Source: Cellulophaga sp. BC115SP (lineage in GTDB: Bacteria; Bacteroidota; Bacteroidia; Cytophagales; Spirosomataceae). Taken from it: a stretch of DNA of 64,000 nt. The stretch spans positions 248,001-312,000 of the forward strand of contig NZ_JAAALB010000001.1 in assembly GCF_009905545.1 (NCBI RefSeq). The letters run 5' to 3'. Position 1 is the stretch's first letter; the number at the start of each line of letters is the position of its first letter. The notes beneath the pieces were generated by a model. That model made no database searches, had not been told where the DNA came from, and worked only from the letters and a program-made list of their open reading frames with translations. Positions 1 to 64,000 of this stretch are shown here, one piece after another. The position numbers were made by a program, and so were the translations under genes.

Positions 1-1700
1 GATCGTAAATTGTCTTGCATTAGTCCATCGATAGGATTATACGCACCTTTGAGGAAAACTTTCAACGATACCCTTACAGAAAATTGCGACACAAATATAG
101 TCGTAACATTTGATTGAGCCGCAGTGTTTCCATTAGTAGCAACGACATCTCCGCCTCCATATACACCTGCCTTGTTGTAAAAAGTGCCTGCTTGCAAGGC
201 CGCCACAGTTATAGTAACAGCACTACTGCCTCCAGCAAGAATACTATTGGTACGAGTACAAGTAACCAATTGCCCCGAAGCACTACAACCCCAGCCTGTA
301 TTGACCGTTGCTGAAACCAAAGCCAAACCCATTTGGAGCGTATCTTTGATAATAATCATACCTGAGGTTGGTACTGATCCTGTATTATTTACAGTAAGGG
401 TATAGGTAAAATTATCGAAAAGAGAATAAAACCCTGAAGAAACAGCTTTTGTAATGCTCAAACGTGGTGATGACCCTGTAACAGTGATATTCACCACCGC
501 ATTGGCACAAACACTAGGACTTACCGCCGTATTACAAACTTGATAATTCACCGAAACAGTTGTGCCTTGCTCAGAGGCTAGTGGCGAATACGTCATAAAT
601 CCAGTAGTCGGTGAAAAAGTAACGGTTCCTTGTGCAGTACCTCCAGAGCGAGTAATACTTAAAGTTATATTAGGTAAAAAATCGTCATTTGCTAATACAT
701 TAACGGATCCAATTGACCCAAAATTTGTAGTTAAAACATCATTGTTGGCTGTTGGAGTTTTAGGATTAGGATCTGTAAAATTTGAATTTCCATCCTTATC
801 ACAGTCACCCGTTCGCCAAGTCATACTTGTGTTAGCTATTACTTGGTCTATGGCATTGTAACTGCACAAATCAAGAGGATGAGTGTTATCAGCGACAGTA
901 AGTGGATTTCTATCCAAACCATTAATTTCATCTTTATTGGTAACTCCATCTCCGTCACAATCGCCCGAACTTGTTGCCATAAGCGTTACTTGTGTAAGAT
1001 TCAAACTACAAGCACTTTTAGGATCCGTATTATCGGCTATTGTCGATGGATTACCATCCAAGCCCGTTGCTTCAGCATAATTAGTTACCCCATCGCCATC
1101 ACAGTCAGCATTACGCCATACTAGAGTAGTATTTGCAATCACTTGCCCTGTACCCCAGTTACATGGGTCATTAGGTGCTGGGTCAGAAATGTCAGGGTCG
1201 CCATCACCATCGCTATCAGTGCCACCCGCAGCAATTGTAATAGAGGTGGTGCTATTGTCATTCCCTGTTAAATTACCAACCGTTTGAGGACCGTTAAAAC
1301 CCATTGTGCCTGTAACCGTGAGAGGTCCCCCGATGTTTACCCCAGTATATCCCAATACAATATGAGAACACTCGCCAGGGGCAATAGCCACCGTGTTTTC
1401 TAACCTAATAGATTGACCGTCATTTGTTAAGACATTCCATCCAGCGAAAGTAATAGGAACAACGGTATTTCCAACTAAACTACTCGGAAAGCTAATTAAA
1501 GGGCGAAGTTTTCCTGCTACTGCATTACGACTACCACCATCATTATTACAAATATCAACCATTACCCGACCCAAGGCAGAGCCTTGAGTCAGTGTAGCAG
1601 GTTGGTTAATGATATTGATACTAACATCCTGCGCCTTTATTTTTACACTAAAAAGTGTCAAGCAGGCTAAGAGAATTCGGATTTTCTTCAAAATATTCAT
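1..1700 (-). CDS. Large secreted repeat protein with TSP3, cadherin-like and DUF11 modules (3' end outside window)
   Basis: The minus-strand frame opens at an ATG (1698-1700) and stays open to base 3, so the C-terminus lies beyond the window. The first 24 or so residues form a signal peptide ending near KIKAQ. After a beta-rich N-terminal region come thrombospondin type 3-like calcium repeats ([18 protein letters not shown] and further [10 protein letters not shown] copies), then a VNVLANDD cadherin/Ig-like module, then a DUF11-like domain (SITKAVSSG...YTLTVNNTG). The visible part ends with LKVFLKGAYN...GLMQDNLR, a motif I know as the beginning of a C-terminal region of many large Bacteroidota surface proteins. 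Its start is 18 bases after the stop of the 2099-residue gene, with which it shares several modules, so the two are probably co-transcribed. A surface adhesin or matrix role is inferred; no enzyme domain is seen. Confidence 0.85.
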   Translation of the reverse strand, partial: MNILKKIRILLACLTLFSVKIKAQDVSINIINQPATLTQGSALGRVMVDICNNDGGSRNAVAGKLRPLISFPSSLVGNTVVPITFAGWNVLTNDGQSIRLENTVAIAPGECSHIVLGYTGVNIGGPLTVTGTMGFNGPQTVGNLTGNDNSTTSITIAAGGTDSDGDGDPDISDPAPNDPCNWGTGQVIANTTLVWRNADCDGDGVTNYAEATGLDGNPSTIADNTDPKSACSLNLTQVTLMATSSGDCDGDGVTNKDEINGLDRNPLTVADNTHPLDLCSYNAIDQVIANTSMTWRTGDCDKDGNSNFTDPNPKTPTANNDVLTTNFGSIGSVNVLANDDFLPNITLSITRSGGTAQGTVTFSPTTGFMTYSPLASEQGTTVSVNYQVCNTAVSPSVCANAVVNITVTGSSPRLSITKAVSSGFYSLFDNFTYTLTVNNTGSVPTSGMIIIKDTLQMGLALVSATVNTGWGCSASGQLVTCTRTNSILAGGSSAVTITVAALQAGTFYNKAGVYGGGDVVATNGNTAAQSNVTTIFVSQFSVRVSLKVFLKGAYNPIDGLMQDNLR

Positions 1701-1718
1701 GAGGCTTGCTTGGTTTTA

Positions 1719-4700
1719 TTAGTTGGCAGTAACTTTTGTTTCAACAATATTATTGCTTACACGTTCTTCGCCTGCCGAACCATAGATGATAGTAACTGTG
1801 ATATTTTGGCTTGTCATACTTGGTGTGCCTACTTTTCGAGTAATAGTAAACCCTACTACTTTTTTGGTATTTTGTAAGGTAACACTTCCTGCTTTGGCTG
1901 TGACAGTAATTGAGTTTTCATTTTCTGTAAAATCCCAATCACTATTAGTATTCGAAGTACCACCCAATACGTCAGACAAACCAGAGGTTGTAGAATAAGT
2001 AATGTCAAACCCAGAAATTTTGGCTACTCGGAAACTAATGGTTCTACCTGAAATATTGAGAATGTTATTTATTTCAAAAATATTTACGATAAAATCTCGA
2101 CTATTAATAACATTCGTAAATTCCAAATTATCGATATCCGTCGTTGGGCTCAAATCAGGAAGTCCAGCATCCTTCCAAGTATTTGGCAAACCGTCTACAG
2201 GCGTCAAAATACCATCACCATCAGGATCACAATTGCTTGAGCAGTCTACAACACCGTTATTGTCTAGATCTAGATTCGCGTTTAGTCCATTTTCTACCAA
2301 ATCAAACATTCCATCATTGTTGCCATCTAAATCATAAGGATTTGGCAAGGAATCCAAATCAATATCCAGAGCACTCAATACCAGACCTCCAAGAGCAGTG
2401 GCAGGAATACCATCCACAGATACAATGCCATCGGCCATACCGTCACGATTGAGGTCTATACCTAAACCTTCGTCTACATCATTGATACCATCATTATCGC
2501 TATCCAAGTCTAAACGGTTAGGAATTCCGTCACCATCAATATCAGCGCTCAACTGAGCATCTTCTACTGTATCCAAAATACCATCGTTATCATCATCCAA
2601 ATCGAGGCTATCAGGGATACCATCCAAATCTGTATCAGCAGGCACAGCAATAGTCACCGTGGCAGACGCACATACGTTTGGTGTTGTAGCAGTATTACAA
2701 ACCTGATAAATCACCGTTACCAATGTACCACGTTCTGACAGAAGTGGCGTGTAGGTCAATACACCTGTTGAGCCAACAATCGCAATAGTTCCTCCAGCAG
2801 TTCCACCAGTTTGAGTAATAGTTGTAGCTAGACCAGGAAGAAAATCGTCGTTTGTCAAAACATTAAATATAGTTGCACTTCCAAAGTTTGCTAAGAAACT
2901 ATCATCGTTGGCAACTGCCAATTTGGGATTAGGGTCTGTACCATTCAGATTACCATCATTGTCACAATCTGCCAATTTCCACAATGGACTGGTCGCTAGC
3001 AATACTTGGTCAACAGTATTATAACTACAACCATCCAAAGGATCAGTATTATCGGCAGTAGTAGCTAAATTATCATCCGTTCCTGTGAGTTCTTTGTAGT
3101 TAGTCACTCCATCACCATCACAGTCACTATTTTTCCAAGCGGTAGTAGTATTGGCTAAAACTTGACTATTACTCCATACACATCCGTTTAACGGTTCTGG
3201 GTCTGTATTGTTAGGGTCACCATCACCATCTGTATCTCCAGCCAATGGCACACTGATATTGACTGTGGCAGTAGCACAAACACTTGGAATTGTGGCAGTA
3301 TTACACACCTGATAAATCACAGTAACATTCGAGCCAGGCTCAGAAGCATTTGGCGTGTAACTCATGATACCTGTCAAAGCATTTAATAAAACTGTACCAG
3401 TTGCTGTGCCTCCTGCTCTTGTCAAACTTGTTGCAAGACCTCCGATAAAATCGTCATTTGCTAGGACATTGACCGTACCAGTTATACCGAAGCTAACATT
3501 CAAAACATCGTCTGCGACAAATGGTACTTTAGGATGATTATCGGTTCCATTGAGATTACCATCCTTATCACAATCAAGTGCTTTCCAATCTATTGAAGTA
3601 TTTGCAAGTACTTGGTCTACATCGTTATAACTACAACCATCCAAAGGATTAGTATTATCAGCAATCGTAAGCGGATCATTGTCTGTACCAGTAGCTTCTT
3701 TATAATTGGAAACGCCATCTCCATCACAATCTGCATCGCGCCAAGTTGTCGTCGTATTCGCTAATACCTGATTTACACTCCATACACATGGGTCATTAGG
3801 TGCTGGGTCTGTCGTGTCAAAATCTCCATCACCATCGGTATCACAAGCATTCACTGTAACAACGACTCCTGTCGAAGCTGGACTATAACAACCCAAAACT
3901 GAATCGTAATAAAAGGCATAATACGTACCAGTCGCGGCTGTACTTGGGGTCGCATAAGCACTTCCTGAGTGGGTATTGTTTGTAAACCACTGTATCACTG
4001 CCCCTGATGGCGCACTACCGATGGCACTTGATAAGTTTCCTGTGGTAGCAGGACAAACATTGCTCACACTGCTACTCAATAAACTTGGCGCAACAAAACC
4101 TGCTGCATTTGCTAAGCGCAACACTGCACCATATACTCGCGTTGTACCAACATCTATTCCTACTAAATTCGCTATCGTAAAACGTACTTCATTAAATGTT
4201 TTGGTTGTTTTAAAGCCAACCACCTGACGGGTAGAACTTAACAATTCTAGCGAAATCAGTCCACCTGCATTACTTTCTTGTAAAACCCCATTCAGATAAG
4301 TACTGACGGTGGCATTACTCAAAAGACTCGCTCCAAGAATACTTGTGTTTTCTATATCAAATCCTGCAAATGTTCCGATAGGATACGTCGTCACTGCATC
4401 TTTTACCGATATTGATCCACTACTCAGCAAACCTGCTGTCAAAACTATATCTGCATAGTTTGAGGTACTTGTATCTACCACATTTTGACTATTATTAATG
4501 GCACAACCTGCACAAACAGCTCCACTGATACCTGTTAAACTACCATTCAAAACCGCTGGAAAACTTGGTGATACCAAATACGTATCAGTACAACTTAATG
4601 CTGGACCTGCACAGAAACTCTCTAAGACTACATTATAAACCTTCGTCGTACTTAATATTCCTAACAAATTGGTCAACTCTAATTTTACTTCATCAAACTC

Positions 4701-7700
4701 CTTCGTACTGATAAAGCCTACCAATTGTTCTCCTGTACCAGTCAAAAGTGAAGAATTAACAGACAATAAAGTTCCGACTCCCGAACTCTCTTGCAAAACC
4801 CCTGCTTTGTAGGTGCGAATGGTAATACCTGATAAAAGATTCGCATTGATTAAACTAGGATTCGAGATATTAAATCCTGCAAAAGTTCCGATGGGATAAG
4901 TCGTCAAAATATCTTTTACAGCTAAGGAAGCAATACTGCTTACTGAGGCTGTCATCGTGATGGTGGCATAATCACTCGTGCTTGAACTGATTACATTTTC
5001 GGCATTACTTATCGAACATCCAACACAGGCGACACCAGTAATACCTGTCTGACTATCATCTATTACTACGGGATAAGAAGGGTTCGATACATTCGTCTGA
5101 GTATTACAAACTAATGCCGAACCAGTACAGAATTTCTCTATTACGGGATAATATACTTGGCCACTAAATCCTATCCCTACCAAGGTATTGTAAACTATGC
5201 GTACCTCGTCAAAACCTTGTGTTGTGATAAAGCCCACGGTTGCCAAACCACTGCCATCCAACAAACTTGACTCTAAACCTATCGAGCTCGTTACAACGTC
5301 TTTCCCTTCTACAAAAACGCCATTGTTGTAAGTCTCGATTCGTACGGTTGAACCAATACTACCACTCAACAAGCTCGTTGAGGCAATCTTAAACCCTGCA
5401 TAATAGCCCGCAGGATAAGTATCTGCCGCATCATTATCTTTGGCACTATAGGTCACATCACAGCCTAAACCCGTCACACTAAATCCTGCGTAATTATTCA
5501 AATCCGAGTCTACTAGATTGTTAGTCGAGGCTGTCGTCAAATTCACACAGCCTAATGAACTATTGGTCTTCGTAGCTGAAAGGTTCGTAAACAAACCATT
5601 CGTCAACGCAACCTTCGTGTTACACGTTGCGCCACTTGGGTCAAGACCTGTACAAGAGGTAATAAATACATCGATTCCTACGCTTGCTGCACTATAACAG
5701 CCTGTCGTGGCATTGTAATAAAATGCATAATAGGTACCATCTGTCGTTGCTGTTGGGGTTGAATATGCCGTACCTGTATGGGTAGTATTCGTAAACCATA
5801 CCAAACTACTACCCGAAGGTGCTGTACTACTTATCGCAGTTGTCAAGTTCGCTGTCGTAGCAGGACAAATGTTATTAACGCTACTAACACTCACTGTTGG
5901 AACAACCAAAGCTGGGTCACAAGCATTTAATGGGTCTGTTCCTGCCAACTTCTCTGCATAGTTACTGATGCCATCTCCATCACAATCTGCGTTGCGCCAA
6001 GTTGTTGTAGTATTTGCTAATACCTGATTTACACTCCATACACATGGATCATTAGGCGATGGGTCTGTCGTGTCCAAATCACCATCGCCATCGGTATCAC
6101 AAGCATTTACCGTAACAACTACTCCTGTCGAAGCTGGACTATAACATCCCAAAACTGAATCATAATAAAAGGCATAATACGTACCAGCCACGGCTGTACT
6201 TGGTGTACTGTAAGCTGTTCCTGTATGCGTATTGTTCGTAAACCACTGTATCACTGCCCCTGATGGTGCACTGCCGATGGCACTTGATAAGTTTCCTGTT
6301 GTGGCAGGACAAACATTGCTCACACTACTACTCAATAAACTTGGCGCAACAAAACCTGCTGCATTCGCTAAGCGCAACACTGCACCATATACTCGCGTTG
6401 TACCAACATCTACGCCAACCAAGTTACTAATCGTAAATCGTACTTCGTTAAATGGCTTCGTTGCAGCAAAACCTACTACCTGTCGAGTAGAACTTAGAAT
6501 AGATAAGCTGATTAACCCACCTGCGTTACTCTCTTGTAAAACCCCATTCAGATAAGTACTGACAGTAGCATTACTCAGAAGACTTGCGCCAAGGATACTT
6601 GTATTTTCTATATCGAATCCTGCAAACGTTCCGATAGGATACGTCGTCACAGCATCTTTTACCGATATTGATCCACTACTCAATAAGCCTGCTGTCAAAA
6701 CTATATCTGCATAGTTTGAAGTGCTAGCATCTACCACATTTTGACTATTATTGATTGTACAACCTGCACAAACAGCTCCACTAATTCCTGTTAAGCTACC
6801 ATTCAAGACTGCTGGAAAACTTGGTGATACCAAATATGTATCAGTACAACTTAATGCTGGACCTGCACAGAAACTCTCTAATACTACATTATAGACCTTC
6901 GTCGTACTCAATACGCCTAATACATTCGTTATTTCTAGTTTTACTTCATCAAACTCCTTCGTACTGATAAAGCCTACCAATTGTTCTCCTGTACCTGTTA
7001 ATAAAGAGGAATTCACCGAAAGCAAACTGCTAGCCGAAGACGTTTCTTGCAATACCCCTGCTTTATACGTTTTTAAGGTAATTCCTGATAATAAATTCGC
7101 ATTGATTAAACTAGGATTGGAAATATTAAACCCGGCAAAAGTTCCGATGGGATAAGTCGTCAAGACATCCTTCACAGCTAAGGAAGCAATACTGCTTACT
7201 GAGGCTGTCATCGTGATGGTGGCATAATCACTCGTGCTTGAACTGATTACATTTTCAGGATTAGCTACCGAACATCCAGCACAAGCCACGCCTGTAATGC
7301 CAGTTTGTGTAGCATCGATATTAACTGGATAGGAAGGATTGGAAACATTTGTTTGAGTATTACAAACCAAGGCTGATCCTGCACAGAACTTTTCTATGAC
7401 AGGATAATATACTTGACCAGCAAAAAGAACCCCCACTAAGGTTGTATATGTAATTCTAACTTCATCAAAAGCTGAAGTGGTAATAAAACCAACCGTTGTA
7501 TTACCGCTCGCATCAACCAAGCTTGATTCGATTCCAAGCAAACTCGTTACCACATCTTTAGTCTCTACTTGAGTACCATTATTATAAGTGGTAACAGTAA
7601 CTACTGCCCCAACACTTCCACTTAACAAACTACCAGATGAAATCTTATAACCTGCAAAATATCCAGCTGGATAAGTATCTGCAGCATCATTATCCTTTAC

Positions 7701-8018
7701 ACTAAAAGTAACTCCACAACCAGCACCTGTTATATTAAAGCCAGCATAGTTAGTTAAGTCAGAGTCAACTAAATTAGATTCAGGAGCCGTAGTAATATTT
7801 ATACACAAAATACTACCATTGTTTTGACGATTTGCGACAAGATTTGTATACGAAGCATTCGTCCAAGGTGTTTTTGTGTTACAACTTGTATTACCTGGGT
7901 CGACGGGAATGAGGTTGGTTTTTGAGGGTATATCTGCACCTATCGCAATAGTATGGCTACCCCAAAGAAGAAAAAGACACAGGAAAGAGATTAGACATCT
8001 GACAAAATTCTTTATCAT
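1719..8018 (-). CDS. Giant secreted adhesin-like protein with internal duplication and calcium-binding repeats
   Basis: This 2099-residue protein has an N-terminal signal peptide (about residues 1-28). Residues about 46-798 are repeated at about 799-1540. Each block holds three related modules of about 150 residues with recurring motifs ([38 protein letters not shown]), then an Ig-like module (CPATT...YYAFYY...GCYS) and a thrombospondin type 3-like strip (DTDGDGD, DCDGDG). The rest has VNVLANDD cadherin-like modules and a long Asp-rich stretch ([17 protein letters not shown]) typical of calcium-bound TSP3 repeats. The last 130 residues are beta-rich, and I do not recognise a type IX secretion sorting domain. 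It most likely acts outside the cell in adhesion or matrix formation; this is inferred from composition. It is first in a probable two-gene unit with the partial gene downstream. Confidence 0.9.
3691..5624 (-). repeat. Second copy of the ~2.26-kb intragenic duplication
   Basis: This is the partner of the copy at 5941-7883. The order of modules is the same: three FAGF-type modules, an Ig-like module and a TSP3 strip. The copies diverge in the TSP3 strip, where the first goes on to an extra Ig-like module and the second goes on to the cadherin-like modules. Confidence 0.85.
5941..7883 (-). repeat. First copy of a ~2.26-kb intragenic duplication
   Basis: This stretch of the giant adhesin gene matches 3691-5624 at an offset of 2256-2259 bases. 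The cysteine of CNTKTPW is encoded at 7881-7883 and that of CNTKVAL at 5622-5624. Parts are nearly identical at the DNA level, for example the regions around 6230-6420 and 3975-4165. The three-base change in offset shows small in-frame indels since the duplication. Confidence 0.85.
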
Positions 8019-8248
8019 GATGAGGATTGTTTAATTATTTGCATATAGCCCAACAATTCCAAACCATCTTACTTAGGTACCACTTTCAAAAAATTTATCT
8101 ATACAACTTTGGCGAAAAGTAGTTTGAGCAATTTGATAGAATTAAAATTATTAAGGCTTTCAGAGAAGGACACTATCTTAAAATCAAATCTTTTGTAGAC
8201 GCATGGCAGTACGTTCCACAAACGAATAACACTTGCATATCAGTAATC

Positions 8249-8276
8249 CTAAAACTACTATTACCTGTAGTTTTAG
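8249..8276. repeat. Perfect 10-bp inverted repeat upstream of the adhesin gene
   Basis: CTAAAACTAC at 8249-8258 and GTAGTTTTAG at 8267-8276 are exact inverse complements around an 8-base loop. A second stem, TTTACTG/CAGTAAA, follows at 8287-8305. There is no T-run typical of a terminator. The site is about 230 bases before the adhesin start, so an operator or a leader RNA structure is possible. Confidence 0.5.
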
Positions 8277-8889
8277 CACTGTAGTATTTACTGCTTACCA
8301 GTAAACTAGCTTAAGCACCATAAAAAATACGATACATCTATCATACCACACACTCAGAGATATTGAGCAGACTAATTCTTACGAATTATTCAAAATCAAA
8401 ATTATCATACAAGGTGGGCTGTAAAGAAGCGATATGAAAAGCGGACGATAGCCGTTTCCTCAAATTTGATTTGAAGAGAGCATAAACCTTAAGACTAACA
8501 AAGGCAAACTTCGGTTTATAAGGGCGAAGAATTAGTAATTTTTTGATCATAGCGGATATCAAAAGGAAAATTTGTACGATACTACTTCTTTTAAATCTTC
8601 TGGGATAAAACATACATTGTCATAGCTTCAGGGCGAATCTTTTTAAATCAATTTCATTAAAAAGGTATCAACTACAAACAGAGTATTACTCCAAATATTT
8701 AAAAATATTAATCATAGTTAAGGTAAATGAAAAATATACGTACGAAAAAGTTTTTTATAGAGCTAATTGTTCAACAGCGCGAACTAATAATTTACACATT
8801 AAAAAATATGCACTTGTTTAGAAAAATAATCACACATGTAAATTGAAAGTACAATTTTGAAACCAAAGCCTCCTTCTTTACCACATTAT

Positions 8890-8924
8890 GGTGACAAAAA
8901 GCCATAAAAGGTGACAAAAAGCCA
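8890..8924. promoter_or_regulatory. 15-base direct repeat with 20-bp period; possible regulator binding site
   Basis: GGTGACAAAAAGCCA occurs at 8890-8904 and again, identical, at 8910-8924. A 20-base period places both copies on one face of the DNA helix. LytTR regulators are known to bind pairs of direct repeats about two turns apart, and a LytTR gene ends about 160 bases away. The bases do not match the usual LytTR consensus, so the link is only inferred. Confidence 0.3.
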
Positions 8925-9082
8925 ATTATTCAAGAAATCAACTGGCTTGTTTGATTAGAATCACCTCATTATATTAGAAATACAAAATATATTCTCCTAT
9001 ATATTCAATAAATCTCTGGTAAGTTTTTTCTATCTAACTACACGTTAAAGGCTATAAAATCATGAGCAAAAATTAACAAAAG

Positions 9083-9802
9083 TCAAGATAATGGGCAGAT
9101 AAATGCATCTAAATCCGAACGGAAAGATCTTCCTATTTTTATTTCTTTGTTATTCAACACCAATAATCGCTTGCCTAACTCTAGTCTTTGAATAAAATCT
9201 GTATTAATTAAATGAGATTTATTTATTTGAATAAACTTCTCATCTAGCTCTTCTTTAAGATTCTTGAGAGGCTTTTTCCTAGCATAAACCTTATTTTGAA
9301 TTGTATGAATAAAAGTGTAATTCCCATCTGCTTCTACATACACAATATCTGCCAATTGGATTTTTAATACCTGTTGATTTCGATCAATCACCTCCACGTA
9401 TTTGTGTTGGATAGGTGGATAAGCCAATAACAACAGCTTTACCGAAGCCAGAAAGGTATAAGGATTGATGGGCTTTTCTAAAAGTAGACATCTAGCATGA
9501 TTCAGACATACCCCAAATATCTCATCGTCAAGAACATGAGACAAAAAGACAAGTGGAGTATTGAGGTATTGTGGTGTTGTAATAAAATCAAAAACACCCA
9601 CCCGATTGAGATCTGCCCCAGCAACAATAATGTTGGGAAGAAAAGCATCTAACAATAGATCAACCTTGACCATTGTGGGGGCAATAGTCAATAACTCGAA
9701 GTCATTTTGATTTAGTAATGTTTTTATAATTTCTAACGAAGACGGATCTTCTTCGATTACTAAAACTTTGACAGGCTGGCGATTCCTAATCAATTTTACC
9801 AT
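9083..9802 (-). CDS. LytTR-family response regulator with degenerate receiver
   Basis: The protein has 239 residues from the ATG at 9800-9802. An in-frame TTG at 9862 would add 20 residues that do not fit a receiver start. The N-terminal receiver keeps the acidic pair (EED, residues 17-19), the Ser of strand 4 (FLSH, S88) and the Lys of strand 5 (EKP, K110). The phospho-acceptor position in strand 3 (PNIIVAGADL) is Gly62 instead of Asp. The C-terminal half is a LytTR DNA-binding domain (LADIVYVEADGNYTFIHT, then INKSHLIN and IKIGRSF). It probably works as a transcription factor not switched by normal phosphorylation. It is divergent from the ECF sigma gene, with 251 bases between the starts. 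No histidine kinase is adjacent. Confidence 0.85.
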   Translation of the reverse strand: MVKLIRNRQPVKVLVIEEDPSSLEIIKTLLNQNDFELLTIAPTMVKVDLLLDAFLPNIIVAGADLNRVGVFDFITTPQYLNTPLVFLSHVLDDEIFGVCLNHARCLLLEKPINPYTFLASVKLLLLAYPPIQHKYVEVIDRNQQVLKIQLADIVYVEADGNYTFIHTIQNKVYARKKPLKNLKEELDEKFIQINKSHLINTDFIQRLELGKRLLVLNNKEIKIGRSFRSDLDAFICPLS

Positions 9803-10053
9803 AGTAGTAATGAAGGCATTTATATATTTATTGTTCAATAGCAATACAAAACAATTTTGCAAATCACAGTTGTCAATAAATGTTCATCAAGAATAATACC
9901 AATTTAAAATTATCAAGAAAAGGCTATATCCAATTTTTGGTAGCATCTTATCCAATTACTAACGTATCCTACCAAAGCAACTATTTTTTGAGTATAACAC
10001 CCTTAGTTACAGTCTTTATGAATTATATTATTTACCTGATCTAAAACCTGATT

Positions 10054-10662
10054 ATGTCCAATTCATCTCCTCGATATGATGAATTAACGCTATGGAATGA
10101 TTTGCGCAATGGCGATGAAGCAGCACTTGCTACACTTCTCCGACTATATGCCAAATCCTTGATTAGCTATGGCCGCAAAATGGTCAATGACGACGCTTTG
10201 ATTGAAGACTGTATTCAAGAAGTTTTTATTCAATTATGGCAATATCGTCAGAATCTCAAAATTGACGTAGGCTCAGTAAAAGCCTATTTGTTTGCGGCAG
10301 TACGAAGAAGAATCATTTCTGAAATCAAAAAAAATGAAACAATTTCTCTTGACGAACACTCAAGTTCTGAAAGCTATTTTGACATTGACTTTTCGATCGA
10401 AGAAAAAATCGTTAAAGACGAAACTGAACTTCAACGTGTACAGCTGATCAACGAACGCTTAAATCATCTTCCCAAAAGACAAAAAGAAGTTGTCTATCTC
10501 AAATTCTATAAAGAATTATCCAATCAAGAAATTGCCGAGACGATGGGAGTGAAATACCAATCTGTCAGCAATTTAGTCCATGAAGCCCTCACTCTACTAC
10601 GCACCCTTTTCCCTGACGAAGCTATATGGTTTGGGTTGTTAGTCTGGTTTTTTGAGTGGTGA
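10054..10662 (+). CDS. ECF (FecI-like) RNA polymerase sigma-70 factor
   Basis: This 202-residue protein has sigma region 2 (LYAKSLISYGRKMVND, then IEDCIQEVFIQLW) and region 4 (LPKRQKEVVYLKFY...LSNQEIAETMGV). The length and layout fit the extracytoplasmic-function sigma factors of Bacteroidota. A FecR-type anti-sigma factor lies 449 bases downstream, followed by a SusC receptor with an STN domain. In the known FecI/FecR scheme, the ligand-loaded receptor signals through FecR to release the sigma factor, which then transcribes the receptor operon. That the sigma factor, FecR and the receptor form one such switch is inferred from gene order. Confidence 0.9.
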   Translation: MSNSSPRYDELTLWNDLRNGDEAALATLLRLYAKSLISYGRKMVNDDALIEDCIQEVFIQLWQYRQNLKIDVGSVKAYLFAAVRRRIISEIKKNETISLDEHSSSESYFDIDFSIEEKIVKDETELQRVQLINERLNHLPKRQKEVVYLKFYKELSNQEIAETMGVKYQSVSNLVHEALTLLRTLFPDEAIWFGLLVWFFEW

Positions 10663-11111
10663 AGAAGTGGCAAAGGTACTGATTTTTAGGGGCTAGGGTA
10701 TAGGGGTTAGTCAAGGAGTTTTTATTTAGACATAAGGCAGATGAATAAAGTGTATTTTAGTAGAATGTGGCAAAAGAATGAAGAAACAGAGTATATTTTT
10801 GGAGTGATAAGAAATGTAGGCACATGAGGTATTTTTTAGCAAAATCTTATTTCTGAATCACTTTGTACCTTTACGCTCTTGTTCATAAATAAAACTCCTT
10901 ACATAATCCCTATACCATTTCCCCCCTACCACTTTATGCCTTTGTGCCTTTGTGCCTTTGTGCCTTTGTGCCTAGAAAAAACTCTCCTTCCCTAACCCCT
11001 AATCCCTCTTACCCTCCCTAAAACAATATTTTTTCATTTTTTTTTACAAAAAGCAGTATATAAAACCTATAACCCTTCTACTGTATATAGAAGACGACTT
11101 ATTACTATTTT
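10663..11111. other. Intergenic region between sigma factor and FecR, low-complexity
   Basis: These 449 bases hold no gene. They contain G-rich and C-rich strings of the kind AGGGTATAGGGGTTAG near 10696 and CCCTAATCCCTCTTACCC near 10994, plus the tandem 8-mer at 10933-10972. The stretch looks like accumulated intergenic repeats. The distance is unusual for a FecI-FecR pair, so FecR may have its own promoter; none is clear. Confidence 0.5.
10933..10972. repeat. Tandem 8-mer TTTGTGCC, five copies
   Basis: Four exact copies of TTTGTGCC (10941-10972) follow one copy with a single change (TTTATGCC, 10933-10940). Tandem arrays of this type can vary in copy number by slipped-strand pairing. The array lies about 140 bases before the FecR start. 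Confidence 0.8.
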
Positions 11112-12209
11112 ATGAAAAAATATGGTGATTACACGATAGAAGATTTTCTTTTGGATTTAACCTTTGTAGAATGGGTAAAATCTGAAGGGTATAAAGATAT
11201 TTCGCACCCATGGACACAATGGTATCAAACGCATCAAAGTCAGCAGTACCTTGTCAAGCAAGCACGAGAGTTTATTTTGGCTTCTTATATCCATGAAAAA
11301 CCCATTACTGACCAACAAGTAGAAAATATCATCACCAATACATTGAATCGAATTCAGCTGGAAGAGAACGCTGATATCGTTTTTGATGAACACCTACCAT
11401 GGTACCAACATAACACTTGGAAATGGTCTATTGCCGCCACAATATTCCTATTGCTCAGTGTTGGTATTTGGTGGTATACCGACAAAAATGTGAATCCACA
11501 ATTGTCACATCTTTCGCAAAAAGCGATTGAAGAGTTGGTCACAAAAACCAACAAAAGTACCTTGAAAATGCCAGTCAAATTACCTGATGGAAGTTCTTTG
11601 CTACTTGAACCCAATAGTACCATTCAGTTTCCTGAAAGTTTTGAGGATTCGCCCAACCGAGAGGTGTATTTGGATGGGCAGGCATTTTTTGAAGTCGTCA
11701 AAAATCCTCAACAACCTTTTTTGGTTCATGCCAAAACTACGGTCGTCAAGGTCTTAGGTACCAGTTTTACAGTACAGTCTTTTAACACTGAAAAAGAAGT
11801 AAAAGTAGTAGTAAAAACAGGTAAAGTAATGGTCTATGAAAAAGAAGAGGAAGACAATAATCGAGTGACTCTATTACCCAACCAGCAGGTCATTGTAGAT
11901 GAGCAAAATCTGATGCAAGCCTCTGCAATTAGTGAAGAACAAGTAGTAGCAATTACCTCAAAAACCAGCACAGCACTAGAGTTTAACGAAAGTCCAGTTG
12001 CCCAGATTTTCAAGAAACTCGAAAATCTATACGGCGTACATATCTATTTTGACCAAAAGTTATTAGAAGATTGTTCGCTCACGACAACGCTAGGTGAAGA
12101 ACCTTTATTTACCAAACTTCAAATCATTTGTGAGGCCATTGGACCCAATACCAAATTTGAAGTAGTCAACGAGAAAATTATTATTCAATCACTAGGGTGT
12201 AACCAATAA
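11112..12209 (+). CDS. FecR-family anti-sigma factor
   Basis: The 365-residue protein has a cytoplasmic N-terminal part of about 100 residues, one membrane segment (WSIAATIFLLLSVGIWW, about residues 109-126), and a periplasmic FecR domain (LPDGSSLLLEPNSTIQF, YLDGQAFFEV, KVLGTSFTV). The C-terminus (LEFNESPVAQIFKKLENLYGV) matches the DUF4974/STN-like tail found in Bacteroidota FecR proteins. Known family members hold an ECF sigma factor at the membrane until the cognate outer-membrane receptor signals. The next gene encodes a SusC receptor with an N-terminal STN domain, which would be the signalling partner. Confidence 0.92.
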   Translation: MKKYGDYTIEDFLLDLTFVEWVKSEGYKDISHPWTQWYQTHQSQQYLVKQAREFILASYIHEKPITDQQVENIITNTLNRIQLEENADIVFDEHLPWYQHNTWKWSIAATIFLLLSVGIWWYTDKNVNPQLSHLSQKAIEELVTKTNKSTLKMPVKLPDGSSLLLEPNSTIQFPESFEDSPNREVYLDGQAFFEVVKNPQQPFLVHAKTTVVKVLGTSFTVQSFNTEKEVKVVVKTGKVMVYEKEEEDNNRVTLLPNQQVIVDEQNLMQASAISEEQVVAITSKTSTALEFNESPVAQIFKKLENLYGVHIYFDQKLLEDCSLTTTLGEEPLFTKLQIICEAIGPNTKFEVVNEKIIIQSLGCNQ

Positions 12210-12393
12210 ATAAAACAATCGCAATGAAAAACCTACTTAACTCCTTCCCTCCATAGCAATAAAAAAAGGTGTATGTCGTGGTGGCACACAACAAACACCT
12301 AGCATTTTTCCCCTTCCTGTCTGCTCAACATACCCTTTCAAAAAAGGGTAAGGGGATGTTTTTGTTTTACTTAACAGAAAACCATTCAAGTTT
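12210..12393. other. FecR-SusC spacer with small stem-loop
   Basis: The 184-base spacer contains an exact stem, TACCCTT (12331-12337) and AAGGGTA (12344-12350), with a 6-base loop, next to AAGGGGATG. This has the look of a dispersed intergenic repeat. There is no long T-run after it, so it is a weak terminator at best. A promoter for the SusC/SusD pair could lie here but is not evident. Confidence 0.4.
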
Positions 12394-15300
12394 ATGAAAA
12401 AAAATCGACAATCAAAGGCTTTTTGGCTTACTATTATGAGAATTACTGGAATGCAGTTTTTCATGATTCTATTCCTCACGAGTTTTGCTTGGGCAAAAAC
12501 CTCTGCGCAAGAAGAACTCAATAAAAAGATTAGTATCTCTATTGACGGAATAGTCCTAAAATCAGCTTTACAAAAAATTGAAAAAACTGCTCAAATAAGA
12601 ATCTCTTACAACTCGCAAGTGGTGCCTCTCAACAGAACAGTCACTCTTTTGGCAAGCAACGAGCGTGTAGGCGATGTATTAGAGCGTTTACTCAAACCTC
12701 TTTCGGTGACGTATGTAATGTTTAACAATCAAATTGTTTTACGTAAAATCGAAGCACCCAGTACTCCCAGCGCCCCCGAAACAGAGCGAGAAAACGTGGT
12801 GGCTTTACCAACTGTTTCAGGAACTATTACCGACGAAAAAGGAAAAGCTCTCCCAGGGGTAAATATTACCATCAAAGGCACAACCAAAGGTACTAATTCG
12901 GATGCGAGTGGTCACTTCAAAATTGAAGTACCCAACGAAAATACGACCTTGGTTTTTAGCTATGTGGGCTATGTCAAACAAGAAGTAGTGGTTGGTAATC
13001 GTACCGTTTTCAATATTTCTTTAGCGCTTGAGCTTCAATCTCTTGATGAAGTTGTGGTAGTAGGTTATGGTACACAAAGCAAAAGAGCGGTATCTGGTGC
13101 GGTATCATCAGTAGGTTTTAAGCAGTTCCAAGACCGTTCATTTAGCAATGTGACTCAAGCACTTTCTGGTCAGATTGCTGGTGTAAATATTAGCCAAAGT
13201 CAAGGTGCTCCAGGGGTATCTCCTATTATTCGTATTCGTGGTGTAAGCTCCATTACGGCTGGTACAAACCCACTTTTTGTGGTGGATGGCGTACCGCTCG
13301 AAAACTTCAACTTGAATATGGTAAACCCTCAGGATATTGAATCTGTGGAGGTATTGAAAGATGCCTCTTCGGCAGCAATTTATGGTTCAAGAGGTGCCAA
13401 TGGCGTTATTTTGGTGACAACCAAATTAGGAAAAGCAGGCAAAACCACCTTCAGCGTTGGCTATGAATCGGGTGTACAAAGCGTAGAAAGACGCGTTAAA
13501 ATGATGGATGCTCAGCAGTGGATTGACTATTACATCGATGCTCACAATAATGCTTGGGTTGATTTGAATCCAGCTAAAAACAAAGCTTCTGACCCTAACA
13601 GTTTGAGAGGCTCGGTTTACAAAATTCCTGATGAGTTTTTGACTAATCCTCAACAGTTTGGAAAGGGTACAGATTGGCAAGATGTAATGTTTAGAGTAGC
13701 TCCTTCGCAGAATGCACAGTTCTCGGCTTCGGGCGGTACAGACAAAACACAGTTTATGTTTTCGGCAGCGTATCTGAGTCAAGATGCCGTTTTGGACGAA
13801 AACTACTACAAGCGCCTTTCGTTACGTTCAAATATCAAGCATCAATTGAGTAATAAATTTACGATTGGCTTAAATCTTGGCGTTACAGGAATTTTTGATA
13901 GAACCGATGGTACTCAAGGAAAAAGTGACGTAGTAAGTTTGGCATTGCAGAGTGACCCTATTTTTCCAGTTTACAACGAAAATGGTAATATCGGTTATCG
14001 CGACCCTAACTCGGTTTGGAACAAATATGTAGCCTACAATGACCTCAATCTATGGCATCCATACTCGTTGACACGCTATATCCACAAGCAAAATAAGACC
14101 TTCAACACTTTGGCTACGGGCTTTTTGGAATATAAAATTTTGGATGATTTAAAATTCAAAACCAGTATTAGCGCCAATTTGTACAATACACGTTACAACT
14201 CTTATCGTGTCAACAAACAAGGCTATGGCTATTCTGGGATTCTCCCTGCTGAAGGTTATTCAACAAGCGGATATAGTTTAAACTGGCTAAGTGAGAATAC
14301 CTTGAACTATGACAAAAGCTTTGGCGATCACAATTTGGCTTTACTCTTGGGCTATTCTGTTCAAAAACAACGCAATGAATTTGCTTCGATTACTTCTGGT
14401 AGTTTTCCAAATGACTTGGTTGAAACCCTCAATGCTGGGGTAGTATCAAGTGGCTTTACCAATGCTTCAGAATGGGCGATGATTTCATACTTAGCAAGAG
14501 CGCAGTATAATTATTTGAATAGATATTTCTTCACTGCCGCTATCCGTCGTGATGGTAGTTCAAGATTCGGTGCAAACAGCCGTTGGGGATATTTTCCTTC
14601 AGTATCTGGTGCGTGGGTAGTTTCAGACGAAAACTTCATGAAAGATATTCGAGCTATCAATAACCTGAAATTCAGAGTGAGTTATGGTATGTCGGGTAAC
14701 AATCAAATCCCTAATTATGGCTCTACGAGTTTATTAAGTTCATCGAACTATGTTTCAGGCTCAACGCTAGCTTCTGGGTTAGCGATTTCGAATATTGCCA
14801 ATACCAATTTACAATGGGAACGTACAACTCAATTTAACCTTGGACTAGACTTAAAATTGCTGAACAACCGTGTTGGTTTATCTGCTGAATATTACAATTC
14901 AACGACCAACGATATGTTGTTGAACGTGCCTGTTCCAGATATTACGGGCTTCTCTACGCAGTTGACAAATATCGGTAAAATGGAAAACAAGGGTGTTGAA
15001 TTAAACTTGAATACACAGAACATTCAAACGCCTAAATTTAGCTGGTCAACTGATTTCAACTTTAGTTCAAACCGAAACAAGGTATTGCAATTAGGTCAAA
15101 ACAATGCGCCTATTACTTACACAGACTTTGTGGTTACGGTAAAAACGGAAGTAGGACAACCGATTTCTAATTTCTTTGGCTATGTAGTAGATGGTGTTTT
15201 CAAAAACCAAGCACAGGTAGATGCAACACCGCATTATTCGACCACAAAACCTGGTGACCCAATCATCAGAGATGTCAATGGTGATGGAAAAATCACAGTT

Positions 15301-15903
15301 GACGACCGTTCAACCTTGGGGAATTATCAACCTGACTTTATGGCGGGTATCACCAACAATTTCTCTTATAAAGGCTTTGACTTGTCGTTTATGTTCCAAG
15401 GCTCATTCGGAGGCGAAATCGTCAACCAAAACTTCCGTTACTCTGGTTTTTGGAACAACGGACGTAATATGTACGCAGGTGTAGCCAATCGTTGGCGCTC
15501 AGAATCAGACCCAGGCGATGGCACACACTTCAGAGCTACCTTAGGTTTGACAGGTTTGCAAGACCAATTCACAAGTCTTTGGGTAGAAGATGCCTCATTT
15601 GTGAGATTGAAAAACATTCGAGTTTCGTACACTATCCCATCATCTATCACTCAAAAATTACATTTGAAAACGGCACGTGTGTACGTAAATGCCGAAAACG
15701 TGTATTTGTGGAGTAAGTACACCAATTACGACCCTGAAAATACTACTTATAACGCATCCAACTTTTCGGGTGAAGCCAATGGTAACTCTTCAAGTGGTTT
15801 GAACGCCTCAGGAAATGCGCCAAATGGTGCTTTTATAGGCGTAGACTATGGCTCATATCCAATTCCAAGAGTTATTACGATTGGTGCTAAGATAGATTTT
15901 TAA
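12394..15903 (+). CDS. SusC/RagA-family TonB-dependent receptor with STN signalling domain
   Basis: The 1169-residue outer-membrane receptor begins with a signal peptide ending near KTSAQ (residue 39). Then come an STN domain (about 46-118, ISIDGIVLKSALQKIEKTA), a carboxypeptidase-regulatory-like domain (about 140-212, VSGTITDEKGKALPGVNI), a TonB-box-like segment (DEVVVVGYGT), a plug (IRIRGVSS, NPLFVVDGVP, VLKDASSAAIYGSRGANGVI) and a long beta barrel. SusC proteins import oligosaccharides, peptides or similar nutrients with a SusD lid, powered by TonB. The STN domain is the part that contacts a FecR protein, which fits the FecI/FecR genes upstream. SusD follows after 35 bases. The substrate cannot be told from sequence, and no hydrolase is linked. 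Confidence 0.93.
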   Translation: MKKNRQSKAFWLTIMRITGMQFFMILFLTSFAWAKTSAQEELNKKISISIDGIVLKSALQKIEKTAQIRISYNSQVVPLNRTVTLLASNERVGDVLERLLKPLSVTYVMFNNQIVLRKIEAPSTPSAPETERENVVALPTVSGTITDEKGKALPGVNITIKGTTKGTNSDASGHFKIEVPNENTTLVFSYVGYVKQEVVVGNRTVFNISLALELQSLDEVVVVGYGTQSKRAVSGAVSSVGFKQFQDRSFSNVTQALSGQIAGVNISQSQGAPGVSPIIRIRGVSSITAGTNPLFVVDGVPLENFNLNMVNPQDIESVEVLKDASSAAIYGSRGANGVILVTTKLGKAGKTTFSVGYESGVQSVERRVKMMDAQQWIDYYIDAHNNAWVDLNPAKNKASDPNSLRGSVYKIPDEFLTNPQQFGKGTDWQDVMFRVAPSQNAQFSASGGTDKTQFMFSAAYLSQDAVLDENYYKRLSLRSNIKHQLSNKFTIGLNLGVTGIFDRTDGTQGKSDVVSLALQSDPIFPVYNENGNIGYRDPNSVWNKYVAYNDLNLWHPYSLTRYIHKQNKTFNTLATGFLEYKILDDLKFKTSISANLYNTRYNSYRVNKQGYGYSGILPAEGYSTSGYSLNWLSENTLNYDKSFGDHNLALLLGYSVQKQRNEFASITSGSFPNDLVETLNAGVVSSGFTNASEWAMISYLARAQYNYLNRYFFTAAIRRDGSSRFGANSRWGYFPSVSGAWVVSDENFMKDIRAINNLKFRVSYGMSGNNQIPNYGSTSLLSSSNYVSGSTLASGLAISNIANTNLQWERTTQFNLGLDLKLLNNRVGLSAEYYNSTTNDMLLNVPVPDITGFSTQLTNIGKMENKGVELNLNTQNIQTPKFSWSTDFNFSSNRNKVLQLGQNNAPITYTDFVVTVKTEVGQPISNFFGYVVDGVFKNQAQVDATPHYSTTKPGDPIIRDVNGDGKITVDDRSTLGNYQPDFMAGITNNFSYKGFDLSFMFQGSFGGEIVNQNFRYSGFWNNGRNMYAGVANRWRSESDPGDGTHFRATLGLTGLQDQFTSLWVEDASFVRLKNIRVSYTIPSSITQKLHLKTARVYVNAENVYLWSKYTNYDPENTTYNASNFSGEANGNSSSGLNASGNAPNGAFIGVDYGSYPIPRVITIGAKIDF

Positions 15904-15938
15904 TCAATGTTTTTTAAACTTCAAAAAACAGGATAGAC

Positions 15939-17363
15939 ATGAAAAAAATTGTAAAAATATACCTTCTCCTTGCCGCAAGTTTGCTTACTACCAGTTGTAG
16001 TGATTCATTTTTAGAACTTGCGCCTATTTCGAATGCAACGGCAGACAATTTCAAATCAACCGATGACTTTGAACTTGCCATCAATTCGGCATACGCTTCT
16101 TTATACACCGTTTATCACCCAGAGGGACCCGTTTCGTATTGTAATGAACAAATGAGCGACAACGCCATTATGTACAATATTTCAGGGATTCAGGCAGACA
16201 AATGGCAGTTTAAAGATTATAGCCTGATGACCACCAATACGATGGTGTATCAGTTCTGGCAAGACTATTACCGTGCTGTTTTTAGTACAAATATCGTTTT
16301 GGATAAAATCGAGACAGCCTCATTAAGTGAAGCCTACAAAAATGATGTTCGTTCGCAAATGCGTTTTTTGAGAGCCTTATTTTACTTTAATATGGTTCAA
16401 ACTTGGGGCGATATTCCTTTGGTAACAAAGCCTCTTTCGGGTGACGAGGCCTATGCCGTACCTCGCTCACCACAAGCCGATGTGTATGATTTGATTAAGA
16501 AGGATTTAGGCTTTGCTATCGAAAATTTGCCTTTGGCTTCTGCCATTCCTAGTACTAAAATCGGTCGTGCCTCAAAAGGTGCTGCGCAAGCACTGTTAGG
16601 AAAAGTATATTTGACCTTGGGCGACAAAACCTCCGCAGCCAATGTATTGAAGGACGTGTATAATAGCAATCAATATGCTTTATTGAGCACCTACGCTAGT
16701 CTTTGGGGACCTAATGTAAAAAATACCAAAGAATCTATTTTCGAAATTCAGTTTTTGGGAGGTTCGGCATCTGCGCCTTACAGTCGTTACTATCAAACTT
16801 TTTATCCAAACAATAACTTCCTTGGATTTTATGGTAGTGGCATGAACCAAGTAACTGACGATTTGTACAACGAATACGAAGCTAATGACCCACGTAGAGA
16901 CTTATCGATTGCTTTAGGATATAATAATGGTACAACCTTTATTGCGCAAAAATATCCTATCAAATGGACTCATACCAATGCACCAATTGGAAGCGGCAAC
17001 CCTTTAGCCAATAACAACTTTATGGTATTACGCTATGCTGATGTGCTATTAATGCTGTCCGAAGCTACAGGCGATGCTACTTATCTGAACCAAGTAAGAA
17101 CAAGAGCAGGGCTACCTAAATTTGGCGACGCAGGCTACCCAACTGCTTTTGCAGGTTCATTGAGTACTGCTATTGAGCACGAAAGAAGGGTAGAACTTGC
17201 CATAGAATTCCATCGTTGGTTTGATTTGAAACGTACCAACCGTGCCATTACAGTATTGCAACCAAAAGGAAAAGCCATTACGACAGACAAGCTATTGCTT
17301 CCTATTCCTCAAATTGTAAGGTCTCAAAATCCTGCAATTACGCAAAACAATGGATACAATTAA
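15939..17363 (+). CDS. SusD/RagB-family nutrient-binding lipoprotein
   Basis: The 474-residue protein starts with a lipoprotein signal (LLAASLLTTSC, Cys at residue 20) and has SusD features: AEALFLRALFYFNMV-like helix (MRFLRALFYFNMVQTWGDIPLV), SKGAAQALLGKVYL, a RYADVLLMLSEA motif, and the C-terminal ERRVELAIEFHRWFDLKR. SusD proteins sit on the cell surface and form a hinged lid over their SusC partner. The gene is 35 bases after the SusC gene and is last in the unit, with a stem-loop terminator downstream. Ligand is unknown. Confidence 0.93.
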   Translation: MKKIVKIYLLLAASLLTTSCSDSFLELAPISNATADNFKSTDDFELAINSAYASLYTVYHPEGPVSYCNEQMSDNAIMYNISGIQADKWQFKDYSLMTTNTMVYQFWQDYYRAVFSTNIVLDKIETASLSEAYKNDVRSQMRFLRALFYFNMVQTWGDIPLVTKPLSGDEAYAVPRSPQADVYDLIKKDLGFAIENLPLASAIPSTKIGRASKGAAQALLGKVYLTLGDKTSAANVLKDVYNSNQYALLSTYASLWGPNVKNTKESIFEIQFLGGSASAPYSRYYQTFYPNNNFLGFYGSGMNQVTDDLYNEYEANDPRRDLSIALGYNNGTTFIAQKYPIKWTHTNAPIGSGNPLANNNFMVLRYADVLLMLSEATGDATYLNQVRTRAGLPKFGDAGYPTAFAGSLSTAIEHERRVELAIEFHRWFDLKRTNRAITVLQPKGKAITTDKLLLPIPQIVRSQNPAITQNNGYN

Positions 17364-17420
17364 ACGTTAGTGCTGAATGTAAGAATCAGGGCTGTAAGAA
17401 GGATTGCTAGAAGCATTTTT

Positions 17421-17528
17421 TTCGGATATTGGATGTTGGATTTCGGAAGTGTAATCTACCTTTTTATTTGTAGAAAATAAATGTATTTTTCTTTATTTCC
17501 GAAATCAGAAATCCCAAATCTGCAATAG
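17421..17528. repeat. Intergenic inverted repeat of GGATTTCGGA type, copy A
   Basis: The left arm (17421-17447, TTCGGATATTGGATG then TTGGATTTCGGA) and the right arm (17498-17528, TCCGAAATCAGAAATCCC then AAATCTGCAATAG) are imperfect inverse complements about 50 bases apart. Closely similar sequence occurs at 28508-28697 and 48119-48262, each time after the 3' end of a transcription unit. This looks like a dispersed non-coding element. Apart from this element and the terminator at 17591-17631, the gap 17364-17717 shows nothing further. Confidence 0.65.
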
Positions 17529-17590
17529 TTTGAAATCCTTCGACAGTCCTAACATACAATTAGTGATTATTTGAAAATCCATTAATACTT

Positions 17591-17631
17591 AAGCTGATTC
17601 AAAGTAGATCATTATCTTTTTGAATCAGCTT
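17591..17631 (+). terminator. Rho-independent-type terminator of the SusCD unit
   Basis: AAGCTGATTCAAA (17591-17603) and TTTGAATCAGCTT (17619-17631) pair perfectly over 13 bases around a 15-base loop, followed by TTTATTTTC. It closes the unit ending with SusD. Confidence 0.8.
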
Positions 17632-17717
17632 TTTATTTTCAAGGAATATGATTTTTCTAAAACCTAGACTATTAATTAAGAATAATCCTTATTTTTAGGT
17701 AAAAAACCATACCTCTA

Positions 17718-18161
17718 ATGACAAGCATTCAAGAAATATCGAGAGAAAACATCTCCATCCTAGCCCATTTAGCCACCCAACTTTGGACTGATACTCATTT
17801 CGACGAAATGTCAGAGCATTTTGAAGAAGTATTATTGGCAGAGCACCCAACAGCTTTTCTATTACTACAAGATCAAAAACCTATTGGATTTATTGAATTG
17901 AGTGTTCGTCAAGACTATGTAGAAGGTGCCGAAGATATGCCCGTAGCCTACGTCGAAGGAATTTACGTTGACAATGTTTTTCGTAAAAAAGGCTTAGCCA
18001 TTCAACTCATCCACAAAGCTGAGCAATGGGCTCGCTCACAAGGATACACGCAACTTTGTTCAGACTCGGAACTTGCCAATTCAGGCAGTATTATATTCCA
18101 TCAAAAAGCTGGTTTCGAAGAAGTTGGAAGGATTGTATGTTTTGTAAAAAACCTCAACTAG
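17718..18161 (+). CDS. GNAT acetyltransferase resembling aminoglycoside 6'-N-acetyltransferase
   Basis: This 147-residue protein has the GNAT fold with acetyl-CoA binding motif A (VEGIYVDNVFRKKGLA). The sequence pattern RQDYVEGAEDMPVAYVEGIY, then AEQWARSQGYTQLCSDSE and IIFHQKAGFEEVGRIVCF, strongly recalls the chromosomal AAC(6')-I group, which acetylates the 6' amine of aminoglycosides. Length also matches that group. Whether this protein acts on aminoglycosides or another amine is not known from sequence. It stands alone between a terminator and the next gene, so it is probably monocistronic and cytoplasmic. Confidence 0.8.
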   Translation: MTSIQEISRENISILAHLATQLWTDTHFDEMSEHFEEVLLAEHPTAFLLLQDQKPIGFIELSVRQDYVEGAEDMPVAYVEGIYVDNVFRKKGLAIQLIHKAEQWARSQGYTQLCSDSELANSGSIIFHQKAGFEEVGRIVCFVKNLN

Positions 18162-18382
18162 GATACAAGATGATATGGATTAACAATATCTGCGGTACAT
18201 AGTGATAGTATCCTTCTGATTATGAGTTTATTCTGATAACTGACATACTGTTAACTAATAACTTCCTTTTACTTAGTTGAATAACATCGATTATCTCATA
18301 AAAAATAATACCATTCTATCAATTGACAAGATGCTTTGTATCTTGTCAACAAGTTCTAACTCAAATACAAAACCCTTTAAAT

Positions 18383-18772
18383 ATGAATCAACAACCCTCT
18401 AGTGCATTTGTGGCCGCTTCTTGGGTAGCACTCGGCATAGGAATCATTGGATACCTCATCGGTTTATGGAACGCCGAAATGGCACTTAACGAAAAAGGAT
18501 ACTATTTCACCGTTTTGATGTATGGTCTTTTCTCTGTGATTTCACTACAAAAAAGTGTTCGTGACAAACTAGAAAATATTCCCGTTACAGCTATTTATTA
18601 CAGTCTAAGCTGGTTTTCAACCATTTTAACGATTGTTCTGTTAACCGTGGGCTTATGGAATGCAACGCTACTTCCGAGCGAAAAGGGATTCTATGCTTTT
18701 GCCTTTTTGCTAGCGCTTTTTGGCGCAATCGCCGTACAGAAAAATACAAGAGATAGTCAGAAGGGAAACTAG
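18383..18772 (+). CDS. YiaA/YiaB-like two-helix-domain inner-membrane protein
   Basis: The chosen ATG at 18383 gives 129 residues; a TTG 60 bases upstream would add a polar stretch unlikely to be translated. The protein has two similar halves, each with two membrane helices ending in a charged motif: ([26 protein letters not shown]) and ([23 protein letters not shown]). This is the pattern of the YiaA/YiaB family, which has no firmly assigned function. No operon partner is obvious. Confidence 0.78.
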
Positions 18773-18810
18773 CCGTTAGCTAGAAAAATGGTTAATGGTA
18801 ATATCTACTG

Positions 18811-18832
18811 GAGACGCAAGGCATTGCGTCTC
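18811..18832. repeat. Perfect palindromic hairpin GAGACGCAA/TTGCGTCTC
   Basis: GAGACGCAA (18811-18819) and TTGCGTCTC (18824-18832) pair exactly around a 4-base loop. The sequence resembles REP-like palindromes I know from intergenic regions of diverse bacterial genomes. It lies between the YiaA/B-like gene and the SRPBCC gene and has no T-run. Confidence 0.7.
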
Positions 18833-18887
18833 TACCTACACAATTTTTAATTCACAATTCACTAAATCGCTCATTCACAATTTACAA

Positions 18888-19367
18888 ATGCCTCTGATTA
18901 AACTTCAAACCGAGATAGAATCCAGTCTAGAAATCTGCTTTGATTTAGCTAGAAGCATTGATTTACATACTATCTCAACGGCTCATACTAAAGAAAAAGC
19001 CATCGAAGGGAAAACCACAGGGCTGATTGGCTTAGGTGAATATGTGACCTTCGAAGCAACACATTTTGGTATCAAACAACACCTGTCAGCACATATTACG
19101 GCGTATGAGCGTCCCTATTACTTTAAGGATGAATTGATTAAAGGAGCTTTCAAGTCGCTGACTCATATTCATCAATTTGAATATGATGGAGATAAGGTGC
19201 TTATGACAGATTGGTTTGAGTTTGAATCGCCATTGGGATTTCTTGGGAAGTTGGCAAATCACTTATTTTTAACTAAATACATGACAAAGCTCCTTTCTGA
19301 AAGAAACAGAATTATCAAAGAATTTGCAGAATCTGGGAGATATAAAGAAGTATTAAATCTGATGTAG
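18888..19367 (+). CDS. SRPBCC-family protein (cyclase/dehydrase-like)
   Basis: Starting at the ATG at 18888 (MPLIKLQTEIES) gives 159 residues. An ATG at 18795 would force translation through the palindrome at 18811-18832 and add residues unlike the family. The pattern (ESSLEICFDLARSIDLHT, GEYVTFEATHFG, HLSAHITAYERPYYF, HIHQFE, MTDWFEFESPLG) fits the SRPBCC or START-like ligand-binding fold, in the group often called cell-division inhibitor-like proteins. Members bind hydrophobic ligands, but the ligand here is unknown. Cytoplasmic. Confidence 0.75.
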   Translation: MPLIKLQTEIESSLEICFDLARSIDLHTISTAHTKEKAIEGKTTGLIGLGEYVTFEATHFGIKQHLSAHITAYERPYYFKDELIKGAFKSLTHIHQFEYDGDKVLMTDWFEFESPLGFLGKLANHLFLTKYMTKLLSERNRIIKEFAESGRYKEVLNLM

Positions 19368-19386
19368 GATAAGTTTGTGTAGATAC

Positions 19387-19475
19387 CTAGTTCAAGATTT
19401 AGTATCGAAATAGCCTTTATTTCAATTTAAAACTATGTAAAAAATAGGTCCAAGACTAAGTCTTGAACTAGTACT
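19387..19475. repeat. Inverted repeat CTAGTTCAAGA/TCTTGAACTAG, copy 1
   Basis: CTAGTTCAAGA (19387-19397) and TCTTGAACTAG (19461-19471) pair exactly with a 63-base loop. The right part, GTCCAAGACTAAG then TCTTGAACTAGTA, recurs with few changes at 52291-52320. It lies in the spacer before the VOC gene. Confidence 0.65.
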
Positions 19476-19494
19476 TAAAAATTCAAAGACAATC

Positions 19495-20331
19495 ATGCAA
19501 AAGCCCATTTATTCTTGTATTTGGTACAATCACCAAGCCACAGAGGCGGCTGATTTTTATACCAAACTATTTCCTAATTCGCATATTCTTCAACAGAACC
19601 CAATGGTAAGCTCCTTTGAGCTAATGGGTACTAAATTTATGGGATTAAATGGCGGTCCACGATATAAGCCAACTCCAGCTGTGTCTTACTATGTATATTG
19701 TGGCAATGAACAAGAAATAGAGCGATTATATGCAGCACTTTTGGAAGGAGGAAACGCCGTAATGCCATTAGGAGAATATGATTGGAGCAAGAAATACGCA
19801 TGGCTCTGCGACAAGTTTGGCGTGTACTGGCAATTGGATATTCAAGCAATCGAAGCTCCTCAAAAAATCGTTCCTACCCTCCTTTTTGCTAATGATAAAT
19901 TTCCAAAACTCAAGGAAGCGGTCAATCAGTACGTACAGATTTTTGACAATTCTAGTGTAAAAATAGAGTCCCCATACCCAGCTCACTTCAACTTTCCAGA
20001 AGAAAGACTTCTTTTTTGTCAGTACCAATTAGGCAGTATTTTGTTTAATGCCATCAGTAGTCACAATGCGCACGACTTTGATTTCTCTCCTGGCAATTCA
20101 TTCGTTGTTGAATGTGATACTCAAGAGGAAATCGATTATTACTGGGAAAATTTAGGTAAAAATGGAAGATATGACCAATGCGGTTGGCTCGCAGATCAAT
20201 ATGGTGTTTCTTGGCAAATTGTACCAAGTATTTTGCCAAAGCTCATGAGTGACCCAGCAAAAAGTAAAAATGTGGTTCAAGCATTTATGAAAATGCAAAA
20301 ATTTGATATTCAAACACTAGTCGATGCCTAA
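19495..20331 (+). CDS. Tandem VOC (PhnB-like) family protein
   Basis: The 278-residue protein contains two glyoxalase/VOC domains of the PhnB or 3-demethylubiquinone methyltransferase-like type. The first starts SCIWYNHQATEAADFYTKLFPNS and the second LLFANDKFPKLKEAVNQYVQIF. Both have the WQLD/WQIVP-type strand near the end (KFGVYWQLD and QYGVSWQIVP). VOC proteins bind metals and small ligands or catalyse varied reactions; here no specific activity can be named. It is monocistronic and presumably cytoplasmic. Confidence 0.85.
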   Translation: MQKPIYSCIWYNHQATEAADFYTKLFPNSHILQQNPMVSSFELMGTKFMGLNGGPRYKPTPAVSYYVYCGNEQEIERLYAALLEGGNAVMPLGEYDWSKKYAWLCDKFGVYWQLDIQAIEAPQKIVPTLLFANDKFPKLKEAVNQYVQIFDNSSVKIESPYPAHFNFPEERLLFCQYQLGSILFNAISSHNAHDFDFSPGNSFVVECDTQEEIDYYWENLGKNGRYDQCGWLADQYGVSWQIVPSILPKLMSDPAKSKNVVQAFMKMQKFDIQTLVDA

Positions 20332-20688
20332 TTCATAACTAGAAAACACTCGTTGACCAGTCACAATACATTTCAACCACTCATCGCAATTTGTTGCGGT
20401 GTTCTCTACACATTTCAATATATTGTAGTTAAAACTATTTGTAAGAAAGTATATGATTTATTTTTTGCATACTTTTTCATAAAATCTTGCGTTTTAACCA
20501 ACAATAATTTATCAATCGCAAATACTACAATAAGTCCGTCAAATGTTTATTTTTGTAGTTCTTATCAAGTCTATTCTAACATTTTTTTGAACACAAGGCT
20601 TGATTCTACTCCATCATTCTAGCCTGCAAGAGCAGTATAGCATTTGGAATAAACTTTTGCAAAATTGCAGTAAACATTAAATCAAACC
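20332..20688. other. Intergenic region before the FKBP gene
   Basis: These 357 bases hold no convincing gene; an 89-codon frame from a TTG at 20353 has no family signature. Just upstream of the FKBP start, AACTTTTGCA at about 20655-20664 resembles a Bacteroidota -7 element with one mismatch. No terminator for the VOC gene is obvious. Confidence 0.4.
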
Positions 20689-21435
20689 ATGAATCTAAAA
20701 CACATAGTACTCTGCTCGGGCGTAGCACTTACGTCATTTGCCACGCATGCACAAGTGAAAAAGTCAGCTACTCCAGCATCGAAAGCTGCCACTAAACCTG
20801 CCGTTGCAAAAGTAGCAACAGATACCAAAGAATTGAAATTGACAAACTTAGCTGACTCAGCAAGTTATAGTTTAGGAGTTTTAGTAGCTCAAAACTTCAA
20901 AATGCAAAATATTCCAATCAATTCAGAATTGATGGCAAAGGCTTTTGGAGAAGTAATGAAAGGTGCTAGTACGCAGATTTCTGATATGCAAGCCAATCAA
21001 GTCCTTCAAAAATTCATGATGGAGGCGCAAGCAGCTCAGTACAAGCCAATCAAAGAAGCAGGCGAAAAGTTTTTGGCTGAGAACAAAAAGAAAGAAGGCG
21101 TTGTTACTTTACCAAGCGGATTACAATACCAAATCTTGAAAGCAGGCGATGGTCCCAAACCAACAGCTAACGATAAAGTAAAAACACATTACCATGGTAC
21201 TTTATTAGATGGAACTGTATTTGACAGTTCTGTTCAACGTAACGAACCTATCACTTTTCCAGTAACTGGTGTAATTCAGGGATGGATCGAAGCGTTACAA
21301 TTAATGCCAGTAGGTTCTAAATGGAAATTGTTTATTCCTCAAGAATTGGCTTACGGTTCTCGCGGTAGCGGTCCTGTAATCAAACCATATTCAGCTTTAA
21401 TTTTTGAAGTTGAATTACTAAGTATCGAAAAATAA
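20689..21435 (+). CDS. Periplasmic FKBP-type peptidyl-prolyl isomerase (FkpA/Mip-like)
   Basis: The 248-residue protein has a signal peptide (cut near FATHAQ), an Ala/Lys-rich linker, an FKBP_N helical dimerisation region (DSASYSLGVLVAQNF...ADMQANQVLQKF type), and a C-terminal FKBP domain (about 140-248). Active-site positions are kept: THYHGTLLDGTVFDSS (Tyr, Phe-Asp), VIQGWIEAL (Trp), AYGSRG (Tyr) and LIFEVELL (Phe). It should catalyse cis-trans isomerisation of prolyl bonds and act as a chaperone for exported proteins. The Prc protease gene follows after 69 bases on the same strand, so the two may form a periplasmic quality-control unit. A small stem (TTGAGTGA/TCACTCAA, 21452-21483) lies between them. 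Confidence 0.92.
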   Translation: MNLKHIVLCSGVALTSFATHAQVKKSATPASKAATKPAVAKVATDTKELKLTNLADSASYSLGVLVAQNFKMQNIPINSELMAKAFGEVMKGASTQISDMQANQVLQKFMMEAQAAQYKPIKEAGEKFLAENKKKEGVVTLPSGLQYQILKAGDGPKPTANDKVKTHYHGTLLDGTVFDSSVQRNEPITFPVTGVIQGWIEALQLMPVGSKWKLFIPQELAYGSRGSGPVIKPYSALIFEVELLSIEK

Positions 21436-21504
21436 TAAAGCGAATCTAGGGTTGAGTGATTGGTTTTATAGTCAGTCACTCAATTACCTTCGCATCGAAT
21501 CTCT

Positions 21505-23655
21505 ATGAAGAAATATCTCATTGCACTTGTTCCTGTTACGCTATTGGCAGTTATGGGACTTCGCTCGACCTCACATAGTGCCGAGAAAAACCTTACTGTG
21601 GCTTACAAATTTAGTGAAGACGACCTCAAGCCCACCGAAACACAGAAAAAAGTAGAAGAATTAGTGACACAAATCCTGACGAATTATCATTACAGAAGGG
21701 TTCCTCTCAATGATTCTTTATCTTCTAAAATCCTTGATAATTACATCAAGGAGCTTGACGGTAATAAAATGAACTTCACAAAACAGGACATTCAAGATTT
21801 CGAACAGTTTCGTTATTCATTGGATGACCAGTTGCAAAAAGGTGACTTAACAGCCGCTTATCAAATCTATAATATTTATCGTAAAAGAGCCAAAGAACGT
21901 TTTACGTTCGTAAATCAGCTTTTGGCAAAACCGATGAATTTCAATGTAGACGAGGTTTATACGCCAGACAGAGAAAAAGCGGAATGGGCTTCGAACAAGC
22001 AAGAGCTTGATGAGATTTGGAGAAAAGCTATCAAAAGTACTTTGTTAGACTGGAAAATCAGCGGAAAAGCTGATACCTCAGCTGTCAAAGATTTGAAAGA
22101 GCGTTATTCTCGTAGCGAAAAGTATTTCGATAAAACAAAGAGTGAAGATGTATTCCAACAATACATGAACTCATTCACCGAAAGTATCGATCCGCATACG
22201 AACTACATGATTCCTAAAGCTGCTGCACAGTTCAACCAAGAAATGGCGCAGTCGTTTGAAGGTATTGGTGCAACGCTTCGTTTGGATGGTGATTATGTAA
22301 CTATTATCGAGCTTATCACGGGTGGCCCTGCGTACAGAAGCAAAGCCCTAAAACCAAAAGATAGAATCGTAGCAGTAGCACAAGGCGAAAATGGAGCCTT
22401 TACTGATATTGTAGGTTGGATGACCGATGATGCAGTGAAATTGATTAAAGGTCCTAAAAATACCATTGTTCGTTTGAAAATTCTATCAGGTGATGCAGCT
22501 GTTGGTTCAGTACCTAAAGAGGTTCGTTTGGTTCGTGAAAAAATCAAATTAGAAGATGGTAGTGCGAAAAAGGATATTCTAGAATTTACTAACAATGGTC
22601 GTTCGTACAAATTAGGTCTAATTACCTTGCCTGTATTCTACCGTGATTTTGAAGGTGTAAGAAAAGGTGAAGGAGACTTCAAGAGTACAAGCGCAGATGT
22701 TAAGAAGTTTTTGACTGAACTAAAAGCTGAAAAAGTTGACGGTGTAATTCTTGACCTTCGTAACAACGGTGGTGGTTCTTTGGTAGAAGCAGTGAGTTTG
22801 ACAGGCTTGTTTATTCCTCAAGGTCCTGTGGTACAACGCAAACATGCTGATGGTGAAATTTCAGCCGAATTCGACCGTGATCCTTCTGTAACTTATGATG
22901 GTCCACTGGGTGTTTTAGTAAACAGATTTAGTGCTTCGGCTTCAGAAATTTTTGCTGGAGCTATCCAAGACTATAAGCGTGGTATTGTTGTAGGTGAGCA
23001 AACTTATGGAAAAGGTACTGTTCAAACCTTAGTAGATTTAGGTCGTTTCTTAAAAGGTGAGCCTGACAACGTAGGTCAATTGAAAATCACCATGGAGAAA
23101 TTCTACCGCATTACAGGTAGTAGTACACAACACAAAGGTGTAACGCCAGATATTCAATTACCTTCAGGCTTCTCGGCAGAAGAATACGGCGAAAGCTCAC
23201 AACCAAGTGCTTTGCCTTGGGATATGATTGCGACAAGCAAATACACGCCATCTACAGATGTAAATGAACAGATTGTTGCGTCTTTAAACAAAAAATACCA
23301 AGAACACTTGAAATCAGAAACAGATTTGAAAAAATTAGTCGCTGATTTTGATTACTGGAAAAAAGCAAAAGAACGCAAAACAATCTCTTTGAAAGAAGAC
23401 AAACGTCGTAAAGAAATTGAAGAGCAGAAAAAACGCAATAGCCAAGACCTTGCTGAAGAGTTAGCTGACGTTGAAAAACCAGAAGCTAAAACAGAAGTAA
23501 AAACTGACTCAGTAAGTATTGCACAAGCAAAACAAAAAGCAGCTAAAGAAAGACGTGAAAAAGACGCTTATTTGAAGGAAACAGAAAGATTACTAACAGA
23601 TTATATCTTCCTCGCTCCTTCTAATGGTATCAAAATCACGCAGAATAAGAAATAA
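21505..23655 (+). CDS. prc: Tail-specific C-terminal processing protease Prc (S41A)
   Basis: The 716-residue exported serine protease has an N-terminal signal or anchor (LIALVPVTLLAVMGL), a helical N-domain, a PDZ domain (about 250-340), the S41 protease core, and a C-terminal DUF3340-like helical region rich in Lys and Glu. The catalytic pair is visible as Ser478 (RFSASASEIFAGA) and Lys503 (YGKGTVQ), with the same 25-residue spacing as Ser452/Lys477 of E. coli Prc. Prc trims or degrades periplasmic proteins from their C-terminus and affects wall hydrolases and lipoproteins. It follows the FKBP gene and is closed by a strong terminator. Confidence 0.92.
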   Translation: MKKYLIALVPVTLLAVMGLRSTSHSAEKNLTVAYKFSEDDLKPTETQKKVEELVTQILTNYHYRRVPLNDSLSSKILDNYIKELDGNKMNFTKQDIQDFEQFRYSLDDQLQKGDLTAAYQIYNIYRKRAKERFTFVNQLLAKPMNFNVDEVYTPDREKAEWASNKQELDEIWRKAIKSTLLDWKISGKADTSAVKDLKERYSRSEKYFDKTKSEDVFQQYMNSFTESIDPHTNYMIPKAAAQFNQEMAQSFEGIGATLRLDGDYVTIIELITGGPAYRSKALKPKDRIVAVAQGENGAFTDIVGWMTDDAVKLIKGPKNTIVRLKILSGDAAVGSVPKEVRLVREKIKLEDGSAKKDILEFTNNGRSYKLGLITLPVFYRDFEGVRKGEGDFKSTSADVKKFLTELKAEKVDGVILDLRNNGGGSLVEAVSLTGLFIPQGPVVQRKHADGEISAEFDRDPSVTYDGPLGVLVNRFSASASEIFAGAIQDYKRGIVVGEQTYGKGTVQTLVDLGRFLKGEPDNVGQLKITMEKFYRITGSSTQHKGVTPDIQLPSGFSAEEYGESSQPSALPWDMIATSKYTPSTDVNEQIVASLNKKYQEHLKSETDLKKLVADFDYWKKAKERKTISLKEDKRRKEIEEQKKRNSQDLAEELADVEKPEAKTEVKTDSVSIAQAKQKAAKERREKDAYLKETERLLTDYIFLAPSNGIKITQNKK

Positions 23656-23661
23656 GAATAC

Positions 23662-23705
23662 TAAATAAAAAAGCCGACTCTGTTATGAGTCGGCTTTTTT
23701 ATTTA
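23662..23705. terminator. Bidirectional terminator between prc and mutS2
   Basis: The left arm (23662-23680, ending AAGCCGACTC) and right arm (23687-23705, starting GAGTCGGCTT) pair perfectly over 19 bases with a 6-base loop. A/T runs flank both sides, so it can stop transcription from either strand. It lies just after the prc stop. Confidence 0.9.
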
Positions 23706-23763
23706 GCGCTTGTTTAAATTTTATAAGTTGTTAAAATGCTAAATTTTATATTTATTTTAGTGA

Positions 23764-23911
23764 AATCCTACTGTTTGAGCCGAAGGCGAGGTGGGTCGCC
23801 ACTCCGATTAGAATTTCTTGACTTTCTTTTGCGGCCGCCGCTGCGGTTACTTTTCTTGTGTTAGACGGGCACGCCCAGTGAAGAAAAGTAAGGTGTGGCG
23901 AAGGGATATTT
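23764..23911. repeat. GC-rich intergenic island with nested stem-loop
   Basis: This stretch between convergent genes is far richer in G and C than its surroundings (GCGGCCGCCGCTGCGG at 23831-23846). It holds a stem TTACTTTTCTT (23847-23857)/AAGAAAAGTAA (23881-23891) with an inner GGGC/GCCC stem. I recall similar strings (GAGCCGAAGGCGAG near 23777) as recurrent intergenic sequence in Bacteroidota. It does not fold as a tRNA. It may be a dispersed repeat or a small structured RNA. Confidence 0.5.
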
Positions 23912-23968
23912 TGTTTATATCACTAGTGTCAAATAACATTTTAAAATATTCTCCAAATAAACATAATC

Positions 23969-26452
23969 TTACTTCATCTTCACAATCGTAACACCTGCAC
24001 CGCCTCGGTCAGCATGTTCATCTACCATTTTATCGACTTGCTTATAGCCTCTTAAATGTTGGCGAATGAGTGTTCTTAAAATACCATCACCTTTCCCGTG
24101 TACAATTCTAATCTCGTCATATCCTACCATAATGGCGTCGTTCATAAAGCGGTCTACATCTACCAAAGCCTCCTCTCCTCTCTTTCCTCTTAAATCAAGG
24201 TTGAATGAGAAGTTTTGCATTTTCTCATTCATATCAATTCCCGTTAGCTTGGCTTTAGGAGAAGCTTTTTGACGAAACTCTTTTCTAGAAATTTTCTCCA
24301 AACGATTAAGTTTTACTGTCGTTTTCAAATCACCAATAGCAACTTCAATATCTTTACCACGAACACCTAATACTTCTCCAATGGCTTCCTGCCCTTTGAT
24401 ACGTACCAATGAACCTATCACAATATCGCCTCCAATTACTTCAATCACATCTTTTTCTTCTTCCTCTTTCTTTGGAGTTGGCTTATTTTTATTCTCAGGT
24501 ACTTTTTCTATTACTAAAGATTCTTGAAAATCCTGTAAATCTTGGCGAAGCTCTTTTGTAGCCGACTTATCAGCCTCTTGCTCACGTATTTCCTTAATTG
24601 TTGCTTCGATTTTCTGATTAGCTGTTTTTACTAACTCTTTTGCTTGCAGTTTAGCGCTATTCAGAATGGTCTTTTTCTCTGAATCTAATAAGTTTTTCAG
24701 TGAGTTATACTGATCAAGTAACTGATCGAGATGACGTTGTTTTTGGGCATTTTCAACATTCTTATCAGCAAATACCTTCTTCTCAATTTCTAACTCTTTG
24801 ACCAATTTCTCGAAGCTTACCTGTTGTTTACCCATCTTGTTTTTAGCACGATCGATTACATTTTTGGGTAAACCAATTTTGTAAGCAATTTCAACTGCAA
24901 AAGAACTCCCTGGTTTTCCGATTTCAAGCTCATAAAGTGGCTCTAAATGTTCTGCATCGTAACGCATCGCACCATTAACAAGCCCTTTGGTACGATCCGC
25001 AAATGTTTTCAAGTTGGTATAGTGGGTGTTAATCACACCATACGCTCCCGAACGATTCAAATCTTCAAGAATACTCTCAGCAATAGCTCCACCCAGTGCA
25101 GGCTCTGTACCTGTACCAAATTCATCAATCAAAAACAAAGTCTTTCTATCAGATTGAATCAAGAAATGTTTCATGTTCGTCAAGTGTGAACTATAAGTAC
25201 TTAGGTCGTTCTCTAAGCTTTGTTCATCACCAATATCAATGAAGATATTTCTAAACAAACCAATAGTCGAGTACTCTGCCATTGGCACCAATAAACCGCA
25301 TTGGTACATATACTGAATCAAACCAACAGTTTTGAGGGTAACCGACTTACCACCTGCGTTTGGTCCTGAAATCAACAAAATACGATTGTCTAATTCTAAG
25401 GTAATTGACAATGGCACTACACTTTTACCCATCTTCTTGAAAGAAGCATAAAGCAATGGGTGACGAGCATTTTTCCAATCCACCAATTGGGTATTCACAC
25501 TTAAAGGCGCAATAGCTCCCAACTCGATAGCATAACAAGCTTTGGCACGAACAAAATCGATAATACCAAGGAAAGTATACGCACGCTTCAAGACAGGTAC
25601 GTGCGGACGCAATCGTGTAGTCAAATCCATTAAAATTCGGATAATCTCACGGCGTTCGGCCGATTCTAACTCACGAATTTCGTTATTAGCTTCAAGTACT
25701 TCGGTTGGTTCAAGGAATACGGTTTTACCTGTATCTGATTCGTCGTGGATAAAACCTTTGATTTTACGTTTGTGCTCAGCTGCCAATGGAATCACCATAC
25801 GACCATTACGCAAAGTCAATGAAAAATCGTCAGACACCCAGCCATTGCTTCTGGCATTGCGAAGAATGCTATCTAGTTTTTTACGTAAATCATTTTCTTG
25901 AGAAACTAACTGACGACGAATAGACTGTAATTCTGGGCTAGCGTTATCTTTCAAACGACCACGGTCATCAATTACTTTGTCTAAAGCATCCAGAATACCT
26001 CTTATTTCTAATTTAGCATCTTTATTGGTCTTTACTTCCTCTTGATTTTTATCGGTACGAGGCTGAAAAGCCATGCCCAACAATTCACGTAACTGTGGGT
26101 ATTGCTCAGGTTCTTTGTTGTCAAAAAAACGAAGACATTCTTGAATAGTACGAAGAGAAAGTTTTACATCAAAAAACTCCGCTTCAGAAAGAAAAGCGCC
26201 TTCAATAGCCGCTTTGGTCAGTTGTTGATTAACATCGAGGTAATTTTGAGAAGGAAATGCCTGTGGTTCATATTGCATAATCTCACGCATTTCATCTACC
26301 TGACGAATCATTTTTTGGACTAAATCATAGTTATCCGAAAAGCGAACTTTCTCTACAAATGCTTTGCCGAGTGGACTAATACATAATTCACTAAGTCGTT
26401 CTCTAATTCGGTCAAATCCTAATTTTTGTTCTATATTTTGAGGGTATAACAT
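23969..26452 (-). CDS. mutS2: MutS2-family ATPase with Smr domain
   Basis: I chose the ATG at 26452 (MLYPQNIEQKLGF), typical of Bacteroidota MutS2; an ATG at 26482 adds ten hydrophobic residues. The 827-residue protein has the MutS core and clamp helices, Walker A GPNAGGKS (about 363-370), Walker B TLFLIDEFGTGTEP, a coiled-coil Lys/Glu region, a KOW-like segment (GSLVRIKGQEAIGEVLGV) and a C-terminal Smr domain (LDLRGKRGEEAL...IVHGKGDGILR). The Smr motifs LDLRG and HGKG are intact. MutS2 acts on branched DNA in recombination control, and in some bacteria on collided ribosomes. It is convergent with prc. Confidence 0.93.
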   Translation of the reverse strand: MLYPQNIEQKLGFDRIRERLSELCISPLGKAFVEKVRFSDNYDLVQKMIRQVDEMREIMQYEPQAFPSQNYLDVNQQLTKAAIEGAFLSEAEFFDVKLSLRTIQECLRFFDNKEPEQYPQLRELLGMAFQPRTDKNQEEVKTNKDAKLEIRGILDALDKVIDDRGRLKDNASPELQSIRRQLVSQENDLRKKLDSILRNARSNGWVSDDFSLTLRNGRMVIPLAAEHKRKIKGFIHDESDTGKTVFLEPTEVLEANNEIRELESAERREIIRILMDLTTRLRPHVPVLKRAYTFLGIIDFVRAKACYAIELGAIAPLSVNTQLVDWKNARHPLLYASFKKMGKSVVPLSITLELDNRILLISGPNAGGKSVTLKTVGLIQYMYQCGLLVPMAEYSTIGLFRNIFIDIGDEQSLENDLSTYSSHLTNMKHFLIQSDRKTLFLIDEFGTGTEPALGGAIAESILEDLNRSGAYGVINTHYTNLKTFADRTKGLVNGAMRYDAEHLEPLYELEIGKPGSSFAVEIAYKIGLPKNVIDRAKNKMGKQQVSFEKLVKELEIEKKVFADKNVENAQKQRHLDQLLDQYNSLKNLLDSEKKTILNSAKLQAKELVKTANQKIEATIKEIREQEADKSATKELRQDLQDFQESLVIEKVPENKNKPTPKKEEEEKDVIEVIGGDIVIGSLVRIKGQEAIGEVLGVRGKDIEVAIGDLKTTVKLNRLEKISRKEFRQKASPKAKLTGIDMNEKMQNFSFNLDLRGKRGEEALVDVDRFMNDAIMVGYDEIRIVHGKGDGILRTLIRQHLRGYKQVDKMVDEHADRGGAGVTIVKMK

Positions 26453-26681
26453 CATAAAAAAATAACAAATTACGTAAGACATTTGTTCGCTGTCTTACCA
26501 CAGATCATCAAAAAGGTATCTATGAGTATCTATTTTAACAAAATGTTATCCCCAAATCGATTTTTAGAAGCTCAAAGTCCTTGTTTTTACAAATTTCCAC
26601 TCTTTTTTCTCGAAATCAAAACCTTCGTGAATATTGAGAAAAATGGTTATTGGATAGTTTTGGGAAAATAGGTTCTTTATT

Positions 26682-26723
26682 CACAAGAATAGCCCTCAGG
26701 TAATTCTGAGGGCTATTCTTGTG
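26682..26723 (-). terminator. Long stem-loop after the exported XAC2610-like gene
   Basis: The left arm (26682-26699, CACAAGAATAGCCCTCAG) and the right arm (26706-26723) pair perfectly over 18 bases with a 6-base loop. It begins 14 bases beyond the stop of the minus-strand gene ending at 26737. The T-run is weak, but position and stability favour a terminator. Confidence 0.75.
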
Positions 26724-26736
26724 AAACCTTAACTTT

Positions 26737-27615
26737 CTATTGACAATCTTTCAATTTACGTTCTACAAAGTCCTGCTTTTTTTCATCATAAATAAAACAA
26801 TGTTGCTCAAGTTTTACCATTTTGTTATTTGCTACTTTGTACAAAGTCGAGGTATATTGTGATCCCGCACAGCATTGGTTTACTTCGGTAATTCTTTTGG
26901 TTTTAGCATCAAATGTCAGTGAAACACCTTCAAAACCACTGTCTTTGTATTGTCCGTTTCCATCAACCAAAAAATATTTTGAAGAGGTATTTGCTCCAGC
27001 ATAAGATGATTCAAACAAAGATATATCAGCTTGACCATCAAAATTAAAATCGCCCGTTTCTACGCTGTTAAAGCCCATTGGTTGACAATCTACCGCAATG
27101 GTTTGGAGCAATTTATCAGTCTTTTTTTCGTAAACTTTTAACGCTTTTACGCGTGCTTGATAATCATCTTTAGCTTTACTTAACACTATTTTAAAATATT
27201 GATTACCAGAAGTGGCTTTTTGTAATAATTCACGATTACTCCAAGCTACCCCTTCTCCATCATCAAGGTCGTATTTTTTTGTTAGTGTTATTTTAAAACT
27301 TTTTGTACCAGCAGGGTTCGTCCAAGTGCCTGATAATTGAGTAGCCTGAGCTGAAAACTTATCAATTACCATTTTACCCGTAACTTTTTCCTTGGCATCC
27401 TTTTCGAGAATAGAAAGCATTTTATTCTTGATAGAACCAGAAATATCGATTGGCTCATCGTTGCTGGTATAAACATAAATGCCTTGAATTTCGTCGTCAG
27501 AATAAATATTCAAAACCAACTCGATAGGATATTTGTCAATTGTACCTGTATAGACAGACTGAGCATAAGTTGCGCTACACCAAAGAGTACTTAATAGTAG
27601 TAATAGTTTTTTCAT
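26737..27615 (-). CDS. Exported protein with XAC2610-like repeat region
   Basis: From the ATG at 27615 the protein has 292 residues and a signal peptide (LLLLLSTLWCSATYAQ). The N-terminal half (YTGTIDKYPIELVLNI, LSGTWTNPAGTKSF) is beta-rich. The C-terminal half (QPMGFNSVETGDFNFDGQAD...YFLVDGNGQY) resembles XAC2610-related domains, which contain an FG-GAP-like calcium-binding loop (DFNFDGQAD). The function is unknown. It is 34 bases after a lipoprotein gene that also has an FG-GAP-like loop, so the two probably form an operon. Confidence 0.7.
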   Translation of the reverse strand: MKKLLLLLSTLWCSATYAQSVYTGTIDKYPIELVLNIYSDDEIQGIYVYTSNDEPIDISGSIKNKMLSILEKDAKEKVTGKMVIDKFSAQATQLSGTWTNPAGTKSFKITLTKKYDLDDGEGVAWSNRELLQKATSGNQYFKIVLSKAKDDYQARVKALKVYEKKTDKLLQTIAVDCQPMGFNSVETGDFNFDGQADISLFESSYAGANTSSKYFLVDGNGQYKDSGFEGVSLTFDAKTKRITEVNQCCAGSQYTSTLYKVANNKMVKLEQHCFIYDEKKQDFVERKLKDCQ

Positions 27616-27649
27616 AATAAATGGATCTTCATAGAGTTTATTCAAAAAA

Positions 27650-28453
27650 TCAATCTACACCAGCCGTAAATCCACCAGCAATTGTTACACCTTGTGTTCC
27701 TTTAGCGATTTTTGAAAGATATAAGGTGCTGTTGATATCATTGTAATACGTTGCAGCATCTAATACTAAATCCAATATACCATCGCCATCAATATCTCCT
27801 GCAAACTGAACTGTAGCGATTTTAGAATCAAAACGTGGCTGGCGAAGCAAGACATTAGTATAGTTTTTACCTTCTTTTGTAAACGAAATAGAGAGTGTAT
27901 AATCAGTCACTAAAATCTGATTAGGATCGTCTTTGGAAATTTCTTTTTTACCAACAGCAAATAGTTTGTATTTCACCCCCAAATACTCAAACTCAATGGC
28001 ATCATTGGGATAAAACTCTGTTTTGGATAAAGTCAATGGCGCAATGACATGGTCTTTCAAATAAGACTGCGATTCAATCAATAACAAACAAGTATCTTTT
28101 TGTGCAATATTGATTTGAATACCAGTTTTAGCATCAGGTTTCTCGTCAATCATTTCATCATGAACCATTTCTAAGGAAATACCCGTTGTTTTTAGTTCAA
28201 AGCCTTTCTCGGTTTGAAAAATTCCTACCCAAGATTTTTTATCTGAGTCTAAAGGTACTTGCCCTTCGTGGAATGTTCCGGGCATCTGAACGGTAATTTG
28301 ATAGTCTGTTTCTTTAGGAAACATGTTTGTAGAATCAACCTTTACTTGTGCTAATGTGGAGTCTGTTGTGGTTTGTTGTTCTTGTGATTTTTGCTTGCAA
28401 GAGGCCATAGCAAGCAGGCCTAGCAAGGCGCTAGTCTTCAAAAGTGTGTGCAT
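27650..28453 (-). CDS. Lipoprotein with FG-GAP-like calcium loop, function unknown
   Basis: The 267-residue protein has a lipoprotein signal (LLGLLAMASC, Cys at residue 19) followed by a Gln/Thr/Ser-rich linker. The body is beta-rich without a family I recognise. Near the C-terminus is FAGDIDGDGILDLVLDAATYY, a typical FG-GAP/integrin-like calcium-binding loop. It is first in a likely two-gene unit with the exported protein downstream. Both are probably periplasmic or on the outer membrane. Confidence 0.75.
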   Translation of the reverse strand: MHTLLKTSALLGLLAMASCKQKSQEQQTTTDSTLAQVKVDSTNMFPKETDYQITVQMPGTFHEGQVPLDSDKKSWVGIFQTEKGFELKTTGISLEMVHDEMIDEKPDAKTGIQINIAQKDTCLLLIESQSYLKDHVIAPLTLSKTEFYPNDAIEFEYLGVKYKLFAVGKKEISKDDPNQILVTDYTLSISFTKEGKNYTNVLLRQPRFDSKIATVQFAGDIDGDGILDLVLDAATYYNDINSTLYLSKIAKGTQGVTIAGGFTAGVD

Positions 28454-28507
28454 TTTGGTTCGGGTTTAAATGAGGTATCTAATATAGCAAAAACAGTAGA
28501 CACTTTC

Positions 28508-28697
28508 GATTGCGGATTTCAGATTTTTGATTTCGGAGTTTGTGGGGGTAATTTTCTATATCAAAGACAAACGCAAATATGGCGTCTCTTCAGTTGATTG
28601 GCTATGTTAATCTTGTAGTTTATGAAGAATTATAAAAACTATTTATTTCGGATATCAGATATTGGATCTCCGAAATCAGAAATCCAACATCTGAAAT
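28508..28697. repeat. Intergenic inverted repeat of GGATTTCGGA type, copy B
   Basis: 28508-28538 (GATTGCGGATTTCAG then ATTTTTGATTTCGGAG) and 28647-28697 (TTTCGGATATCAGATATTGG then ATCTCCGAAATCAG and AAATCCAACATCTGAAA) carry the same motifs as copies A and C. The second part is itself an imperfect inverted repeat. It lies after the 3' end of the pyruvate carboxylase gene and before the lipoprotein gene, and fills most of the gap 28454-28799. Confidence 0.65.
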
Positions 28698-28744
28698 GGC
28701 TCGAAATCCTGCGTGCACAACTAACACTAATTCAGTCACTCAAT

Positions 28745-28782
28745 AAAAAAATCCCCCAAGGCAAGCCAAGGAGGATTTTTTT
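28745..28782 (-). terminator. Terminator of the pyruvate carboxylase gene
   Basis: AAAAAAATCC (28745-28754) and GGATTTTTTT (28773-28782) pair perfectly around an 18-base loop that has an inner GGC/GCC stem. On the minus strand the structure ends in a T-run. It is 18 bases beyond the stop codon. Confidence 0.85.
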
Positions 28783-28799
28783 ATAGTGTTTGATATTTC

Positions 28800-31700
28800 T
28801 TATTGATTCAAGAAATCACCTGAAGTAATTTGCGCCAAACCATCCAAAGGACGATTGTACAAATATCCATAAGTTGCGTAGTTGGTACCATCTACCTCAA
28901 CTTGGATATCCTTACGCAAGAATACAGATTCTGATTCATTTTCTGGATAAAACTCTTCGTATTCATCCAAAATTTTCACCAAACGAAGCGGGTTTGTCAA
29001 TTTGTATAACTCACCAACAACTTTGTCAGATGCATCATCAGAAGGAACAATACCAGGGTATTCTCCGATGTTGAACATCTTTCCTTGGTAATTAGCCAAA
29101 CCGATAAACTCAGAATTACGAGCAATCAATTTATGCAATTCGTTACCGTATCCTTTACGTAATGTTCCGTATACGAATAAGAATTCTTCTTTGTTTGGCT
29201 CAGGAAGTTTTGCCTCCTCTACCGACAATACTAAGTCTTCTTGTTCAACTACGGTACCTTCGTTAAGTACAATACGAGAAACTACACCTTCGAATGGAGA
29301 CGATACGATCGATTCCATTTTCATGGCCTCGATAACATACAATGGAGCGTTTTTCTTTACTTCATCGCCTGGTTTCACCAAGATTCGGCTCAAACGACCT
29401 TGTAATGGCGCACCGATATCTCCTTTGGCAGAAGCTTTAGCGTGCTGAGGACGTTCAATTTTGATATTTCTATCTAGAATTTTGATACGACGAGCCTGAC
29501 CATTCAATTCGAAAGTAACAGTACGCAAACCTGATTCGTCTGGTTCTGAAGCATACAAGTATTTCACAATAATAGTTTTACCTTCGTCGATTGTGATTAA
29601 GATTTCTTCATCTTGCTTCAAGCCATAGAAGAATGCAGTCGTAGGAAGAGCTGATACATCGCCGTAATTTTGTTGAGCTTTGTAATAGTCTTCATATACT
29701 TTCGGATACATCTTATAAGAAAGATAATCCAAGAAACCTTCTTGATTTTCTGGGAACTTAGCTTGGAAATCAGCAAAATCCTTATCAAAATCAATTGGCG
29801 TAATATTATCGTTTGGACGACCTGTAATGGCAAGATCTCCTTTCAAGATAATTTCCTGTAATTGCTTAGGGAAACCACCATAAGGCTGACCAAGACCACC
29901 TTTGAAGAAGTCTTTTACAGATTCAGGGAAAGAAAGTGTAGCGCCACGAGCATATACATCCTCAGCAGTTAAGCTATTGGCAGTCATAAAGATAGCCATG
30001 TCTCCTACTACTTTTGAAGATGGTGTTACTTTTACGATGTCACCAAACAATTTGTTTGCCTCCACGTAGTTGCGCTTCATCAATTCAAATTTATCACCCA
30101 CACCCAAGGCAATCGCCTGACCACGCAAGTTGGTGTACTGACCGCCAGGGATTTCGTTGTCATAAACCTCAGCAGTACCTGCTTTCAATTCAGATTCGAA
30201 TGGATAATAGATTTGACGAATATCTTCCCAATAGTTAGAATATTGGTTCAATAAGCCTAAGTTCAACGGAAAATCACGCTCGTTGCCTTGCATCATTGCT
30301 ACCACTGAGTTGAAGTTTGGTTGAGCAGTCAAACCAGACATTGCACCTAATGAACAGTCAACTACATCGACACCTGCTTCAATAGCTTTCAAGTACGTAG
30401 CCGCTTGAATTGATGCTGTATCGTGTGTATGCAAGTGTACAGGAATAGAAAGCGCCTTTTTCAACTCCGTAACCAAAGTTTGAGCTTGGTATGGTCTTAA
30501 CAAACCAGCCATATCTTTGATACAAAGCATGTGAGCACCTTCGTCTTCCAACTGACGAGCCATGTCTAAGTAATACTGAAGTGTATATTTTTCGTTGTTG
30601 AAAATATCACCTGTATAACAAATAGAAGCTTCTGCGATAGAGTTGGTACGCTCACGAACGGCACGAATCGAAACTTTCATAGCCTCTACCCAGTTCAATG
30701 AGTCGAAGATACGAAACACGTCGATACCGTTTTCAGCAGATTTTTCTACAAATTTCTCAATCAAGTTGTCAGGATATGCTGAGTAACCAACGGCATTGGA
30801 GCCACGGAACAGCATCTGCAACAACATATTTGGCATAGCCTCACGGAAAGCCTGTAAGCGTTTCCAAGGCGATTCGTTCAAGAAACGCATCGATACGTCG
30901 AAGGTTGCACCACCCCATACTTCCATTGAGAATAGTTCTGGGAAGCTTTTGGCAAAACCTTCAGCCACAGCCAACATATCACGGGTACGAACACGAGTAG
31001 CCAAAAGCGACTGGTGACCATCACGGAAAGTGGTATCTGTATAAAGGATTTGTTTTTGATCTTTTACCCATTGTGCAAACTTGTCGGCACCCATCGAATC
31101 CAAACGTTGCTTATTACCCATTGGATATTCAGCATATTTGTCAAATGCAGGAACTACTGGCGTACGGAAAGTACGTTCGTTTTTCACTTTTACATCTGGG
31201 TTACCATTTACTACTACATCTCCTAAATAACGAAGAGCTTTTGTAGAACGGTCACGAGTCGGCGTAAAATTGAAAAGCTCAGGATGTGAGTCAATAAATT
31301 GTACCACACATTTTCCTTGTTGGAAAATAGGGTGCTGAATCACATTACGTAAGAATGGAATATTGGTTTTTACCCCACGAATACGGAATTCGGTAAGAGC
31401 ACGCAACAAACGTTCAGAAGCGCCTTTCAAGGTACGACCTTTAGCCGAAACCTTTACGAGCATTGAATCGAAGTAAGGAGAAATTTTAACCCCTGGATAC
31501 GACGAACCTTCATCCAAACGAATACCAAAACCAGCTGCATTGCGATATGCAATGATGGTACCAAAGTCAGGTTTGAAACCATTGGCAGGGTCTTCGGTCG
31601 TGATACGACACTGAATAGCATAACCTCTCAATGGAATATCCTCTTGGCGAAGGATATAAATATTCGGGTCAGAAAGGCGGTAGTTTTGAGCAATCAAAAT

Positions 31701-32660
31701 TTGGGTACGCACAATGTCGATACCTGTTACCTCTTCTGTAATAGTATGTTCTACCTGAACGCGTGGGTTTACTTCGATAAAGTAGATATTCTCGTCTTTA
31801 TCTACCAAGAACTCAACCGTACCAGCGTTGTAATAATTTACGGCTTTACCAATCGATAAGGCGTATTTGTACAACTTTTGTTTGGTTTCATCTTTCAAAC
31901 CCACAGAAGGTGCTACTTCTACTACCTTTTGGAAACGACGTTGTACCGAACAATCGCGCTCATAAAGGTGTACTAAGTTGCCATGTTGGTCACCCAACAA
32001 CTGCACCTCAATATGTTTTGGTTGGTCGATGAACTTCTCAATAAAGATCGTATCATCACCAAACGCATTTTTCGCTTCGTTTTTCGCTTCAGCGAAAGCT
32101 TTTTCTAAAGCTTCCTCTTCACGTACTACACGCATACCACGACCGCCACCACCGGCCGCAGCTTTTACCATTACAGGAAAACCAATACGACGAGCCTCTC
32201 TAAGTGCAATATCATACGATACTAGCTCCTCTTTCGAGTCTTCAATCATTGGTACTTCAGCCTTACGAGCAGCATCTTTGGCAGCTACCTTATCGCCCAA
32301 AGCATTCATTGCTTCTGGAGAAGGACCAACAAATTTGATTCCTTCTTCACGACAACGACGAGCCAATGTTACGTTTTCAGAAAGAAATCCATAACCTGGA
32401 TGAATAGCGTCTATTTCTTTCTCCTTACATAACTTTATTAACCCCTCGATATCGAGATATGGTTTTAAAGGTTCGTCGTCCTTACCAATTTGATAAGCCT
32501 CATCCGCTTTGTATCTGTGAAGCGAATAACGATCTTCAAATGTGTAAACGGCAACCGTTCGGATACCTAACTCAGAGGCAGCACGCATAATACGGATAGC
32601 AATCTCACCACGGTTGGCGACAAGTAAGCTATTAATCGTTTGAACGTATGGTTGTGGCAT
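28800..32660 (-). CDS. pyc: Pyruvate carboxylase fused to a C-terminal gamma-glutamylcyclotransferase-like domain
   Basis: The 1286-residue protein carries all parts of single-chain pyruvate carboxylase: biotin carboxylase (about 10-460; ATP-grasp loop KAAAGGGGRGM, FIEVNPRVQVEH), carboxyltransferase (YTDTTFRDGHQSLLATRVRT, then the HMGL-like barrel), the linker domain, and a biotinyl domain with EAMKMES (Lys about 1114). The enzyme makes oxaloacetate from pyruvate and bicarbonate using ATP. Usual length is near 1150, and the biotinyl domain ends at about residue 1148. In the same frame follow about 131 residues (1156-1286) with FVYGTLRKGY, VGELYKL and LDEYEEF, the marks of the GGCT/AIG2 family. 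The Glu of LDEYE (about 1235) matches the known catalytic Glu. No stop or internal start with a clear leader separates the parts. It is monocistronic, with its own terminator. Confidence 0.93.
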   Translation of the reverse strand: MPQPYVQTINSLLVANRGEIAIRIMRAASELGIRTVAVYTFEDRYSLHRYKADEAYQIGKDDEPLKPYLDIEGLIKLCKEKEIDAIHPGYGFLSENVTLARRCREEGIKFVGPSPEAMNALGDKVAAKDAARKAEVPMIEDSKEELVSYDIALREARRIGFPVMVKAAAGGGGRGMRVVREEEALEKAFAEAKNEAKNAFGDDTIFIEKFIDQPKHIEVQLLGDQHGNLVHLYERDCSVQRRFQKVVEVAPSVGLKDETKQKLYKYALSIGKAVNYYNAGTVEFLVDKDENIYFIEVNPRVQVEHTITEEVTGIDIVRTQILIAQNYRLSDPNIYILRQEDIPLRGYAIQCRITTEDPANGFKPDFGTIIAYRNAAGFGIRLDEGSSYPGVKISPYFDSMLVKVSAKGRTLKGASERLLRALTEFRIRGVKTNIPFLRNVIQHPIFQQGKCVVQFIDSHPELFNFTPTRDRSTKALRYLGDVVVNGNPDVKVKNERTFRTPVVPAFDKYAEYPMGNKQRLDSMGADKFAQWVKDQKQILYTDTTFRDGHQSLLATRVRTRDMLAVAEGFAKSFPELFSMEVWGGATFDVSMRFLNESPWKRLQAFREAMPNMLLQMLFRGSNAVGYSAYPDNLIEKFVEKSAENGIDVFRIFDSLNWVEAMKVSIRAVRERTNSIAEASICYTGDIFNNEKYTLQYYLDMARQLEDEGAHMLCIKDMAGLLRPYQAQTLVTELKKALSIPVHLHTHDTASIQAATYLKAIEAGVDVVDCSLGAMSGLTAQPNFNSVVAMMQGNERDFPLNLGLLNQYSNYWEDIRQIYYPFESELKAGTAEVYDNEIPGGQYTNLRGQAIALGVGDKFELMKRNYVEANKLFGDIVKVTPSSKVVGDMAIFMTANSLTAEDVYARGATLSFPESVKDFFKGGLGQPYGGFPKQLQEIILKGDLAITGRPNDNITPIDFDKDFADFQAKFPENQEGFLDYLSYKMYPKVYEDYYKAQQNYGDVSALPTTAFFYGLKQDEEILITIDEGKTIIVKYLYASEPDESGLRTVTFELNGQARRIKILDRNIKIERPQHAKASAKGDIGAPLQGRLSRILVKPGDEVKKNAPLYVIEAMKMESIVSSPFEGVVSRIVLNEGTVVEQEDLVLSVEEAKLPEPNKEEFLFVYGTLRKGYGNELHKLIARNSEFIGLANYQGKMFNIGEYPGIVPSDDASDKVVGELYKLTNPLRLVKILDEYEEFYPENESESVFLRKDIQVEVDGTNYATYGYLYNRPLDGLAQITSGDFLNQ

Positions 32661-33060
32661 TTTTTGAGTTTGTCAGTTTGGAGTTTAAAACAGTCAGGAA
32701 TAAAAATAGATAAAAGGTACTCGTTGAACTACGCAAAATTCGCAATCGTGATTTCTTCTATCATTTACAAGATTAACAGAATAAAGAATTATTAATTCAT
32801 ACAAAAATCAAAAATAAATTGTGTATTTACCCAAACTTTCACAAGAAAATTTGGTCTATATTAGAAAGATGCAATTTTGTTTGGGTTAGATACAACTGAT
32901 TGATTGTTATGCTAACTATTTCCATAACAAATCACCAATTTTTATCTTAAAAATAGTTAAATCGACAGGTCTACCTAAGTACTTCTCTCTATTTGTCTGC
33001 AACCTTTGGTTAAAATCTTGCATCTTAGGGTTAAAATCTAAAAATCTCTTTGAACCCACT
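32661..33060. other. Divergent promoter region between pyc and the DUF418 gene
   Basis: These 400 bases separate two divergent starts and must hold both promoters. On the minus strand, TACCTTTT near 32714-32721 resembles a -7 element with one mismatch. ACCCAAAC (32829-32836) and GTTTGGGT (32879-32886) form a distant perfect 8-base inverted repeat. No gene is supported. Confidence 0.4.
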
Positions 33061-34281
33061 ATGAACTCAACATCCTCCTCTTCCAATCGAATTACCTTAG
33101 TAGATGGCTTACGTGGCATTGCTCTTTTAGGCATCGTAATTGCGCATGCTTTAGGTTGGTTTATTGCTGGCTTTATTCCAGAGTCGGTATGGCAGTCCTA
33201 CCAAAATTCTTTGCCTACTACCATTGTTAATTATTTTGATGGCATTTTTATTTCAGGGAAATTTTACACCTTTTTTTCTCTATTATTCGGCTTAAGTTTT
33301 TCTCTACAATTTACCAATAGAAAGGCAGATGATAAGCACTTCGAATTAAGATTTCTTTGGCGACTCGCGTTGCTTTTTGTCATAGGCTTTATTCATCATA
33401 TCCATTGGCGTGGCGATATATTGGGTATCTATGCTTTTTTAGGGATATTTCTATTACTGGCAAATTTACTTTCAAATCGAGTGGTACTGATTTTAGCTAT
33501 TTTAATGAGCCTCAATACGCCTATTTTAGTCATTCGTACTGTCGAATACTGGCACCCTTCGCCAAAAGTTTCTGAAGTCGTAGCCCAAAAAGAGCAAGAA
33601 AAATCAAATAAAGAACAGCTAAAAAACTTCCAAACGCTCAAGGCTGGTAGTTATACCCAAATTATTCAACAAAACTTTAAGGATTTTGCTTTCAAAGCCG
33701 ATTTTCAGTGGAACTCTGGACGCATTTTTGTCACCTTTGGTTTTTTCCTTTTAGGATTGCTGGTGGGGCGTCTTCGTTTATTTGATCATTTTCAAGAATA
33801 TAAAAAACAATTTAAGAAGGCAGTCTGGGCTTGTTTTATACTCAATATTGTCATTGTTACTTTTTTCATTACCCTTCAAGCCACTATTCCTTGGGACAAA
33901 TTACCCTCTTGGTTTGGTATCTTCTCTGAATTTTTATTTTCGATTCATTCTGCCACCATGACTCTAATGTATGTAGCAGGTTTCAGTTTATTATTGTCAA
34001 AAAGCTCATGGGAAGGTATCTTAAAACAACTTTCTTATGTAGGCAGAATGGCATTGACGAATTATTTACTCCAAAGTTTCGTAGGAATACTTCTTTTTTA
34101 TGGTTTCGGATTGGGCTTGGCGGGGGACTTTAATCCTGCTTGGTGCTTATTAGGCGCTGTGGCAGTCTTTTTATTACAAATCTTACTGAGTAAATGGTGG
34201 TTGAGTCGCTACTATTATGGTCCAATAGAATGGCTTTGGCGTTCGGCAACGTACGGAAAGTGGCAAAAAATGCAACGCTAA
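33061..34281 (+). CDS. DUF418-family multipass membrane protein
   Basis: The 406-residue protein starts with SNRITLVDGLRGIALLGIVIAHA, the N-terminal signature of the DUF418/YeiB family. About nine or ten membrane helices follow. The C-terminal half holds the DUF418 core (GRIFVTFGFFLLGLLVGRL, LSYVGRMALTNYLLQSF, WLSRYYYGPIEWLWRS). The family is related to membrane acyltransferase-like proteins, but its function is not established. It sits in the inner membrane. The pdxA gene follows after 140 bases; linkage is possible but not shown. Confidence 0.88.
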   Translation: MNSTSSSSNRITLVDGLRGIALLGIVIAHALGWFIAGFIPESVWQSYQNSLPTTIVNYFDGIFISGKFYTFFSLLFGLSFSLQFTNRKADDKHFELRFLWRLALLFVIGFIHHIHWRGDILGIYAFLGIFLLLANLLSNRVVLILAILMSLNTPILVIRTVEYWHPSPKVSEVVAQKEQEKSNKEQLKNFQTLKAGSYTQIIQQNFKDFAFKADFQWNSGRIFVTFGFFLLGLLVGRLRLFDHFQEYKKQFKKAVWACFILNIVIVTFFITLQATIPWDKLPSWFGIFSEFLFSIHSATMTLMYVAGFSLLLSKSSWEGILKQLSYVGRMALTNYLLQSFVGILLFYGFGLGLAGDFNPAWCLLGAVAVFLLQILLSKWWLSRYYYGPIEWLWRSATYGKWQKMQR

Positions 34282-34421
34282 TAAATCGTAATAGGGCAAT
34301 CTGTCAGCCAATCGGTTTTTATTTACCCATCTTTTAAGTAAACTTGCAGGAATTTATCGAATAGCGTATCCAAGGATACAATATCTTTTCGGCAAAACCG
34401 AATCAAGAATCTCAAAAGAAT

Positions 34422-35450
34422 ATGGAACATCAAAAACCTGTTATAGGTATTACCTTAGGTGACTACAATGGCGTAGGTCCAGAAGTAATACTAAAAGCCC
34501 TAGCCAGTAACCGCATCCTCAAAATCTGTACACCCGTAATCTATGGGTCGCAGCGTGTATTGAGCTATTACCGTAAAGTATTGGATTTGAAAGATTGGAC
34601 TTTGCATAGTATCCCTGCCATCCAACAAATCAACTTCAAAGTAACTAATGTGATTACCTGTTGGGACGACAAACAAACAGATGTAGAGCCTGGAAAAGTA
34701 ACTCCTGAAGCTGGCGCTGCTGCTTTGGCTTGCTTGCAAAAAGCTACACAGGACTTGAAAGACGGGCACATTCAAGCTATCGTTACGGCGCCTATCAACA
34801 AGTACAATATCCAGTCGGAGGAATTTAAGTTTCCTGGACATACTGAGTTTTTTACCAGTGCTTTCGAAGCAAAAGACTCATTAATGTTCTTGGTTTCTGA
34901 GCAAATCCGTGTTGGAGTAGTGACAGGACATATTCCATTAGGACGTGTGCGCTCACAGGTTACCCCAGAACGTATTACTCAAAAATTAACCATGATGATC
35001 GAATCATTGACCAATGATTTCGGGATTCAGAAACCTAAAGTTGCCGTATTAGGGCTCAACCCTCATGCTGGCGAAGATGGCTTGTTGGGTAGCGAAGAAA
35101 AAGACGTTATCTCTCCTGTTTTGGAGCAATTTAAACAAAACGGTAACTTGGTTTTTGGACCATTTCCTGCTGATGGTTTCTTTGGCAATATGCAACATCG
35201 TCATTTCGATGCCATTTTGGCCATGTACCACGACCAAGGTTTGATTCCATTCAAATATATTGCCTTCGAAAATGGTGTAAACTTCACCGCAGGATTACCA
35301 GTAGTTCGTACTTCACCCGACCACGGAACGGCTTATGGAATTGCTGGAAAAAATACAGCAAGCGAAAGTTCAATGCTTCAAGCGATTTATACAGCCATTG
35401 ATGTTGTAAAAAACCGCAAAGAATCCGCTGTAGAAATAGAAGAAAAGTAA
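34422..35450 (+). CDS. pdxA: 4-hydroxythreonine-4-phosphate dehydrogenase
   Basis: The 342-residue protein matches PdxA throughout: ITLGDYNGVGPEVILKAL, ATAPINKYNI-like VTAPINKYNIQ, FPGHTEFFTSAF, GLNPHAGEDGLLGSEE, ADGFFGNMQHRHFDAILAMY, HDQGLIPFKY and RTSPDHGTAYGIAG. The metal-binding His residues (HTEF, MYHDQ, SPDHG) are present. PdxA oxidises 4-phosphohydroxy-L-threonine with NAD in the DXP-dependent route to pyridoxal phosphate. No other pdx gene is in the window. The sugar isomerase-like gene 140 bases downstream is unlikely to belong to the pathway. Confidence 0.94.
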   Translation: MEHQKPVIGITLGDYNGVGPEVILKALASNRILKICTPVIYGSQRVLSYYRKVLDLKDWTLHSIPAIQQINFKVTNVITCWDDKQTDVEPGKVTPEAGAAALACLQKATQDLKDGHIQAIVTAPINKYNIQSEEFKFPGHTEFFTSAFEAKDSLMFLVSEQIRVGVVTGHIPLGRVRSQVTPERITQKLTMMIESLTNDFGIQKPKVAVLGLNPHAGEDGLLGSEEKDVISPVLEQFKQNGNLVFGPFPADGFFGNMQHRHFDAILAMYHDQGLIPFKYIAFENGVNFTAGLPVVRTSPDHGTAYGIAGKNTASESSMLQAIYTAIDVVKNRKESAVEIEEK

Positions 35451-35590
35451 AACTTTTTCTTACTTTTGAAACAAAATTTAAAATACCCATGAACGTTAAG
35501 TTGATGGGTATTTAATTATGAAGAGGCTTAAACCTCAAACTATCTATCCAGTTATTACCAATAATCATTTAACTTAATCAATTTAGAGCA

Positions 35591-36472
35591 ATGTTGAACG
35601 AACAAACATCTCGTCGTGACTTCCTCAGAACTAGTCTTTTGACAACTGCTGGCGCAGCACTTCTTTCGAACGATTTATTCGCAAATATTAAAAAAGGTGA
35701 AAAGAGCCACATTGGTGTCCAATTGTGGTCAGTACGTGAAGATGTTTCTAAAGACCCTAAAGCCGCTTTAGCTAAAATTGCTAAAATGGGTTATAAAAAC
35801 GTAGAAGGTTTCGGATATTCAAATGGTAAATTCTTTGGCTTATCGGCAGACGAATATTTAAAAACCATGAATGACAATGGCTTAAAAATGCCATCTGCTC
35901 ATAACATGATTACGTCAAAAGATGTCGTAAACGGTCAGCTTTCAGACAGCTACAAACGTATGTTGGAAGATGCAGCCAAAGTTGGTCAGAAATACACTAT
36001 CGTTCCTTACATGCTCGACGATGACCGTAATCAAGGTAAATTGATGGCTGATATTTTCAACAAAGCAGCAGAATATGCTAAAACGTTGAACTTGAAATTT
36101 GGCTATCACAACCACGATTTCGAATTCAAATCGCCAAATGGTGAAATGCTTTATACTACTTTATTAGACAATACAGAAAAACATATCGTATTCGAAATGG
36201 ACTTGTATTGGGCAGTAGTAGCAGGTCAAAAACCAGCAGATTGGTTCAACAAATACAAAGGACGCTTCACACACGTACACGTAAAAGACCACGATCCAGT
36301 GAAAAACGTAAGTGTTGAAGTAGGTGAAGGAGATATCAACTTCCAAGAAATTTTCAACAAAAAAGACGTAGCAGGTATCAAATACTTTATCGTTGAACTT
36401 GAAGCATACAAGCGCACGCCAATGGAAGGTATCGAAATTAGTTTGAACAATTTGAAAAAATTGAAATTCTAA
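35591..36472 (+). CDS. Tat-exported sugar phosphate isomerase/epimerase (TIM barrel)
   Basis: The 293-residue protein opens with a twin-arginine signal (SRRDFLRTSLLTTAGAALL) and continues with a xylose isomerase-like TIM barrel: IGVQLWSVREDVSKDP, YKNVEGFGY, LKFGYHNHDFEF, FEMDLYWAVVAGQ, THVHVKDHD and YFIVELEAY. Metal-binding Glu, His and Asp positions (NHDFEF, EMDLYW, HVKDHD, VELEAY) are visible. Such proteins in Bacteroidota are often exported and act on sugars or inositol-like compounds; the substrate is unknown. It ends at a clear terminator. Confidence 0.88.
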   Translation: MLNEQTSRRDFLRTSLLTTAGAALLSNDLFANIKKGEKSHIGVQLWSVREDVSKDPKAALAKIAKMGYKNVEGFGYSNGKFFGLSADEYLKTMNDNGLKMPSAHNMITSKDVVNGQLSDSYKRMLEDAAKVGQKYTIVPYMLDDDRNQGKLMADIFNKAAEYAKTLNLKFGYHNHDFEFKSPNGEMLYTTLLDNTEKHIVFEMDLYWAVVAGQKPADWFNKYKGRFTHVHVKDHDPVKNVSVEVGEGDINFQEIFNKKDVAGIKYFIVELEAYKRTPMEGIEISLNNLKKLKF

Positions 36473-36619
36473 TTTCCGTTTTCCTTAAAGGAGAATCATT
36501 TTAAACTGAGTGAATGGTAGTTGAGTGAATGAGTGATTATTATTTCAATCAACATTTCAACGATAAAAGATGTAATACCTTGTATTCAAAGATGTGTCAT
36601 TTACAATTTTAGCATCCTC

Positions 36620-36650
36620 AAAAGCGGTCGAGAAAATTTCGACCGCTTTT
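36620..36650 (+). terminator. Terminator after the Tat-exported isomerase gene
   Basis: AAAAGCGGTCGA (36620-36631) and TCGACCGCTTTT (36639-36650) pair perfectly around a 7-base loop and are followed by TTGATTT. It is about 150 bases after the stop codon. Confidence 0.85.
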
Positions 36651-36728
36651 TTGATTTATGGAAGATGCTCAGTTGAACTTAACATGTATTCAGTATTAAA
36701 GTAGTTCTTAACCAAGGCTTCCATTTAG

Positions 36729-36748
36729 CGGGTGAACTTATTCACCCG
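36729..36748. repeat. Palindromic hairpin CGGGTGAA/TTCACCCG
   Basis: CGGGTGAA (36729-36736) and TTCACCCG (36741-36748) pair exactly around CTTA. I recall similar GGGTGAA...TTCACCC palindromes as recurrent intergenic sequence in Bacteroidota. The rest of the gap 36473-37025 has short repeats of GAGTGAATG near 36510-36530 and C-rich strings near 36850-36900, but no gene. Confidence 0.6.
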
Positions 36749-36922
36749 TGACAAAAATATTTAAACTGCTTCATTTGCAGGCTAGGAGATTGTATCTGTT
36801 TTCTCTATTATTATCCCAAAACTCGAAATGACTTGCGCTTTTATTTAGCCCTTACCTAAAAGCCCAAAGCCGATACCCGAAAGCCCCTTACCCTCCAACA
36901 TATACCTATTTACCTACAAATA

Positions 36923-36954
36923 TTTCGTTCAGAATGAAACCCACCGTAACTTTG
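36923..36954 (+). promoter_or_regulatory. Candidate promoter for the 2-hydroxyacid dehydrogenase gene
   Basis: TAACTTTG at 36947-36954 matches the Bacteroidota -7 consensus TAnnTTTG exactly. TTTCG at 36923-36927 is a near match to the -33 TTTG with about 20 bases between. The gene starts 72 bases downstream of the -7 element. Confidence 0.45.
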
Positions 36955-37025
36955 ATTCGTTTTATAATAAACTTGATTACAGTACATTTTAAGTTCTTTC
37001 TTTCTGACAGGACAAAGTAGATTAG

Positions 37026-37967
37026 ATGAAGAAAAATATTTTGATTGCCGACGAAATGCACCTTAGCATTCATACAATGCTAACAGAAATCGGAATGACT
37101 TATGATTATTTCCCAGAAATTTCTCGTGCAGAGTTGTTGGAAAAACTCAAAGACTACGATGGTTTGATTATTCGTAGTAAAACGAAGGTAGATATCGAAA
37201 TGCTTGATACCGCACCTGAGTTGAAGTTTATTGGTAGAGCAGGCGCTGGTCTCGACCTTATCGACGTCGCAGAAGCCGAGCGCAGAGGAATTATTATTTT
37301 TGCCGCCAATGAAGGTAACCGTGATGCTGTGGGCGAACATGTTATTGGGATGCTTCTATGTCTTTTCAATCATATCAATACTGCTGATGTAGAGGTTCGT
37401 CACAAAATCTGGAAGCGAGAAGCCAATCGTGGCATCGAACTCATGGGTATGACTGTTGGATTGATTGGATATGGAAATATGGGCAGTTCGGTAGCAAAAA
37501 GATTATCAGGATTTGGGGTAAAGGTATTGGCTTATGACAAATACAAAAGCAATTTTAGTGACCAATATGCCCAAGAAGCCACATTGGAGGAATTGTTTGA
37601 GCAGGTAGATGTCTTAAGTCTTCACGTGCCATTAACCTCTGAAACCAAAATGATGGTGAATACAGACTTTATTAATTCGTTTCAGAAACCATTCTTTTTG
37701 GTAAATACAGCTCGTGGCGAGGTAGCTTCGGTTTGTAATATTGTAGAAGCCTTAAACTCTGGGAAGTTAAGAGGAGCTTGTTTGGATGTTTTGGAAAATG
37801 AAAAAATGTCTCAACTCAGTGCTGAGCAAGAAAGTTATTACGAAGCACTTTTCCAGAAAAAAAATGTCATTCTTACCCCTCATATTGGTGGGTGGACTCA
37901 TGAGAGCTATGTGAAGATTAATGAGGTATTGATTGAAAAGATTAAAGAAGTCCATTCTCATAATTAG
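37026..37967 (+). CDS. D-isomer-specific 2-hydroxyacid dehydrogenase (SerA-like)
   Basis: The 313-residue protein has the NAD-binding Rossmann motif (VGLIGYGNMGSSVAKRL), a D-2-hydroxyacid dehydrogenase substrate domain (IIRSKTKVD, FIGRAGAGLDLIDV), the catalytic Arg in NTARGE, a Glu in DVLENE and the catalytic His in PHIGGWTHES. It resembles phosphoglycerate dehydrogenase without the C-terminal ACT domain, so it may start serine synthesis or reduce another 2-keto acid. It is monocistronic, with a candidate promoter 72 bases upstream and a stem-loop downstream. Cytoplasmic. Confidence 0.88.
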   Translation: MKKNILIADEMHLSIHTMLTEIGMTYDYFPEISRAELLEKLKDYDGLIIRSKTKVDIEMLDTAPELKFIGRAGAGLDLIDVAEAERRGIIIFAANEGNRDAVGEHVIGMLLCLFNHINTADVEVRHKIWKREANRGIELMGMTVGLIGYGNMGSSVAKRLSGFGVKVLAYDKYKSNFSDQYAQEATLEELFEQVDVLSLHVPLTSETKMMVNTDFINSFQKPFFLVNTARGEVASVCNIVEALNSGKLRGACLDVLENEKMSQLSAEQESYYEALFQKKNVILTPHIGGWTHESYVKINEVLIEKIKEVHSHN

Positions 37968-37996
37968 CACAACAATATTTTTTAAGTAAAAACCTA

Positions 37997-38030
37997 AAGT
38001 GTCGACTCAATTTTACTCAAGTCGACACTT
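37997..38030 (+). terminator. Stem-loop after the 2-hydroxyacid dehydrogenase gene
   Basis: AAGTGTCGACT (37997-38007) and AGTCGACACTT (38020-38030) pair perfectly with a 12-base loop. The following CAGATTTCTATTT is only moderately T-rich. Confidence 0.65.
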
Positions 38031-38117
38031 CAGATTTCTATTTCGAATATTATTTTGTACGATTACACTATAGCGAATTTCCTTCAAACAATTTCGACTT
38101 AAATCAGTTAGTGAAGT

Positions 38118-38903
38118 ATGAAAACTTCATTAGCTGATTTTGATTTTTTAGACCCTACTACATTTATCATTACCTGTATTGCTATGTTTTTTGTGGTAAT
38201 GATTCGGTATTTTATTCTTTCAGGATTTTTCCATAGTTATTTCTATTTGTGGAAAAAAGAAGAATGGAAACTTCGCAAAATCAATGCAAAAGCCTATCCT
38301 CCAGAACAGTTTAAAAAAGAAATAACTTGGTCTACGCTAACAGCAGTCTTATTTTCTGTTATTGGAGCATTCACAGCCGTACTTTGGCAAAAAGGCTATA
38401 CACAATTATATACAGACTTACATTGGTATGATGTAGTTTGGTTTCCATGTAGCATTGTCATCTCGATGCTTATTCATGAAACCTATTATTATTGGGTTCA
38501 CAGATGGATGCATCATCCGAAAATCTACCATCTTGTCCACAAAATCCATCACGATAGTAAAATTACCTCTGCTTGGACAGCCTTTTCGTTTCATCCAATT
38601 GAAGGTTTATTAGAAGCACTTATTATGCCAGTCATTATTTGTATTATTCCTATGCATATTTATGCCGCAACGGTTCATCTAACCATTATGACGATTACGG
38701 CGGCTATCAATCACTTAGACATTGAGATTTATCCTAAAACAAAATGGGGAAATTGGTTGGGGAAAATCATGATTGGAGCTACTCACCACAGTCATCATCA
38801 TAAGTATTATCGTTATAACTTTGGTTTGTATTTTACCTTTTGGGATAAAATTGGTAAAACCGAAAGCCCTAAATTTCAACAAGAGTTTGATGAAAGAGCA
38901 TAA
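38118..38903 (+). CDS. Sterol desaturase / fatty acid hydroxylase family membrane enzyme
   Basis: The 261-residue protein has four or so membrane helices and the eight-histidine di-iron pattern of the family: HETYYYWVHRWMHHP, HKIHHDS, HPIEG, and HHSHHHKYYRYNFG. Family members are membrane-bound di-iron oxygenases that hydroxylate or desaturate lipids. The substrate here could be a fatty acid, a carotenoid or a hopanoid-like lipid and cannot be told from sequence. It is followed at once by a stem-loop shared with the convergent rlpA gene. Confidence 0.88.
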   Translation: MKTSLADFDFLDPTTFIITCIAMFFVVMIRYFILSGFFHSYFYLWKKEEWKLRKINAKAYPPEQFKKEITWSTLTAVLFSVIGAFTAVLWQKGYTQLYTDLHWYDVVWFPCSIVISMLIHETYYYWVHRWMHHPKIYHLVHKIHHDSKITSAWTAFSFHPIEGLLEALIMPVIICIIPMHIYAATVHLTIMTITAAINHLDIEIYPKTKWGNWLGKIMIGATHHSHHHKYYRYNFGLYFTFWDKIGKTESPKFQQEFDERA

Positions 38904-38905
38904 AA

Positions 38906-38930
38906 AAAGGAGACGATAAACGTCTCCTTT
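38906..38930. terminator. Bidirectional terminator between the desaturase gene and rlpA
   Basis: AAAGGAGACG (38906-38915) and CGTCTCCTTT (38921-38930) pair perfectly around a 5-base loop, with an A-run before it. It starts three bases after the desaturase stop and lies 34 bases beyond the rlpA stop on the other strand. Confidence 0.8.
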
Positions 38931-38964
38931 CACAGTGTGGTAATAATAATTGTAATATAAAATC

Positions 38965-39792
38965 TTAGTAGTTATAGTGAGTACGAACTAAGCCTCTATA
39001 GCCTCTTTCTTGTAACCACATAACTCTTTCTGATGCAGCTTCTTTTGTATGGAATTCACCGAAGAGAATACGATACACTTTACCCATTTCTTTTTGACCT
39101 ACTTGAACAAAAATTTCTTCAGGTGACAAACCTAATTTCACAAGTTCGTCATACATATCATGAATTTTGTTTAAGCTTGTCAAAGCTGTTACTTGCACAG
39201 CAAAGCCTCTTGGAGATTTCACTGAACCATTTATATCATAAGTTCTATCTTCAGAAAATGCCGTAGAGTAGCTACTTGGAGAAGTTGCTGCTACTGAAGC
39301 TTGAGGCATCAATGAGGTAGGTTGTACAGGCACTCTATCTTGAGTACTTGCTGCAATATCATAATCTCTATAAATATTTACCTGAGAAGCAGGTCTAGCA
39401 TTCAACACTTCAACTCTTACTTGAGCTTTACCACTTGCAATCATACCCAAACGAGAAGCAGCTTCTCTTGACAAATTCAACAATTTGCCTTCTTCTTCAC
39501 AACGACAATAATCATTTACGCGTACATCAACCGTGCGGTTATTTTCGAGGTTTGTTACTCTCAAGACCGTGTTTAGAGGATACTTTGAATGCGAAGCTGT
39601 AAGCTGTGCATCATCATAGCGCTCTCCATAAGACGTTAAATTTCCAGTTAAATTTTTACCGTAATATTTTGCAATCCCTTCTTCTACTACATTATTTCCA
39701 TAAGAACCACTATACTCAGAATTTTGAGCTTTTGTAACCATCAAACCACCTTGAACTAAAATAAGGAAAGCGGATGCGATTAATTTTTTCAT
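38965..39792 (-). CDS. rlpA: RlpA-like septal ring lytic transglycosylase with SPOR domain
   Basis: The 275-residue protein has a signal peptide (LIASAFLILVQGGLMVTKAQ), a double-psi beta-barrel RlpA domain (EEGIAKYYGKNLTGNLTSYGERYDDAQLTASH split by the usual Asp and His of the active site), a linker, and a C-terminal SPOR domain (GFAVQVTALTSLNKI...VYRILFGEF). RlpA cleaves peptidoglycan glycan strands lacking stem peptides, and SPOR binds such strands at the septum. The usual VNDRGPF motif is replaced by VNDYCRC with two cysteines, and IDLS by LNLS. A -7-like element is 87 bases upstream. Confidence 0.88.
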   Translation of the reverse strand: MKKLIASAFLILVQGGLMVTKAQNSEYSGSYGNNVVEEGIAKYYGKNLTGNLTSYGERYDDAQLTASHSKYPLNTVLRVTNLENNRTVDVRVNDYCRCEEEGKLLNLSREAASRLGMIASGKAQVRVEVLNARPASQVNIYRDYDIAASTQDRVPVQPTSLMPQASVAATSPSSYSTAFSEDRTYDINGSVKSPRGFAVQVTALTSLNKIHDMYDELVKLGLSPEEIFVQVGQKEMGKVYRILFGEFHTKEAASERVMWLQERGYRGLVRTHYNY

Positions 39793-40575
39793 AATTGTTA
39801 TTCAGATTATGTGTTTATTTTCAGATGTGTTTTAAGAAACGTAGTGCTAATACTCGATGAAACCCTCGAAATTTGAAGCAAATGTATAAAATGTCTATTA
39901 TAAAGTTTATACAATTTTTAACAAAAATCATGCCAGCGTTAATATATCTTAGCTAAGTTTAAGCACAATAAGGCTTTAATTCAAAATTAAACAGATAAAA
40001 GCCTCAAAAAACTTATGAATTGGAGATTTTATGAACCAATTCAAGGTTTCTCTGGTATTTCAAATTCTATGTTTTGTCCAACTTTCAGGCAAAACATTAT
40101 ACTTTATAAATGTGTGAAGTAAGGAGATATGAGATTTGAGTGGCTTACTAAAAAGAATTTGTCTTTTTCAAAGATTTATAATTACCTAGGCTTGATATTC
40201 AAACTCTTTCTATAAAATATTGTAAGTCCTTGTTTATTTACTAGCTTATATCGTGCCAAACTTTTGTAAAACTCAAAATTTTATTAAAAAAACTTGTTTT
40301 ACTTTTAGATTTTAGATTTCGACAATTAGAAATATATTTGTATAGGCGCTATCAAGGCATTGCTTGTGTCAATCTTTGGTATTGCTCTACTATTAAATAA
40401 CATTTTTATAAACAAAAACATTCTGTGTATCTAGAGTAAGTTTTGAACAATGTTTTGGAGATCTCAGCTTGCCGAAATGATAATTATCTAATAATCAACC
40501 TTTAATCTCTTAACTCATTTTTCTTCATTGTTATTTAGATACCAAAACCATTTTCCCATTTTAGAACAAATAGCT
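39793..40575. other. AT-rich intergenic region between rlpA and glgE
   Basis: This 783-base gap between divergent genes holds no supported gene or terminator. It is AT-rich and carries weak short repeats such as TTTTAGATTTTAGATTTCG near 40304-40322, related in style to the intergenic repeat at 17421-17528. The glgE promoter should lie here but no clear match to the consensus was found. Confidence 0.4.
39879..39886 (-). promoter_or_regulatory. Candidate -7 promoter element of rlpA
   Basis: On the minus strand this reads TACATTTG, an exact match to TAnnTTTG, followed by CTTC. It lies 87 bases before the ATG. A clear TTTG at the -33 position is not seen. Confidence 0.4.
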
Positions 40576-42552
40576 ATGGCTAAGACAAAACAATCTTCAA
40601 AAAAACCACAAAACGGACAGAGTCGAGTAATTATCGAACGTGTAACTCCTGAAATCGATGGAGGGCGTTTTGCTATTAAAGCTGTACAAGGGGATACCAT
40701 TCATGTAGAGGCTGACGTTTTTTTGGATGGTCACGATATTCTCGCAGCAAGATTGCTCCATAAGCGCAACAATGCCAAAGACTGGATTGAAACCCCCATG
40801 TATTTTATCAATAACGACCGCTATGGGGCATCGTTTGGAGTCGAAGACAATGGTTTATACGAATACACCATCGAAGCATGGGTAGACCATGCCGCTAGCT
40901 GGGAGCACGAAATCAGCATGAAAATTAAGGATGGACAACATGTCAATATTGAACTACTCGTAGGCGCTAATTTATTAGATTATATGGCAACAGTAGCTTC
41001 AGCATCGGACAAGCCGCTGATTGAACATGCGGCAAGCCTATTCCGTAATCCTGAAGAATACCAACATGCTATTGAGTTTGCTACAGGAGCTACCATGCAC
41101 GATTGGATTCAGTTATACCCTAATAAAAAGTATATTAGCACTTACAAGACACTCAAACTTTGGGTTGACCGTGAAAAAGCTGCTTTTTCTTCTTGGTATT
41201 CGATGTTTCCTCGTTCAGCTGCATCAAAAAAAGGAGTACATGGTACTTTCAAAGATGTTGAAGAAAATGTAATTCCTCGTATCAAATCGCTTGGGTTTGA
41301 TGTGTTGTATATCCCTCCTATTCACCCAATTGGACATCAGTTTAGAAAAGGGAAAAACAACTCGACCACCTGTGAACCTGGCGAACCTGGAGTTCCCTAT
41401 GGTATTGGTTCTGAGTTGGGCGGCCATACAGCAATTCTTCCAGAATTAGGCACTTTGGATGATTTGAAACATCTGATTCAGACTTGTAAAGAAAATGGTA
41501 TTGAATTAGCTACTGATTTAGCCATTCAATGTTCGCCAGATCACCCTTATACTAAAGAACATCCAGAATGGTTTAAGGTTCGTCCTGATGGAACCATTCA
41601 GTATGCAGAGAACCCTCCTAAGAAATATCAAGATATCTATCCCATCAATTTTGAGTCAGAAAACTGGGAAGCACTATGGGATGAATTGAAAAATGTCATC
41701 ATGACTTGGGCAGACTGGGGTATCCGTCTTATTCGTGTAGACAATCCACATACCAAATCATTTAATTTCTGGGAGTGGGTTATTGCAGAAGTACAAGCCG
41801 TATATCCTGACATGATTTTCTTGGCGGAGGCATTTACTAAGCCAAAAGTAATGGCGCAACTTGCCAAATTGGGTTATGCCCAATCATATACCTATTATAC
41901 TTGGCGCAATAACAAAGCCGAATTGACAGATTATATGATGGAGTTGACGCATACCGAACAGAAATATTATATGCGTCCTAACTTTTGGCCGAATACCCAT
42001 GATATTTTGCCATGGTGCTTGCAAGGTGGTTTAGAACCGATGTTTATCACACGTTATTTTATGGCAGCTACACTTTCGGCTAATTATGGTATTTTCGGAC
42101 CTGTATTTGAAAGCATGAACCACGAAGCAAATCCTGGAAAAGAAGAATATCGTAATTCGGAGAAATACGAAATCAAGCACTGGGATTGGTCTTTTGAAAA
42201 TAAATTGACCCATATTATTCGTTTGACTAATCAAGCTCGTGTCGAAAACTCGGCTTTGCAACGAACCAATAACATTACTTTCTGTCAAATTGAAAATGAC
42301 CAAGTATTAGCGTATCTAAAAACTCATGCAAATGGCAACCGTATTTTATGCGTTGTAAACTTAGACCCTTACAATCGCCAAGGAGGTGTAGTGAGAGTAC
42401 CACTTTCGCAAATCCATAAGCATCAAGACCAAGAATATGTCGTTCATGATTTGTTGACAGGAGCCAAATATCACTGGAAAGGCGAATATAATTTTGTGGA
42501 TCTTGACCCACATATTATGCCAATGCACTTGTTCAGAATTGAAGATATATAG
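40576..42552 (+). CDS. glgE: Alpha-1,4-glucan:maltose-1-phosphate maltosyltransferase GlgE
   Basis: I chose the ATG at 40576; a TTG 48 bases upstream is in frame but unlikely. The 658-residue protein has an N-terminal DUF3416-type beta domain (GRFAIKAVQGDTIHVEADVF), the GH13_3 barrel (DVLYIPPIHPIGHQFRKGKN, IELATDLAIQCSPDHPY) and a C-terminal beta domain. The nucleophile Asp389 (LIRVDNPHTKS) and acid Glu418 (FLAEAF) are 29 residues apart, as in S. coelicolor GlgE (Asp394/Glu423). GlgE extends alpha-1,4-glucans using maltose-1-phosphate. In many genomes it is linked to treS, pep2 and glgB; none is near here. Confidence 0.93.
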   Translation: MAKTKQSSKKPQNGQSRVIIERVTPEIDGGRFAIKAVQGDTIHVEADVFLDGHDILAARLLHKRNNAKDWIETPMYFINNDRYGASFGVEDNGLYEYTIEAWVDHAASWEHEISMKIKDGQHVNIELLVGANLLDYMATVASASDKPLIEHAASLFRNPEEYQHAIEFATGATMHDWIQLYPNKKYISTYKTLKLWVDREKAAFSSWYSMFPRSAASKKGVHGTFKDVEENVIPRIKSLGFDVLYIPPIHPIGHQFRKGKNNSTTCEPGEPGVPYGIGSELGGHTAILPELGTLDDLKHLIQTCKENGIELATDLAIQCSPDHPYTKEHPEWFKVRPDGTIQYAENPPKKYQDIYPINFESENWEALWDELKNVIMTWADWGIRLIRVDNPHTKSFNFWEWVIAEVQAVYPDMIFLAEAFTKPKVMAQLAKLGYAQSYTYYTWRNNKAELTDYMMELTHTEQKYYMRPNFWPNTHDILPWCLQGGLEPMFITRYFMAATLSANYGIFGPVFESMNHEANPGKEEYRNSEKYEIKHWDWSFENKLTHIIRLTNQARVENSALQRTNNITFCQIENDQVLAYLKTHANGNRILCVVNLDPYNRQGGVVRVPLSQIHKHQDQEYVVHDLLTGAKYHWKGEYNFVDLDPHIMPMHLFRIEDI

Positions 42553-43376
42553 TTACTGTTTTTTATTTAGGTTAATGAGTAAAATTAAAATGATTTTACC
42601 TGCACTGGGCTCTAGGCTTTATGCTGTAAGCTAAATGTTGAAAGGTATTTCTCGTGAAATAACGAAAGCTTTTTTGCCTAATGCCTTAGGCTTAAAATCT
42701 AAAGCATAATATGGCAATCTTATGTTGCATTACTTCTTAGGTGTTTAGTATCAAATCACATTTAGAAATTGCTTATTACTACCTAAGTATATTAAGAAAT
42801 TATTAAGCCCAACTTCATACCTTAAGAAGTTGGGCTTATTTTTGGTTAAAATCATAAGCAAAAATACAGATACAATTGCATAGAGCCATTTTTTGAAACA
42901 ATTCGGTTTACAATCGATTTCATAAAAATACTTGCCAAAAAATGATTTATTAATAAAAAAAATAATTAAATTTCTATTCCTAGGCTTAATTCAGATAAAT
43001 TTCAGCTGTAAAGTTATCTCCAAACCAATATGACCATTTGAATATGATTATAACACATACTCTCTATCCAGCTCAATTATTCTTACCAAAATCCTCCTGT
43101 TTTTTCGGTAAAAAACGGCAATAGCTAGCCCTCTAATATTTCACTTTTTCTTAAAATCTCCATATTTCATTATGTGAGACTGGATAAACTTTGCCCAATG
43201 TTAAGAATAAATCAAGTTGACTTAATGATTTATTTACAGCCTCTCGGTTTTGATGGGATAACTTGCGCCTCCAAATTAAGCATTGGTGAATGCTAGAGAC
43301 AGGATACTCGTGATTTTCTATAATTCTAAAAAGTATACAACATCCTGATACTCATACTTATCAACCCAATTTTATC
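42553..43376. other. Intergenic region between glgE and the second SusC gene
   Basis: The 824-base gap has no supported gene. It holds a small stem (GCCTAA/TTAGGC, 42676-42691), the terminator at 42804-42838, and then about 540 bases before the SusC start. TAAACTTTG at 43184-43192 is near the -7 consensus but with one extra base. No sigma, anti-sigma or hybrid two-component regulator gene accompanies the SusCD pair. Confidence 0.45.
42804..42838 (+). terminator. Terminator downstream of glgE
   Basis: TAAGCCCAACTTC (42804-42816) and GAAGTTGGGCTTA (42826-42838) pair perfectly over 13 bases around a 9-base loop, followed by TTTTTGG. It is about 250 bases after the glgE stop. Confidence 0.8.
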
Positions 43377-46300
43377 ATGAACAAACTCTACTCTCAGAGT
43401 CTTACCAGCAAACTAGCCGCTGGTTTGCTATTAGGTGTTTGTGTGGGGCTTTCGCCCACACCGCTTCATGCTCACAACCGTGCAGCATTATCTAATTACA
43501 GCTTAGAAAAATTAATGACTAGTGAAATTCCTGTAAAAGGAAAAGTCATTGATGCCACAACTAACGAACCGCTTATTGGTTGTTCGGTTGCAGTGAAAGG
43601 TAGCAAGCGTGGTGTAAATACCGACGCAAAAGGAAATTTTGCATTGAATGTTGACGAAAAGGCAACTTTGGTCATCACTTTTGTAGGATACGAAAGACAA
43701 GAAATAGCGGTAAATGGCCGTACACAAATAGAGGTTTCGTTAAAATCAACTGCGTCTGACTTAGAACAAGTTGTTGTCGTAGGTTATGGTAGTACAACGA
43801 AAAAAGATGTAACAGGTTCGGTAAAATCATTGAAAAGTGCCGAATTTAACCAAGGTATTATCAACACTCCTGAATCTTTATTACAAGGTAAAGTATCTGG
43901 GGTAAATGTAACTTCAGCGAGTGGTGAACCAGGTGGTACACAAAACATTACGGTTCGTGGACCAGGTGGTGTTCGTACAGGTAGTACTCCATTGTTTGTA
44001 GTTGATGGAATGGCGCTTGATAACTCGTCAACAGGTGGTGCAACCAACCCTTTGACATTTATGAACCCTCAAGACATTGAGTCTATCGACGTATTGAAAG
44101 ATGCTTCAGCTACGGCTATCTATGGATCAAGAGGTGCCAATGGGGTTATTTTGATTACTACTAAAAAAGGAAAATCAGGATTCTCTTCGTTGACATATTC
44201 TGCTAGCTACGGTTTGTCTACTATGGCTCGTCCGTTGAATGTATTTACAGCTGATGAATATCGTAAGCAAGTAGTAGCTGTTGGTGGTGTATTAGAAGAT
44301 TTTAAAGGCAATACCGACTGGCAAAAACAAATCAGCCGTACTGCTGTGACACAAAACCATAACTTATCTTTTGGTGGTGGTGCTGACAAATTGACTTATT
44401 ATGGTTCATTTGGTATCCAGAATCAAGAAGGTATTATCAAAAATAGCCAGTTGAATCGTTACTCTGGTCGTTTGAATGTTACGCAAAAACTATTAAAAGA
44501 CCGTTTGACTGTTGATGTAAACTTAAATGCGTCACAGACCTACAACGAACGTCCTCCAATCGGATCTGTATTGGGTAGTGCTATTTCTACAAACCCAACG
44601 ATTCCTGCTTATGACGCCAATGGCAATATCTATTTGTACCAATCAGGTACAAACCCATTGTTGGCTTTAAAGTTGGAGAAAGATGCAACAACCACTACCA
44701 GACTTTTGGGGAATATCTCTCCTTCATTGAAAATTACAGACCACTTAACGTACAAACTTAACTTCGGGATTGACTATTCAAGCGCACACCGTGATTTGCA
44801 ATCCTTGGCTAACGCTGTACCACAACAAGATGGTCGTTTGGAATCGATTGACACTTGGAATACTAACCGCTTGATTGAAAACTATTTGACTTATAACAGA
44901 AACATTGGCAAAGATCATACTTTCTCAATGTTGGTGGGTCACTCTTATCAAAGATTCTACTTCCAAGGTCGTGGCTATAGTATCAATAAATTCCCTATTA
45001 CTGACCTTGAGCCAATTTATAACCCAGGCTTAGGACAAGAATTGACTTTGGCAAACAACAAGCCTTACGGTTATGCGACTATCAACGAATTACAATCATT
45101 CTTTGGTCGTGTAAATTACTCATTCAAAGACAAGTATTTGTTGACAGCAACAGTTCGTGCTGACGGTTCATCAAAATTTGGTGCTAACAATAAATACGGG
45201 GTATTCCCATCATTCTCGGCAGGTTGGAGAATTTCTGAAGAGGAATTCATGAAAGGTTCGGCTGTAAGCAACCTAAAGCTAAGAGCTGGTTGGGGTAGAA
45301 CAGGTAACCAAGAAATTCCTTCAAAAATTACTCAAGCACGCTTTACTTCAGTGGTTTCTGGTACAACATCTTATCCTTTGGATGAGTCGTCTACTTACCC
45401 TGCTGGTACTTCATATACTCGTTTGGCTAACCCGAATATTCAGTGGGAACAGTCTACTCAAACTGACTTAGGTTTAGATTTCGCATTTTTGAATGGTGCT
45501 TTGAGTGGTACAATCGATGCTTTCCACAAAGTTTCTGGTGATATTTTGTTAGAAGTAATTCCTTCTGACCCAGTACAACCAGCAGGTACATTCTGGACAA
45601 ACGTGAAGGATATGACTATCACCAACAAAGGTTTGGAATTAGAATTAAACTACCGTCATTCTACGAAACAAGGTTTGACTTACGAATTTGGTGGAAACAT
45701 TACTTTCATCAGCAACGTAGTAAACAAATCACCTTACTCGGTAATTCCTTCTGGTTCGGCTTCAGGTTCTGGTTTGACTTCAGCTACTATCAATGGTTAT
45801 GTAAATGGTCAACCTATCGGTACATTCTTCTTGAAAGAATTTATTGGTTTGGATGATAAAGGTTTGAGTAAATACAGAGATGTTGACGGTGATGGTATCG
45901 TTACTGACAACGACCGTATTGCAGCAGGAACAGCTTTACCAAACAAACAATATAACTTCTTTGGTCGTGTGAGCTACAAAGGTTTTGATTTGGCCGCTAA
46001 CTTTAATGGCGTATCTGGAAACAAAATTTATGACAACACAGCTAACGCAAACTTCTACAAATTGCGTCTTTCAAAAGGAATCAACACTACTCCAGAGGTA
46101 TTAGCATTCTCGAATGAGTCTGTTAACAACTCTGCTCCAGTATCGACAAGATTCTTGAAAGATGGCGCATTTTTACGTTTGAATAACCTTGCATTAGGTT
46201 ACACATTCGATACCAAAAAGCTAGGAATCAACGAATGGATTTCGGGCTTGAGATTATCAGTAACTGGTCAAAACTTATTCGTAATTACCCAATACAATGG

Positions 46301-46418
46301 TTATGACCCAGAAGTAAACACCGACCGTACTATCAACGGTATTACTTCTTATGGTATCGATTATTTAAGTTATCCAAAAGCAAGAACGGTTGTATTTGGA
46401 CTTAACGTAACATTCTAA
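43377..46418 (+). CDS. SusC/RagA-family TonB-dependent receptor (no STN domain)
   Basis: The 1013-residue protein has an N-terminal signal region (LAAGLLLGVCVGLSPTPLHA), a carboxypeptidase-regulatory-like domain (about 51-123, VKGKVIDATTNEPLIGCSV), a TonB-box-like segment (EQVVVVGYGST), a plug (NITVRGPGG, PLFVVDGMAL, VLKDASATAIYGSRGANGVI) and a beta barrel ending in an aromatic residue. It imports a nutrient with the SusD partner encoded 14 bases downstream. Unlike the receptor at 12394-15903 it has no STN domain, so it is not expected to signal to a FecR. The substrate is unknown. Confidence 0.93.
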   Translation: MNKLYSQSLTSKLAAGLLLGVCVGLSPTPLHAHNRAALSNYSLEKLMTSEIPVKGKVIDATTNEPLIGCSVAVKGSKRGVNTDAKGNFALNVDEKATLVITFVGYERQEIAVNGRTQIEVSLKSTASDLEQVVVVGYGSTTKKDVTGSVKSLKSAEFNQGIINTPESLLQGKVSGVNVTSASGEPGGTQNITVRGPGGVRTGSTPLFVVDGMALDNSSTGGATNPLTFMNPQDIESIDVLKDASATAIYGSRGANGVILITTKKGKSGFSSLTYSASYGLSTMARPLNVFTADEYRKQVVAVGGVLEDFKGNTDWQKQISRTAVTQNHNLSFGGGADKLTYYGSFGIQNQEGIIKNSQLNRYSGRLNVTQKLLKDRLTVDVNLNASQTYNERPPIGSVLGSAISTNPTIPAYDANGNIYLYQSGTNPLLALKLEKDATTTTRLLGNISPSLKITDHLTYKLNFGIDYSSAHRDLQSLANAVPQQDGRLESIDTWNTNRLIENYLTYNRNIGKDHTFSMLVGHSYQRFYFQGRGYSINKFPITDLEPIYNPGLGQELTLANNKPYGYATINELQSFFGRVNYSFKDKYLLTATVRADGSSKFGANNKYGVFPSFSAGWRISEEEFMKGSAVSNLKLRAGWGRTGNQEIPSKITQARFTSVVSGTTSYPLDESSTYPAGTSYTRLANPNIQWEQSTQTDLGLDFAFLNGALSGTIDAFHKVSGDILLEVIPSDPVQPAGTFWTNVKDMTITNKGLELELNYRHSTKQGLTYEFGGNITFISNVVNKSPYSVIPSGSASGSGLTSATINGYVNGQPIGTFFLKEFIGLDDKGLSKYRDVDGDGIVTDNDRIAAGTALPNKQYNFFGRVSYKGFDLAANFNGVSGNKIYDNTANANFYKLRLSKGINTTPEVLAFSNESVNNSAPVSTRFLKDGAFLRLNNLALGYTFDTKKLGINEWISGLRLSVTGQNLFVITQYNGYDPEVNTDRTINGITSYGIDYLSYPKARTVVFGLNVTF

Positions 46419-46432
46419 TTTTCTAAAGAAAC

Positions 46433-48118
46433 ATGAAAAAACCAGTTATATTCCTTTCATTGTTAGCTTCTTTGATAGCAAGTCAAAGTTGTACTAACCT
46501 CGAAGAACAAGTACTAGACGAATCTTTTTCTCCGAGTATTTCTTATGCTGATATTGCTAATGGTACTTTAGCACCTGTATATGCTTTATTACCAAGTGTA
46601 TTTTTACATACTAACTATTTTGCTATTCAAGAAATCTCTACAGACGAGGCTATTTTGCCTTACCGTGGAGGTACAGACTGGGGTGACAATGGTATTTATT
46701 TAGCCTTGCACCAGCATACACAAACCAGTACAGATCCAAACTTGAAAAACACTTGGAACTTTATTCTACAAGGTATTTCTCGTTCGGTTTCAGCTATCAA
46801 TGAGTTTCAAGGTAAGACAGATGCAACTTCTCAGTTGTACTTGGCAGAATCACGTGGTATGCGTGCCTATTACTCAATGTTGACGTTGGATTTGTTTGGT
46901 GTTGTTTTTGTAAAAAATAGTGTTGGTGAAACTTCGAAAGTAATCCGTGGTGCTGAAGCAGTAGAATATATCAAATCAGAATTGTTGGCAATTGAGCCAA
47001 ACCTTTCAACTACAGTAGGTCCTGGTCGTTTGAACAAAGCTGCTGCTTGGGGTTTATTGGCTCGTTTGTACTTAAATGCTGCTGTTTATCGTAATGTGAC
47101 AGCACAGACTGTAACTTTCTCGAATGACGATTTGGACAAAGTAATTGAGTACACTGATAAAATCATTAACTCAAATCAGTACCAATTATCACCAGATTAT
47201 TTCTCAATTTTCAATAGCGATAACCATAGCAACAAAGAAATTATCTTTGCTGTTGACCAACGTGCCGAGTTGAATGGTCATAACCGTTTGGCATACTTCT
47301 CGTTGTCGGGTGACCAATTCCCATTGCCAGCATTCCCTGCGGCAAATGGTACTGATGGACCTGCCATTACTTCTGATTTCTATCGTACTTGGGTAAATGC
47401 TTATGGCTCGCAAGACCCTAGCGTTGATCCACGTTTTTACAAGCAAAACCTTTCGATTTACTCAAACCCTGCTGACTCATGTGTAACGGCTGAGAGCTTT
47501 AATATCAACCGTGGTATTTTGCGTGGTCAACAATATGGTTTGATTCGTAAAAATGGGGTATTCTTGAAATGTCCAGATGGAAAAATGAAGGTAGGTAAAC
47601 TTTACAATGACACACGTAACCGTCCAACTACTCCAGTAATCTTTACGGAAAAAGTAGACTTTACAGTAGCAGGTTCTGATTACTCAACTGGTTACCGTGT
47701 TGAAAAATACGAATTCTCGAAGAAATCTACTTCAGGTCGTAACTTAGGAGATGCTGATATTGTAATCTTACGTTTGGCAGATGTGTATTTGATGCGTGCT
47801 GAAGCAAAATTGCGTAAGAGTAACGATGCCGCTTCGGCTTTGGCGGATGTTAATACGGTTCGTGCATCAAGAAAAGCGGCAACACCTCCTCCAGCCTTGA
47901 CAAGTATGTCATTAGACTTATTGTATCGTGAAAGAGGTTTTGAGTTTTACTGGGAAATGCTTCGCCGTACAGATATGATTCGTTTTGGTAAATACGAAGA
48001 TACTTGGACTGAAAAAACAAATACAGACCGCAACAAACGTATTTTCCCAATTCCACAAACAGCCATCGACGGTGCATCTAACCTTCCAGGCTACTTAGTG
48101 CAGAATCCATCATACTAA
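46433..48118 (+). CDS. SusD/RagB-family nutrient-binding lipoprotein
   Basis: The 561-residue protein begins with a lipoprotein signal (LSLLASLIASQSC, Cys at residue 20). SusD motifs include AESRGMRAYYSMLTLDLFG, NKAAAWGLLARLYLNA, ILRLADVYLMRAEAKLR and the C-terminal ERGFEFYWEMLRRTDMIRFG with IFPIPQ. It should form the surface lid of the SusC encoded 14 bases upstream. It ends the unit, with a stem-loop terminator 40 bases on. Confidence 0.93.
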   Translation: MKKPVIFLSLLASLIASQSCTNLEEQVLDESFSPSISYADIANGTLAPVYALLPSVFLHTNYFAIQEISTDEAILPYRGGTDWGDNGIYLALHQHTQTSTDPNLKNTWNFILQGISRSVSAINEFQGKTDATSQLYLAESRGMRAYYSMLTLDLFGVVFVKNSVGETSKVIRGAEAVEYIKSELLAIEPNLSTTVGPGRLNKAAAWGLLARLYLNAAVYRNVTAQTVTFSNDDLDKVIEYTDKIINSNQYQLSPDYFSIFNSDNHSNKEIIFAVDQRAELNGHNRLAYFSLSGDQFPLPAFPAANGTDGPAITSDFYRTWVNAYGSQDPSVDPRFYKQNLSIYSNPADSCVTAESFNINRGILRGQQYGLIRKNGVFLKCPDGKMKVGKLYNDTRNRPTTPVIFTEKVDFTVAGSDYSTGYRVEKYEFSKKSTSGRNLGDADIVILRLADVYLMRAEAKLRKSNDAASALADVNTVRASRKAATPPPALTSMSLDLLYRERGFEFYWEMLRRTDMIRFGKYEDTWTEKTNTDRNKRIFPIPQTAIDGASNLPGYLVQNPSY

Positions 48119-48262
48119 TTATTTCGGATTGTAGATTTTTGAATTCGGATTTCATGAACACCCTTTTCTAAAAAGTTTAGAGAAGGGTGTTTTTTTATGC
48201 TGCTACTATGTTAGAATGCTGATACCTTTTAATCCGAAATCAGCCATCTCAAATCTGCAATC
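48119..48262. repeat. Intergenic inverted repeat of GGATTTCGGA type, copy C, enclosing a terminator
   Basis: The left part (48121-48153, ATTTCGGATTGTAG then ATTTTTGAATTCGGATTTC) and right part (48231-48262, AATCCGAAATCAGCC then ATCTCAAATCTGCAATC) are imperfect inverse complements and share motifs with copies A and B. The SusD terminator sits in the loop between the arms. Confidence 0.65.
48157..48191 (+). terminator. Terminator of the second SusCD unit
   Basis: AACACCCTTTTCTA (48157-48170) pairs with TAGAGAAGGGTGTT (48178-48191) over 14 bases with one G-T pair and a 7-base loop, followed by a T-run. Confidence 0.9.
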
Positions 48263-48694
48263 TCATTGGTTGTTATAATAAGTAAAATCCTTTGTGATTT
48301 TTCCATTCTGTAAGGTAAAAATCGTGCAGATGGGTAACTCAAAAGTATTGCTTGGCATAGAGCCTTTCGAGATAAACTCTACTATGATATGGTTCGAATC
48401 TGAAGGATAAACACTAATAACACTGTCCCGAATATCTGGAAACATTTTGGCTAGTTCGGTATATTTAGCAATAGTTTGCTGCTGTGATTGCTTAACAGTA
48501 CCATTACCAAAAGAGGGGTCCTTAAAATCTGCGGAGTCGACATACATCGCTGCCATTGACTTAAAATCATGACGGTTAAAGTGTTCAAAGTAGGTTTTGA
48601 CAAAGGCCTCTGCTTTTTGTTTATTGGAATCTTCTTTTTGAGATTGACAACTCCAAAGGGTCATCACCGATAGTATTACAAATAGATTTTTCAT
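48263..48694 (-). CDS. NTF2/SnoaL-like lipoprotein
   Basis: The 143-residue protein has a lipoprotein signal (LSVMTLWSC, Cys at residue 16) and then a SnoaL/NTF2-like domain (AEAFVKTYFEHFNRHDFKSMAAMYVDSADF interrupted normally, then KYTELAKMFPDIRDSVISVY and TIFTLQNGKITKDFTYY). The fold is a small cone that binds ligands or catalyses varied reactions; many exported copies in Bacteroidota have no known role. It is probably periplasmic and monocistronic. Confidence 0.82.
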   Translation of the reverse strand: MKNLFVILSVMTLWSCQSQKEDSNKQKAEAFVKTYFEHFNRHDFKSMAAMYVDSADFKDPSFGNGTVKQSQQQTIAKYTELAKMFPDIRDSVISVYPSDSNHIIVEFISKGSMPSNTFELPICTIFTLQNGKITKDFTYYNNQ

Positions 48695-48793
48695 AGCAAT
48701 AAAGGTTTATGTGGAGGGTATGTAAATGATGAGATAAAGCTATCATCTAAGAAGTTTGTAACTAAAATACCTGATTATCAATACTATTCCAAA

Positions 48794-49594
48794 TCACATC
48801 TGGTTACTCACAAACGCAATAACCTGTGCGGCAGGAATCAAAAGTGCTTGCGCCAATACCGTTCCCAATAATCTTGAAATCATCATAAAAGAGATATTGA
48901 AACGAAATCGGCTCTCGCTTATTTCTTTTGACATAAATTGGTCAGTCAAAATAGACAAATATGGATCGATAAAAACAAACAAAATGATTGTAGAAAACCC
49001 ATTGATTAGTGCGGACAAATTACTGGCGGTACTTCTATAGGTAGGGTTCAAATATCCTGCATAAACGGAAGCAATAACCCCAACAGAAAGAATGGCTGTA
49101 GCCAGCATATTGAGAATAAAAATCTTCCAAGGATAATTTTCTTGTCCTTGCAACATCCTCCAATTAGTCCATTGTGGCAGAACAGAATAAGATTTGACCT
49201 TTTGCCAAAATTGTTCTTTTCTTAGAAAGCTTCCCATCATTTTCCCGAAAGTCTTTACCTGATAAAACTCCAAAATCGCACGGTGGAATATTCGCTGGAC
49301 ACTCGGAGTCAGTACTATGCCCATGACCGTGGCTATGGTAAACGACAACAATATCATCCTAAAAATAAGTGTTGTATTGTCCAAATCAGCATCAATGGTT
49401 TTCTCTACATAGTTGGCAAGTAATGGGGCTTGAAAACCATTAGCAGTTCTAGAAATTACATTGAGAATATTGAAGAGCGAAAATGCCAAAGCTATCTTGC
49501 CTGTCCGAATGCCAGCAATACGTGCAGCAAAAGAAAAGGTGGCAATCAGGTTTATTACGAGGTTTAAAACTAAAATAATAATCACTATTTTCAT
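48794..49594 (-). CDS. amj: Amj-family (DUF2837) alternative lipid II flippase
   Basis: The 266-residue protein has about six membrane helices. Its N-terminus (NLIATFSFAARIAGIRTGKIALAFSLFNILNVISRTANGFQAPL, shown in parts: SFAARIAGIRTGKIALA, SRTANGFQAPL) matches the Amj/YdaH family, first described in B. subtilis as a lipid II flippase that can replace MurJ. It lies directly after BlaI and the M56 peptidase on the same strand. The 77-base spacer is almost filled by the stem-loop at 49611-49668, which leaves little room for a separate promoter. It may therefore be transcribed by read-through from the BlaI-controlled promoter. Confidence 0.8.
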   Translation of the reverse strand: MKIVIIILVLNLVINLIATFSFAARIAGIRTGKIALAFSLFNILNVISRTANGFQAPLLANYVEKTIDADLDNTTLIFRMILLSFTIATVMGIVLTPSVQRIFHRAILEFYQVKTFGKMMGSFLRKEQFWQKVKSYSVLPQWTNWRMLQGQENYPWKIFILNMLATAILSVGVIASVYAGYLNPTYRSTASNLSALINGFSTIILFVFIDPYLSILTDQFMSKEISESRFRFNISFMMISRLLGTVLAQALLIPAAQVIAFVSNQM

Positions 49595-49610
49595 CTGAAG
49601 AACTGGTTAG

Positions 49611-49668
49611 AAATTTGAAAAGGGATTCGAAAGGAAAATTACTCCTTTTCGAATCCCTTTTCAAATTT
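49611..49668 (-). terminator. Long stem-loop between the BlaR1-like gene and amj
   Basis: 49611-49635 (AAATTTGAAAAGGGATTCGA then AAGGA) and 49643-49668 are inverse complements with a single one-base bulge, giving a stem of about 25 pairs and a 7-base loop. It starts 4 bases beyond the stop of the M56 gene. It may end the blaI-blaR1 transcript or act as an attenuator before amj. Confidence 0.8.
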
Positions 49669-49671
49669 TCA

Positions 49672-51030
49672 TTATTTTACCAACACTATTCCTAGAAGTT
49701 TTTTATCCTCTCCATCACCAGTTTTACTAAAGAAATGAGGGTTTGCCAAAGCTTCTTTTTTGTAAACATTTTCGTAATAGTTATTCGTCATTAAGTCAAT
49801 TTGGTATTTCCGTTGACCTACTTGTGCATTTTTAAAAAGTCGACTGACAAAGTAATTTGAAAAGTCTTCAGGTTTGTATTTCGCTAGCGTTTGATATGGC
49901 ACACGTTTTCCATCAATCCAAATACCACAACGTGGGTGCGTCCAGATTTTTAGCATTTCAGCAGTTGGTCGTTCGAAGGGTAAATAGCTCGGCTTTTTCA
50001 GGGTTTCTCGTTCTTCCTGAGTTAATTCAGCATAGGTTTTCATTATTTCATGTCGGCTATTTGGTTTACTTGGATAAAAGGTTGTAACCAAATATTTCAC
50101 TTTGTTGGAATCAATTGCTACAGGCATTGGTTTCTGAATCTTTTTCTCGTTTTTTTGCCCTAAAGACCAGTCTGAAAATCCAGCAATTAATACCAAAATT
50201 AAAGGCAAACAAGCTACGCCACGCAAGATACGTGCGGTTACGGAGGTGTGATGTGTCATCATAAGAAAACGTTTTTTAGTAATAGAAAAGGTTGAACTGC
50301 TTGTTAAATAAAGAGCATTACCTGTGACGTTTTGAAGTAAAAGTTGCTGATAGGTCGGTACCTGTGTATGAGCGAGAACTTCTCTGTCAGCCAAAAATTC
50401 ATGATTCAATTGAATGGCTTTTTTGTACAAATACAAGATGGGATTCCACCAAAAAACTATCAGAAATACCTCAACGAAAAGAATATCCCAAGTATGTTTT
50501 TGCTTTACATGAGTCAATTCATGCAAAAGAATATCTGATTCAATTCCTTTGGTTTGATAAATGGACTTGTTTAAAAAGATGTAGTTCCAAAAACTAAACG
50601 GAGCGATTTTCTCCTCAATCAATACCAAATGAGCATTTTGGTGTATTAGCTTCTCGTTATTCACAGCTTTGCGAGTAATCAGATACAGTCCTCGCAAAAA
50701 TCTGAACAACATCACTCCTAGTATTAGACCATAGATGTAGAACCCAATGGGCATTTCGACTGTAGGCTCATCACTCGGTTGAATTGGCTCAATCGTAGGT
50801 ATGTTCCCATCAATCGCATTTGCATTTTTTATAGGTAGAACTATTTCCATAACATGTTCTTGATACCATGGAATCTCGAATGAAATCAACGGAATCGACG
50901 TACTCAAGACTAATCCTATGAGTAAAAAATAGCGCTTGAACACATGAAAGTTTTCACCTTCGAGACATAGTTTATAAAATAGGTATATCAAACCCAGACA
51001 GGCTGAAAATTTGAGTAGATAGAGTGTCAT
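49672..51030 (-). CDS. BlaR1-like M56-family membrane metallopeptidase
   Basis: The 452-residue protein has N-terminal membrane helices (about 5-20, 33-50, 97-115), the zinc motif HELTH (170-174), a third ligand Glu (NHEFLADREV, about 211) and another helix after residue 260. In BlaR1/MecR1 the peptidase is activated by an outside signal and inactivates the repressor BlaI. The C-terminal region here (about 180 residues) lacks the penicillin-binding SxxK/SxN/KTG sensor of classic BlaR1, so the signal is probably different. Its start overlaps the blaI stop by 4 bases (ATGA), which implies translational coupling. Confidence 0.9.
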   Translation of the reverse strand: MTLYLLKFSACLGLIYLFYKLCLEGENFHVFKRYFLLIGLVLSTSIPLISFEIPWYQEHVMEIVLPIKNANAIDGNIPTIEPIQPSDEPTVEMPIGFYIYGLILGVMLFRFLRGLYLITRKAVNNEKLIHQNAHLVLIEEKIAPFSFWNYIFLNKSIYQTKGIESDILLHELTHVKQKHTWDILFVEVFLIVFWWNPILYLYKKAIQLNHEFLADREVLAHTQVPTYQQLLLQNVTGNALYLTSSSTFSITKKRFLMMTHHTSVTARILRGVACLPLILVLIAGFSDWSLGQKNEKKIQKPMPVAIDSNKVKYLVTTFYPSKPNSRHEIMKTYAELTQEERETLKKPSYLPFERPTAEMLKIWTHPRCGIWIDGKRVPYQTLAKYKPEDFSNYFVSRLFKNAQVGQRKYQIDLMTNNYYENVYKKEALANPHFFSKTGDGEDKKLLGIVLVK

Positions 51031-51398
51031 TGCTGTTTCTGTTGAAGTTGATCATCAATGATTTTTTTCAATTCTTCTAATTCTTCTGTACTCATTTCAC
51101 TTTGTTGAGTAAAGAAGGACGCAAACTGTCCTACCGAGTTGTTAAAGAAATTCTTAATGAGTCCTTTTACGTGCTTCGTAAAATAATCGTCTTTGGATAC
51201 AAGTGGGTAATACTCCCTCGAATTTCCGTATTCGCGATATGCCACAAATCCTTTATCAATCATTCGTTTCAATAAAGTTGCTACGGTAGTCGTGGCTGGT
51301 TTGGGGTCAGGATATGCCTCTAGTAAATCTTTCATAAAGGCTTTTTCCTTCTGCCAAAGGTATTCCATCAGTTTTTCTTCAGTCTCTGAAAGCTTCAT
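51027..51398 (-). CDS. BlaI/MecI/CopY-family repressor
   Basis: The 123-residue protein has the BlaI winged helix (SETEEKLMEYLWQKEKAFMKDL, in parts, then ATTTVATLLKRMIDKGFVAY and GNSREYYPLV) and a C-terminal dimerisation helix (STEELEELKKIIDDQL). Such repressors bind TACA/TGTA palindromes and are removed by the partner M56 peptidase. A near-ideal operator lies 18 bases upstream of the start. No beta-lactamase gene is in the window, so the regulon beyond its own operon is unknown. Confidence 0.92.
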   Translation of the reverse strand: MKLSETEEKLMEYLWQKEKAFMKDLLEAYPDPKPATTTVATLLKRMIDKGFVAYREYGNSREYYPLVSKDDYFTKHVKGLIKNFFNNSVGQFASFFTQQSEMSTEELEELKKIIDDQLQQKQQ

Positions 51399-51415
51399 TT
51401 CTATATATTTAGAAT

Positions 51416-51437
51416 TTACTCTACAAATGTAGAGTAA
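51416..51437 (-). promoter_or_regulatory. BlaI operator overlapping the -7 promoter element
   Basis: TTACTCTACA (51416-51425), AA and TGTAGAGTAA (51428-51437) form a perfect palindrome with the BlaI-type core CTACA-N2-TGTAG. On the minus strand its centre reads TACATTTG, an exact TAnnTTTG -7 element, and TTG lies 19 bases further upstream. Bound repressor would cover the promoter of blaI-blaR1, giving autorepression. Confidence 0.85.
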
Positions 51438-51520
51438 AAAATTAAATACGCAATACTAAATTGATTTTTTTGGAAAAAATGATGGGATGTACTGAGGCTA
51501 CAACTGTCTAGTTCGAGGCA

Positions 51521-52261
51521 TTATTGACAATTAACATAGTTTGTGGTGGGCATTTTTTCCCATCCATTCGCAGGAATTTTATCTATAGAAGTAACACAAA
51601 TAGATTTAAGTCCATAAATCTGCAATTTACATTGTTGTAGCTTGGTATTTTGCCTTAAATCAATTGATTCCAACTTGTTATACATAATCCATGAAGCATA
51701 AAGCTCCACTAGATTTGTCAGTTGAGATACATTGAACGAGCTTAAACTACTTCCTGTACAATTCAAGACTTTAAGCTGAGTGGAGTTATTCAAGAAATCT
51801 AAATTTGAAATATTGGTATAGGCACAATTAAGATTTTGGAGATTGGCGAAGGGGCTTAATTGTATGGTTTGGATTTGTTTATAGTCGGTTACACCAGCAA
51901 TCAACTCTTGAATACCTGAGCATTTTATATAAGTCAGTTTATGGTTTTTACTCAAATCTAAAGTGGATAAGGAATTGTAGGAACAATCAAGATATGTTAG
52001 GTTTTCAAACTCCTCTATTCCTGCGAGGTTTGAAATGGTGTTAGTAATGTTTGAAACATCTCCTTGAATCAGTAAGGTATCCACTTTCATGGCATCTATT
52101 TTTGATATTTTCCCATTTACTTGCTGGTCGGAATCAATTCCTTTGGTGACAAGCATTTTTTCAAAAATAGGGTCATTAATCGTGACTGCTTCAGCAATAT
52201 CTTCCGTTTTTTTACAACTTAGTAAAACAAAGAAAGGTAATAAGTATAGTAGATTTTTCAT
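51521..52261 (-). CDS. Leucine-rich-repeat lipoprotein
   Basis: The 246-residue protein has a lipoprotein signal (LLPFFVLLSC, Cys at residue 16) and starts its mature part with INDPIFEKMLVTKGIDSD, a cap commonly seen before leucine-rich repeats in Bacteroidota. About six repeats follow (LTYLDCSYNSLSTLDLSKN, LQNLNCAYTNISNLDF, LKVLNCTGSSLSSF). It ends SICVTSIDKIPANGWEK, again typical for these proteins. It probably acts at the outer membrane in binding; the partner is unknown. Confidence 0.85.
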   Translation of the reverse strand: MKNLLYLLPFFVLLSCKKTEDIAEAVTINDPIFEKMLVTKGIDSDQQVNGKISKIDAMKVDTLLIQGDVSNITNTISNLAGIEEFENLTYLDCSYNSLSTLDLSKNHKLTYIKCSGIQELIAGVTDYKQIQTIQLSPFANLQNLNCAYTNISNLDFLNNSTQLKVLNCTGSSLSSFNVSQLTNLVELYASWIMYNKLESIDLRQNTKLQQCKLQIYGLKSICVTSIDKIPANGWEKMPTTNYVNCQ

Positions 52262-52290
52262 AGGTATGATGGTTTTAGAACTGAATCGCT

Positions 52291-52320
52291 CTAGTCCAAG
52301 ACTTGATCTTGAACTAGTAA
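52291..52320. repeat. GTCCAAGACT...TCTTGAACTAGTA element, copy 2
   Basis: TAGTCCAAGACTTGA then TCTTGAACTAGTAA resembles 19448-19475 closely. It is an imperfect palindrome in itself. It lies between the PAS gene and the leucine-rich-repeat gene. Confidence 0.6.
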
Positions 52321-52336
52321 TTTTTTACGTCTTCTA

Positions 52337-53722
52337 TTATTTTTTTCCTTTATAATCTCGGTAGGTATCTGCTACAATTTTGTGAATCACTTTATCTAGT
52401 GTTTCTACTTCTTGTTCGAGAAAAGTCCAAGTAGGAATCGAACGAAAAGCCTCATAATCCATATTGATGAGGTCTATTAAACCTTTGATATTAGCCACTG
52501 GTCGACGAATTTCATGAGAATGTTGCCATGCAATTTTTTCTAAAATCTGCACTTGATCCTTTAGTTGAATTTCGTTTTGAGTACGAGCGGTTACATCTTG
52601 AATCATGGCTAACACTAACTGTTTACCATTAACAATAAAAGAATTGAGACTAACCTCTACAATTAATTCTTTGCCATCTTTTGTAATAGCAGGAATAAAC
52701 CTTCCTGCTCCCATGTGATACATTCTTGGTGTTTCTAGGTACTCGGCAGTGTGCAAATGATGGGTATTTTTAAAACGAGAAGGTATCAGCAAATCAATAT
52801 GTTGATTCATAATTTCTTGATGTGTATAACCAAAAATCTTCTCAGTCTCAGGATTACTCAAGGTAATTTTCATTTGATCATTAACGATCAAAATGGCAAT
52901 AGGTGCTGTTTCAATGATACGACGGAACTTCATTTCGCTTTCCTGCATAGAGATTTCGGCATTCTTTTTTTCATCTATGCTAAACGACTGCACCACTACA
53001 CCAAGTAATTGTTTATGCTTATCAAAAACAGGGTACATTTTTACAGTAAACCATATTTCCTCACCATAAGCCGTTTTCGTGAGCATTTCCTGTTCAATCG
53101 TTTGTCCCTCACACGCAAGCGTAAATAAGTCTAGTAATTGCTGTGGTTCTTTGGCATAAATAAATTCACGAAAGTCAGCTCCAACATAGATTTTTTTACC
53201 AATATTTTCAAATAGCCTTTGAGCAATTGCATGATTAAATTGTAACACTTTAAAGTACTTACTAATCAGGATTAATCCTTCTGTATTGTTGGCAAAAATC
53301 GCTTCAAATGTAGTGTTTGCTAACTCAAGTGCTAATTCCGCTTTCTTTTGAGCGTCAATATTTTTGATATATAAGGCTATACCAATAAGCTCATGGTTTG
53401 CATCATAAACGGGATTCATTTTGTACTCAAGCCAAATGGTAATATCACCAACAATAGCCTCATTCTGAACGATTGTAATCTCCCCTCCTAAAGCTTTCTG
53501 AAAACTTTCGGCATATAACTGCCTTGTGGATTCAAAGAGATAGTCGTGATAATCATCGCCTATTTGAAGTGCTTTATTGAAAAATCGGGAAATCGTTTGT
53601 TGAAGAGTACGATTAAAAAGAATAACAGAATGGTTGGCAGAAAGTAATACAAAACTCTCAGGTGAACTATCGAGTATCGCCTTAAAGGTATCATTTAATG
53701 GGATTTCAGATGAGTTTAGCAT
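52337..53722 (-). CDS. PAS-domain signalling protein with HisKA box but no ATPase domain
   Basis: The 461-residue soluble protein has three PAS domains (about 12-130, 140-255 and 265-385; the last is a classic S-box, ETAPIAILIVNDQMKITLSNPETEKIFGYT in parts). Then comes a short coiled coil and a histidine-kinase-like box (HSHEIRRPVANIKGLIDL). The protein ends about 60 residues later (DYRDYKGKK-like end TYRDYKGKK) without the N, G1 or G2 boxes of an ATPase domain. The following 75 bases do not encode one in any frame, so this is not a simple frameshift. It may regulate other kinases or act as a phosphotransfer partner. Confidence 0.85.
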   Translation of the reverse strand: MLNSSEIPLNDTFKAILDSSPESFVLLSANHSVILFNRTLQQTISRFFNKALQIGDDYHDYLFESTRQLYAESFQKALGGEITIVQNEAIVGDITIWLEYKMNPVYDANHELIGIALYIKNIDAQKKAELALELANTTFEAIFANNTEGLILISKYFKVLQFNHAIAQRLFENIGKKIYVGADFREFIYAKEPQQLLDLFTLACEGQTIEQEMLTKTAYGEEIWFTVKMYPVFDKHKQLLGVVVQSFSIDEKKNAEISMQESEMKFRRIIETAPIAILIVNDQMKITLSNPETEKIFGYTHQEIMNQHIDLLIPSRFKNTHHLHTAEYLETPRMYHMGAGRFIPAITKDGKELIVEVSLNSFIVNGKQLVLAMIQDVTARTQNEIQLKDQVQILEKIAWQHSHEIRRPVANIKGLIDLINMDYEAFRSIPTWTFLEQEVETLDKVIHKIVADTYRDYKGKK

Positions 53723-54052
53723 TAGATAGGTATATACCGTAAAAGTGTTAGTAGCGGTTTTTTATAATGGTGATATTTGTTAGTTAACAAATTTACATAG
53801 ATTTCTAATTTTCTACTCTCTTTTTAAAAATAAAGCTTTCAAATGTATGACTATACTTATTTTTGAGTAAAAAATGAGGATATATTGGTATGGGCTTCCA
53901 CTGGACAAACTGGGAGGTTTAATTGATTTCGAATTGTAGAAAAGCGCTGTAGATATACCCATTTGTTATACCTACTGCGCTCATTAAAAGATACCATTTT
54001 ATATTAAACTGTTACTCCATTTTTGTTCCCAAATCATGAAGCAGATAGCTCG
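53723..54052. other. Intergenic region upstream of the PAS gene
   Basis: No gene is present in these 330 bases. They contain the palindrome and candidate promoter at 53775-53795. No terminator for the TonB receptor gene ending at 54053 is clear. Confidence 0.4.
53775..53795 (-). promoter_or_regulatory. Palindrome overlapping a candidate -7 element of the PAS gene
   Basis: ATTTGTTA (53775-53782) and TAACAAAT (53785-53792) are exact inverse complements with a 2-base centre. On the minus strand 53788-53795 reads TAAATTTG, matching TAnnTTTG. The site is about 55 bases before the PAS start. No good -33 TTTG is seen. Confidence 0.4.
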
Positions 54053-56479
54053 TTAAAACTTATAATTATACCCTACCCGAATAACTTGTGTTTCGTAATA
54101 ATCTGCGCTATTGTATTTGAAACCATCGCCATTGATCGTTTTCTTAATTTTCATCGTGTTAAACAAATCTGTTGCATTCACAAACACCTCGTGCTTACCG
54201 TTGTTCATAGACTTTTTCAAGCCTACATCACATGAAAAACGTTGTTGGATGCGTCCTTGTGGAATAAGGTCTGGCGCCAAATAGGTGAATAAAACTTGTA
54301 AGTCCGTTTTGTTGGGTAAATGAATGATATTGTTCCATTTAGTATTCCATGAAACCAACATTTGCTCATCCGAACTCGATATATGTGGGGTCGGATAAAG
54401 GTTCAAAATAGCAAAAGCATTGATTTGATTTCGGTAAACGTTGGCATTGATATTTAACGAATACCAAGGAGCTATTTCCTTGCTAAATACCATCTCTATT
54501 CCCGTATTATAGCTTTTGTTTACGTTCTGAAAAATGGCATAAATCAAGGTACTATTAGGCACTGTGCTCGAAATACGAGTGATAGTTCCGTCTACAATTT
54601 TGTGATACAATGAGGTATAAAAATAACCTTGTGGGATACTGGTTTTATAACCTAATTCTAGACTATTGGTAAACTGTGGCTTGAGGGCAGGATTACCCAC
54701 TTTGATAATTTCTGCATCGTCATATTTCGGAAAAACACGAATATCTACCTCATTGGGGCGGTCTACTCGACGATTGTACAAGAAAGTTAACTGATGATTA
54801 TCACTGATTTTGTAACCCAAACGTACATTCGGGAAAGGTTGTGTGTACGAATATCCATCACTTTTGTATGTATTGTGTGTCGGACTCACCTGATAATTTA
54901 CCGATACATATTCCATACGCAAGCCAATTTCGGCTTCGAGTTTTCGAGTTTCAAAAACCAAATTTCCATAAACCGCAGGAATAGACTCTTTATAGGTTGC
55001 TGGTCCACCCGCCGAAGAATCTAATGGAGAATTAACCCCAGGGAAAAACTGCATATTGGTCGGAATATCACGTTTACGATATTTTACGCCTGTTTCTACT
55101 CTTCCAAATTTGAGCGGTTTGATGTAATCTAAGTTAAAATCTGAAACCGTTTCATCAGAGAGTAATTTGAATGAATCTTTACCCGTAAAAGTCGGCATAG
55201 CATTGGTAAAAAAGTATTTCTCATCCTCACGGTGGAAGGTATAATTGTAACCAAAATTCAGCAAATGCCCAGGGTCTTGAAATTTATGCTGATAGGCAAG
55301 TGTTGCCATAGCAGTAGTTTTCAATTCATCTTCCAAGAATGTCCACAAACGTAGTCTTTTGCTAAAATCTCCGTTAAAAAATGGCTCATCGCCATTATCT
55401 AAGATTTTTTCAGTGCCAAATAAGCCTGAAACAGTCAAGGTATTTTGACTATCCAGAAACCAATCAAAGCCCGCCTTTGAGTTAAAGAAGTTAGTATCGC
55501 GATTACGTTTTAATTGTTGTTTTATGACAGTTCCATCGTCATAAGTACGAGTGGTATATTCGTTTTTGTTGAGCGTATGCGTGTAAAGATTATCTACCTG
55601 AACGAAAGCATTGATTTTATTGGTACGGTAATTTAATGCCAACGATGGATTGATTTTGGGCGTCATCGTGTACTGCGGACGCACATCAGGATAGTTATCT
55701 TGGCGCTGCCAAAGAGCACCCAAACCCGTGGCTAAACCCAATTTTCCATTGAAGCCTTGCTTAATATTTTTCTTCATGATGATATTAATAATCCCTGCAC
55801 TACCGTTGGCGTCGTACTTGGAGCTAGGGTTATTAATTACCTCAATTTTATCGATGTTCGAGGCAGGAATATTATCCAAACCATATTGGGCGTTAAAACC
55901 TGTCAAAGCCGTTTGTTTGCCATCTATTAAGATAGTCACCTTGTCATTGCCCCTTAATGATACCTTTCCGCTTTCGATTGTCACACCTGGTACGCTTTGC
56001 ATAGCTTGCAAAATCGAGCCTCCACTTTGCGAAATATTATTGGCAATAGAAAATACCTTTTTGTCCATTTTGGCACTCACTTCATCGGCTTTTCCTTGTA
56101 CGGTTATCTCCCCTAAAGTTTGTATATTTTCGCTAAGTTCCATAACGGGCAAGTCCAAGAATGCGGAAAGTTTTCCTACGAAAATCTTTTGTTTGGCAAC
56201 ATTAAATCCAACCAATGAAACCGTCAAAACATAATCATTGGGCTTTACATTGGTCAAAGTAAAACGTCCCTCCTCATTCGAGACTGTTCCTGTCACGAAG
56301 GCGCTATCCTTGGCAGTTTTCAAGATAATATTGGCATAAGGCAACACAGTTGTATTAGTCTTATGCTTGATTTGACCCGAAATACTCACAGACGTAACCT
56401 GCGCCTGAGCGACATTTCCAAGCCACATCATCAAGCTTAATAATGTTAGTTTTTGAATGAGAGAGGTTAATGTTTTCAT
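54053..56479 (-). CDS. TonB-dependent receptor, outer-membrane beta-barrel family
   Basis: From the ATG at 56479 the protein has 808 residues; a TTG upstream would add nine. It has a signal peptide (LTLLSLMMWLGNVAQAQ), a carboxypeptidase-regulatory-like domain (SISGQIKHKTNTTVLPYANI), a plug (GEITVQGKADEVS, GGSILQAMQSVPGVTIESG, KVTILIDGKQTAL, IDKIEVINNPSSKYDANGSAGIINI) and a barrel ending YNYKF. This is the OMP_b-brl type of receptor common in Bacteroidota, whose ligands (metal chelates, peptides, others) are mostly unknown. A response regulator and sensor kinase lie just upstream on the same strand and may control it. Confidence 0.9.
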   Translation of the reverse strand: MKTLTSLIQKLTLLSLMMWLGNVAQAQVTSVSISGQIKHKTNTTVLPYANIILKTAKDSAFVTGTVSNEEGRFTLTNVKPNDYVLTVSLVGFNVAKQKIFVGKLSAFLDLPVMELSENIQTLGEITVQGKADEVSAKMDKKVFSIANNISQSGGSILQAMQSVPGVTIESGKVSLRGNDKVTILIDGKQTALTGFNAQYGLDNIPASNIDKIEVINNPSSKYDANGSAGIINIIMKKNIKQGFNGKLGLATGLGALWQRQDNYPDVRPQYTMTPKINPSLALNYRTNKINAFVQVDNLYTHTLNKNEYTTRTYDDGTVIKQQLKRNRDTNFFNSKAGFDWFLDSQNTLTVSGLFGTEKILDNGDEPFFNGDFSKRLRLWTFLEDELKTTAMATLAYQHKFQDPGHLLNFGYNYTFHREDEKYFFTNAMPTFTGKDSFKLLSDETVSDFNLDYIKPLKFGRVETGVKYRKRDIPTNMQFFPGVNSPLDSSAGGPATYKESIPAVYGNLVFETRKLEAEIGLRMEYVSVNYQVSPTHNTYKSDGYSYTQPFPNVRLGYKISDNHQLTFLYNRRVDRPNEVDIRVFPKYDDAEIIKVGNPALKPQFTNSLELGYKTSIPQGYFYTSLYHKIVDGTITRISSTVPNSTLIYAIFQNVNKSYNTGIEMVFSKEIAPWYSLNINANVYRNQINAFAILNLYPTPHISSSDEQMLVSWNTKWNNIIHLPNKTDLQVLFTYLAPDLIPQGRIQQRFSCDVGLKKSMNNGKHEVFVNATDLFNTMKIKKTINGDGFKYNSADYYETQVIRVGYNYKF

Positions 56480-56598
56480 ATAAAATTGTTTGGGGGCTTT
56501 TGGCAATGTGCTTTAAGCAGAATAGTCTTATTCGCTTCAAATATTAGCCAAATGCCTAATATTAATATCCTAGAGCATATTAATTTAATATAATATTG

Positions 56599-56663
56599 GT
56601 GTAGTGGTAACTCTTGCAGTTACCACATTCAAAATCGCAACTGCAAGGGTTGAAGCTACACCT
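56599..56663. repeat. Structure with two mutually exclusive hairpins
   Basis: GTGGTAACT (56605-56613) pairs exactly with AGTTACCAC (56619-56627). Alternatively CTTGCAGTT (56614-56622) pairs exactly with AACTGCAAG (56640-56648), inside an outer stem GGTGTAG (56599-56605)/CTACACC (56657-56663). The two folds share bases and exclude each other. It lies 120 bases before the TonB receptor start and 76 bases after the sensor kinase stop. It may be a dispersed repeat or a regulatory leader. Confidence 0.6.
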
Positions 56664-56738
56664 AAAAACCATAAATGGGGATTTGTTTGAACAAAATAGA
56701 AACTTTCGTTATAATGTTGACTCAGCACTTATAATTAG

Positions 56739-58034
56739 CTAAAAACAAACTTTAAATTGATGCTTATTCGTATCAAAGGCATACTCCATTTTCCAGTTGT
56801 ATCTATGGCAAATTTCTTTGGCAATGGCCAGCCCCAATCCACTACTTACTTGCTCGGAGGAGGATACCGAAAAACGTCGAAAAATATGTGCAGGATTTAA
56901 GGATGTTATCCCTGTATTCTGAACAGATAATTGCTGACTATCTAAAAATATGACTATTTCACCGTCTTCTGATGTATATCTGATAGCATTGGTCAATAAA
57001 TTATACAAAAGTGTTTCTATCAAAAACTTATTCCCTTTAATATCTGGACGAGCTTCCAGCCGTACCTGAATCGCTAAGTTTTTGCTTTCGGCATAATCTT
57101 GTAAAAGCTCCAAAATATCATTTATCATACCTCCGATATCTAGTATTTCTACGTTTTCGAATTGGTGATTTTCGATTTTTGCCAAGAGCAAAAGGTTTTT
57201 ATTAATACGAGAAACTCTGGCAAGCGGCTTTTCGATACCTTCAAGCACCTGTAATTGAGCCTCATTGAGTTCTGGTAATTGATAAAACAAATCTACTTTT
57301 GATCTTAATATTGCTAAAGGTGTTTGCAACTCATGCGAGGCATTTTCGATAAAGGTTTTTTGCTGTTTGTAAGCACTAATAGCCGCATAAAGCATCTTTT
57401 GAAGGGTATTATGAAGGTCTTCAAATTCCTGTATTTCGGTTTTCTCAAAGTCGATGGTCTCAGTTGCAGACAGGTCGAAGCTTTTGAGCTGTCCTAATGT
57501 TTTTTCAAAAGGACGCCAAGCTTTTTGGGCAATAGTTCTATTCAAGAAAATAAAACCCAAGGCTAATAGAACAAAAAAGAACAACGACACCACCGAGATA
57601 ATATATACGATTTCGTCGGCCTCCTCTACATTGGTTTCAATCCATAAGCTGTACCGCTTTCCCTTAAAATGAATATGACTGGCTAGACCTCTGAAGCGAT
57701 CTACTTCGGTATGCTTTTTATGCTTATTCTTGCGCATGACCAAATAGGTACTATCCGACTTTTTGAAGTGTTGTCTTTCGGGAAGAATCCTAGTTCCAGA
57801 CTGCAATACATTCCAAATGTGAGTAACACTATCAAATTGTGCTTGGGTGAGCGACAAATTTTGCAATTGCGAAACGATACGTTCTTTGATAATCAGATTG
57901 TGTTCGTCTAATTCTTTTTGCCAAACTGTTTCTACCACCCAATAATAGGCAGGAATGCTCAAGCTCAGAATCGCAAAAGCATAAATCGTAAATGCCTTTA
58001 GGGGCTTATCGAGGAGTTTGGTCATTTTTCCCAT
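56739..58034 (-). CDS. Two-component sensor histidine kinase
   Basis: The 431-residue protein has two membrane segments (about 13-34 and 140-165) around a periplasmic sensor of about 100 residues, a HAMP-like linker, the H box (NASHELQTPLAIL) and the ATPase domain (N box LLTNAIRYTS, G2 box SGLGLAIAKEI). Its start overlaps the response regulator gene by 13 bases (58022-58034), so the two are a coupled pair. The periplasmic part resembles no named sensor domain I know. The target is possibly the adjacent TonB receptor. The ATG at 58025 is an alternative start. Confidence 0.92.
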   Translation of the reverse strand: MGKMTKLLDKPLKAFTIYAFAILSLSIPAYYWVVETVWQKELDEHNLIIKERIVSQLQNLSLTQAQFDSVTHIWNVLQSGTRILPERQHFKKSDSTYLVMRKNKHKKHTEVDRFRGLASHIHFKGKRYSLWIETNVEEADEIVYIISVVSLFFFVLLALGFIFLNRTIAQKAWRPFEKTLGQLKSFDLSATETIDFEKTEIQEFEDLHNTLQKMLYAAISAYKQQKTFIENASHELQTPLAILRSKVDLFYQLPELNEAQLQVLEGIEKPLARVSRINKNLLLLAKIENHQFENVEILDIGGMINDILELLQDYAESKNLAIQVRLEARPDIKGNKFLIETLLYNLLTNAIRYTSEDGEIVIFLDSQQLSVQNTGITSLNPAHIFRRFSVSSSEQVSSGLGLAIAKEICHRYNWKMEYAFDTNKHQFKVCF

Positions 58035-58696
58035 TTATAGCCTACACCATAGAGTGTTTTCAAGTAATTATTCCCGCCAACTTCAAGCAGTTTTTTCTTT
58101 AAATTTTTGATATGTGCATACACAAAGTCATGATTATCAAACATATCGGCAATATCGCCCGAAAGATATTCGGCGAGGGCACTTTTGGAGATAACTTTAT
58201 TTTTGTTACTGATAAAAAATACCAATAAATCAAATTCTTTACGAGTCAGATTGATTTCTTGATCCTTGACTTTTACGTTTTTTGACAAAAGATTAATTTC
58301 TATTTCCTCAAACTGGACATTGTTGAGGTTATTAAAATTCTTTCGTCGGATGACGGAGTAAATTCTCGCCAGCAACTCGGATTGGTGGAAAGGTTTCGGG
58401 AGATAATCATCCGCTCCTAACTGCAATCCTTTCACTTTATCCTCAACCGAGTTTTTGGCCGAAAGTATTATCACACCCTCCAAACGCTGCTGGTGATTCA
58501 TCGTTGCCAGCAAATCAAGTCCGCTACCATCGGGTAACATCAAGTCGAGCAATACACAATCATAGGTATGACAGGCCAGTTTTTGGCGGGCATCTTCCAA
58601 AGTAAACGCCAATTCACACAGATAATTTTCGTCTGCAAGATAGGCACCCATAGCGTAAGCCAATTCTTTTTCGTCTTCTATGATGAGAATTTTCAT
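58022..58696 (-). CDS. OmpR/PhoB-family response regulator
   Basis: Starting at the ATG at 58696 (MKILIIEDEKELAYAM) gives 224 residues of standard layout; an upstream extension of 55 codons crosses a stem-loop and is unlikely to be translated. The receiver has the acidic pair (IEDE), the phospho-acceptor Asp (CVLLDLMLPDG), Ser (IILSAK) and Lys (LPKPFH). The C-terminal winged helix (INLTRKEFDLLVFFI, VYAHIKNLKKKL, LKTLYGVGYKW) is typical of OmpR/PhoB. It is coupled to the sensor kinase by overlap. Confidence 0.93.
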   Translation of the reverse strand: MKILIIEDEKELAYAMGAYLADENYLCELAFTLEDARQKLACHTYDCVLLDLMLPDGSGLDLLATMNHQQRLEGVIILSAKNSVEDKVKGLQLGADDYLPKPFHQSELLARIYSVIRRKNFNNLNNVQFEEIEINLLSKNVKVKDQEINLTRKEFDLLVFFISNKNKVISKSALAEYLSGDIADMFDNHDFVYAHIKNLKKKLLEVGGNNYLKTLYGVGYKWEK

Positions 58697-58796
58697 ATTC
58701 AAAATTAGGATTAGATTCTGAATAAATTCTGAATTTTTGGAGAGCGACTGAGTTTGTTTGAGATAATCCCAACAAAGGTATAATGTGTTAAAAGTC

Positions 58797-58829
58797 AAAT
58801 CCCCAAAGCCAAGAAGACTTTGGGGATTT
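58797..58829 (-). terminator. Stem-loop after the beta-propeller lipoprotein gene
   Basis: AAATCCCCAAAG (58797-58808) and CTTTGGGGATTT (58818-58829) pair perfectly over 12 bases with a 9-base loop. It lies about 140 bases beyond the stop of the minus-strand gene ending at 58968 and about 100 bases before the response regulator start. The T-run is weak. Confidence 0.65.
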
Positions 58830-58967
58830 AGATTTTTCGCCCTAATTGAAGTTTTATCCAACTAGCCTACCAACAGCAATAGTTTTTATAAAAAACTAAC
58901 ACACTACATCTCAAAAGGGTTTGATGCTTAAATTGTAGATGATTCAATTCTAGCAAAACCTGAGAAA

Positions 58968-60794
58968 TTACGGAATTTTCACAACTTCAACTGCTGTGGA
59001 ACCCGCATTTAATGCTGTTCTACTCAAGGATACAATATTATTGCCTTTCACAAATATTTTATAAGGAAATCCTTTACAGAGTATTTCGTTGATACGAGTT
59101 AGTTCTGGATATTTTCCTATTTGTATAGACTGTCTATTACTCGTTGCTCCATAAAACACACTCCCATCAGCATTGAATGCAAAATCTGAATAATAAAGCG
59201 CATCATTACCCCTTAATGAACCTAAGTATTTCATACTTTCATTCGCTAAATACGCAGCACCACTTGAAGAGGTTAATACATAATTGCCCTTGGGCGAAAC
59301 ACAAAAGATATTAGGATCTAAAGGGAAATCACCGTGTTGAGAATCCTCCTTGCAACTTGTCAGCTTTCCTTGGCTATCATAAAAAATCAAATCCATATCA
59401 GTCGGTGAAATACTTGTACTAATAGCCATTAGCGTATTTTGATTCGGTAATTTTCTTAATCTTGCGCCACCGTAAATACAACTATAACTATTAGTTCCCC
59501 CATTTATCAAACCCGTTTCTTCATTAAATGAAACAATAGGATTTGTCCATTGATTATTTTGCGTCACAAAAACATCACCTGTTCCACTTACAGCAACATC
59601 TGTGGCTGGTGCAGTGGTCAACAAGCTCTTTTTGAGCTCAAAGGTATTGGCATCAAAAATATTTAGGGAATTGTTATACGATGGAATGTAAAGGTTTAAG
59701 CCATTACCATTATTCGCAACCAACAAGTAGCCTGAGTGTCTAGGCGTGGCTACCTCTGTCACCACTTGAGATTTTTCATAGTCATAAACAACCACAATCC
59801 CTTTATCTTGCTGTGAAAGGTACAACCACGGTTTTGTAGGATGAATCGCAACATCTTTGGGCGTATATTCAAAAAATAACCCTGCAGGATACTCTACCTG
59901 CTGCTGATTACTTCTCCTAGTTCTTAATGTATTCGTGATAATTTCAACAAAATAACAAGACTTCGTACTGAAAGGAGGACGAGTATCTGTAAAAGTATTT
60001 TTTGACGCATCTTGAACTACTCCAATCAGTGATTTTGAATATTCTTCGCAATTTTCGTTCGCTCTATAAATTCTATATTCTTTAAAGTCGCTTTCAGTAG
60101 ATTTTGACCAATTCAATACGATACTTCCATCTAATTTGCTAGGTGTTTCTAACTTAATTTCCTTAGGAGAAAGTGTAGAAACAAGGATAGAATCTCGACC
60201 GATATTACCAGATTGGTCTTTTACTATCAATCTAATAATATGGTTATTTGCTGATAACTTTGTGGTTGAAAAAGTACTAATACCGTCTTTATCAGCACCG
60301 CTTTCGCTAATAAGACCGTCCAAATTACTCTCCCATCTGATAGTTAATTTTTCAAAAGGGGTATCATTATCTTTTATATAAGCTTTAAACAGAATGCTCT
60401 CTCCAACTGCATAGTTAGCAGGCTGAACTGGGAACTCAATCTTAACTATTGGAGCAAAAGAGGCAAAAACCCCATACTCAAGACTGATATTTACAGAGGT
60501 AACATCTTTACTTTTCACCACTGCAACAGCCTTTCCACTTCCATATTGGGCTTTATTAGCTATAAGTTCATAAGTACCTACATTGAGATCTTTCACCAAA
60601 ATAGAGCCAAAACTATCTGTATTAGATTGAGGTATAATGGGATTTCCTGTAATTTCTGCTCCACTTACATTTCTTCCATACTGATCTTTAACAGCAATAA
60701 AAAGAGAACCTTGGTCTGGTATAATTTCTTGAGTTTTACAACTGAGAACTATAATAGAAAGGAAATAGGTTAAAATTAAAAGTGCTTTTTTCAT
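58968..60794 (-). CDS. Lipoprotein with CNA/carboxypeptidase-like, Ig, FN3 and beta-propeller regions
   Basis: The 608-residue protein has a lipoprotein signal (YFLSIIVLSC, Cys at residue 19). Then come a carboxypeptidase-regulatory-like domain (SLFIAVKDQYGRNVSGAEI), a PKD/Ig-like domain (FPVQPANYAVGESILFKAYI), a fibronectin type III-like domain (LNWSKSTESDFKEYRIYRA), and a C-terminal YVTN-like beta propeller (KDVAIHPTKPWLYLSQQDKG, TDVAVSGTGDVFVTQNNQW). It is probably exposed on the cell surface and binds a ligand. It is downstream of the Oar-like receptor gene on the same strand, with a terminator between. Confidence 0.82.
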   Translation of the reverse strand: MKKALLILTYFLSIIVLSCKTQEIIPDQGSLFIAVKDQYGRNVSGAEITGNPIIPQSNTDSFGSILVKDLNVGTYELIANKAQYGSGKAVAVVKSKDVTSVNISLEYGVFASFAPIVKIEFPVQPANYAVGESILFKAYIKDNDTPFEKLTIRWESNLDGLISESGADKDGISTFSTTKLSANNHIIRLIVKDQSGNIGRDSILVSTLSPKEIKLETPSKLDGSIVLNWSKSTESDFKEYRIYRANENCEEYSKSLIGVVQDASKNTFTDTRPPFSTKSCYFVEIITNTLRTRRSNQQQVEYPAGLFFEYTPKDVAIHPTKPWLYLSQQDKGIVVVYDYEKSQVVTEVATPRHSGYLLVANNGNGLNLYIPSYNNSLNIFDANTFELKKSLLTTAPATDVAVSGTGDVFVTQNNQWTNPIVSFNEETGLINGGTNSYSCIYGGARLRKLPNQNTLMAISTSISPTDMDLIFYDSQGKLTSCKEDSQHGDFPLDPNIFCVSPKGNYVLTSSSGAAYLANESMKYLGSLRGNDALYYSDFAFNADGSVFYGATSNRQSIQIGKYPELTRINEILCKGFPYKIFVKGNNIVSLSRTALNAGSTAVEVVKIP

Positions 60795-60970
60795 TTGATA
60801 TGATTTATTATAGGAGTTTTTTTCGTAGTATTCTTAAATAGGCTACTATTTACTCAAAAAGATAAAAGCACAAATATATAAACAAGTAAAGAATTTAGAT
60901 GAGGTTTCTATTTATTTTCGCACTTTTTCATCTAAAGCATTAATGAGTTCAAAATTCAATTATAGCAAAC

Positions 60971-61011
60971 ATAAACCACCGATGTCTTTAATTGACAGAT
61001 CGGTGGTTTAT
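60971..61011 (-). terminator. Terminator of the Oar-like TonB receptor gene
   Basis: ATAAACCACCGAT (60971-60983) and ATCGGTGGTTTAT (60999-61011) pair perfectly over 13 bases around a 15-base loop. It starts 22 bases beyond the receptor stop on the minus strand. Confidence 0.8.
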
Positions 61012-61032
61012 TGTAGTGAATTCCCTTAAAGC

Positions 61033-64000
61033 TTAGAACGAGTATCTCAACCCTAACTGAGCTTGGTAACGTGACGATAATTGGTCAACTGAGAACGGTG
61101 CTGTAGTTGGTTTGATAAAGTTGTAAGTTGGGTCTGTAGCTGTACCTGAGTTTTTGCGCACTAAACCAATACTAGCTGTTGAGTTGAATGTATTTGATAC
61201 GAAGTAGATTCTTCCCCACTCGCTATTCAACAAGTTAGTAAAGTTGATAACGTCTAGTGAAATCTGTAAGGTATGAGATTTCTTTCCTGCTGTAGTAATA
61301 TTAATGTCGTGCATCAAACGTACATCGGCTGTTGTATTCCAAGGAGTTCTACCAGTGTTACGTTCTGTGAAGTTTCCTTTGCGAGTACTCAAGTAAGAAT
61401 CGCCGTTTACAAAATCCATAAACTGTTGTGCTTGTTGAGCTGCTGTAATCGTGTTACCGCTAGCATCTTTGTAATCAACCATGTATTTTGTGGCTTCTGT
61501 TGCATCTTTGAACACATACGCTAAACCAGCAGCCTGTGGAGTGTTAGCAATCGTTGAGTTCACAAAACCCCATGTGAATGGATTACCTGATTGAGCATTG
61601 ATTACTGCCGAGAACTGCGTTGCGTGATTTTTGTTCCACTGTTTTCTATAACCCAAAGAAGCAATAATACGGTGACGAATATCAAAGTTTGAGTGAGCCA
61701 ATGCTGGATCATTTGGTGTCAATGACTGGTTCAACTGCCAGTTAGATTCCATTGAGTTACGAATACCGTTGGTCAAATCCCAAGATTGTCCGTAAGTATA
61801 AGCTACTGAAGCGTTCAACCCAAATGAGTATGTTTTAGCAATTTGCGCTGTTAAGCTATAACGGTATCCTTGTGAAGTATTCGACAACATATAAGCATTC
61901 GAGAATGAAGAATTCACTTTTTGCCCTGTCGAACCACCCGACAAATATACTGGCATTTGGTGCTGAGTATCATAAGAGAAATAAGTAACCGAGTCTTTCA
62001 AGTTAACTTGTTGGAATTTCAAGTCGTTGATTGTTTTGGTATAAATCCCTTCCAAGGTAATTTTATAACCTTTTACGTTATAATCTACCGCCAAACTACT
62101 TCTCCAAACTTGTGGCATTTTGAAGTTATTACTTACTACGTCCACTTGTGTTTGGTTTCCTTGACCGTTATTGAAAGCGAAAGTTTTAGCACCATCTTTC
62201 AATACATCGCCTTTTACACCTGATTTTGTTGCCAAGTTGTTTACGTCAAATGAACCATAACCAACACCGTCGTTGTAGAAGGCATATCCTAACCAAGCAA
62301 ATGGAATTTTACCCGTGAAAATACCACTACCACCACGTACGATAACCGATTTATCACCATTTACATCATAGTTGAACCCAATACGTGGAGAAACTAATAC
62401 CTGTCCAAAGATCTTATTATTAATTTGTGATAAAGGCGTTGATGTGTAAGTAGTTCCTGCATTTTTGTCAATTGCTGTGTTTTTAGTAGCCGAACTAATC
62501 GATGGAGAATCTGTAGTTGCTAAGTCAAAACGTAAACCTGGAGATAATCTCAAACGGTCATTTACTTGAATATCATCCTGACCATATACACTGTACATTC
62601 CTACGTTGAATTTCGCATAAGGATTGTCGAAGTTATAATCACGGTCGTTGTTTGTAAAGCTATATGAACCTCTAACACGGTTTACTTTTCCCGCAAAAAA
62701 CTCATCCAAACTTCTGTAAGATACACGACCATTCCAAGAGTTAACAAAACCATAATTGATTGAATACAACTCGTTGTGCGTACCTACTAAGAAAGTGTGT
62801 TTTCCTCTAAACCAAGTAAAGTTATCCGTAATTTCAAATGTTTTTTGACGCATGTTAAATACTGTAGCCTCACGGTCGTTACCGAAAAATACTGTTCCAC
62901 CGTTTACAGCAATCTCCACTTGTGGCATCGATACGTTACCACTCAATGGCTGTCTGTAGTCATGAATATCTGAATAACCCAAAATCAAACTGTTTGAAGC
63001 ATTACCAAAACGGCTTTTTAATTCTGCTACAGTAGAGTTTTGATTGTTCACTTGTTTGAAGTCCATACTCGCAAATCTGAAGTTAGCAGCATCTCTTTCC
63101 AAGTTGGTCGCTTCAGAGGTAATATAGTTGTTACGAAGTGACAATTGGTGTTTGTCAGAAATATTCCAATCCAAACGGTTGAAGAATTTATTACTTCTTG
63201 AAGAAATGTTATAATCTCCTGCCGTACCTACATCAAAACCGTAGTTTGTTTTTACAAAATCAGAGATTTTTTGAGCCGTTGCTGCATCAATCAACGATAA
63301 CGTATTTCCATTGGCATCTTTATATCCTGCACCATAGAAAAGGGGTTCTTGACGACGAGTGATTTCTTCGTTTGTAAAGAAGAACAATTTATTTTTAATC
63401 AAAGGCAAACCTACTCTAAAACCTGTTTGGTAGTCATAATAGCTACTTGGGATTTTAGCACCATCACCAGCGTTGTTTGGACCAGTGATTGTTGCATTAC
63501 GACCAAAACCATATACCGAACCTGTTACATCGTTTGTACCACTACGCGTTACAGCGTTGATAGAACCACCTGTGAAGTTACCGATTTTTACATCGTAAGG
63601 AGCAATATATACTTGAATATCTTGAATCGCATCTAAAGAAATAGGATTGGTACGAGTACTACTTCCAGGCATACCCGAAGTACCACCTTGTCCACCCAAA
63701 GATGGGCTAAAACCAATCGCATCGTTGTTGATAGTACCATCAATTGTTACGTTGTTGTAACGGAAGTTTGTACCTGCAAAAGAGTTGTTGGCACTTTGTG
63801 GCGTCATACGAGTCATGTCGGTAAGACTGCGGCTCAAGGTTGGCAATGATTTGATTTGAGCTTCGCCCAAATTAGTGCCTGCACCTAATTTAGCCCCACC
63901 TTTTTCGCCTTTTACTACAACCTCAGCCAATGACGTACTTTCTTCTTGAAGTACAAAATCAACGTTAGAGTTTGAACCTAAATTGAGTGTAATACCCTCT
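61033..64000 (-). CDS. Oar-like TonB-dependent receptor (5' end outside window)
   Basis: The frame is open to the right edge (EGITLNLGSNSNVDFVLQ is encoded at about 63946-63999), so the N-terminus is missing. The visible 988 or so residues start at the end of a carboxypeptidase-regulatory-like domain, followed by a TonB-box-like LAEVVVKGEK, a plug (LPTLSRSLTDMTRMTPQS, FAGTNFRYNNVTIDGTINND in parts, ISLDAIQDIQVYIAPYDV, GSINAVTRSGTNDVTGSVYG) and a barrel ending LGLRYSF. This pattern is that of Oar-type receptors, first named in Myxococcus and common in Bacteroidota, linked to export or import of proteins or peptides. The ligand is unknown. Confidence 0.9.
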   Translation of the reverse strand, partial: EGITLNLGSNSNVDFVLQEESTSLAEVVVKGEKGGAKLGAGTNLGEAQIKSLPTLSRSLTDMTRMTPQSANNSFAGTNFRYNNVTIDGTINNDAIGFSPSLGGQGGTSGMPGSSTRTNPISLDAIQDIQVYIAPYDVKIGNFTGGSINAVTRSGTNDVTGSVYGFGRNATITGPNNAGDGAKIPSSYYDYQTGFRVGLPLIKNKLFFFTNEEITRRQEPLFYGAGYKDANGNTLSLIDAATAQKISDFVKTNYGFDVGTAGDYNISSRSNKFFNRLDWNISDKHQLSLRNNYITSEATNLERDAANFRFASMDFKQVNNQNSTVAELKSRFGNASNSLILGYSDIHDYRQPLSGNVSMPQVEIAVNGGTVFFGNDREATVFNMRQKTFEITDNFTWFRGKHTFLVGTHNELYSINYGFVNSWNGRVSYRSLDEFFAGKVNRVRGSYSFTNNDRDYNFDNPYAKFNVGMYSVYGQDDIQVNDRLRLSPGLRFDLATTDSPSISSATKNTAIDKNAGTTYTSTPLSQINNKIFGQVLVSPRIGFNYDVNGDKSVIVRGGSGIFTGKIPFAWLGYAFYNDGVGYGSFDVNNLATKSGVKGDVLKDGAKTFAFNNGQGNQTQVDVVSNNFKMPQVWRSSLAVDYNVKGYKITLEGIYTKTINDLKFQQVNLKDSVTYFSYDTQHQMPVYLSGGSTGQKVNSSFSNAYMLSNTSQGYRYSLTAQIAKTYSFGLNASVAYTYGQSWDLTNGIRNSMESNWQLNQSLTPNDPALAHSNFDIRHRIIASLGYRKQWNKNHATQFSAVINAQSGNPFTWGFVNSTIANTPQAAGLAYVFKDATEATKYMVDYKDASGNTITAAQQAQQFMDFVNGDSYLSTRKGNFTERNTGRTPWNTTADVRLMHDINITTAGKKSHTLQISLDVINFTNLLNSEWGRIYFVSNTFNSTASIGLVRKNSGTATDPTYNFIKPTTAPFSVDQLSSRYQAQLGLRYSF

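Follow-up and report, generated by a model that had tools for sequence, protein, structure and literature searches.

A pyruvate carboxylase with a C-terminal GGACT/AIG2-like domain in the Flectobacillus group

The fused gene and its surroundings

The window analysed here, a stretch of 64,000 nucleotides from contig NZ_JAAALB010000001.1 (Cellulophaga sp. BC115SP), carries a gene in which the reading frame of a pyruvate carboxylase (PC) runs on into a domain of the AIG2-like gamma-glutamyl cyclotransferase type (GGACT; Table 1). The frame contains neither a stop nor a frameshift in its 1286 codons, and this includes the region near base 29200, where the first-pass annotation had considered that an interruption might be found. 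The PC part contains the biotin carboxylase, carboxyltransferase, PYC_OADA and biotinyl domains of Pfam, matches the NCBIfam PC equivalog PRK12999 over residues 7-1148 (1696.5 bits against a cut-off of 965) and TIGR01235 (1625 bits), and bears the biotinylation motif EAMKM with Lys 1114 as the biotinyl lysine. The alignment with full-length solved PCs ends at about residue 1144-1150; the last biotinyl residue is at about 1148 (base 29217), which leaves 138 more residues before the end of the chain. The long tail behind the biotinyl domain that had been read from the letters was thus borne out, with coordinates correct to within a few residues. The extra C-terminal domain is an addition and no ground for excluding the protein from the PC family.

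Table 1. Features of the pyc-ggact locus, in coordinates of the window
Feature	Residues	Coordinates	Strand	Basis or remark
Fused gene pyc-ggact	1286 aa, about 145 kDa	28800..32660	-	Open frame with PRK12999 and PF06094 matches
PC part	1-1148	29217..32660	-	Pfam and NCBIfam domains; alignment to solved PCs
Linker EAKLPEPNKE	1149-1158	29187..29216	-	Alignment
GGACT (AIG2-like gamma-glutamyl cyclotransferase) domain	1159-1286	28803..29186	-	PF06094 match; profile matches to solved structures
Substrate-binding motif YGTL (mouse Tyr7-Gly8-Thr9-Leu10)	1164-1167	29160..29171	-	Profile alignment
Catalytic glutamate E1235 (mouse Glu82)	1235	28956..28958	-	Alignment
F1247, at the mouse Tyr88 position	1247	28920..28922	-	Alignment
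Intrinsic terminator		28744-28784	-	Directly 3' of the stop codon; fold -20.7 kcal/mol, z -4.45

The tail begins at about residue 1159-1161 (base ~29186) and matches PF06094 (GGACT) over residues 1161-1284, covering profile positions 1-119 of 120 with 69.5 bits against a cut-off of 22.8 (E 5e-19). The motifs by which the first-pass annotation had recognised it, FVYGTLRKG (residues 1162-1170), VGELYKL and LDEYE (residues 1231-1235), are all present. That identification of the domain stands; the name gamma-glutamylcyclotransferase is better replaced by GGACT/AIG2-like, that is, the gamma-glutamylamine cyclotransferase family. Profile matches of the tail to the solved structures YtfP (1xhs), YkqA (2qik), A2LD1 (1vkb/2kl2) and human AIG2-like protein (3jub) are consistent with a GGCT-type fold, which we infer for this domain; an AlphaFold2 model of the biotinyl domain with the tail, built from just 5 sequences, reached a pLDDT of 36.9. 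In the linker, LPEP is identical in all 22 aligned fused sequences. The source organism belongs to Flectobacillus; the closest named record, Flectobacillus longus LYT7W, has a tail that is 99% identical.

The terminator hairpin was matched in stability by none of 200 shuffles, and since so strong a hairpin lies directly behind the stop codon, transcription probably ends after the tail. Two adjacent genes follow directly downstream of pyc (26737-28453, minus strand), one weakly matching DUF6705 and the other without a Pfam match; among the loci compared, this pair is common only to the near relative G066. The intergenic element between pyc and the next gene (28509-28697) has 30-nt inverted arms, 80% complementary, a second copy of the arm being found at 17498-17526 with 3 mismatches in 29; it resembles a small palindromic repeat dispersed through the source genome.

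The catalytic site of mouse GGACT is formed by Tyr7, Gly8, Thr9, Leu10, Ile50, Glu82, Tyr88, Tyr115 and Tyr143 (PMC2954230). A profile alignment to the solved mouse protein placed positions 7-10, Glu82 and Tyr88 on the tail, while Ile50, Tyr115 and Tyr143 found no certain counterpart. The YGTL motif is invariant in the fused sequences, and the position of E1235 is occupied by Glu in 40/40 fused and stand-alone sequences, in which Y1164, G1165, L1167, R1249 and Y1266 are likewise invariant; the catalytic Glu that had been attributed to the tail is thus confirmed as E1235, aligned with Glu82. At the Tyr88 position a clade-specific pocket change is seen: all 22 fused copies have Phe where 17 of the 18 stand-alone ones have Tyr. 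This replacement is conservative and lowers the claim of an exact gamma-glutamylamine cyclotransferase, not that of membership in the family; since Phe is present in every fused copy, a shift in substrate or in rate is possible. Among the solved bacterial relatives YtfP and YkqA score best, and neither has Glu at the aligned catalytic position. Therefore cyclotransferase activity is not required of every member of the family, and in this respect the tail is closer to the proven eukaryotic enzyme. Automatic transfer of the label 'cyclotransferase' to or from YtfP and YkqA is unsafe.

Distribution and origin of the fusion

In order to see how far the architecture extends, 200 genomes of the taxonomic family of the source were searched with a profile (A1) built from fused tails. 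A fused, in-frame tail was found in 50 of them, in 8 genera (E <= 5e-50), sharply apart from the stand-alone GGACTs (E >= 1e-32). The length of about 1286 residues is shared by close relatives, as 45 of the matches lie in full-length frames of 1280-1341 aa and the other 5 in frames cut by a contig end. No stop occurs inside any of the 50 tail matches, and no split form was seen across the 8 fused genera. The single exception within these genera, G161 (89% complete), has no tail match; there a contig end cuts pyc off at residue 396. The supposition that such a fusion is unusual holds up, and its extent goes beyond what had been supposed, to one clade of 50 genomes in 8 genera; the idea that close relatives might always keep two separate genes is contradicted by fused relatives with the same frame. 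An assembly or sequencing artefact, or a frameshift, is ruled out by the identity of junction and frame in these genomes, some of which carry the gene on contigs of megabase size; its probability is vanishingly small.

Outside the family, no GGACT was found in a frame of PC size among 390 genomes of the order, 395 of the phylum and 395 of the class (overlapping sets), the longest frame being 441 aa; matches in the class search were those listed at E <= 1e-20, so that a separate fusion event involving a distant GGACT could escape there. In G513, G518 and G834, which belong to other Bacteroidota, the frames that carry a GGACT domain measure 441 and 285 aa and possibly represent other fusions. 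On the basis of kinship, the fused clade would correspond to the NCBI family Flectobacillaceae, which comprises Flectobacillus, Arcicella, Pseudarcicella, Aquirufa and Sandaracinomonas.

In the other genera of the family, GGACT has a gene of its own away from pyc (129-189 aa among the copies extracted), or pyc is absent. The stand-alone gene is nearly universal in the family, usually with one copy per genome; the fused genomes checked, the source genome included, gave a single GGACT match each, so no stand-alone copy is left in them. All fused sequences form one clade both in a tree of the GGACT domain (40 sequences, support 97/97) and in one of the PC body (37 sequences, support 100/100), in which the PCs of g20 and g33 come closest among the non-fused ones (100/99). 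Multiple independent fusions are not supported by this topology. Given one fused clade in both trees and no second GGACT in the fused genomes, the stand-alone gene would have moved onto pyc once.

As to the manner of this event, the stand-alone ggact does not lie beside pyc in the non-fused genomes examined, and in G020, where both lie on one contig, 1.6 Mb separate them; an origin by read-through from an adjacent ggact is therefore not supported. Its neighbours are ispG-like, queE-like and MmcQ-like genes in g19, g21, g22 and g27 (named by eye from translations) and a histidine kinase with a response regulator in g20/g33, and most fused genes adjoin a divergent pdxA. The distance of the stand-alone gene and these different neighbourhoods point to a move of ggact onto pyc rather than to simple read-through.

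Selection on the tail and its possible function

Pairwise Nei-Gojobori estimates, taken from pairs with unsaturated dS, gave a dN/dS of 0-0.13 for the tail against 0.01-0.04 for the PC body, and the tail diverges much faster than the body. When pairs of equal PC divergence are compared, which are not independent of one another, fused GGACTs resemble each other more than stand-alone ones do (50% against 41% identity at 80-84% PC body identity, and 55% against 38% at 84-88%), and thus the fusion did not relax the domain. Co-adaptation of the PC body in the fused clade was considered and rejected, since only 10 clade-specific fixed changes were found, one of them in the biotinyl domain, with no clustering near the junction. 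The conservation of LPEP exceeds what a passive tether would be predicted to need.

We consider it probable, from sequence comparison, that the protein is a bifunctional, tethered enzyme made of a PC and an active cyclotransferase, and that ggact moved only once onto pyc. In the ancestor of the Flectobacillus group, as phylogeny and distribution suggest, the only GGACT gene of the cell would have been transferred to the 3' end of pyc and joined in frame behind the biotinyl domain through a linker of ~10 residues. The PC part, judged by its family membership, would work as an ordinary single-chain pyruvate carboxylase. In the tail, the YGTL loop and neighbouring residues would bind the substrate, a gamma-glutamyl amine or dipeptide, whose cyclisation to 5-oxoproline, with release of the amine or amino acid, would be catalysed by E1235. 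Because the catalytic residues are conserved and the domain is under purifying selection, we infer that the tail is still an active cyclotransferase; it may take on the clearing function that the stand-alone enzyme has in the sister genera. The join would then serve mainly for co-expression and tethering, not for metabolic channelling, and should the protein assemble as a tetramer like other PCs, each PC tetramer would carry four cyclotransferases. In biotinyl domains the chain termini lie opposite the biotin lysine, and for this reason a C-terminal load need not block catalysis.

A regulatory or sensory role of the tail, by which binding or turnover of a gamma-glutamyl ligand would affect the tetramer or the way the biotin carrier swings, thereby tuning oxaloacetate supply to nitrogen status, seems to us unlikely but worth weighing. 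Only a short linker separates the tail from the mobile biotinyl domain, the tail is under somewhat stronger constraint than the stand-alone copies, and no split form was seen in the 8 genera; the invariant LPEP and the change to Phe are the facts that would fit such tuning best. However, the other alignable catalytic residues are kept, the substitutions of the fused clade are not clustered in the biotinyl domain, and the rate of divergence is much higher than that of the body. In its more specific form, a GGACT acting as a ligand-responsive module on the swinging biotin domain, through which carboxylation would respond to how much of a gamma-glutamyl metabolite is present, the proposal is rather doubtful, and to our knowledge such gamma-glutamyl control of anaplerosis is known from no PC. 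The change at the Tyr88 position, together with the many family members that lack known activity, could also be read as the sign of a structural remnant that has lost catalysis and is preserved for the sake of PC folding or stability; this is a very improbable reading, as E1235 and YGTL are retained, dN/dS is low, and the tail is the sole GGACT of genomes whose relatives nearly all keep one. Nor do we give much weight to two independent proteins arising by a post-translational cut or by an internal translation start for the tail, which is improbable in view of the conserved linker, the absence of stops within the tail matches and, in the window protein, the lack of any Met codon between AMKM of the biotinyl domain and FVYGTL.

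The first-pass annotation had further suggested that the tail couples oxaloacetate supply to glutamate/5-oxoproline or glutathione metabolism. A fusion that joins anaplerosis to glutathione breakdown and to recycling of 5-oxoproline to glutamate would suit the source genome, which encodes gamma-glutamyl transpeptidase (GGT), glutamate-cysteine ligase and a 1273-aa candidate 5-oxoprolinase of the OPLAH type. Gamma-glutamyl transpeptidase is present in 12/12 genomes tested, fused and non-fused. Glutamate-cysteine ligase (GCS2), in contrast, was found in the fused genomes G000, G001 and G036 and not in the fused genomes G005, G012, G030 and G126; a candidate 5-oxoprolinase, of either PxpA or OPLAH type, was found in G000, G001, G005, G036 and G126, and neither PxpA nor the OPLAH type (hydantoinase-B) in the fused genomes G012 and G030. 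The fusion with E1235 is nevertheless retained in G012 and G030, both 99% complete, and in G005 and G126. Since both functions are missing there, glutathione synthesis and 5-oxoproline recycling by the enzymes searched for are not a fixed partner of the fusion. Furthermore, 13 of the 29 non-fused genomes checked have no PC (no PYC_OADA carboxylase) and yet have GGACT, which argues for an older GGACT role independent of PC. The suggested coupling is left unsupported by these two observations, and there is only a slim chance that it accounts for the fusion.

Relation to known proteins and meaning

Few multi-domain enzymes have been studied as thoroughly as pyruvate carboxylase, and every full-length solved PC structure that we found ends at the biotinyl domain. 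The single-chain PCs 3bg5, 3ho8, 4qsh, 5vyw, 2qf7 and 7wta share with residues 1-1148 of the fused protein the full PC domain order and the length over residues 7-1148, and end at or just behind the biotinyl domain, whereas the fused protein continues into the linker and the GGACT tail. Human and mouse gamma-glutamylamine cyclotransferase (A2LD1; 3jub, 1vkb, 2kl2) have YGTL and the catalytic Glu in common with the tail, which differs from them by its junction to PC, by Phe at the Tyr88 position and by a distant sequence (E about 1e-7, mixed profile). The stand-alone GGACTs of sister genera (e.g. g20, g27, g33) show the same motifs at 27-43% identity to the tail, and are encoded by separate genes elsewhere in the genome, in other neighbourhoods. 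Viral relatives of the tail were not confirmed in IMG/VR, and no published fusion of PC with GGCT or GGACT was found in the open-access literature; an automatic annotation of the architecture may well exist in public databases. Both halves belong to known families, and their combination is a new PC domain architecture.

A stable, predicted catalytic domain is thus carried on the mobile biotinyl domain, is kept group-wide and represents the only GGACT of these cells. The fusion offers a natural experiment on the load that a PC tolerates and on the role of bacterial GGACT/AIG2-like proteins. In addition, it may have protected PC against loss: PC is always present in the fused clade and missing from 13 of the 29 non-fused relatives sampled, a comparison that involves one fused clade only.
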